Source: a virus
IMG/VR virus record: IMGVR_UViG_3300032291_004266
Coordinates: 1-22,035 of that record
Strand: one strand, 5' to 3'
DNA length: 22,035 bases
How positions within the stretch are numbered: the stretch's first letter is position 1; every line of letters begins with the position of its first letter. Shown here piece after piece: positions 1 through 22,035 of the stretch. The translations under genes and the position numbers were made by a program. The notes under the pieces were generated by a model. It ran no database searches and was not told where the DNA came from. It worked only from the letters and a program-made list of their open reading frames with translations.

Positions 1-276
1 AAAGTAGTAAACAAACTAGTTTACCAACTTAACGAAAAAATCGATTCCCAAGACAGTGTTATTGTTTTATACACAGAAAAAGAAAAAAACTATAACCGTC
101 AAATAGGTGATTATGAAAAAATAATCGGAAAAAAAGACGAAATTATCACTGGTCTTGAAAAAGACGTTACTGACTTAACCCGCAAAAACAATAACCTTAA
201 ATCAGGAATTAAGTGGTTAGGTGGAGGATTCGTGGCTTCTGTACTTACTATTATTACATTTATAGTAATTAAATAA
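1..276 (+). CDS. C-terminal part of a coiled-coil protein with a C-terminal membrane anchor (start outside window)
   Basis: Frame 1 is open from the first base to a TAA at 274-276, giving 91 residues of a protein whose start is upstream. Visible residues 1-70 are charged and helix-prone with heptad-like spacing (for example LEKDVTDLTRKNNNLKSG), as in a coiled coil. Residues 72-90 are hydrophobic and end in a single lysine, so the protein looks tail-anchored, with most of it on one side of the membrane. Its stop overlaps the terminase start (TAATG), implying translational coupling. A spanin or other lysis-related role is possible, but classical inner-membrane spanins carry the membrane segment at the N-terminus. 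It does not resemble a small terminase subunit, which would be expected here in T4. Family not recognised. Confidence 0.7.
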   Translation, partial: KVVNKLVYQLNEKIDSQDSVIVLYTEKEKNYNRQIGDYEKIIGKKDEIITGLEKDVTDLTRKNNNLKSGIKWLGGGFVASVLTIITFIVIK

Positions 277-1877
277 TGGAAGAAAGGAATTTAAAACAGG
301 TAGTCCGCGAGGAGTATGTAAGATGTGCCCAATCACCAGCATATTTTATGAAAAAATATTGCTACATCCAGCATCCACAGCGTGGACGTATTCAATTTAA
401 TTTATATCCATTTCAAGAAAAAGTACTTACATTATTCCAAGAGAATCCATATTCTATAGTACTTAAATCTCGTCAGTTAGGTATTTCAACATTATCAGCA
501 GGTTATGCTTTATGGATGATGTTGTTTTACGAAGATAAAAACATTCTTTGTATTGCAACAAAACAGGAAACCGCTAAAAACATGGTTACTAAGGTAAAAT
601 TCATGTACGAAAGTTTACCTTCCTGGTTAAAATTTGCAAGTAAACCTGACGAAGCAAATAAATTAACACTTCGATTACCAAATGGATCTCAAATTAAAGC
701 AATTGGCGCGTCAAGTGATGCAGGTAGATCCGAAGCCGTTTCTTTGTTAATTATAGATGAGGCTGCTTTTATCCACAACATTGGTGAGATATGGGCATCA
801 GCTCAACAAACCTTAGCAACAGGTGGTGGATGTATTGCTTTATCTACACCTTATGGTACAGGTAACTGGTTTCATAAAACATGGGTTGCTGCAGAAATGG
901 GTGATAATAGTTTCTTACCTATTAGATTACCTTGGAGTGTACACCCTGAACGAGACCAATCATGGAGAGACCAACAAGATGCCGATTTAGGTGTTCGAAT
1001 GGCAGCACAGGAATGTGACTGTGACTTTACAACATCTGGTGATACAGTATTTACCCCAGAAGATATTTCTTTTTACGAACAATTTCACGTGAAAGAACCT
1101 CTTGAAAAACGTGGAGTTGATCAAAACCTATGGATTTGGGAACCAGCAGATTATTCTAGGAACTATCTGATCGTAGCTGATGTAGCTCGTGGCGATGGTA
1201 AGGATTCTTCTGCGTTTCACATCTTTGATGTTGAAACATTCACTCAGGTAGGTGAATATAAGGGACAAATCAATACAAAAGATTATGGACATTTGTTAGT
1301 AAGCATTGCAACAGAATATAACAATGCTTTACTTGCAGTCGAAAATCAAAGCGTAGGTTGGTCAACAGTGCAAACCGTTTTAGATAGAGGTTATCAAAAT
1401 TTCTACTATTCACCAAAAGGTGGAACAAACAATGTAGACAATTTCTTCGATCCTTACATGGATCATAGCAAAATGACCCCAGGCTTCACAATGTCAAACA
1501 CAACTCGTCCTATATCAATTGGTAAATTCCAAGAAGCTGTTATGGATAAAGGAGTTGTTTTTTACTCTGTGCGCCTATTAGAGGAAATGAAAGTATTTAT
1601 ATGGAGAAACGGTAGAGCAGAAGCACAATCAGGATACAATGATGATTTAGTAATGGCATTTTGTATCGGATGTTACCTACGTGAAACCGCTTTCAAACTT
1701 AGAACAAATAATATAGAAATGACTAAAAGTATGTTGAATAGTATAGGAAATTCTCGTACATCATATGCTGGAGGTTATTCCAATGGGCCAAATTATGCTG
1801 ATAAGTATAACAATAACCCATATAAAATAGACAACCCTTATTCAAATGGTCAAGAAGATATTTCTTGGCTTTTATAA
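276..1877 (+). CDS. 17: Terminase large subunit (T4 gp17-like DNA-packaging ATPase/nuclease)
   Basis: This is the packaging motor: it docks on the portal, hydrolyses ATP to pump DNA into the prohead, and cuts the concatemer. The 533 residues hold both expected domains. In the N-terminal ATPase, the Walker A-type loop is KSRQLGIST (64-72), Walker B is LLIIDEA (157-163, with D161 and E162), and the coupling motif is STPYGTG (190-196). In the C-terminal RNase H-like nuclease, acidic residues fall at D302 (VADVARGDGKDSS), E356 (LAVENQS) and D456/D457 (GYNDDLVMA), matching the three metal-binding acids of T4 gp17. Length is somewhat below T4 gp17 (about 610 residues). The 40-odd C-terminal residues are rich in Asn, Tyr and Gly and probably flexible. 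The start overlaps the preceding stop, and the portal gene follows after 9 nt. No small terminase is visible. Confidence 0.96.
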   Translation: MEERNLKQVVREEYVRCAQSPAYFMKKYCYIQHPQRGRIQFNLYPFQEKVLTLFQENPYSIVLKSRQLGISTLSAGYALWMMLFYEDKNILCIATKQETAKNMVTKVKFMYESLPSWLKFASKPDEANKLTLRLPNGSQIKAIGASSDAGRSEAVSLLIIDEAAFIHNIGEIWASAQQTLATGGGCIALSTPYGTGNWFHKTWVAAEMGDNSFLPIRLPWSVHPERDQSWRDQQDADLGVRMAAQECDCDFTTSGDTVFTPEDISFYEQFHVKEPLEKRGVDQNLWIWEPADYSRNYLIVADVARGDGKDSSAFHIFDVETFTQVGEYKGQINTKDYGHLLVSIATEYNNALLAVENQSVGWSTVQTVLDRGYQNFYYSPKGGTNNVDNFFDPYMDHSKMTPGFTMSNTTRPISIGKFQEAVMDKGVVFYSVRLLEEMKVFIWRNGRAEAQSGYNDDLVMAFCIGCYLRETAFKLRTNNIEMTKSMLNSIGNSRTSYAGGYSNGPNYADKYNNNPYKIDNPYSNGQEDISWLL

Positions 1878-1886
1878 AAACAAAAC

Positions 1887-3785
1887 ATGGCAGATACAGG
1901 ATTATTTAGTAGATTAAGACGATTATTTTCAACAGATGTACTCATTCGAAATGAAGGAGACAACCAATTAAAAGTATTCGATATCAATAAAATACAAGTC
2001 TCAGGTGAGTATGAAACAAACTCACTTGTAGATAGATTTAACCGTATTTATACCAACTCACATACCTCAATTTATGGATATCAAAGCAGTTTTAATTACC
2101 AAACTTTACGCCCCACACTTTATTCCGAATACGATTCAATGGATACAGATGCTATTATTGCTTCTGCCTTAGATATTTTAGCTGATGAAAGTACTTTACG
2201 TAATGATATGGGTGAAGTATTACAAATTCGTAGCTCAGACGAAGACGTACAAAAAATCCTATATAATTTATTTTACGATGTATTAAACGTAGAATTTAAC
2301 TTATGGCCTTGGATTCGTAATATGTTGAAATATGGTGATTTCTTTTTAAAACTAGAAATTGCTGAAAAATTTGGTGTATATAATGTAATCCCTTACAATG
2401 CGTTCCATATTGAACGTCAAGATGGATATGATAAAGACCACCCAAATTCAGTACGTTTTAGATTTGACCCAGATGGTATTTCATCTCCTTCAGACTATGG
2501 TTACTATAACGTACCAAACGCGGGTAATCAAGCAAATGCTATTTTCTTTGACAACTATGAGATGTCACATTTCCGTTTATTAACGGATACTAACTTTTTA
2601 CCTTATGGTAGATCGTATTTAGAGCCTGCTCGTAAGTTGTTTAAACAATATACTATGATGGAAGACGCAATGCTAATCCATCGTATTGTTCGTGCACCTG
2701 AAAAACGTATATTCTATATCAACGTTGGAAATATTGCACCTGCTGAAGTAGAAAACTTTATGCAGAAAACAATTTCCAAAATGAAACGTACTCCATATAT
2801 TGATCAACAAACTGGTGATTATAATTTGAAGTACAATATGCAAAACTTGCTTGAAGACTTTTATATTCCAATTAGAGGAAATGATCAATCAACTAAAATT
2901 GATAACTTAGCAGGTTTACAGTGGCAAGGTATTGAAGACGTTACCTACCTAAGAGATAAATTATTTGCTGCCCTTAAAGTTCCTAAAGCGTTTATGGGGT
3001 ATGAAAAAGATCTAACAGGTAAAGCAACGTTAGCCGCTGAAGACATTCGATTTGCACGTACAATTGAACGCATCCAACGTATTGTAGTATCTGAGTTAAC
3101 TAAAATTGCTCTAGTTCATTTATACGCTCAAGGATACCATGATGAAAGTATGACAAATTTTGAATTGTCATTAACTACTCCATCAATCATCTACGATCAA
3201 GAAAGAATAGCCTTGATGAAAGAAAAAGTTGATTTAGCCAACCAGATGATGGAAAATAAAATTTTACCTAGTGATTGGATATATGAAAATATATTCCACT
3301 TAAGTGAAGATCAATACGACGAGTATAGAGACTTGATTATTCAAGATGCTAAACGTAAATTCCGTCTTGCACAGATTGAAAACGAAGGTAATGACCCATT
3401 AGAAACAGGAAAATCTTACGGTACGCCACATGATCTAGCAGCTCTATATGGTAGAGGTAGATATGAAGCAACAAATGTGCCTGTTGGATACGATGAAGAT
3501 GTTGATTTAGGTCGTCCTTCTGAAAAAGTAACTGACAAAAATACACAAGATAATGCATTTGGGAAAGACAGAATTGGATCAGATGGTATTAAAAAAGATG
3601 GAGATGAATCAGATTCAATCAGACCACAATACAAAGGTGGAAGTCCATTAGCTCTTGAAACCAAAAACAAACCTAACCGAAATAGAAGAATGTTCAATGA
3701 CATAAAAAACCAAAGTAAGCAAATTATCTTTGAGTCAGATATCAGAGGGAATTCACTATTAGATGAATCACAAATACGAGAGTAA
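1887..3785 (+). CDS. 20: Portal vertex protein (T4 gp20-like)
   Basis: The portal is the dodecameric ring at the unique capsid vertex; it starts prohead assembly and is the channel for DNA. The segment around residues 245-300 is diagnostic: LPYGRSYLEPARKLFKQY, then a stretch containing HRIVRAPEKRIFYINVGN, closely follows T4 gp20 (WGLSYLEP, YRLVRAPERRVFYIDVGN). An upstream element, MLKYGDFFLKLE, also fits the family. At 632 residues it is about 100 longer than T4 gp20; the excess is a charged, low-complexity C-terminal tail (from about residue 545). The start ATG lies 9 nt after the terminase stop, preceded by AAAACAAAAC and no Shine-Dalgarno. TATAAAAA at 1873-1880 loosely resembles the promoter motif seen elsewhere but overlaps the terminase stop. 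Product call is firm; tail function unknown. Confidence 0.95.
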   Translation: MADTGLFSRLRRLFSTDVLIRNEGDNQLKVFDINKIQVSGEYETNSLVDRFNRIYTNSHTSIYGYQSSFNYQTLRPTLYSEYDSMDTDAIIASALDILADESTLRNDMGEVLQIRSSDEDVQKILYNLFYDVLNVEFNLWPWIRNMLKYGDFFLKLEIAEKFGVYNVIPYNAFHIERQDGYDKDHPNSVRFRFDPDGISSPSDYGYYNVPNAGNQANAIFFDNYEMSHFRLLTDTNFLPYGRSYLEPARKLFKQYTMMEDAMLIHRIVRAPEKRIFYINVGNIAPAEVENFMQKTISKMKRTPYIDQQTGDYNLKYNMQNLLEDFYIPIRGNDQSTKIDNLAGLQWQGIEDVTYLRDKLFAALKVPKAFMGYEKDLTGKATLAAEDIRFARTIERIQRIVVSELTKIALVHLYAQGYHDESMTNFELSLTTPSIIYDQERIALMKEKVDLANQMMENKILPSDWIYENIFHLSEDQYDEYRDLIIQDAKRKFRLAQIENEGNDPLETGKSYGTPHDLAALYGRGRYEATNVPVGYDEDVDLGRPSEKVTDKNTQDNAFGKDRIGSDGIKKDGDESDSIRPQYKGGSPLALETKNKPNRNRRMFNDIKNQSKQIIFESDIRGNSLLDESQIRE

Positions 3786-3796
3786 GAAAATTCCAC

Positions 3797-3812
3797 ATAT
3801 TTATAAATAAAA
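3797..3812 (+). promoter_or_regulatory. Putative late promoter, TATAAATA type
   Basis: Exact copy of the motif ATATTTATAAATAAAA, with the T4 late-promoter octamer TATAAATA at 3802-3809. It sits in the only gap between portal and prohead-core genes, and the ATG at 3823 is 26 nt from the motif start. Recurrence at other gene starts supports function; promoter activity is inferred from T4. Confidence 0.7.
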
Positions 3813-3822
3813 CAATATTAGA

Positions 3823-4686
3823 ATGCAAATCAAACATTCAAAGTATAAAAATACTGGTATCCTTTTTGAATCATTGGTTCGCCAAATCACCACAGATACA
3901 TTGGATGGTAAGGATTCACCGGCAAAAGATATACTTAAAAAATATTTCGTTAAATCGGAATTGGGTCGTGAGTACAAGTTATATGAAACTTTGTTAAAAA
4001 AAACGTCCTTAACTGAAGGGAAAGCAAACGTTGTAGTTAGCACATTAGTTGAATCATCTAAAACATTAAATAGAGGAGCAATTAAACGTCAAAAATACAA
4101 TTTGATCAGTGAAATTCAAAAACACTACGACATTAACGAGTTTTTTAACCATAAACTTTCCAATTATAAAATATACGCTGCTTTCTATACATTGCTAGAA
4201 ATTGCAAATACGCAAGAAGCAGTAGATCCCGAACAAACAATTAACAATAAAGTAACTATTTTAGAGCATTTAACAGCAGCTAAAATTACTGAAGGTAAAG
4301 TTCGTGACGAAGTGATGTCTGAATTTGAGAAAGCTGATAAAGATGTACGTCTATTAGCTTATAAAATGGTGTTAGAAAACTTTAACGAAAAGTACGATAC
4401 ACTACATCCAAAACAAAAATTGATATTAAAAGAGTATATTACCTCTATTGACAATACACCACGTCTAAGAGAATTTTATACTAACAAGGTAACAGAAATT
4501 AAAGAAGAATTAGCAACTTTAAACAAGAAAACTAAAAACAAAGTTACCCAAATTAAAATTAACGAAATTCTTACAGTTATTAACCCACCAGCTAAAAATG
4601 CTAAAATAACTGACAATGATTTAGTTGATTTGTTACAGTATTACGATTTAATCAATGAATTAGAAACTGTAAATGGACAAAATTAA
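3823..4686 (+). CDS. Putative prohead core protein, portal-proximal (gene 67/68 position)
   Basis: The 287 residues are almost entirely charged and helix-forming, with no transmembrane segment or enzymatic motif. The N-terminus (IKHSKYKNTGILFESLVRQ) resembles conserved hypothetical proteins that I associate with the portal-protease interval of marine T4-like phages; I could not verify this by search. In T4 this interval holds genes 67 and 68, which encode minor prohead-core components, so a core or scaffold-assisting role is the best inference. Possible protease-type sites include LTE|G (in SLTEGKANV) and ITE|G (in KITEGKVRD). The gene has its own putative late promoter, and its 3' end overlaps the next start by 14 nt. 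Confident as a gene, tentative in function. Confidence 0.8.
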   Translation: MQIKHSKYKNTGILFESLVRQITTDTLDGKDSPAKDILKKYFVKSELGREYKLYETLLKKTSLTEGKANVVVSTLVESSKTLNRGAIKRQKYNLISEIQKHYDINEFFNHKLSNYKIYAAFYTLLEIANTQEAVDPEQTINNKVTILEHLTAAKITEGKVRDEVMSEFEKADKDVRLLAYKMVLENFNEKYDTLHPKQKLILKEYITSIDNTPRLREFYTNKVTEIKEELATLNKKTKNKVTQIKINEILTVINPPAKNAKITDNDLVDLLQYYDLINELETVNGQN

Positions 4687-5167
4687 AGAAATAATTCGTA
4701 AGAAATTAAAAGAAATGAATGCTACCAATGTAGGTGGTGCTACTGCTATTCCTGGTAATAGTATAGGATATACTCCTAAAAAAGCATTTAAAAAAGTAAA
4801 CGAAGGGCCTGGAGCAACTTTAGGAATGGGACCAAGTGCTGGACCTGAAGGTGTAAAAGATAACGCCTATGTAAAACAGTTTAAATATAAACTAGTACCT
4901 AAAAAAATTAAAGGGTCTGGTTTAGAAGTTAAAAAACTTTGGGAGGATGAAACGCTAAACGAAATGAATGACGTTCAAAAAAGACGTATCGCTTCGTTAG
5001 ATGAAATTGAAAAATTGTTGAACGAGATTCAACCATTAGTTTCAAATGCAAAAAATGAAACAATTGAACTATATAGTGGGAACGCTGGTTCATATGATAT
5101 AAATAAACCAATAGAGATAGTAAAAAGCTATTTACAAGAAATAAAACAACTTTTATCAGAAAAATAA
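4673..5167 (+). CDS. Small putative prohead core/structural protein
   Basis: This 164-residue protein opens with a short basic amphipathic helix (KIKEIIRKKLKEM, residues 3-15), followed by a Gly/Pro/Ala-rich flexible stretch (about 20-62) and a basic patch (KYKLVPKKIKGSGLEVKKLW, 71-90). The C-terminal half (95-164) is helical and probably coiled coil. Its start lies inside the end of the preceding gene (14-nt overlap) and its stop overlaps the next start (TAATG), so all three core-region genes are probably translationally coupled. By position it corresponds to the T4 gene 67/68 area. Several L-x-E tripeptides occur near the C-terminus, but they are followed by Met, Ile or Lys rather than a small residue, so cleavage there is doubtful. 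Family not recognised; no enzymatic motif seen. Confidence 0.78.
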   Translation: MDKIKEIIRKKLKEMNATNVGGATAIPGNSIGYTPKKAFKKVNEGPGATLGMGPSAGPEGVKDNAYVKQFKYKLVPKKIKGSGLEVKKLWEDETLNEMNDVQKRRIASLDEIEKLLNEIQPLVSNAKNETIELYSGNAGSYDINKPIEIVKSYLQEIKQLLSEK

Positions 5168-7179
5168 TGAAAAAGACCCTACAAGATCAGTATTTGTTAA
5201 TCAAAGAAGGTAAAGGACATAAAGGTGTTTTCCTTACAGAAGCAAAACGTGAATTCCCTCAATATGTTCGTAACGCTGCTACATTTGATGAAGCAGTAGC
5301 ATCACTTAAAACCAAAAATATCATTTCAGAAAATGTAATTTCGGTGATGCCTGCGATTATGGATCGTCCTAAAAAAGAATCTTATGAAACTGCATTTGAA
5401 GCGTTTTTAGCTGAAGCAAAAAAGAAAAACGAAGACGAAAAAGTTAAAGCAGAAGAGAAAAAAGTTTCTAAACCTGTTGAAGAAGATCTTGAAAAAAACT
5501 TTGACTATTCAGACGAAAAAAATCCTGACAATATGATCTTTGATCAAATTATGATGGGTTACTATGCTGAAATGAAAGATCCTAAAAATGCTGATAAAAC
5601 GATGCAACAATTAAAAGACATCGTATTTAAAAACTTAGCAAAAGATCCAATTTACTATACAAAAGATGGCCAATTTGGAATCAAAGATTTAGGGTATGCA
5701 ACTGAACATCCAGGTTTAGGTACTCCAAAAGAAGCTAAAGGAAAATACAAGTCAAGCGGATATGGTGATTTAAAAGAATCAGTTCAACCAATCAATAAAG
5801 AAGAAGCTACTTTACGTAAAGTAATTCGTGAAATAATTGATGTTGAATTAGAAGAAGCAGGTAGAGGTTTTGCTACTATGGGAACTATTAATCTTAAAGG
5901 TGGTGATGGGAAAATATTTATTCCTCAATACCACATACTTCCTTTAACAGCTATACAATCCCTAGATTTCTCAAATCCTGGGGAAAATGCTCCAACATAT
6001 GGTCAAGAATATTTAATTAAAAATATACGACCATTTAATTTAGGGGGTAAAAGAGAAATTGTAATTTCTAAATGGTTTTATGATGCTATCAATAAAAAAG
6101 AAGATATAAAAAACCCAGTAAAAACAAAAATTAAAGATCTTGTAGATACAAATAAAGAATTTAAAGATTTTTATGGATATATTAAAAACTTTATAGATGA
6201 CAAACCTTTTCTAACAACTATTGATGGAAAAAAAATTCCTTACCACAAAATTAACGTTCAAGTAGAACCTTTAAAACCATGGGCTGAAAAAGAACTTGAA
6301 AAGGCTAATGTTAAACTTCAAAAAGCTAAATCTGGTGTAGTAGGAAGAGGTAGACCTATTAATATTAAATATTTAGAAAATTTTTGGATTCCAACACTTG
6401 AAGAATATCTTTCAAGACCTGAAGGGAATTTAGTAGTTATTCCTCAAATAGAAGAAGGTGTTCTTGGTGTTAGAGATATCGATGTTTCCCCTGGATATCC
6501 TGTAGATCTCCCAATATCATATAGTGATGATAAAAATGTAGCTCATTATTCCGATGATGATAGATATAGTAGTCAAGAAGATCTTTTAGATCCTGAAGAT
6601 TATTTAGAACAAATACAAGGAATGTCTGATGGAGATGCATTTAATTATTTAAAAGGACTTGGATTAGGAAGAGGTGAAATTTTAACTGTTTTAAAATCCC
6701 GTAAATCATCTTTACGTGAAAGCGTAGAAAAAGATTTAATGGACATCAACAAAGAAGCAGAACACGAAGTACTTCAAACTAAATTAGATAAAATTGACGC
6801 ATTAATTGATCTTAGACGTTCTAAACTTGGTAAACTTGACGAAGATGAGGATATGAAAGCCTTAACTGACAAGAAAAAAGTAAAAGAACTTGAAAAAGAC
6901 ATCAAAAAGTTAGAAGTAGCTCGCAACAAAGTTGAAAAAATGATGTCAAAATTTAAAGGCAAAAAATCTTCTAATAAAAAAGTAATTGATGAAACAGAAG
7001 AAGATCTTGATGTAGCTGCTGAATATGTTGAAGATGCTACTGAAAGATTAGATGCTGGTCAAAAAGTAGATTCAATTGTAGACACATATAGTAATCTAGG
7101 AATGGACCAAAAAGAAGACCTAGGTAACTATTTGAATTATGAAGCCCCAGACGATTTAAAATCTGATTACGTATACTAA
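5167..7179 (+). CDS. Large prohead-core-region protein with an apparent inserted domain
   Basis: The 670-residue protein has three parts. Residues 1-230 are highly charged and Lys/Glu-rich, with possible gp21-type cleavage sites LTE25|A, LAE83|A and LKE204|S. They end in an amphipathic helix (LRKVIREIIDVELEEA) containing LEE230|A. Residues 231-518 look different: less charged, with aromatic and Pro/Gly-rich stretches and a likely globular fold (for example YHILPLTAI, REIVISKWFYDAINKKED), then an acidic Asp/Ser/Tyr-rich segment near 450-480. Residues 519-670 return to Lys/Glu-rich helix, including a coiled coil around 565-597. Arginine codons support an insertion: all five in residues 1-230 are CGT, while 231-511 has eight AGA and one CGA. 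Placed directly before the protease, it is probably a core or internal virion protein. The inserted domain is not one I recognise. Confidence 0.75.
   Translation: MKKTLQDQYLLIKEGKGHKGVFLTEAKREFPQYVRNAATFDEAVASLKTKNIISENVISVMPAIMDRPKKESYETAFEAFLAEAKKKNEDEKVKAEEKKVSKPVEEDLEKNFDYSDEKNPDNMIFDQIMMGYYAEMKDPKNADKTMQQLKDIVFKNLAKDPIYYTKDGQFGIKDLGYATEHPGLGTPKEAKGKYKSSGYGDLKESVQPINKEEATLRKVIREIIDVELEEAGRGFATMGTINLKGGDGKIFIPQYHILPLTAIQSLDFSNPGENAPTYGQEYLIKNIRPFNLGGKREIVISKWFYDAINKKEDIKNPVKTKIKDLVDTNKEFKDFYGYIKNFIDDKPFLTTIDGKKIPYHKINVQVEPLKPWAEKELEKANVKLQKAKSGVVGRGRPINIKYLENFWIPTLEEYLSRPEGNLVVIPQIEEGVLGVRDIDVSPGYPVDLPISYSDDKNVAHYSDDDRYSSQEDLLDPEDYLEQIQGMSDGDAFNYLKGLGLGRGEILTVLKSRKSSLRESVEKDLMDINKEAEHEVLQTKLDKIDALIDLRRSKLGKLDEDEDMKALTDKKKVKELEKDIKKLEVARNKVEKMMSKFKGKKSSNKKVIDETEEDLDVAAEYVEDATERLDAGQKVDSIVDTYSNLGMDQKEDLGNYLNYEAPDDLKSDYVY
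5857..6720 (+). other. Candidate inserted cargo domain within the core-region protein
   Basis: This marks residues 231-518 of the 670-aa protein, lying between a gp21-type site LEE|A and a second site LRE|S. Arginine codons switch from CGT (upstream) to AGA and back to CGT at residues 512 and 517. Composition also changes from Lys/Glu-rich helix to a mixed globular type. Internal sites IEE430|G and LEE413|Y could split it further. Boundaries come from motif positions and are approximate; function unknown. Confidence 0.45.
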
Positions 7180-7180
7180 G

Positions 7181-7813
7181 ATGAGTAAAGAACTTTTAAT
7201 AGAAACTAGACATTTCGTCCCTAAACCAGTAAAACTGATTGAAGGAATGAACAAAAATGGAAACGTTTTTGTTGAAGGGATATTAGCTACAGTAGAAGTT
7301 AAGAATGGAAACGGCCGTTACTATAAAAAAGAATTATGGGACCGTGAAATCGACAACTTTATACGCAAAATCCAAATGAAATCTACTGAGACAGTGGGTG
7401 AATTGGACCATCCTGATTCTCAAGTAATCAACTTAAAAAATGCATCACATGCAATTCGTGAAGTATGGTGGAGAGGAGATGAAATTTGGGGAAAAGTTGA
7501 AATATTTTCCGATCCAGGAGAACTAGGAACTACTTCAGGCCGTATTGCAGGAGCATTAGTTAAAAATGGTTTAATTATTGGTATTTCTTCTCGTGGAATG
7601 GGCTCATTAAAGCAAATGGGTGAAGTAATGGAAGTACAAGACGATTTTGAACTGTTAACATGGGATCTTGTATCTAACCCATCTAACCCAGATTCATGGA
7701 TGAAAAATGGTATGTTAAACGAATCTAGAACATCCCAATTAAACGAATATTCACGTACAAATTCAATTATTACCGAAATTTTATGTGCTAAAGGCACATG
7801 CCCTATATTTTAA
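7181..7813 (+). CDS. 21: Prohead core protease (T4 gp21-like serine protease)
   Basis: This protease matures the prohead: it degrades scaffold proteins and trims the capsid protein, normally after (L/I)-x-E. At 210 residues it matches T4 gp21 (212). The expected catalytic elements are present in order: histidine at H77 in GELDHPD, nucleophilic serine at S136 or S137 in GISSRGMG, and aspartate at D162 in TWDLVSNPS. The start ATG follows the previous stop after a single base, so it is co-translated with the core genes. The C-terminus is slightly odd, ending in LCAKGTCPIF with two cysteines, encoded over a 6-bp perfect hairpin (7783-7799). A terminator follows at 7842. The assignment rests on the triad motifs, length and neighbours. 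Confidence 0.93.
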   Translation: MSKELLIETRHFVPKPVKLIEGMNKNGNVFVEGILATVEVKNGNGRYYKKELWDREIDNFIRKIQMKSTETVGELDHPDSQVINLKNASHAIREVWWRGDEIWGKVEIFSDPGELGTTSGRIAGALVKNGLIIGISSRGMGSLKQMGEVMEVQDDFELLTWDLVSNPSNPDSWMKNGMLNESRTSQLNEYSRTNSIITEILCAKGTCPIF

Positions 7814-7841
7814 AATGCCTGCTACCTTAGGCAATAAATGT

Positions 7842-7883
7842 ACCCGTAAACATACCTTAAGAACTGTTTGCGGGTCTTTTTTT
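7842..7883 (+). terminator. Intrinsic terminator after the protease gene
   Basis: An 11-bp stem pairs ACCCGTAAACA (7842-7852) with TGTTTGCGGGT (7865-7875), with one G-T wobble and a 12-nt loop, followed by a T-rich run (7875-7883). It separates the terminase-portal-core-protease block from the scaffold and capsid genes, which need much higher expression. Confidence 0.85.
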
Positions 7884-8023
7884 GGTTTTGCGACTTTGAC
7901 ATCCCTTCCACATATATATAACTTGAATATACCACCCCCCTCAATTCTTATGTGGTATCTATATTAAAAAATTCTATTACGTTTCTTAATAAACGTACTT
8001 TCCCAACAAATAATTTAGGAAAA
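7884..8023 (+). promoter_or_regulatory. Promoter/leader region upstream of the scaffold gene, with two inverted repeats
   Basis: This 140-nt non-coding stretch is the longest in the window. It contains two perfect 7-bp inverted repeats: ATACCAC (7929-7935) with GTGGTAT (7952-7958), loop 16 nt, and TACGTTT (7978-7984) with AAACGTA (7991-7997), loop 6 nt. Neither has a downstream T-run, so they are not simple terminators. TATATAAC at 7915-7922 and the AT-rich run after 7956 are weak promoter candidates; the strong ATATTTATAAATAAAA motif is absent. A promoter is expected because of the terminator upstream. The hairpins may be an operator or a 5' leader that stabilises or controls the scaffold-capsid mRNA. 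Confidence 0.5.
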
Positions 8024-9343
8024 ATGGCAACAAACAGAGATTTGCTTAAAGAAGCAATCGCAGATGCTAAAGCTGTTAAAGAAACTGCTATAGCAAATGC
8101 AAAAGCTGCTCTAGAAGAAGCCTTCACACCTCAATTGAAAGAAATGTTCGCTGCAAAACTTCAAGAAATAGAAGACGATCCAAATCTTGAAGAGATGTAT
8201 GGTATGTCTGAAGATGAAAAAGAGCTTGAAGAAGCAGGATTTGGATCTATGGACCCTATGGGTCATGGAAATATTGAAGATGAGTCTTCATTATATGAAG
8301 ATGACAAGGACACGATGGAAATTGACTTAGAAGAGCTTTTACGTGAGCTAGAAATGGAAGAAGGTGATATGAAAGGCCTTTACGAAGCTGAAGAAGATGA
8401 CGACGATGATACAAACGTATCTGACGAAGATTCTAACAAAGGTGACGAAGAAGGAACTCCAATTGACCTCGAAGACATGACAGATGAAGATCTTAAAACT
8501 ATGATCGAAGACGTCATTAAAGACATGATCGCTGCAGGTGAAATTGAAGCAGGTCATGAAGGTATGAAAGATGAAATGGGTAAAGAAGATGAAGAAGATG
8601 TTGATTTAGCTGAACTTTTAAAAGAAATTGAAGAAATGGAAGACAAGAAAACGTACGAAAAAAAAGAACCAATTGATGAAGCTTGGTTCGTTGATTTTTT
8701 CACACAATTCCCTTCTTTATCTAGTATAAAGGATATTCTTTTTGGAAATGACGGGTTAGCTTCTTTTGGGGTTGGAAAAATGGTTATGGGTACTTTAGGA
8801 GCAGTTGCACTTGGTTTAGTGGCTAATGCTTACCGTAAATATAAAAACGACGGAAAGATTAATGCTATGAAAGATGAACAAGTAATACAATTAGCTAAAA
8901 ACGACAAAGAATTTACTAATTCCCCAGCAGCTAAAGAAGTAATAGCTACTGCAAAAAGTGTATCTAACCAAACAGAAAAAAGATCTGATTCTTCAGTTGA
9001 ACTTGAAGAAGCTTATAAAACAATCAAAACTCTTAAGTCTGAATTAAACGAGATCAACTTGTTAAATGCTAAACTTCTTTACACTAACAAAATCTTCAAA
9101 TCTAAAAATTTGAACGAAAGTCAAAAAGTAAAAGTGTTAAGTTCGTTTGACAAAGCTACTACAGTAGGTGAAGTAAAATTAGTGTTTGAAACTTTAAATG
9201 AGGGAATTAAAGTAAAACCAAACTTAATTAAAGAAAACCTAGGTAGAGCTTCTAAAGGAACAGTTACACCAAACGTTAAAAAACCAATCGTTGAGTCAAA
9301 CGAGGCATTTTTAAGAATGCAAAAATTGGCTGGAATAATTTAA
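8024..9343 (+). CDS. 22: Prohead scaffold (core) protein, T4 gp22-like, with a hydrophobic insert
   Basis: I place the start at 8024 (MATNRDLLKEA), not at an in-frame ATG at 7952, because the upstream 24 codons overlap the leader hairpins, look non-coding, and AGGA precedes 8024. The resulting 439 residues make the major scaffold around which capsid protein assembles; it is normally destroyed by the protease. The Asp/Glu-rich region (about 46-215) and position between gp21 and gp23 fit gp22. The C-terminal helix (LLNAKLLYTNKIFKSKNL, 346-363, and the following SQKVKVLSSFDKA) resembles T4-like scaffolds. T4 gp22 has about 270 residues. Sites of type (L/I)-x-E before Ala or Gly occur at 10, 32, 70, 121, 219, 329 and 393. 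Between 219 and 329 lies an atypical segment with a membrane-like stretch (248-267). The capsid gene follows after 27 nt. Confidence 0.88.
   Translation: MATNRDLLKEAIADAKAVKETAIANAKAALEEAFTPQLKEMFAAKLQEIEDDPNLEEMYGMSEDEKELEEAGFGSMDPMGHGNIEDESSLYEDDKDTMEIDLEELLRELEMEEGDMKGLYEAEEDDDDDTNVSDEDSNKGDEEGTPIDLEDMTDEDLKTMIEDVIKDMIAAGEIEAGHEGMKDEMGKEDEEDVDLAELLKEIEEMEDKKTYEKKEPIDEAWFVDFFTQFPSLSSIKDILFGNDGLASFGVGKMVMGTLGAVALGLVANAYRKYKNDGKINAMKDEQVIQLAKNDKEFTNSPAAKEVIATAKSVSNQTEKRSDSSVELEEAYKTIKTLKSELNEINLLNAKLLYTNKIFKSKNLNESQKVKVLSSFDKATTVGEVKLVFETLNEGIKVKPNLIKENLGRASKGTVTPNVKKPIVESNEAFLRMQKLAGII
8681..9010 (+). other. Candidate inserted segment with membrane-like helix in the scaffold protein
   Basis: This marks scaffold residues 220-329, bounded by IDE219|A and LEE329|A, both ideal gp21-type sites. 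It begins with aromatic residues (AWFVDFFTQF), contains the hydrophobic, Gly-rich run MVMGTLGAVALGLVA (253-267), and then a basic and polar region. Both flanks are acidic scaffold. If cut at both sites it would be a free 110-residue peptide inside the capsid. Boundaries and function are inferred. Confidence 0.45.
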
Positions 9344-9370
9344 TTAACAATTTAAAACAAAAACAAAACA

Positions 9371-11077
9371 ATGTCAAGTATTAATTCTTTATTAGAAAGC
9401 TCGGCTTCTGGATGGAAAAACATGCAGAACGATGCTGCTCGTATGGCTTCTAAGTGGGCTAAAACGGGATTATTAGAAGGATTGAATAGCGAAGTTGAGA
9501 AAAACAACATGGCTTTAATCCTCGAAAACCAAGCAAAACAACTTGTTGTTGAGCAATCTTCTACAAATATAGGTGGTGGTTCATTTAGCGTAGGACAAGG
9601 TGAGCAATGGGCAGGAGTAGCTCTTCCATTGGTACGTAAAGTATTCGGTTCTTTATCATCTAAAGAATTCGTTTCTGTACAACCAATGAATTTGCCTTCT
9701 GGTCTTGTATTCTTCTTAGATTTCCAATATGGTGCAAATTCTAAAGCTGCTCCAACAGGCCCATTTGGTCCTAGTGGTGACACTTATGGTGCTACTTCAT
9801 CTATGTACGGTAATACAAACCCAGGTGTAGCAAATGATGCATCTCAAGGTCTATACGGTGCTGGTAGATTTGCTTATTCAGTTAACCAATTCTCAGCATC
9901 TGTAACTTCATCTACTTCACCAGCAGCATGGTCTGATGTTGATTATGATTCAACTCTATCTGCTTCTATTTCTTCTGGTTTTATCCAAAAAGTAGTTGTT
10001 ACTGGTATAGGTGCTAATACTAATGTTCCACGCCCTGACTTTAAAGGTGTTCGTGCATTTGTTCCTGCTTCAGGTGCTGCTGCTACTCCTGCATCTCAAA
10101 TCTACACTAACTTGTTACCACAGTATACAACTACTAATGGTTCTAATACTATTACATTTATTGTATCAGGTTCAGGTGCTTTAACTGGAATCCCTACAGG
10201 ATCTAATACAATCAATACATTATTTTATAATGTTCAACCAGCTGATAATTACAGAGGTGATTTTGAAGATAATAATGGTGCTGGTTATCCAAATGCTGAA
10301 TCTACAGCTGCTGATTCATTAGCTATTCCACAAATCAATATCCAAATGAAATCTGAGGCTATTGTTGCTAAAACTCGTAAGTTGAAAGCACAATGGACAC
10401 CAGAATTTGCTCAAGATTTAAATGCATACCAATCTTTAGATGCTGAAGCTGAATTAACTTCAATCATGAGCGAATATATTGCATTAGAAATTGATCTTGA
10501 AGTATTAGACATGTTGATCCAAGATGCTTCTGCATGGGATGAATATTGGTATGCTACTAACAACCGTGTATTGAATTCTAGCAAAACAGGATATGATAAT
10601 CCTCAGTTTTACAACACACAAGGTCAGTGGTTCCAAACTTTAGGAACTAAAATGCAAAAAGTTAGTAACAAAATTCACCAAAAGACTTTACGTGGTGGTG
10701 CAAACTTCATCGTAACTTCTCCAACTGTAGCAACCATCCTTGAATCAATCCCAGGATTTGCTTCATCTTCTGATGGTGATGTAACAAAAGCTAGCTATGC
10801 ATTTGGTATCCAAAAAGCTGGTCAAATGAACAACCGTTACACAGTTTACAAAAACCCTTACATGACTGAAAACTTAATGTTGATGGGTTATAGAGGATCT
10901 CAATTCCTTGAAACTGGTGCGGTATTTGCTCCATATGTACCTCTAATCATGACTCCATTAGTATACGACCCAGAAACATTTACCCCACGTAAAGGTTTAT
11001 TGACTCGTTATGCTAAGAAAATGATCCGTCCTGAATTCTTCGGTCGTATCTTTATCAACGATTTGAATGTACTTTAA
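9371..11077 (+). CDS. 23: Major capsid protein (T4 gp23-like)
   Basis: The main shell protein, HK97-like fold by family. The region around residues 85-120 (LPLVRKVFGSLSSKEFVSVQ, followed by PMNLPSGLVFFLDFQY) matches the gp23 pattern in T4 (MVRRTMPALVAFDLVGVQPMSGPTGQVF). The C-terminus (LLTRYAKKMIRPEFFGRIF) is also of this type. It has 568 residues against 521 in T4; the extra length is mainly a Ser/Thr/Ala/Gly-rich insertion between about 125 and 300, where T4-like capsids vary. Like T4 gp23 it should lose an N-terminal delta region to the protease: candidates are LLE36|G and ILE52|N. The start is preceded by AAACAAAAACAAAACA without a Shine-Dalgarno. A strong terminator follows 26 nt after the stop, so transcription is probably shared with the scaffold gene. 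Confidence 0.95.
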   Translation: MSSINSLLESSASGWKNMQNDAARMASKWAKTGLLEGLNSEVEKNNMALILENQAKQLVVEQSSTNIGGGSFSVGQGEQWAGVALPLVRKVFGSLSSKEFVSVQPMNLPSGLVFFLDFQYGANSKAAPTGPFGPSGDTYGATSSMYGNTNPGVANDASQGLYGAGRFAYSVNQFSASVTSSTSPAAWSDVDYDSTLSASISSGFIQKVVVTGIGANTNVPRPDFKGVRAFVPASGAAATPASQIYTNLLPQYTTTNGSNTITFIVSGSGALTGIPTGSNTINTLFYNVQPADNYRGDFEDNNGAGYPNAESTAADSLAIPQINIQMKSEAIVAKTRKLKAQWTPEFAQDLNAYQSLDAEAELTSIMSEYIALEIDLEVLDMLIQDASAWDEYWYATNNRVLNSSKTGYDNPQFYNTQGQWFQTLGTKMQKVSNKIHQKTLRGGANFIVTSPTVATILESIPGFASSSDGDVTKASYAFGIQKAGQMNNRYTVYKNPYMTENLMLMGYRGSQFLETGAVFAPYVPLIMTPLVYDPETFTPRKGLLTRYAKKMIRPEFFGRIFINDLNVL

Positions 11078-11103
11078 TCGGTAGTAAATAATCGAAAATA
11101 AAA

Positions 11104-11129
11104 AGCCTGGCGAAAGCCGGGCTTTTTTT
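11104..11129 (+). terminator. Strong intrinsic terminator after the major capsid gene
   Basis: Stem AGCCTGGC (11104-11111) pairs with GCCGGGCT (11116-11123), with one T-G wobble and a GAAA tetraloop. The T-run continues to 11129. It ends the scaffold-capsid transcription unit. Confidence 0.93.
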
Positions 11130-11140
11130 ATCTTTTTGTA

Positions 11141-11156
11141 ATATTTATCAACAAAC
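11141..11156 (+). promoter_or_regulatory. Weak copy of the putative late promoter motif
   Basis: ATATTTATCAACAAAC shares the 5' half (ATATTTAT) and the 24-nt distance to the ATG (11165) with the stronger copies, but lacks the intact TATAAATA octamer. It lies 12 nt after the capsid terminator, so some start signal is expected here. Confidence 0.45.
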
Positions 11157-11164
11157 GTAGTTAT

Positions 11165-11863
11165 ATGACAGATTTTAATAGAACTGCTGAAGCGCAGGAA
11201 GTTTTTAAAGAAAAAAGAAAACCTAAGGGCCCAATCAAATTTAATATACAATTAAACGAAGAGCAAAAGCGTGCTAAAGAACTAATCTTAACTAGTACAA
11301 TAACTGTATTAAGAGGTAAAGCTGGGTCTGGTAAATCATTGTTAGCAGCAAATATTGCTCTTGATTTATTGTTTAAAAAAGATATTGAAAAAATTATCAT
11401 CACTAGACCAACTGTAGTAGCAGGAGAAGATATTGGATATCTTCCAGGTGATGTTAATGAAAAATTAGCTCCATTTACAGCTCCTGTATATGAAAACATG
11501 CATCGTCTATACAATAAAGAAAAAATTGAAAAATGTATAGTTGAAGGTGAAATTGAAATTGTACCTGTTTCATTTATGCGAGGCAGAAACTTTACAAATT
11601 GTTTAGTTGTAGTAGATGAAGCACAAAATTTAACAGACAACCAAACTGAACTCCTTTTAACTCGTATATGTTCAGGCAGTAAAATGATATTTTGTGGTGA
11701 TGGTGCTCAAATTGACTTACGAGATAAAAAAACATCTGGATTTGATGTCATATGCAAACATATGAAAGAAGTCCCAGGCTTTAACGTAATTACATTAGAA
11801 AAAAATCACAGACACCCAATAGTAGACGATATTTTAGAAGTATACAAATCTTTCAGAGGCTAG
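11165..11863 (+). CDS. phoH: PhoH-family P-loop ATPase
   Basis: PhoH-like proteins are P-loop ATPases related to the N-terminal half of superfamily 1 helicases and are common in marine phages; their role in infection is unsettled (phosphate stress and RNA metabolism have been proposed). The 232 residues show the family motifs in order: Walker A GKAGSGKS (51-58), the PhoH signature ITRPTVVAGEDIGYLPGD (79-96), Walker B VVVDEAQN (148-155), FCGDGAQIDL (176-185) and the arginine motif NHRHPIV (214-220). Length fits single-domain phage PhoH; no PIN domain is fused. It sits between the capsid terminator and the fibre-like island, with only a weak promoter motif upstream. Confidence 0.94.
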   Translation: MTDFNRTAEAQEVFKEKRKPKGPIKFNIQLNEEQKRAKELILTSTITVLRGKAGSGKSLLAANIALDLLFKKDIEKIIITRPTVVAGEDIGYLPGDVNEKLAPFTAPVYENMHRLYNKEKIEKCIVEGEIEIVPVSFMRGRNFTNCLVVVDEAQNLTDNQTELLLTRICSGSKMIFCGDGAQIDLRDKKTSGFDVICKHMKEVPGFNVITLEKNHRHPIVDDILEVYKSFRG

Positions 11864-11865
11864 CC

Positions 11866-11881
11866 ATATTTATAAATAAAA
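11866..11881 (+). promoter_or_regulatory. Putative late promoter, TATAAATA type
   Basis: Exact ATATTTATAAATAAAA, with the TATAAATA octamer at 11871-11878. It lies 2 nt after the phoH stop, and the ATG (11887) is 21 nt from the motif start, leaving room for only a very short mRNA leader. Confidence 0.7.
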
Positions 11882-11886
11882 TATAA

Positions 11887-12375
11887 ATGGCTAATTTGTA
11901 TGTAACCATTACTGAGGAAATTACACTTCCAAATAATACTACTGAAAAAACGTATGTCTTTAAAAATATTACGGGAGTTAATCAAATTCTTCGTCGTGTA
12001 GATACTATTGCTACAACTTTTAGTGGTTCAGGCATTGAAATTATCCGTTTTTGTAATAGTGAAGCAGAACAAACTGGTGGAGCATTTGTAAAATCCCAAG
12101 TACAATACATTCGAATTACCAATTTATCTACTCAATATAACACTTCGGTGTATTTAATTGCAAATGATAACACAGAAAGTGCTATATTTGATTTAGGTCC
12201 TGGGAAGTCTATAATGTTAGGGGATACTGAAATAAATACCCCATCAATTAACGATTATGTAGTAGATGGATATGTTGATGAAGCTTATTATAGTGAATTC
12301 ATATATTTAAGTTCTATTAAAGCAAAGGCAATTGGAGGAAATACACAGCTAGAGTATTTTGTAGCGTCTACTTAA
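11887..12375 (+). CDS. Putative virion surface or decoration protein, beta-rich
   Basis: The 162-residue product alternates hydrophobic and polar residues rich in Thr, Val, Ile and Asn, as in a beta-sandwich, without signal peptide or membrane segment. The opening MANLYVTITEEITLPNNTTE and the central VKSQVQYIRITNLSTQYN resemble small structural proteins I associate with marine phage genomes; this is from memory and unverified. It begins the five-gene island between phoH and the neck genes and has its own putative promoter. A capsid decoration protein or appendage base is plausible. Confident as a gene, uncertain in role. Confidence 0.72.
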   Translation: MANLYVTITEEITLPNNTTEKTYVFKNITGVNQILRRVDTIATTFSGSGIEIIRFCNSEAEQTGGAFVKSQVQYIRITNLSTQYNTSVYLIANDNTESAIFDLGPGKSIMLGDTEINTPSINDYVVDGYVDEAYYSEFIYLSSIKAKAIGGNTQLEYFVAST

Positions 12376-12390
12376 TATTTATAAATAAAA
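12375..12390 (+). promoter_or_regulatory. Putative late promoter, TATAAATA type
   Basis: Exact ATATTTATAAATAAAA, overlapping the last base of the previous stop codon; the octamer TATAAATA is at 12380-12387. The ATG (12395) is 20 nt from the motif start, the shortest spacing in the window. Confidence 0.7.
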
Positions 12391-12394
12391 GAAA

Positions 12395-12742
12395 ATGGCA
12401 AATTTAACTTTAAGACAAGTAAAAGGTTCTCCACTTACTATCGCTGAATTAGATGGTAACTTTGAATACTTTACTGGTTCACATGCAATAACAGGTTCAC
12501 TTATAGTAACTGGTGGAATTACAGGAAGTGTTAGTAATGCAACTTCAGCATCCTATTTAAATACATTAAATCAAAATGTTATTGTAAATACTGGATCTTT
12601 AACTCTTAATGGTGGAGCCTTTATGAATCCAAACACCCAATCTTTGCCTTTGACTATACCTACGGGATACAATGCATTATTAGTTGGCCCATTATTTAAT
12701 TCTAGTTCAATAATTATTTCTGGAACATTAGTAATATTATAA
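12395..12742 (+). CDS. Small fibre-like structural protein
   Basis: A 115-residue protein beginning MANLTLRQVKGSPLTIAELD, followed by ITGS/VTGG repeats (AITGSLIVTGGITGS, about 31-45) typical of beta-structured phage fibres. Residues 50-62 (TSASYLNTLNQNV) form a cassette that recurs nearly unchanged in the 522-aa fibre protein downstream (ASYVNTLNQNV), so the two share modular ancestry. It is short for a complete fibre and may be an anchor, adaptor or small trimeric appendage. It lies in the region corresponding to fibritin (wac) in T4, just ahead of the neck genes. Function inferred only from composition and position. Confidence 0.68.
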   Translation: MANLTLRQVKGSPLTIAELDGNFEYFTGSHAITGSLIVTGGITGSVSNATSASYLNTLNQNVIVNTGSLTLNGGAFMNPNTQSLPLTIPTGYNALLVGPLFNSSSIIISGTLVIL

Positions 12743-12754
12743 TATAAAAATAAA
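12738..12754 (+). promoter_or_regulatory. Degenerate copy of the putative late promoter motif
   Basis: The stretch contains TATAAAAATAAA, a poor match to ATATTTATAAATAAAA, partly overlapping the preceding stop. The ATG is at 12765. It could be a weak promoter or only the A-rich context usual at starts in this genome. Confidence 0.3.
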
Positions 12755-12764
12755 CAAAATATCA

Positions 12765-14369
12765 ATGAGTACATTAAAAGTTAATAATATTGAACCTACC
12801 TCAGGTAACGATATTAGATTGACAGGAAACGTAACCTTTATTACCCCTGCTGGAAAAGAAATAGAATTTAATGATTCCAATACAAGCTTTAGTGGCTCTG
12901 TTACTATTACAGGATCTTTAAACACAAATAATGGAGATGTTTTAATCAACAAAGGAAATCTTATTTTAAAATCTGGATCTTTACTTATTGGTTCAGGAAG
13001 TTTAAACCAACAAACTACTTCTGGTTCAACTTCTGCATCATATTGGAGTGTAACTAGTTCAATAACAGTTACAGGTTCAGAAGGATCTGATTGGACTGTT
13101 GAAGTTGAAGGAAATACCACTATTACAGGTTCATTTGAAGTATTAGGTGATACTGATTTTCAAGGTGATATGACTATCAGCGGATGTTTAGATATTAATT
13201 GCTATAACGATGAAGATAATCCTATATTTTGGGCAATTGATGGTAGAACAACTCCGGCTCCAACAGGATTTGAATATGTTTCTATAAACTTTAGTACTTA
13301 TGGAAATTTAACAACAGGAATTGCTGCTGCCGCTGCTGCTTCAAATAACGTATGTTATATTTACGACCCTGCTACTGGAACATATGCCCCTTATGGATAC
13401 TCAGGAACAAGCTTTGATGGTGTTGTTACATATATTTCAGCTTCTGGTCCTGAAATTGCTACAGGAACAGTAATCCAAATTGGTTTTCCAACCCCTATTT
13501 CAGGAGCTACACCAATTTATCCAATTGGAACTGGATCTTTAACCCCAGTTGCATCTTTTTGTTGTGATGGAATTTCATTTAATAGTGATGTAACAATCAC
13601 AGGTGGATTAGATGTATATGGCCCTACAAATTTACATGATGGTTTAATTGTAACAGGATGTATTGAAATGTACTGTCCTGGTAATGAAGCAACTGCATGG
13701 TATGGATATGAAGGATCAGTTAGATTTTCAAAACCATCTGCTAGTGTCTATCTTAATTATGCATGGTTAGATCCTTCTTATGGAGATGTTAGAACAACCA
13801 TTTCAGCATCTGCTGCTGCAAATAGTGGAACTTTTAAATTATATAATACCGTAACAGGAACTACTCAAACAGTAAATTACATTGGTTCAACATGGACTCA
13901 AACACTTACTATTATTGAGTATTCAACACCAACACTTACAGCATATACCCCAATGCCTGTAATTCATATTGGAAATCAAACTCCTAATTTACAACCATTT
14001 GGAGCTGATGTTTTAATGGGAACTGGATCTTCCACCCCAACTCAAACTGCAACTTTCTGTTGTGATGGAAATGTATTATATGGAGATACTACATTTACTG
14101 GTTCAGTAACAATTACCGGTTCAACAGCAGTAACTGGTTCAACAACAGTTATAGGAACAACAGCAGTAACAGGTTCAGTAAATATTAAAGGTAATGGAAA
14201 ATTTTCTGGATCTCTTGAAGTATCTGGAGGATTAGCTTTACCTACTATATCAGATGGAACACCAGGGTACATTGGTAAAAAAGGTGAAATGGTATTTGGA
14301 GTAAACGGAAGTAATTATTTCTTTTACGTGTATATAAATAATGCTTGGAGATCAGGCTCATTAGCATAA
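12765..14369 (+). CDS. Fibre/appendage protein with duplicated cysteine module
   Basis: The 534 residues begin with MSTLKVNNIEPTSGND, an N-terminal segment shared with the 522-aa fibre protein at 14440 (MSTLRVNNLEPVSGNS) and probably the virion attachment end. TGS-rich beta repeats follow. A module of about 130 residues occurs twice: residues 141-267 run from CLDINC to FCCDG, and residues 299-433 from CIEMYC to FCCDG, the same Cys-x4-Cys and Cys-Cys spacing. Residues 443-489 are short VTGS-type beta repeats. The C-terminus (GYIGKKGEMVFGVNGSNYFF, then YVYINNAWRSGSL) resembles the closing segment common in phage fibres. Cysteine pairs are unusual for an intracellularly assembled phage protein; metal binding is an alternative to disulphides. 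A host-binding or whisker-like role is likely, given its place before the neck genes. Confidence 0.75.
   Translation: MSTLKVNNIEPTSGNDIRLTGNVTFITPAGKEIEFNDSNTSFSGSVTITGSLNTNNGDVLINKGNLILKSGSLLIGSGSLNQQTTSGSTSASYWSVTSSITVTGSEGSDWTVEVEGNTTITGSFEVLGDTDFQGDMTISGCLDINCYNDEDNPIFWAIDGRTTPAPTGFEYVSINFSTYGNLTTGIAAAAAASNNVCYIYDPATGTYAPYGYSGTSFDGVVTYISASGPEIATGTVIQIGFPTPISGATPIYPIGTGSLTPVASFCCDGISFNSDVTITGGLDVYGPTNLHDGLIVTGCIEMYCPGNEATAWYGYEGSVRFSKPSASVYLNYAWLDPSYGDVRTTISASAAANSGTFKLYNTVTGTTQTVNYIGSTWTQTLTIIEYSTPTLTAYTPMPVIHIGNQTPNLQPFGADVLMGTGSSTPTQTATFCCDGNVLYGDTTFTGSVTITGSTAVTGSTTVIGTTAVTGSVNIKGNGKFSGSLEVSGGLALPTISDGTPGYIGKKGEMVFGVNGSNYFFYVYINNAWRSGSLA
13185..14063 (+). repeat. Diverged internal duplication (two cysteine modules)
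   Basis: Codons 141-267 (13185-13565) and 299-433 (13659-14063) of the 534-aa fibre gene encode homologous modules. Both start with Cys-x4-Cys and end with FCCDG followed by a GDTT- or SDVT-type strand. Sequence between the anchors is strongly diverged, suggesting an old duplication. Cys197 of the first copy (NNVCYIYDPATG) is replaced by Phe in the second (SGTFKLYNTVTG). Confidence 0.65.
14091..14231 (+). repeat. Short beta-strand repeats in the fibre gene (VTGS type)
   Basis: Residues 443-489 are tandem 6-7-residue units of the form TVTGS or TAVTGS. At DNA level the units ACAGCAGTAAC and GGTTCAAC recur. This is a coding repeat expected of a trimeric beta-structured shaft, and similar units occur near residues 44-52 and 118-124. 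Confidence 0.7.
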
Positions 14370-14382
14370 TTAGTTAAAATTT

Positions 14383-14416
14383 AAGGCACCTAAATGGTGT
14401 CTTTTATTTTTTTTCT
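14383..14416 (+). terminator. Intrinsic terminator after the 534-aa fibre gene
   Basis: Stem AAGGCACC (14383-14390) pairs with GGTGTCTT (14396-14403), with one G-T wobble and a TAAAT loop, followed by a long T-rich run to about 14414. A strong late-promoter motif begins at 14418. Confidence 0.85.
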
Positions 14417-14417
14417 T

Positions 14418-14433
14418 ATATGTATAAATAAAA
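14418..14433 (+). promoter_or_regulatory. Putative late promoter, TATAAATA type
   Basis: ATATGTATAAATAAAA, one mismatch to the consensus; the octamer TATAAATA is at 14423-14430. It directly follows a terminator, which makes promoter function more likely. The ATG (14440) is 22 nt from the motif start. Confidence 0.72.
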
Positions 14434-14439
14434 CAATCA

Positions 14440-16008
14440 ATGAGTACATTAAGAGTAAATAATCTTGAACCAGTTTCAGGTAATTCTGTAGTAGTAAATA
14501 GTGAATTATTAGTTAAAGGACCTGGAGGAGACATTGTAATAGGCAGCACTGGATCTTCTAATTTATCAGCATCATACGCTACTACAGCAGGATGTGCTAG
14601 TAACATAAACATTTCTACTATTGTTCCTGGAGATACTACAACTTCTGTAGTTTTAGTAAATGAACAAGCAGTAGGTTGCCAATCACCTTTTATTGATTCA
14701 GGTTTAACTTACAACGCTTCTACAAACATATTAAACGCAACTGTTACAACTGCTCAAACAGCATCATATGTTGTAACTGCTCAAACAGCATCATACGTTA
14801 ATACGTTAAATCAAAACGTAACAATAAATGGAAATGTAACTGCAAGTGGAGATATCAGACTTACCACTTCAGGAAGTGCTGTTGTTCGTCCTATAATTAA
14901 TTTAGTACCTACTGGAACTGCTTCATTTGACCCAAATTCAACAAATACTACTACATATTCAAATTACGGGATTAACGTAATTTCCACAGCATCTTCTCAA
15001 TCATATTGTTTAAGATTACCTCAAACCCCTACTCAAGGTAAAACAGTTACAATTATCAATAAAAGTGGTATAAATGTTCTTGTTTTTCCAAGTGTAATAG
15101 GTGGAGATATTAATGGAGTAGTTGATGGGTATTTAGTTATCCCGTCCGATGGAAAATCCTATTCATTTGATTGCTATGAAAACCCACTTCCAGGAGGATG
15201 GTCAGTAACAAATGTTAATGCATCATCAACAACAATTACTTCTGGGGTTGTTAATTTTAACCATAGTACATCTTCTTATCATATTGCTTTTGTAAATGAT
15301 TCAATTAAAGTAAGTGGAAGTAATTTAAGCAGTGCTAATGCATATAATGGATTAAATACAACTCAATATGCTGTAGGTAATTTTACTAATGCCTTTGGAA
15401 CATATATTTTTGGACGCACTTACCCTGATACTATTGCTGGACAAAATGTATGGAAATCCATCGATAGTATTCAAGTTTTAACAAATATCACTGCTAGTAA
15501 TGTACAAGCATATTTAAGACTTTCATTAGGAACTACTGTTGAATATTATTCAAATTCAAACCCAACAGGACCAGTTACTCCATTTAATCCTATTGCAACA
15601 TATAATTCTTTTAATACAAATGTATTAACTCCATGGATTAATAATCATCCTGGAACGATTAATTCATGGATGTATTCAACTATTCAATTACCACCTCAAA
15701 CAACTTCAGTTGTTCCTGGAACATTTGTTTCCTCTTCAAACCCATATACTTCAGTTAATGTTGGAGACCCAGGAACATTAATAATTAATCTTCCATCTTT
15801 ACCAACATATACTGCAGCCGGAGGTGGGTTTAAAATGTTAGGAAGAAATTATATAGGATCATTTGTTCATCCTGTTCAAGGATTACTTGATGCATATTAC
15901 AATGCTGAATTTTGTCCTATTTTTGAATTGAGCGTTTATGATAACTTATTTAACGCAGTTAACGTTCCTAATGCTAAACTTCAAGTATCTTATAATGTAT
16001 CACTTTAA
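14440..16008 (+). CDS. Fibre/appendage protein, second paralogue
   Basis: The 522 residues share the N-terminal anchor of the 534-aa protein (MSTLRVNNLEPVSGNS) but have a different body, the usual pattern of fibres that swap receptor-binding parts. Residues 104-121 are two copies of a nine-residue unit, TAQTASYVV and TAQTASYVN, running into NTLNQNVTINGNVTASGD, which matches the 115-aa protein upstream. Residues from about 150 on are a larger, non-repetitive, Ser/Thr/Asn-rich beta-type domain without recognised family motifs, and could be the receptor-binding or enzymatic tip. Scattered cysteines (52, 80 and later) are not in the CCDG arrangement. It has its own terminator-promoter punctuation. 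A virion appendage is the firm part; whether tail fibre, head fibre or neck whisker is open. Confidence 0.73.
   Translation: MSTLRVNNLEPVSGNSVVVNSELLVKGPGGDIVIGSTGSSNLSASYATTAGCASNINISTIVPGDTTTSVVLVNEQAVGCQSPFIDSGLTYNASTNILNATVTTAQTASYVVTAQTASYVNTLNQNVTINGNVTASGDIRLTTSGSAVVRPIINLVPTGTASFDPNSTNTTTYSNYGINVISTASSQSYCLRLPQTPTQGKTVTIINKSGINVLVFPSVIGGDINGVVDGYLVIPSDGKSYSFDCYENPLPGGWSVTNVNASSTTITSGVVNFNHSTSSYHIAFVNDSIKVSGSNLSSANAYNGLNTTQYAVGNFTNAFGTYIFGRTYPDTIAGQNVWKSIDSIQVLTNITASNVQAYLRLSLGTTVEYYSNSNPTGPVTPFNPIATYNSFNTNVLTPWINNHPGTINSWMYSTIQLPPQTTSVVPGTFVSSSNPYTSVNVGDPGTLIINLPSLPTYTAAGGGFKMLGRNYIGSFVHPVQGLLDAYYNAEFCPIFELSVYDNLFNAVNVPNAKLQVSYNVSL
14749..14802 (+). repeat. Tandem 27-nt coding repeat
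   Basis: Two adjacent 27-nt units beginning ACTGCTCAAACAGCATCATA, at 14749 and 14776, encode TAQTASYVV and TAQTASYVN. The near-identity at DNA level suggests a recent duplication in the fibre gene. Confidence 0.85.
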
Positions 16009-16024
16009 TTAAAAATAAATTATC

Positions 16025-16384
16025 ATGCCATTTCAATCTTTATATAGTGCACTTTTAACCCAAGCCCCAACAGCTATTATTCCTAATATTGGATCTGATT
16101 CCCGTAATACTATAACAGGAAGTTGGCAAAAAGTAGATACAGGATCATTTTATTTTTTATCATCTGGTTCATTTACTGGACTTTCTGGAAGTTACACAGG
16201 AAGTATAGGAGCTTATTTAACTTATACTCCTTCTTCTTCAAATGATACAGGAAGTATAATATTTTCCATAGCAAATGATAGTACAGCAAGTTTAAAAACT
16301 ACATTTAACCCATCTACATTTACCTTATCAGATTTAGTTATTAAAGGAACATGTTCTATTAATATAGGAATTAATTATATATAA
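16025..16384 (+). CDS. Small Ser/Gly-rich putative structural protein
   Basis: A 119-residue protein rich in Ser, Thr, Gly and Ile, with TGS-type repeats (FTGLSGSYTGSIGAYLTY, about 60-76) that match the beta-fibre style of its neighbours. No membrane segment, signal peptide or catalytic motif is seen. It follows the 522-aa fibre gene by 16 nt and lacks its own promoter motif, so it is probably co-transcribed and may be a partner, cap or chaperone-like companion of that fibre. A terminator follows within 50 nt. Not recognised by family. Confidence 0.65.
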   Translation: MPFQSLYSALLTQAPTAIIPNIGSDSRNTITGSWQKVDTGSFYFLSSGSFTGLSGSYTGSIGAYLTYTPSSSNDTGSIIFSIANDSTASLKTTFNPSTFTLSDLVIKGTCSINIGINYI

Positions 16385-16411
16385 AAATTAATTTAAAAAA
16401 TAGTTTAAAAT

Positions 16412-16438
16412 GGGCCTCTAAATGAGGCCCTTTTTTTT
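16412..16438 (+). terminator. Strong intrinsic terminator ending the fibre-like island
   Basis: Perfect 7-bp stem GGGCCTC (16412-16418) with GAGGCCC (16424-16430), a TAAAT loop and eight T residues (16431-16438). It separates the appendage genes from the neck genes; the next promoter-like motif starts 2 nt later. Confidence 0.95.
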
Positions 16439-16439
16439 C

Positions 16440-16455
16440 ATATTTATAACAAAAT
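16440..16455 (+). promoter_or_regulatory. Putative late promoter, variant
   Basis: ATATTTATAACAAAAT matches the consensus except in the 3' part of the octamer (TATAACAA). It lies immediately behind a terminator, and the ATG (16462) is at the common distance of 22 nt from the motif start. Confidence 0.6.
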
Positions 16456-16461
16456 AGTAAC

Positions 16462-17613
16462 ATGAACATTCCTATTTGGCCCGGCTCAAGTTCATTCCAA
16501 CCAGGAGATACTCCATTTGGATTTTATGATAATGATTTTCAATTTCAACAAGATGCAGATAAATTTGCTAAATTTGCTGCTCAACGTTTAGGATATCCTT
16601 TAGTTGAAGTTGAATTACAGGATATTAACTTTTATACTGCACTTGAAGACGCAGTAACAACCTATGGAAATGAATTGTATGCTTATCAAATAGCAGAAAA
16701 TTTATTGTCTTTTCAAGGAAATTCTCAAACTATAGGACCTGCAAATAATAGAGTTATACAAGAAAATCTAGCTTCTATTGTTCGTTTATCTCAACAATAC
16801 GGAGAAGAAGCTGGTGTTGGAGGTACAGTAAGTTACAAAACAGGTTCTCTTGATTTAATAGCAGGACAACAAAACTATGACATGAATCAATGGGCTTTAG
16901 ATAATGGAATTCAAGGCCGTATTGAAATTAAACGTGTATTTTATGAAGCACCCCCAGCAATTACTCGTTATTTTGATCCATATGCTGGTACCGGTACGGG
17001 TATGATGCAAATGCTTGATAGTTTTGGGTGGGGTTCATACTCACCTGCAATTAACTTTATGTTAATGCCTATTAACTATGACTTACAAAAAATTCAAGCA
17101 ATAGAACTAAACGATCAAATTAGAAAATCTCAGTTTACATTTGAACTTGTAAATAATAACTTACGTATTTTTCCTATTCCATTAGGAGGAGGTAGACAAA
17201 AATTACGTTTTGAATATATTTTAGAATCTGATAGAAACATGCCATACACTCCTAGTACTGGACAAGATATGATTACTAATGCTTCAAATGTACCATATGA
17301 AAATCCAATATATAGACAAATAAATTCAATTGGTCGTTCTTGGATATTTGAATATGCTTTAGCTTTATCTAAAGAAATGTTAGGATATGTTAGAGGAAAA
17401 TACTCAACATTACCTATCCCAGGATCTGAAGTTACCTTAAATCAAGGGGACCTTATTTCAGCTGCAACTAATGAAAGAACAGCATTGATTGAACGTTTAA
17501 GAACATATTTTGATACTACTTCTCGTAAAACTTTACTTGCTAATAAAGCAGAAGAAGCACAAAGTCAAATGAATATATTGAACGATGTTCCAATGACAAT
17601 TTTTATAGGATAA
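16462..17613 (+). CDS. Putative neck/head-completion protein (gp13-like position)
   Basis: First of three adjacent neck genes. The 383-residue product opens with NIPIWPGSSSFQPGDTPFGF and a helical segment (QDADKFAKFAAQRLGYPLVE, then VELQDINFYTALEDAVTTYG, about 30-70). That resembles the N-terminal helices of head-tail adaptor proteins. The rest is mixed, with a basic beta-hairpin-like part (LRIFPIPLGGGRQKLRFEYI). In T4 the order is 13-14-15, and here a gp14-type and a clear gp15-type gene follow directly, so gp13 is the natural assignment. Length exceeds T4 gp13 (309). The next gene starts 1 nt after the stop. Direct similarity to T4 gp13 is not obvious by eye, so the specific name is positional. 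Confidence 0.65.
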   Translation: MNIPIWPGSSSFQPGDTPFGFYDNDFQFQQDADKFAKFAAQRLGYPLVEVELQDINFYTALEDAVTTYGNELYAYQIAENLLSFQGNSQTIGPANNRVIQENLASIVRLSQQYGEEAGVGGTVSYKTGSLDLIAGQQNYDMNQWALDNGIQGRIEIKRVFYEAPPAITRYFDPYAGTGTGMMQMLDSFGWGSYSPAINFMLMPINYDLQKIQAIELNDQIRKSQFTFELVNNNLRIFPIPLGGGRQKLRFEYILESDRNMPYTPSTGQDMITNASNVPYENPIYRQINSIGRSWIFEYALALSKEMLGYVRGKYSTLPIPGSEVTLNQGDLISAATNERTALIERLRTYFDTTSRKTLLANKAEEAQSQMNILNDVPMTIFIG

Positions 17614-17614
17614 T

Positions 17615-18187
17615 ATGGCATTATTTGGTACACAACGTGATGTTTCTTTATTTAGACACCTTAATCGCGAGTTGTTATGGGATATTATTACCCAACAATG
17701 TGTATTTTATGCATTAAAAACTGCTGAAACTAAAGTAAACATTTATGGTGAAGCAGCTGGCGCTAGATATTATGAAGAACCTGTGCTTTTAAACGTGTTA
17801 ATTGATAGAGGTGATTTTTCTAACCCGGTTGATGACTTTGGTGTGACTACTGATAGACCAATGACATTTAAGTTCCTACGTGACGATTTACGTGGTAAAA
17901 ATCCTGTTAATTCTGGTGGAGGCCCTGATATAGGTAATTATCCTGGAACTCCTTACGGAGCAGATGTTTTACCTGAAGTAGGAGATATTATAATGTGGAG
18001 TGATTCATATTGGGAAATTGATAATGTAAACGATAATCAGTTATTTGTTGGGAAAGACCCAGCCTACCCATACAATGAAAATCCATTAAATCCAGGATTA
18101 GATAATTTTGGAACAAATCTGTCTGTTATCTGTACAGCACATTATGTGCCTGCAGATAAAGTACAAATAACTAGAGAAAGAATATAA
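17615..18187 (+). CDS. Putative neck protein (gp14-like, head closure)
   Basis: The 190 residues start MALFGTQRDVSLFRHLNREL, then VNIYGEAAGARYYEEPVLLN (41-60) and a beta-rich core with the diagnostic-looking stretch PEVGDIIMWSDSYWEIDNVN (120-139) followed by DNQLFVG. The combination of YGE, the DDFG region and VGDII...YWEID is what I recall from gp14-type neck proteins of T4-like marine phages and from head-closure folds generally; no search was possible. Such proteins seal the filled head and form the surface for tail docking. The gene is squeezed between the gp13-position gene (1-nt gap) and the gp15-like gene (1-nt gap), consistent with stoichiometric co-expression. T4 gp14 is longer (256). 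Confidence 0.68.
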   Translation: MALFGTQRDVSLFRHLNRELLWDIITQQCVFYALKTAETKVNIYGEAAGARYYEEPVLLNVLIDRGDFSNPVDDFGVTTDRPMTFKFLRDDLRGKNPVNSGGGPDIGNYPGTPYGADVLPEVGDIIMWSDSYWEIDNVNDNQLFVGKDPAYPYNENPLNPGLDNFGTNLSVICTAHYVPADKVQITRERI

Positions 18188-18188
18188 C

Positions 18189-19094
18189 ATGCCATCAGCT
18201 AGAAAACCTAACCCGAAATCTCAATTAGAGATACAAAATAGTCAGATAGAACCTTATGTGTTCCCTGAAACGGGTGAATCCTATGGTAATCCTAATATAC
18301 CTTCTCAATTTAATCAATTTACAGATAAAGACCAAAGCGGAGTAGATTTTAATCGTTCCGAACAAATGTCATTTAAAGAAGATGATGTAAAACCATTTAC
18401 TGTAGGTCTTCAGGATATTGACGAATCCATAATGTATTATTTTCAGAATGTTATTCGTCCAACAGTAATACAAAACGGAAACAGATTAGTAGTACCTGTA
18501 ATATACGGTTCACCTGAAAAGTGGAAATCAGTTCAAAAAGACGGATACTATAAAGACAAAAATGGTGCTATTATGGCTCCTCTAATCATGTTTAAAAGAG
18601 ATACGATGGATAAAAATCGTTCTTTAACAAACAAATTAGATGCTAATACTCCACATTTATATGCATCTTGGATGAAAACATATAATCCAAAAAATGCATA
18701 TTCAAATTTTAGCGTATTAACAAATCGAAAACCAGTAATGCAGTATGTAGTTAACGTAGTGCCTGATTATGTTAATTTAACATATTCTTGTGCTATTCAA
18801 ACATATTATGTTGAACAGATGAATAAAATTATTGAAGCAATTAACTATGCTTCAGATTCATATTGGGGAGACCCAGAACGTTTTAAATTTAAAGCATCTA
18901 TTGATTCATACTCTACAGCAATAGAAGTTTCAGATTCAACAAATCGCATCATTAAAGGAACATTTTCAATTAAACTATTTGGATATATAGTTCCTGATAA
19001 CATTCAAAAAGAGATTACAGCTATTAAAAAATACAATAGCAAAGCTCAGGTTATTATTACAACTGAAACAGTTAATAATTTAAATAATCTATAA
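18189..19094 (+). CDS. 15: Tail terminator / proximal sheath stabiliser (T4 gp15-like)
   Basis: In T4, gp15 forms a hexameric ring on top of the finished tail, stabilises the sheath and joins tail to neck. The 301 residues match T4 gp15 in a series of segments: NGNRLVVPVIYGSPEKW (96-112; T4 DKFIRVPITYASKEHF), the DYVNLTYSCAIQTYYVEQMN region (193-212; T4 MIYELSIFTRYEDDMFQ), and KGTFSIKLFGYIVPD (256-270; T4 RIEWSLTFEVNGWMYPP). Spacing between these is similar. The first 60 residues are Pro/Asn/Gln-rich, probably disordered, and absent from T4. It is followed by a 48-aa basic gene after 2 nt. Confidence 0.85.
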   Translation: MPSARKPNPKSQLEIQNSQIEPYVFPETGESYGNPNIPSQFNQFTDKDQSGVDFNRSEQMSFKEDDVKPFTVGLQDIDESIMYYFQNVIRPTVIQNGNRLVVPVIYGSPEKWKSVQKDGYYKDKNGAIMAPLIMFKRDTMDKNRSLTNKLDANTPHLYASWMKTYNPKNAYSNFSVLTNRKPVMQYVVNVVPDYVNLTYSCAIQTYYVEQMNKIIEAINYASDSYWGDPERFKFKASIDSYSTAIEVSDSTNRIIKGTFSIKLFGYIVPDNIQKEITAIKKYNSKAQVIITTETVNNLNNL

Positions 19095-19096
19095 CA

Positions 19097-19243
19097 ATGG
19101 CAGCAAAAGCAAAAGGACAAGCAGTAATTTCATTTGTACGTAAACCTAAAAAAAGAAGACCAGGAGTACATGCAAAATCTAAAACTAGTAAAAGTAAAAA
19201 TAGTAAAAACTACGTAAAAGTGTATGTTTCTCAAGGGAAATAA
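19097..19243 (+). CDS. Small, very basic protein (48 aa)
   Basis: ATG at 19097 to TAA at 19241-19243 encodes 48 residues. It starts MAAKAKGQAVISFVRKPKKR and continues with a Lys/Ser-rich stretch to VKVYVSQGK. About a third of the residues are Lys or Arg and the only acid is the absence of any: no Asp or Glu is seen. The gene begins 2 nt after the gp15-like stop with AACA before the ATG, in the same start style as its neighbours, and is followed by a late-promoter motif. Placement and conserved-looking start argue for a real gene. It may bind DNA or the negatively charged tube or neck, or be a small virion component. Family unknown. Confidence 0.65.
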   Translation: MAAKAKGQAVISFVRKPKKRRPGVHAKSKTSKSKNSKNYVKVYVSQGK

Positions 19244-19244
19244 T

Positions 19245-19260
19245 ATATTTATAATAAAAT
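19245..19260 (+). promoter_or_regulatory. Putative late promoter, TATAATAA variant
   Basis: ATATTTATAATAAAAT, with TATAATAA at 19250-19257 in place of TATAAATA. It begins 2 nt after the previous stop; the ATG (19267) is 22 nt from the motif start. Confidence 0.63.
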
Positions 19261-19266
19261 AAATTT

Positions 19267-19530
19267 ATGGGAATAGTTTCGGAAAAAAAGTTTTTAACAG
19301 AAAAAGAAAAAAACGTATTAAAAGAAATACAACAACAAACTCAAGTTTTGATTTTAGAGTTAGGTGAAATTGAAATGATTAAACTTCAAATAGAAAATCG
19401 TCATCAAACAGCAAAATCATTTTTAAATGAACTTGCTTTAAAAGAAGAAAATTTTAACCAATCTATTATTGAAAAATATGGCAAATCCCGCATAAACCCA
19501 GAAACGGGTGAAATTGCTGTATTAGAGTAA
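19267..19530 (+). CDS. Small coiled-coil protein upstream of the sheath genes
   Basis: The 87-residue product is almost wholly helical and charged (LTEKEKNVLKEIQQQTQVLI, then a Leu/Ile/Glu-rich heptad pattern to about residue 68). It ends in a compact motif, KYGKSRINPETGEIAVLE, that looks conserved. There is no membrane segment. Flanked by gp15-like and sheath genes and with its own promoter motif, it could be a tail-assembly helper or chaperone. It is not recognisable as a tube protein (gp19), which is longer and beta-rich. Function unknown. Confidence 0.72.
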   Translation: MGIVSEKKFLTEKEKNVLKEIQQQTQVLILELGEIEMIKLQIENRHQTAKSFLNELALKEENFNQSIIEKYGKSRINPETGEIAVLE

Positions 19531-19548
19531 TTTAATTTAAAATACACC

Positions 19549-19564
19549 ATATTTATAATAAAAT
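19549..19564 (+). promoter_or_regulatory. Putative late promoter, TATAATAA variant
   Basis: ATATTTATAATAAAAT, identical to the copy at 19245. The ATG of the first sheath gene (19577) is 28 nt from the motif start, the longest spacing in the set. Confidence 0.65.
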
Positions 19565-19576
19565 AATTTATTTGCA

Positions 19577-21334
19577 ATGGCAGAAACAATTGTATCACCT
19601 GGTGTACTAGCAATAGAAAATGACCAATCTTTTATAACACAAGCCCCTGTACAAGCAGGTGCTGCTATTATTGGACCAACTGTTTACGGTAAAGTAGGTA
19701 TTCCTACATTAGTAACTACATTTGGTGAATATCAAAATAAATTTGGAACTACATTTTTAAGTGGAAGTCAAACTTACACATATCTTACATCTATTTCAGC
19801 TTTTAATTATTTTAATAGTGGAGGAACATCACTATTAGTTACCCGTGTTGTAAGTGGTAGTACTATTAACGATTGGACTCCTGCTACTTCATCATTTATT
19901 TCTGCATCTGCTCATACTGCTGGTGCTCCTTATAATACTAATGTATTTGTTTTAGAAACAATTGCTGAAGGAAATATTATGAATAGTGTTGGCCCTACAG
20001 GTTCGAATGGAACTCTATTAAGTGGATCAGCAAATAATTTTAGATGGCAAATTGTTTCACCTGATACTAATTCAGGAACATTTACTGTATTAATTAGACA
20101 AGGAAATGATACCGCTTTATCTCCATCTATTTTAGAAACGTGGGGACCTGTATCATTAGATCCATTTGCTTCAAACTATATTGAAAAAATAATAGGTAAT
20201 CAAATTGAAGTTGTTGCTAATGACCCATCAACAGGTGAATACTATGTTCAACTTTCAGGAAGTTATCCAAACCAATCAGCGTATGTTAGGGTTAAACAAG
20301 TAAATCAAACTACTCCAAATTATTTTGATAATAATGGAGTTCCTAAAAATCAATTTACTGGTTCTTTACCTATTGCTAATAGTGGATCATTTGGTGATGG
20401 GAAAGGAAGTAATATCCCTACAGGTGTTGCTGGAGCATATTATGAAAATATTTCACAAACTAACATTCAAGGATTAACCTCAGCATCTTATGTTGAATCT
20501 ATTTCTTTATTAGCAAATAAAGATGCTTATAATTATAATTTTATAACAGCTCCAGGATTAATAGGAAATTCAGCTTATCATTTCCCCGTTGTTCAACAAC
20601 TAATTACAATGGTTCAAAACAGAGGAGATGCAATGGCTATAGTTGATGTTGTTGGATATAATTCAAATATAATTCCTGTAACTACAGCTGCAAGTGCCCT
20701 TGATACTTCATATGCAGCAACATATTGGCCTTGGTTAAAAACAATTGACCCCAATACAGGTCAACAAGTTTGGACACCTGCTTCAACAATGGTACCTGGT
20801 GTATATGCATTTAATGATAATGTAGCTTATCCTTGGTTTGCTCCTGCTGGTATTAATAGAGGTCTTATGACAACAGTTACTCAAACCGAAAGAGTATTAA
20901 CCCAAGGAAATAGGGATTTACTTTACCAAAGTAATATTAACCCAATTGCTACATTTCCTGGATCAGGAATAACAGTATTTGGACAAAAAACATTACAAAA
21001 GAAAAAAAGTGCTTTAGACCGTGTAAATGTTAGACGTTTATTAATTGAACTTAAAAATTATATTTCTCAAATAGCTGATACATTTGTATTTGAACAAAAT
21101 GATGCTGTTACTAGAAATAATTTTGTAGCAGCTGTTAATCCATATTTAGCTTCTGTTCAACAACAACAAGGTTTAACTGCATTTAGAGTTATTATGGATG
21201 AATCAAATAATCCACCTTCAGTAGTTGATCAAAATCAATTAATAGGACAAATTTATTTACAACCAACTCGTACAGCAGAATTCATCATATTAGACTTTAA
21301 TATATTACCTACAGGTGCAACATTCCCTGCTTAG
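19577..21334 (+). CDS. 18: Contractile tail sheath protein, copy 1 (T4 gp18-like)
   Basis: The sheath surrounds the tail tube and contracts to drive it through the host envelope. The 585-residue protein has the family N-terminus: IVSPGVLAIENDQ (5-17), QAGAAIIGPTVYGKVGIPTL (27-46), and a SISAFNYFNSGGTSLLVTRV segment (near 73-92), comparable to T4 gp18 (LLSPGIELKE, AALAGKFQWGPAF, FLQYGNDLRVVRAV). The C-terminal third carries the conserved core that interlocks neighbouring subunits: DRVNVRRLLIELKNYISQIA, FEQNDAVTRNNFV and AEFIILDFNILPTG. The middle is variable and surface exposed in known sheaths. T4 gp18 has 659 residues. Immediately followed by a second, clearly related sheath gene under its own motif. 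Confidence 0.95.
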   Translation: MAETIVSPGVLAIENDQSFITQAPVQAGAAIIGPTVYGKVGIPTLVTTFGEYQNKFGTTFLSGSQTYTYLTSISAFNYFNSGGTSLLVTRVVSGSTINDWTPATSSFISASAHTAGAPYNTNVFVLETIAEGNIMNSVGPTGSNGTLLSGSANNFRWQIVSPDTNSGTFTVLIRQGNDTALSPSILETWGPVSLDPFASNYIEKIIGNQIEVVANDPSTGEYYVQLSGSYPNQSAYVRVKQVNQTTPNYFDNNGVPKNQFTGSLPIANSGSFGDGKGSNIPTGVAGAYYENISQTNIQGLTSASYVESISLLANKDAYNYNFITAPGLIGNSAYHFPVVQQLITMVQNRGDAMAIVDVVGYNSNIIPVTTAASALDTSYAATYWPWLKTIDPNTGQQVWTPASTMVPGVYAFNDNVAYPWFAPAGINRGLMTTVTQTERVLTQGNRDLLYQSNINPIATFPGSGITVFGQKTLQKKKSALDRVNVRRLLIELKNYISQIADTFVFEQNDAVTRNNFVAAVNPYLASVQQQQGLTAFRVIMDESNNPPSVVDQNQLIGQIYLQPTRTAEFIILDFNILPTGATFPA

Positions 21335-21358
21335 TAGTATATTTTAGAAAAAAAATTG

Positions 21359-21374
21359 ATATTTATAATAAAAA
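21359..21374 (+). promoter_or_regulatory. Putative late promoter, TATAATAA variant
   Basis: ATATTTATAATAAAAA, with TATAATAA at 21364-21371, in the gap between the sheath genes. The ATG (21381) is 22 nt from the motif start. Confidence 0.65.
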
Positions 21375-21380
21375 GATAAA

Positions 21381-22035
21381 ATGGCAAATTTTACAACTTC
21401 TCCTGGAGTAGCAATTAGCGAAATAGATAATACCTTTTTAACTGGGCAACCAGTTCAAGCAGGTGCTGCTATCATAGGACCAACAGTTAAAGGTCCTGTA
21501 GAAAAACCAACCTTAATAACATCTTATTCAGATTTCCAAATGTTATTTGGAGATTCTTTTATTAGTGGTGGTAATTCATATTCATATTTAACCTCAATTG
21601 CTGCTTACAATTATTTTAATTATGGTGGTACTTCATTATTAGTAGCTCGTGTTGTTACCCAATCAGCTAACTGGACCCCAGCAGAAAGTACTACAATTCA
21701 AAATTATTTTACCTCAGCATCGTTTGTTCTTGAAACAATTTCTGAAGGAGCTATTAATAATAACTCCGGTTCTAACATGTTAGGAAATAATGGAGCTTTA
21801 AATTCTGGCTCAGCTGAAAACATTCGTTGGGAAGTTACTAACTCAAATACTGGATCAGGTACATTTAATGTATTAGTTAGACGTGGTAATGATACAACCC
21901 CTAATAAAGTTGTACTAGAAGCTTGGAATAACTTAACATTAGATCCAAATTCATCTCGTTATATTTCTCAAGTAATTGGAGATCAAAAATTACAATATAA
22001 TTCTACAACAAACCAAATGGAATTATCTGGAAGTT
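21381..22035 (+). CDS. 18: Contractile tail sheath protein, copy 2 (partial, runs off window)
   Basis: An open frame from ATG 21381 to the window end gives 218 residues. It parallels copy 1 throughout: TTSPGVAISEIDNTFLTGQP against IVSPGVLAIENDQSFITQAP, QAGAAIIGPTVKGPVEKPTL against QAGAAIIGPTVYGKVGIPTL, and NYFNYGGTSLLVARVV against NYFNSGGTSLLVTRVV. It also shares the later FVLETISEG and LVRRGNDTT blocks. The two are diverged enough that this is not an assembly duplicate. Both could co-assemble, or one might form a specialised end of the sheath. The interlocking C-terminal core lies outside the window, so whether this copy is complete is unknown. Confidence 0.93.
   Translation, partial: MANFTTSPGVAISEIDNTFLTGQPVQAGAAIIGPTVKGPVEKPTLITSYSDFQMLFGDSFISGGNSYSYLTSIAAYNYFNYGGTSLLVARVVTQSANWTPAESTTIQNYFTSASFVLETISEGAINNNSGSNMLGNNGALNSGSAENIRWEVTNSNTGSGTFNVLVRRGNDTTPNKVVLEAWNNLTLDPNSSRYISQVIGDQKLQYNSTTNQMELSGS

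Follow-up and report, generated by a model that had tools for sequence, protein, structure and literature searches.

A variable slot in a protein of the head gene cluster

The window, by which we mean the whole stretch of DNA analysed here, is a 22-kb virus contig that carries a T4-type head gene cluster. The genes run in the order large terminase, gp20 portal, a 287-aa protein, a 164-aa protein, a 670-aa protein, an S77 protease, a 439-aa gp22-like protein, gp23 and PhoH, the last of these assigned by inspection and from the annotation of Flavobacterium phage immuto, in which the same head gene order is found. In T4, the portal, gp21-type protease, gp22 and gp23 follow a matching order, and the genes for gp22, gp67 and gp68, whose products are cut to fragments, adjoin gp21 and gp23. 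The 670-aa gene, lying between portal and gp23 and adjoining the gp21-type protease, occupies the position of a T4-type prohead core or scaffold gene. The prohead protease (7181..7813, + strand, as for all features given below in the form start..end) matched PF03420 (T4 gp21 / Peptidase_S77) with 99 bits against a cut-off of 27, and phrog_207 (head maturation protease). The gp22-like scaffold gene (8024..9343) was recognised by its position before gp23, a family alignment and slot variation. Neither this protein nor the 670-aa protein had a match in PHROGs or Pfam, and hence none there to T4 gp22, gp67 or gp68. The propeptide site of the major capsid protein, V-V-E↓Q (9545..9553; arrows mark the predicted cut), lies near the expected gp23 cleavage position; in the major capsid protein homologues examined the glutamate is fixed and P2 is V, T, I or S.

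Relatives of the 670-aa protein were collected from IMG/VR (46 by a first scan, 124 by a profile scan), and the 70 distinct homologues possessing both an N and a C block served as the comparison set. Fragmented or frameshifted sequences accounted for the proteins with one block only, the exception being L160, in which the right edge of the slot is also LQE↓G. A protein-level search of GenBank phages returned no homologue of the 670-aa protein; its counterpart in phage immuto is a distant homologue of 360 aa (E 2e-10) without obvious cargo. Pairwise comparison revealed blocks that are constant up to residue ~205 and again from ~515, with a centre that is often unalignable. The N-terminal scaffold block (residues 1-204, 5167..5778) is ~80-94% identical in close homologues, with many invariant columns; the motif sites conserved in it are LIKE↓G, FLTE↓A and FLAE↓A. 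The C-terminal block (residues 519-670 plus stop, 6721..7179) is Lys/Glu-rich, helical and likewise conserved in homologues; in one relative (L040) it is present twice in tandem (ESLKESIEKELMAINKEAE and ESLRESVEKELVAINKEAE).

Between these blocks lies a slot of 34 to 409 aa across the 70 homologues, bounded in the window by L-K-E↓S on the left (residues 202-204, 5770..5778) and L-R-E↓S on the right (residues 516-518, 6712..6720). All 70 homologues have L-x-E at the left edge, in the form SGYG(D/N)L(K/N/S)E↓ with S, G, N, D, E or A at P1′, and (L/I)-x-E at the right, in the form (L/I)(R/K/M/Q)E↓(S/G)(V/I)(E/D)K with S or G at P1′, although the search patterns themselves included L-x-E on the left and an acidic cut residue on the right, so that exceptions could escape. 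Only P3 and P1 are fixed at these edges, while P2 and P1′ vary, which is the pattern expected of the T4 gp21 site: T4 gp21 cuts after (L/I)-x-E, and the T4 internal proteins have short targeting propeptides (PMC9026906). In T4 IPIII, an Asp at the cut residue stops processing and leaves targeting intact (PMC9026906). The S77 protease of the window is, from its sequence, the expected cutter of the slot sites.

The slot of the window opens with an amphipathic helix, SVQPINKEEATLRKVIREIIDVELEE (residues 205-230, 5779..5856), which ends in LEE↓A. A helix of this kind precedes the cargo in most homologues and is retained even in empty slots, being the sole content of six slots of 34 aa; we propose that it is an internal targeting and cleavage helix. 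Its likeness to the T4 targeting sequence is one of shape rather than of demonstrated sequence homology. The 164-aa neighbour (4673..5167) begins with a helical leader shaped like a capsid-targeting sequence, MDKIKEIIRKKLKE↓M (4673-4714). In the family members examined this leader ends in LxE with a variable middle residue, and the immuto counterpart starts MKKSQIVKAVQEVLEE↓M. The leader resembles in shape the helix inside the 670-aa protein, from which a targeting role may be inferred.

Two cargo units follow the helix. Unit 1 (residues 231-430, 5857..6456), identified with the clan A profile (see below), ends in IEE↓G (6448-6456) and is swapped for other clans in relatives. Unit 2 (residues 431-515, 6457..6711) is an acidic module, GVLGVRDIDV...LKSRKSS, which is present or absent independently of unit 1 and is found alone or with other cargo in L010, L015, L029 and L041. 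Some joins before the unit 2 module deviate from (L/I)xE, reading TNE↓A, FNE↓A or VKE↓G.

The original prediction, made from the window alone, had placed a single foreign-looking domain of 288 residues at 231-518, bounded by protease-type sites. Those sites, LEE↓A at 228-230 and LRE↓S at 516-518, lie where it put them, and the segment is richer in aromatic residues and Pro/Gly and poorer in Lys/Glu than its flanks, as described. The segment is exchangeable and comprises two separable units, residues 231-430 and residues 431-518, which meet at IEE↓G. The slot starts at residue 205, after D-L-K-E↓S, rather than at 231; the amphipathic helix that had been taken to mark the N-terminal edge exists, but inside the slot.

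A contrast in arginine codons had also been reported, and the counts are correct: residues 28, 35, 67, 217 and 221 use CGT, the first nine arginines after residue 231 use AGA (eight) or CGA (one), and residues 512 and 517 return to CGT. The window's 670-aa protein taken alone shows this contrast weakly (Fisher p = 0.07). In the family as a whole, AGA or AGG encodes 471 of 803 arginines in slots (59%) against 126 of 385 in flanks (33%), and GC3 is lower in slots than in flanks (0.134 versus 0.181, paired Wilcoxon p = 4e-9; 0.086 versus 0.208 in the window); the homologues are related, so that the statistics here and in the comparisons below are not independent and these p-values are descriptive.

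Exchange of cargo among homologues

The slots of the family contain cargo of clan A (25 sequences), cargo of clan B (30 sequences) or no cargo, the last including the six of 70 that hold the helix only. Several optional modules occur upstream of the cargo and one downstream, giving 24 combinations of module and clan in 69 proteins by simple motif tests. Motif sites do occur in the extra modules that precede the helix. The empty slot of L118 and the 146-aa slot of L132 sit between N and C blocks that are 97.1% and 94.1% identical at the DNA level, respectively. The upstream modules of L138 and L089 are near-identical, and the two proteins differ in clan from the site ELEE↓AYQ onwards. Of the edges of DNA similarity, 32% fall within two residues of a motif site, where random placing would give 9.5%. 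When cargo clan was mapped on a tree of the N block, which is short and has many weak branches, 26 changes were needed, compared with 29.4 for shuffled labels (range 24-36). Cargo type is thus distributed nearly at random relative to the flank tree. The original prediction had asked whether homologues lack or replace the segment or instead conserve it continuously across both edges; the alignment excludes continuous conservation, since the segment is absent, replaced or shuffled while the edges carry the protease motif in 70 of 70 proteins. We rejected the simple account in which one foreign domain was inserted horizontally, as the slot is common to the family and has been refilled many times.

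We searched for the fold and function of the cargo. An AlphaFold2 model of clan A cargo unit 1 had fair confidence (pLDDT 79, pTM 0.73), as did that of clan B (pLDDT 80, pTM 0.67). No convincing structural match was found with either model. For clan A, the best Foldseek hits had E-values of 0.05 (viral) and 0.63 (PDB), and the top VIA-align hit had Z 5.7 with an rmsd of 5.0 over 70 aligned residues; the top structure comparison for clan B had Z 2.5, rmsd 3.9 and 64 aligned residues. The cargo had no match in Pfam, PHROGs, NCBIfam or PADLOC, a profile comparison with the PDB gave nothing above noise, and protein-level searches of GenBank phages found no homologue of clan B cargo. A weak profile match to a gap junction protein (E 0.39) and sub-threshold matches to JmjN and Spiralin were judged to be chance. 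Clan A cargo is too divergent for a pattern scan. Comparing the two clans with hhalign gave a probability of 0.3% at first, which rose to 15% once the alignments were enlarged (E 0.0018, taken as a single comparison). Both have predicted strands and helices in similar order, and on these models they may share one fold. The high turnover and dispensability of the cargo suggest host-directed functions of an arms-race type, by analogy with the T-even internal proteins (PMC3012670, PMC9026906).

A second slot, tandem cargo and avoidance of protease sites

The gp22-like scaffold has a slot of its own. In the window it holds an insert of residues 220-326 (8681..9001), with one TM-like stretch by hydropathy, lying between IDE↓A (8672-8680) and LEE↓A (9002-9010); relatives have unrelated inserts at this position, or none. 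Members of the family have an acidic N part followed, where there is a clear insert, by a slot beginning after (I/V/M)(D/E/N)E↓, in which the MNE of some members deviates from (L/I)xE. The right edge is L-x-E↓A in 37 of 37 sequences examined. The inserts are unrelated between phages, several have a TM-like stretch and some slots are empty.

The nearest cultured relative of the window by gp23 is phage immuto (57% identity). In its gp22-like protein a 62-residue unit occurs twice (a 186-nt repeat, 94% identical), arranged as VNE↓GFEQW...LEE↓GFEQW...LAE↓ALATV. The gene (L166:10695-11936, MW353175) is named "DNA polymerase phi-like protein" in GenBank, probably a misannotation due to low complexity. 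A scan with this protein recovered 577 relatives. Among 62 distinct relatives, many have two units, some three and others none. Each tandem unit is preceded by hydrophobic-x-E in L168/immuto, L177, L178, L179, L169, L220 and L221, for example VNE↓D three times in L178 and VSE↓N, LNE↓N and LNE↓N in L221; in L202, two unrelated units are joined. The copies in L168 and L179 are 93-96% identical in the body and differ at P3-P2 of the site, yet the motif is kept, as predicted if cutting is under constraint.

Our preferred reading is that both prohead core proteins are probably scaffold polyproteins, from which the gp21-type protease would free cargo in the head for injection into the host. The inserts might instead be freed and kept in the head to act there, in DNA condensation, head size, pressure or charge balance. 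T4 IPIII, which affects head morphogenesis (PMC9026906), offers a precedent, and many of the gp22-like inserts appear by eye to be short, helical and charged. We nonetheless consider such a role unlikely: empty slots in both proteins leave no fixed structural job for the insert, the turnover of cargo clans is almost random with respect to the flanks, and several inserts have TM-like stretches.

If cargo is released whole, it should lack internal sites. In 17 cargos of the 670-aa family that are less than 70% identical, we counted 24 (L/I)xE motifs, true unit boundaries included, against 43.2 expected from shuffles. The control motifs (L/I)xD and (L/I)xK were not depleted in the same cargos. 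Proteins from the contigs of three relatives had the motif at 1.24 times expectation (1.2-1.3 for other phage proteins), and bootstrap sets of 17 proteins reached the ratio seen in cargo in none of 5000 draws. The longest motif-free stretch fell within the slot in 56 of 70 proteins, and most exceptions have no cargo. The inserts of the gp22-like family behave in the same way: 22 different inserts, empty slots being left out, have 6 (L/I)xE motifs against 21.7 expected, with [LI]xD and [LI]xK again undepleted. The suggestion that cargo is cut free in the head is supported in part: motif depletion inside cargo and the motif-punctuated tandem copies of the gp22-like scaffold favour release by the protease, though of two units rather than a single domain.

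The same results weigh on the idea that the slot is a tolerated disordered linker, in which LxE belongs to the capping of helices or the clearance of the scaffold, whose destruction the inserts would share. As a rule, scaffold proteins end up as peptides and are cleared (PMC9026906), and the modules upstream of the helix do have sites. Strong avoidance of the motif by cargo in two unrelated sets, conservation of the cargo as domains with predicted folds of fair confidence and tandem duplications that stay in phase with the sites all speak against this, and we regard it as quite improbable. Slightly less probable still is action of the inserts before they are cut off, with the fused scaffold using them as domains for prohead assembly or host interaction: going by gene position, scaffold fusion would hold them at the prohead during assembly, but empty slots and near-random turnover speak against a part in assembly.

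Proposed delivery route and relation to known systems

There is strong evidence for the slot architecture itself and for selection that preserves its boundaries and keeps sites out of the cargo. Cutting at the boundaries by the window's gp21-type protease is very likely, judging from the motifs, and packaging and injection of the cargo are likely by analogy. In the scaffold polyprotein model, small and fast-changing cargo domains would be inserted in frame into the slot of each scaffold protein. The constant blocks, probably together with the amphipathic helix, would bring the fusion into the prohead core during shell assembly, where the gp21-type protease would cut after the Glu of hydrophobic-x-E. 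The site-rich scaffold blocks would be chopped to peptides and the site-free cargo released whole, to remain with the DNA and be injected at infection. Injected cargo would most likely counter host defence or aid takeover, like T4 IPI and Alt. With one short motif at every boundary, cargo can be swapped, added, duplicated or deleted by recombination while the scaffold stays unharmed. More generally, we lean towards regarding the pair as scaffold-embedded effector polyproteins that make up a phage-wide platform for delivery, with zero to several exchangeable effectors in each of the two scaffold proteins, punctuated by head-protease sites.

The closest parallel is with the T4 internal proteins, in which diverse cargo is built into the prohead core, freed by gp21 after (L/I)-x-E, packaged and ejected (PMC9026906, PMC3012670). 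As a defence set, the T-even internal proteins are diverse and have only the targeting sequence in common (PMC3012670), and the slot system shares with them hypervariable cargo and a constant targeting and processing part (PMC9026906, PMC3012670). However, the T4 proteins are encoded by separate genes with an N-terminal leader of 10-19 residues, whereas here the cargo is inside the scaffold gene, after 204 residues and a helix and before a 152-residue C block in the 670-aa protein, with sites on both sides and one to three units per chain. The slot system thus works like the T4 internal-protein system without being a member of it as defined. T4 Alt is a packaged and injected protein from which gp21 trims either end (PMC9026906), as we propose for the cargo, but is the product of a stand-alone gene with short propeptides and not an exchangeable unit within a scaffold.

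SPN3US and phiKZ have a Glu-specific head protease, long propeptides cut several times and released ejection proteins (PMC5694885, PMC10052503). All identified SPN3US cuts, bar those in the protease itself, remove N-terminal propeptides (PMC10052503), and these phages lack the arrangement of the 670-aa family, a cargo slot with scaffold to either side. P1 DarA and Hdf are head-internal, tied to head morphogenesis and shield DNA from host defence (PMC12810830), but they are encoded by separate genes and bound to the inner capsid surface, with no scaffold polyprotein. In the literature we found, no cargo domain is described inside T4 gp22, gp67 or gp68. Nor is scaffold-embedded cargo described in the open-access literature found, where gp21-type substrates lose N-terminal propeptides and Alt is cut at both ends (PMC9026906, PMC10052503).

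Judged from sequence, the slot system is shared by many uncultured T4-like phages, which form a large group with phage immuto as a relative. The T4 internal proteins, found gene by gene, led to injected anti-restriction proteins and to a protein-packaging technology. Here, anything between two hydrophobic-x-E sites in either scaffold gene is a candidate injected protein, and this sequence-marked position makes hundreds of phage contigs minable for effectors, with 577 gp22-like relatives from one scan. If the model is correct, one scaffold would load many effector copies per head, the protease that matures the head would also free the payload, and the cargo would form a reserve of proteins for anti-defence or takeover in Bacteroidota, perhaps also in other bacteria of aquatic habitats. 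Phage immuto, with the laboratory host Flavobacterium sp. LMO8, provides a cultured system for study, and the slot offers a design found in nature by which proteins could be loaded into phage heads.

Microcystis phage Mel-JY01 encodes a 388-aa protein between its protease and gp22-like genes (L167:8353-9519). Motifs seen by eye (YRA, STT, ESEIILP) give it the look of an ADP-ribosyltransferase and so of a possible Alt-like packaged enzyme, a reading that profile searches did not support. Elsewhere in the window, several structural-looking genes (12395-16008) have many short TGS/ITGS repeats such as TGSLNTNNG and TGSVTITGS, and two tandem tail-sheath-like genes (19577-21334 and 21381-22034) have N-termini that are alike by eye.

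Follow-up and report, generated by a model that had tools for sequence, protein, structure and literature searches.

Head gene cluster of the window

The window, by which we mean the whole stretch of 22,035 nucleotides analyzed here (positions 1 to 22,035 of the IMG/VR record IMGVR_UViG_3300032291_004266), carries a head gene cluster in the order gp20 portal, core proteins, S77 protease, scaffold and gp23 major capsid protein (MCP), which matches the T4 order 20-67-68-21-22-23. The features of this cluster located below lie on the plus strand. The ORF in the gene-22 position (8024..9343, ATG at 8024) was assigned to a scaffold/core protein of 439 amino acids on the basis of synteny and of its relatives, and a second core protein of 670 amino acids is encoded in the gene-68 position (5167..7179). 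The gene between them encodes a gp21-like prohead core serine protease of the Peptidase_S77 type (7181..7813; Pfam PF03420, E=3e-28; PHROG 207, E=2e-50), which is presumed to be the enzyme that cuts the scaffold. The MCP gene (gp23; Pfam PF07068) follows at 9371..11077; when relatives were compared by eye, ILENQAK and [LI]VxE|[QASTN] were conserved near the N-terminus of its product, and ILE|N and [LI]VxE| are candidate maturation sites.

This scaffold family belongs to T4-like phages that have come to light mainly through metagenomes. Among cultured phages, the nearest relatives found are the Flavobacterium phages 'immuto', so the host may be a member of the Bacteroidota. The scaffold of the cultured immuto phages (L081:7998-9239) bears the annotation 'DNA polymerase phi-like protein', for which its acidic composition is the probable reason, and the head-core gene cluster of Microcystis phage Mel-JY01 includes a gene (L082:5582-5809) whose annotation is ribosomal protein S21 (RpsU). 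Elsewhere in the window, between 12765 and 16008, two nearby ORFs share similar N-termini (MSTLKVNNIEPTSGN and MSTLRVNNLEPVSGN), have Ser/Thr/Gly-rich bodies (ITGS..) and resemble paralogous fibre-type proteins.

Layout of the scaffold protein

The scaffold consists of a conserved N-terminus (residues 1-49), an acidic tract (50-219) with 72 D/E in 170 residues, a segment that we call the cassette (220-329; 8681..9010) and a conserved C-terminus (330-439). Repeats of a unit of the type ARTDAEEEGYKDGMKDAKAD occur in the acidic tract of five related scaffolds (L049, L053, L063, L068 and L069). A previous sequence-only reading had singled out residues 220-329 as a membrane-like peptide cuttable at both ends. 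Its coordinates were right, since with the ATG at 8024 residue 220 begins at 8681 and residue 329 finishes at 9010, and the aromatic start AWFVDFF, a charge-free hydrophobic run at 253-267 and the basic follow-up YRKYK are all present. The cassette is flanked by IDE219|A220 and LEE329|A330 and has no [LIVM]xE inside.

A variable slot between conserved scaffold ends

Viral contigs were scanned with the window scaffold and those of two cultured relatives as queries, which gave 79, 80 and 10 loci, and 171 related scaffold ORFs were extracted, the two cultured loci included. Conservation among the relatives covers the N-terminal 49 residues and the C-terminal ~110, whereas the cassette, which follows the acidic tract and precedes the C-terminal domain, varies. 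The sequence-only reading would have failed if the segment belonged to a scaffold fold shared by all homologues; in the 171 scaffolds it falls outside any conserved fold, and the slot holds many unrelated modules. These are hydrophobic, soluble, Lys-rich or absent, and sometimes two or three copies stand in series. The window type, a helix followed by YRKYK..MKD, is found in the window, L001, L002, L004 and L173 and, more distantly, in L003. Other hydrophobic modules occupy the slot in L011, L015, L059, L077, L101 and L145; soluble modules include those of the types LFGLGNKE.., LFGIKPGAV.. and GFIDSIKKG.., Lys-rich ones the type KKYGGNKGD.., and L067 and L074 have no insert. Automatic clustering of low-acid segments produced 35 groups, which include fragments of the backbone and groups that lump types together, so the figure of more than 20 cassette types is a reading by eye.

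Closely related phages differ in what they carry. Among 179 locus pairs with MCP identity of at least 80%, a set that includes some near-duplicate contigs, 74 show no similarity between their cassettes even though the insert zone exceeds 40 amino acids in both members. The MCPs of the window and L011 are 91% identical and their scaffolds are 96, 89, 24 and 95% identical in residues 1-49, 146-219, 220-329 and 330-439, respectively. BLASTn aligns the DNA of these two loci up to base 8680, with which the predicted P1 codon ends, and again from 8997, which lies 14 bases upstream of the second predicted cut. In 391 comparisons of pairs, not independent of one another, the breaks clustered near the two sites, with medians of 15 nucleotides before the N-side site and 23 nucleotides before the C-side site, offsets that are rough because the N-side site was set by rule. 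The window and L001 have related cassettes, but dS is 0.65 in the cassette and 0.09-0.10 in the flanks, which points to recombination in the conserved flanks that replaced one cassette with a distant homologue. Conversely, related cassettes occur on diverged backbones (the C-terminal domains are 58% identical in L077/L145 and 65% in L017/L135). The existence of the slot and the swapping of its contents are near certain.

Putative protease sites at the cassette borders

T4 gp21 cuts after L/I-X-E (PMC9026906); this was the motif searched for, and we infer a like specificity for the protease of the window lineage. The predicted N-side site is IDE219 (8672..8680), whose last base is where DNA homology to L011 ends, and the predicted C-side site is LEE329|A (9002..9010). 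The window scaffold has 20 [LI]xE sites, none of them strictly between 219 and 329. This is the longest site-free stretch of the protein, but 20 random sites leave a gap of at least 110 with P=0.06, so the lone gap is weak evidence. The comparison among relatives was more informative. In 27 cassettes, their borders drawn manually around the motif, [LI]xE accounts for 2 of the 138 Glu residues in the interior; in the acidic tracts it accounts for 199 of 1424 (P=9e-7, ancestry ignored). LxE|A is present at the C-side place in 86 of 98 non-redundant scaffolds; since it is also present in scaffolds without insert, it may be a coiled-coil feature. For the N-side, an automatic boundary rule found [ILVM]xE in 37 of 58 scaffolds versus a baseline of 21%, again with ancestry ignored. 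The proposal that the segment can be cut at both ends thus gained support, as the predicted sites are conserved in position and homology breaks at or near them. Judged from sequence, it is the comparative evidence, rather than the lone gap or the hydrophobicity considered next, that lifts the segment above chance.

Hydrophobicity, fold and selection

AlphaFold2 was run on five homologous cassettes. In the window's cassette it predicts a long helix at residues 251-274, the membrane-like part (8774..8845; KD19 1.67), in a low-confidence model with a mean pLDDT of 61, in which most of this helix scores ~74-81 and its first residues below 50. The helix expected from the sequence-only reading was recovered, but its hydrophobicity is marginal: the maximum KD19 of the cassette, 1.67, was equalled or exceeded by 508 of 10,000 shuffles of the cassette, which makes hydrophobicity alone weak evidence and leaves the membrane helix barely above chance for this composition. 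As a general feature of the slot the membrane-like character did not hold, since the variable zone reaches KD19>=1.6 in only 17 of 98 non-redundant scaffolds. With the other occupants soluble, Lys-rich or absent, activity on membranes would characterize just one of several kinds of cargo; the hydrophobic cassettes may have the membrane of the host as their target, the window's own being a borderline case. The idea that cassettes are strongly basic like T4 internal proteins was rejected (13 K+R versus 14 D+E in the window cassette). Foldseek gave no match at E 0.001 for the window cassette model, whose mean confidence is 61, and phmmer gave none for the whole scaffold against PDB sequences.

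Most cassettes are proteins under purifying selection and not spacers, because dN/dS is 0.11-0.47 in 14 of 15 pairs; the window/L001 pair gives 0.67. They also seem confined to scaffolds. In all 18 loci recovered with two hydrophobic cassette queries the cassette lies inside the scaffold ORF, no cassette homologue was found in non-scaffold ORFs of the loci, and the window cassette and one other hydrophobic cassette had no homologue outside scaffolds in phage records. Searches of Pfam, PHROGs, NCBIfam and PADLOC assigned the tested cassettes to no known effector family, and weak matches were taken as chance, among them an 'Rz-like spanin' match to a cassette (E 0.009). Weak matches that one soluble unit gave to tape measure proteins (E 0.5) were treated in the same way.

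Serial cassettes and a second mosaic core protein

Flavobacterium phage immuto has two tandem cassettes of 62 amino acids whose DNA is 97% identical over 51 codons, with the borders VNE|G, LEE|G and LAE|A, so that each copy is bounded by xxE|. Three copies are present in L093 and L136 and two different modules in L138 and L157, and the borders of serial copies carry the protease motifs. A BLAST-based repeat count over the zones returned nothing; the local-alignment count used instead found repeats in 12 of 73 zones and misses some that are visible by eye.

The second core protein shares the architecture of the scaffold. This mosaic carrier has a conserved N-terminal part, a conserved coiled-coil-like C-terminal part and, between these ends, exchangeable modules whose number, set and order differ among relatives (e.g. 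L013, L024, L006 and L018). Module D1 (residues 231-430; 5857..6456) is bounded by LEE230|A and IEE430|G. Its AlphaFold2 model has a pLDDT of 77.6 and no convincing fold match, the best VIA-align Z being 5.3 on a 69-residue part and most of the matches being to short helical parts. In L031 the core ORF upstream of the scaffold shows a partial duplication in which GDLNESIQHINEEESKLRKVIREIISEELDEMIKINPI occurs twice, at the start of module D1.

Possible roles of the cassettes

The explanation that we favor, and consider somewhat probable from these comparisons, is that the core proteins carry exchangeable cargo which is excised by the prohead protease and kept in the capsid. The scaffold would be a carrier whose conserved ends form the prohead core, and between these ends would sit an exchangeable cassette, flanked by an [LI]xE site at either end and nearly or wholly free of such sites in its interior. 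Once the prohead has assembled, the gp21-like protease would digest the site-rich acidic tract and cut the cassette out whole; having no sites, the cassette would stay in the head. It would then be ejected with the DNA, different cassettes acting on different host targets and hydrophobic ones at the inner membrane. We infer cutting, retention, ejection and effector function with unequal confidence: excision of the cassette is probable, and for injection we put the chances at about even. The broader proposal that the core proteins of a widespread T4-like lineage form a multi-slot rack of exchangeable effectors, freed by the protease at both ends and injected, could equally well be right or wrong. 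The observed pattern of diverse cassettes, free of sites inside and with sites at their edges, fits cargo better than scaffold. Some points count against cargo: Glu-rich tracts hold LxE motifs by composition, the C-side LxE|A is also present where there is no insert, several of the statistics share ancestry between loci, the borders of the 27 cassettes were set by hand, dN/dS is 0.67 for the window/L001 pair, and no known effector family was matched by the tested cassettes and no known fold by the window's.

Three other explanations were weighed. It is rather unlikely, though the best placed of the three, that the cassette is a lineage-specific and fast-diverging structural part of the core, concerned with size or shape control or with contact to the portal or shell, which cutting clears away. 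The location of the cassette in the scaffold and in no other ORF agrees with such a part, as does the report that T4 IPIII itself affects head assembly (PMC9026906), but unrelated cassettes accompany closely similar capsid proteins, serial copies and mixed types occur, and the depletion of interior sites would be purposeless in a part that is to be cleared. We think it improbable that the hydrophobic cassettes serve to tether the core, during its assembly, to the inner membrane, the site of prohead construction in T4-like phages: T4 proheads do assemble on the membrane (PMC9958956) and 17 of the 98 scaffolds have a membrane-like stretch, yet most relatives lack one, the shell encloses the core and the window helix is only marginally hydrophobic. 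Equally improbable is a neutral, tolerant insertion site collecting functionless sequence in a disposable scaffold, where inserts may be tolerated because scaffolds are degraded, for although L067 and L074 have no cassette and the window/L001 pair has a dN/dS of 0.67, most pairs are under purifying selection, motifs such as YRKYK and MKD are conserved and the breakpoints lie at or near protease sites.

If the slot is a cargo site, metagenomic scaffold alignments would list candidate injected effectors, with their borders, at scale; injected phage proteins and their route into the head are known for few phages. The more than 20 types distinguished by eye, without known family and several of them hydrophobic, are already visible. 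The arrangement would also be a natural example of protein loading into a phage head by in-frame placement inside the scaffold, and a single structural gene would supply a rapidly changing repertoire of anti-host proteins that need no targeting peptides.

Comparison with known head proteins

T4 gp22 resembles the window scaffold in lying between the protease and the capsid protein, in being an acidic core protein and in being an expected substrate of a gp21-type protease; the T4 scaffold is degraded by gp21 (PMC9958956). However, gp22 has 269 amino acids, and of the 1962 phage records that match it, 1365 span 80% or more of its length in one place. An hhalign comparison with gp22 aligned only 32 columns in the C-terminal part (E 0.0095, probability 4%), and the window protein has no PHROG or Pfam scaffold match whereas T4 gp22 matches phrog_237.

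The known kinds of head cargo are internal proteins, polyvalent proteins and ejection proteins. In the available text of the open-licence literature we found no description of cargo built into a scaffold between protease sites, which is weak evidence of novelty, and that literature yielded no virion proteome of a relative. The polyvalent proteins of phages and conjugative elements are multi-domain, mix-and-match proteins predicted to be packaged in heads, some with built-in peptidases (PMC5512222). They are dedicated effectors, whereas in the present case the structural core serves as the carrier and the prohead protease is presumed to act as the peptidase; no domain common to both was found, and no effector domain was recognized in Pfam, PHROGs, NCBIfam or PADLOC. 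The Dar proteins of P1 and the ejection proteins of SPN3US are head-internal, and some of them undergo both processing by the prohead protease and ejection (PMC12810830, PMC10052503), but they are products of free-standing genes with terminal propeptides and not scaffold cassettes.

The T4 internal proteins may be the closest functional analogue of the cassettes. IPI, IPII and IPIII are small, variable, loaded by way of the prohead core, trimmed by gp21 at L/I-X-E, retained and injected (PMC12373910, PMC9026906). Once trimmed, kept in the head and injected, such proteins block restriction enzymes (PMC12373910), and each of Ip1-3 blocks a different GmrSD enzyme (PMC12373910, PMC9026906). The cassette shares with them the high diversity between close relatives and the pattern of a motif at the border(s) with none inside, but it is part of the scaffold ORF and not a separate gene. 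This difference speaks against cargo, as T4 cargo is not fused inside gp22: its internal proteins are encoded separately and each has its own N-terminal capsid-targeting peptide of ~10 amino acids, whereas the cassette is embedded in the scaffold chain, from which two cuts would be required to release it.

Follow-up and report, generated by a model that had tools for sequence, protein, structure and literature searches.

Metals, disulphides and repeated knobs in phage fibres

In outline, the R-type pyocin fibres R1 and R2 resemble the fibre described here, as they carry two tandem, similar knobs on a shaft. The R1/R2 shaft, however, holds a His6 iron site, whereas the present fibre has no HxH motif (PMC6116203 for the pyocins). 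The same paper describes HxH metal sites in pyocin and T4-type fibres alike (T4 gp12 and gp37, P2 gpV and R-pyocin). Cysteines are bonded in the virions of the Agrobacterium phages Milano, in which fibres are included (PMC10811340), and 7-7-1 (PMC12796354), and disulphides are further reported in the capsid and baseplate proteins of JBD30; all three are precedents for disulphides in phage particles. The Milano and 7-7-1 bonds lie largely between subunits, whereas the pattern considered below points to bonds within a domain.

A two-module fibre in a T4-like structural cassette

The window, that is, the whole stretch of DNA analyzed, is an IMG/VR record of 22,035 bases with genes for a T4-type terminase, portal protein gp20, S77 prohead protease, gp23 capsid protein and tail sheath, in this order, and is a T4-like structural cassette of Immutovirus relatives. 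The closest isolate by major capsid protein is the Flavobacterium phage vB_FspM_immuto (Immutovirus, 56.7%), and a Bacteroidota host is thus likely. Immuto has the same gene order (terminase-portal-protease-capsid-PhoH-neck), but unlike the window its genome contains no copy of the module by the A3 and A13 profiles. Between phoH and the neck protein gene there are several fibre-type ORFs, of which this gene is one; in T4, fibre genes also precede gene 13. Gene context and homology show the product to be a fibre of a T4-like phage, which is presumably trimeric and present in the virion.

The ORF and its nine cysteines are located exactly where the original prediction had placed them (Table 1). 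Eight of the nine cysteines in this 534-residue protein mark the edges of the two modules, each of which opens with C-x4-C and closes with CC; the ninth, Cys197, is limited to module 1 with no counterpart in module 2, also as predicted. Outside of the modules, the chain consists of short TGSxxV-type repeats, and residues 436-488 match PHROG 5070/7964 (E 9.4e-6). A sub-threshold Bactofilin match in the shaft (16.5 bits against a cut-off of 27.9) was disregarded. The C-x4-C unit TISG-C-LDIN-C resembles the linker unit TITG-G-LDVY-G, and other copies of this unit carry glycine or serine at the cysteine sites. The cysteines thus sit in a strand-like unit of the shaft repeats, indicating that C-x4-C marks the exit of the chain from the shaft and FCCDG its return.

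Table 1. Features of the fibre gene, with positions in the window
Feature	Position	Strand	Basis
Fibre gene, 534 aa, two-module fibre	12765..14369	+	ORF call; full-length relatives
Residues 1-135, N-terminal part with proximal shaft; begins with MSTLKVNNIEPTSG, followed by xTGSxxV-type repeats	12765..13169	+	sequence
Module 1, residues 141-267	13185..13565	+	module alignments
Cys141, module 1 N edge	13185..13187	+	kept in relatives
Cys146, module 1 N edge	13200..13202	+	kept in relatives
Y179-G180-N181, module 1 core signature	13299..13307	+	alignment of 13 modules
Cys197, internal to module 1; Ile in L016 module A	13353..13355	+	sequence comparison
Cys266-Cys267, module 1 C edge	13560..13565	+	kept in relatives
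Inter-module linker of shaft repeats, residues 268-298, including GGLDVYGPTNLHDGLIVTG	13566..13658	+	nucleotide comparison with L016
Module 2, residues 299-433	13659..14063	+	module alignments; AF2 core model
Cys299, module 2 N edge	13659..13661	+	kept in relatives
Cys304, module 2 N edge	13674..13676	+	kept in relatives
Y339-G340-D341, module 2 core signature	13779..13787	+	alignment of 13 modules
Cys432-Cys433, module 2 C edge	14058..14063	+	kept in relatives
Distal shaft repeats, residues 434-490	14064..14234	+	PHROG 5070/7964 match
C-terminal tip, residues 491-534, ...GEMVFG...AWRSGSLA; common to SHAEG fibres	14235..14366	+	tip comparison

Retention of the edge cysteines

Besides the window, the fibre is found in eight IMG/VR records that represent five distinct proteins, with 98, 89, 87, 78 and 44% identity to the window over residues 129-455. 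None of the eight records has lost any of the eight edge cysteines, even at 44% identity. The initial scans used patterns containing cysteines and could therefore have favoured cysteine-bearing relatives, but cysteine-free patterns, confirmed on the core without its edges, returned the same eight records, demonstrating that the retention is not a search effect. In the most distant relative, L016, the edge cysteines persist while all four tryptophans of the same region are changed. Cys197 is kept in the other four distinct relatives and is isoleucine in L016. That retention implies function, as originally proposed, is supported by these comparisons, and free substitution of the cysteines, which would speak against it, is seen in distant homologues only (the SHAEG-set modules and module E of L016, both discussed below), the near family being invariant. 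The cysteine pattern is real and probably has a function, and the protein is otherwise an ordinary modular phage fibre of which it is an unusual form. The linker between the modules (13590-13688, residues 276-308) is identical to L016 at 82 of 99 nucleotides, against 42-44% identity of the fibre proteins, and may be either a recombination joint or a site of strong constraint. The L004 fibre has a further cysteine in its proximal shaft, at residue 75 (L004:1030-1032), outside of the modules and with no evident mate.

An old duplication and the predicted core

The two modules align with a BLOSUM62 score of 155, whereas the best of 500 shuffles reached 63; for the interiors alone, stripped of the cysteine motifs, the corresponding values are 100 and 42. 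The suggested duplication is therefore real. Modules 1 and 2 are 33-34% identical. Between orthologues identity is higher, at 77-89% for module 1 and 72-87% for the interior of module 2 (compared with L003, L004 and L008), indicating that the duplication is older than the split of these phages and that the cysteine frame has outlived it. The strong divergence claimed for the sequence between the motifs is a fair description of 33-34% identity, but the interiors retain a clear YG[DN] signature and the helix and strands that follow it; the tyrosine and glycine of this signature are invariant in 13/13 aligned modules.

An AF2 model of module 2, made from 13 sequences, has a pLDDT of 68.7, with 80-92 per block of ten over core residues 31-100 and about 44-53 at the edges. 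In this model the module core, and only the core, is predicted to be a small beta-rich domain of beta-beta-alpha-beta4 type, and the edge cysteines sit in edge strands outside of the confident core. A full-length monomer model from six sequences was set aside (mean pLDDT 37.9).

Searches for described relatives of this core gave no clear match. Foldseek found nothing at E <= 1e-3 in the PDB or BFVD, and a second look by VIA gave a best Z of 7.9 (rmsd 2.9 over 90 residues), the matches being unrelated helicase, polymerase and flavin-reductase barrels with a common arrangement; kinship with these families is neither claimed nor dismissed. Pfam and NCBIfam hold no family for the modules, solved structures gave no sequence match for the whole fibre or its modules, isolates and plasmids gave no tblastn match, and the genome contigs scanned contained no relative. 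A neck-protein scan covered at least 600 stretches, at least 522 of them encoding a relative, and profile A3 detected no module at a meaningful score in the best 80 of these at least 522; L062, which is among those best 80, was matched later by broader profiles. No publication on this module was found in the literature searched, which is not proof of absence.

The same core in SHAEG fibres

A scan with the C-terminal tip led to 47 loci, and in these and in earlier loci the module profile matches the same core within SHAEG (YadA-head-like) repeats. Profile-profile comparison of the shaft-type and SHAEG-type cores (A4 against A13) gives a probability of 90 and an E value of 1.5e-6. The SHAEG fibres, found in uncultured T4-like phages (L146, L149 and L155, with PHROG 25468 in L146 and L149), share the homologous inserted core and the C-terminal tip with the window fibre. 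They differ in that the core is set between SHAEG repeats and has cysteine-free edges, whereas the window protein is devoid of SHAEG repeats and has no match to YadA_head. Among the near relatives, L008 carries SHAEG-type repeats towards its C terminus, where the match of 19 bits falls short of the Pfam cut-off of 25. The inserted YG[DN] core is thus common to both kinds of fibre, as a feature of the copies compared here rather than a published definition.

An iterated profile was rejected, as it drifted into the SHAEG flanks in its fourth round, and consequently a core-only profile was built. It yielded 40 domain rows among 132 sequences including the window (4,423 fragments), and no hits in one shuffled copy of the 4,423 fragments. 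With window-type modules counted once each and rows of identical sequence omitted, edge cysteines are present in six of the seven shaft-set modules, the exception being module E of L016. N-edge cysteines are present in none of 11 distinct SHAEG-set modules, although the first copy in L147 starts at the contig end with its N flank unseen; the second copy in L146 has one cysteine, located C-terminal to the core. Fisher's p for the difference in edge cysteines between the two sets is 0.0004, a value inflated by relatedness. As SHAEG-set cores lack edge cysteines, the fold does not need them. The edge cysteines may be either something that the thin shaft requires or a peculiarity of a single lineage, context being confounded with lineage in these copies.

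A relative with five modules

The L016 fibre has 1009 residues and five modules, A-E. Modules A and B were detected by a model from window-type modules alone (8.7e-23 and 1.2e-29); C (2.3e-10), D (8.4e-5) and E (0.048, weak) were detected by a model from the window type and L016 A and B only. The profiles A3 and A4 include L016 modules picked by eye. The edge cysteines number 3:3 in A (148, 153, 154 : 266, 273, 274), 2:2 in B (306, 311 : 439, 440), 2:2 in C (472, 481 : 597, 604), 1:1 in D (632 : 746, plus an internal Cys694) and 0:0 in E. Were cysteines to fall on either edge randomly, balance in all four non-empty modules would have a chance of 0.022; additional N-edge and additional C-edge cysteines moreover co-occur in A, C and D and are absent from B, E and both window modules (1/35). 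The two figures overlap, are not independent and refer to edges defined post hoc. These statistics are modest, and the argument for pairing comes chiefly from one protein. Nevertheless, the balanced counts favour disulphide pairs between the N edge and the C edge over a fixed Cys4 metal site. Different alignments of module C retain a different cysteine of the CC pair, and we therefore do not assign the order in which the cysteines would pair.

What the edge cysteines may do

The reading that we favour, at a probability of roughly 0.58, is that each module carries two intrachain disulphides that run from its N edge to its C edge and staple the base of a knob in the fibre of a T4-like phage. Two tandem knob modules would interrupt a shaft built from short beta repeats of the TGS type, with C-x4-C where the chain departs from the shaft and CC where it rejoins. 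The putative bonds would pair 141/146 with 266/267 in module 1 and 299/304 with 432/433 in module 2, would close once the particle has left the reducing cytoplasm, and would stop the knob from moving and the shaft strands from slipping out of register. In the SHAEG-set copies, which lack the cysteines, the repeat roll perhaps already holds the ends. The knobs themselves are probably host- or surface-binding, or else spacers. Among the points against the staples, phage fibres fold in the reducing cytoplasm, the spacing of C-x4-C does not match that of CC along two plain strands, and the second SHAEG-set copy in L146 has a lone cysteine.

The original prediction left the choice between metal coordination and disulphides open. 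The balanced edges favour disulphides, as does the complete absence of both HxH and CxxC from the six distinct proteins (that of the window and five relatives); CxxC pairs define the cysteine zinc knuckle or ribbon. It appears unlikely, then, that each module uses its four edge cysteines to coordinate zinc or a centre of the iron-sulphur type, within the chain or across the trimer, as a nucleus for fibre folding. The count of invariant cysteines, four in each module, would suit such a site, and it is established that trimeric phage and pyocin fibres can contain metal ions, but the fibre metals described in that work are held by six histidines in HxH motifs (PMC6116203), which the window-type proteins lack, and the 6, 2 and 0 edge cysteines of L016 modules do not fit a fixed Cys4 site. 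Also rather unlikely is bonding between the three chains of the trimer or to another virion protein. Cys38 of the Milano short tail fibre is indeed tied by a disulphide to baseplate proteins (PMC10811340), and the edge cysteines would be located where chains meet at the three-fold shaft. Bonds between equivalent sites, however, require no balance between N and C edges, and the equal counts per module are more simply explained within one chain.

That the cysteines are free and merely tolerated, forming no bond and binding no metal, as buried residues handed down in a joint that changes slowly, is harder still to accept. The adjoining linker is nearly invariant too, so that local constraint or recent exchange could explain part of the retention, and distant homologues manage without these cysteines. 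Against this, they are kept at both ends of both modules at 44% identity, where every tryptophan has changed, and their gain and loss are balanced between the edges.

Should the staples be real, they would reveal a way in which exchangeable knobs are secured in the thin shaft of a phage fibre and would provide a rule for reading fibre modules. In a far more speculative extension of the staple idea, which we regard as a long shot, the bonds would act as a redox switch: the knobs would fold open in the reducing cytoplasm, lock at lysis in oxygenated water and could reopen at a reducing host surface, making fibre stiffness or knob display dependent on location, which phages would adjust through the number of staples per module, gained or lost one at a time (three to none, as in L016). 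The module itself is a small domain inserted into phage fibres, with no significant Pfam or PDB match. It comes in two settings, free of edge cysteines within SHAEG rolls and flanked by them within TGS shafts.

Apparent mobility of the fibre gene, and neighbouring ORFs

A 166-kb relative (L007:6001-7605, L048:2721-9929) has a neck protein that is 94.5% identical to that of the window and a fibre gene that is 87% identical. There, the fibre gene is part of a queuosine gene cluster, flanked by a radical-SAM (QueE-like) gene on one side and GTP cyclohydrolase I on the other, and the phoH-neck slot is instead filled by two SHAEG-type fibres. Given this different position, the unit appears to be mobile as a one-gene cassette.

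The MSTL[KRS]VNN start of the fibre recurs at the ORF 14440-16008 and in the fibres of L048 and L005. Upstream, a 115-residue ORF (12395-12742) has the start LTIAELDGNFEYFTGSHAITGSL, which also begins three L016 ORFs and is perhaps a virion-attachment end. Towards the end of the window, the tandem ORFs 19577-21334 and 21381-22034 have similar starts (VQAGAAIIGPTV); the former matches phage tail sheath families, and the latter, cut by the window end, looks by eye like its paralogue.
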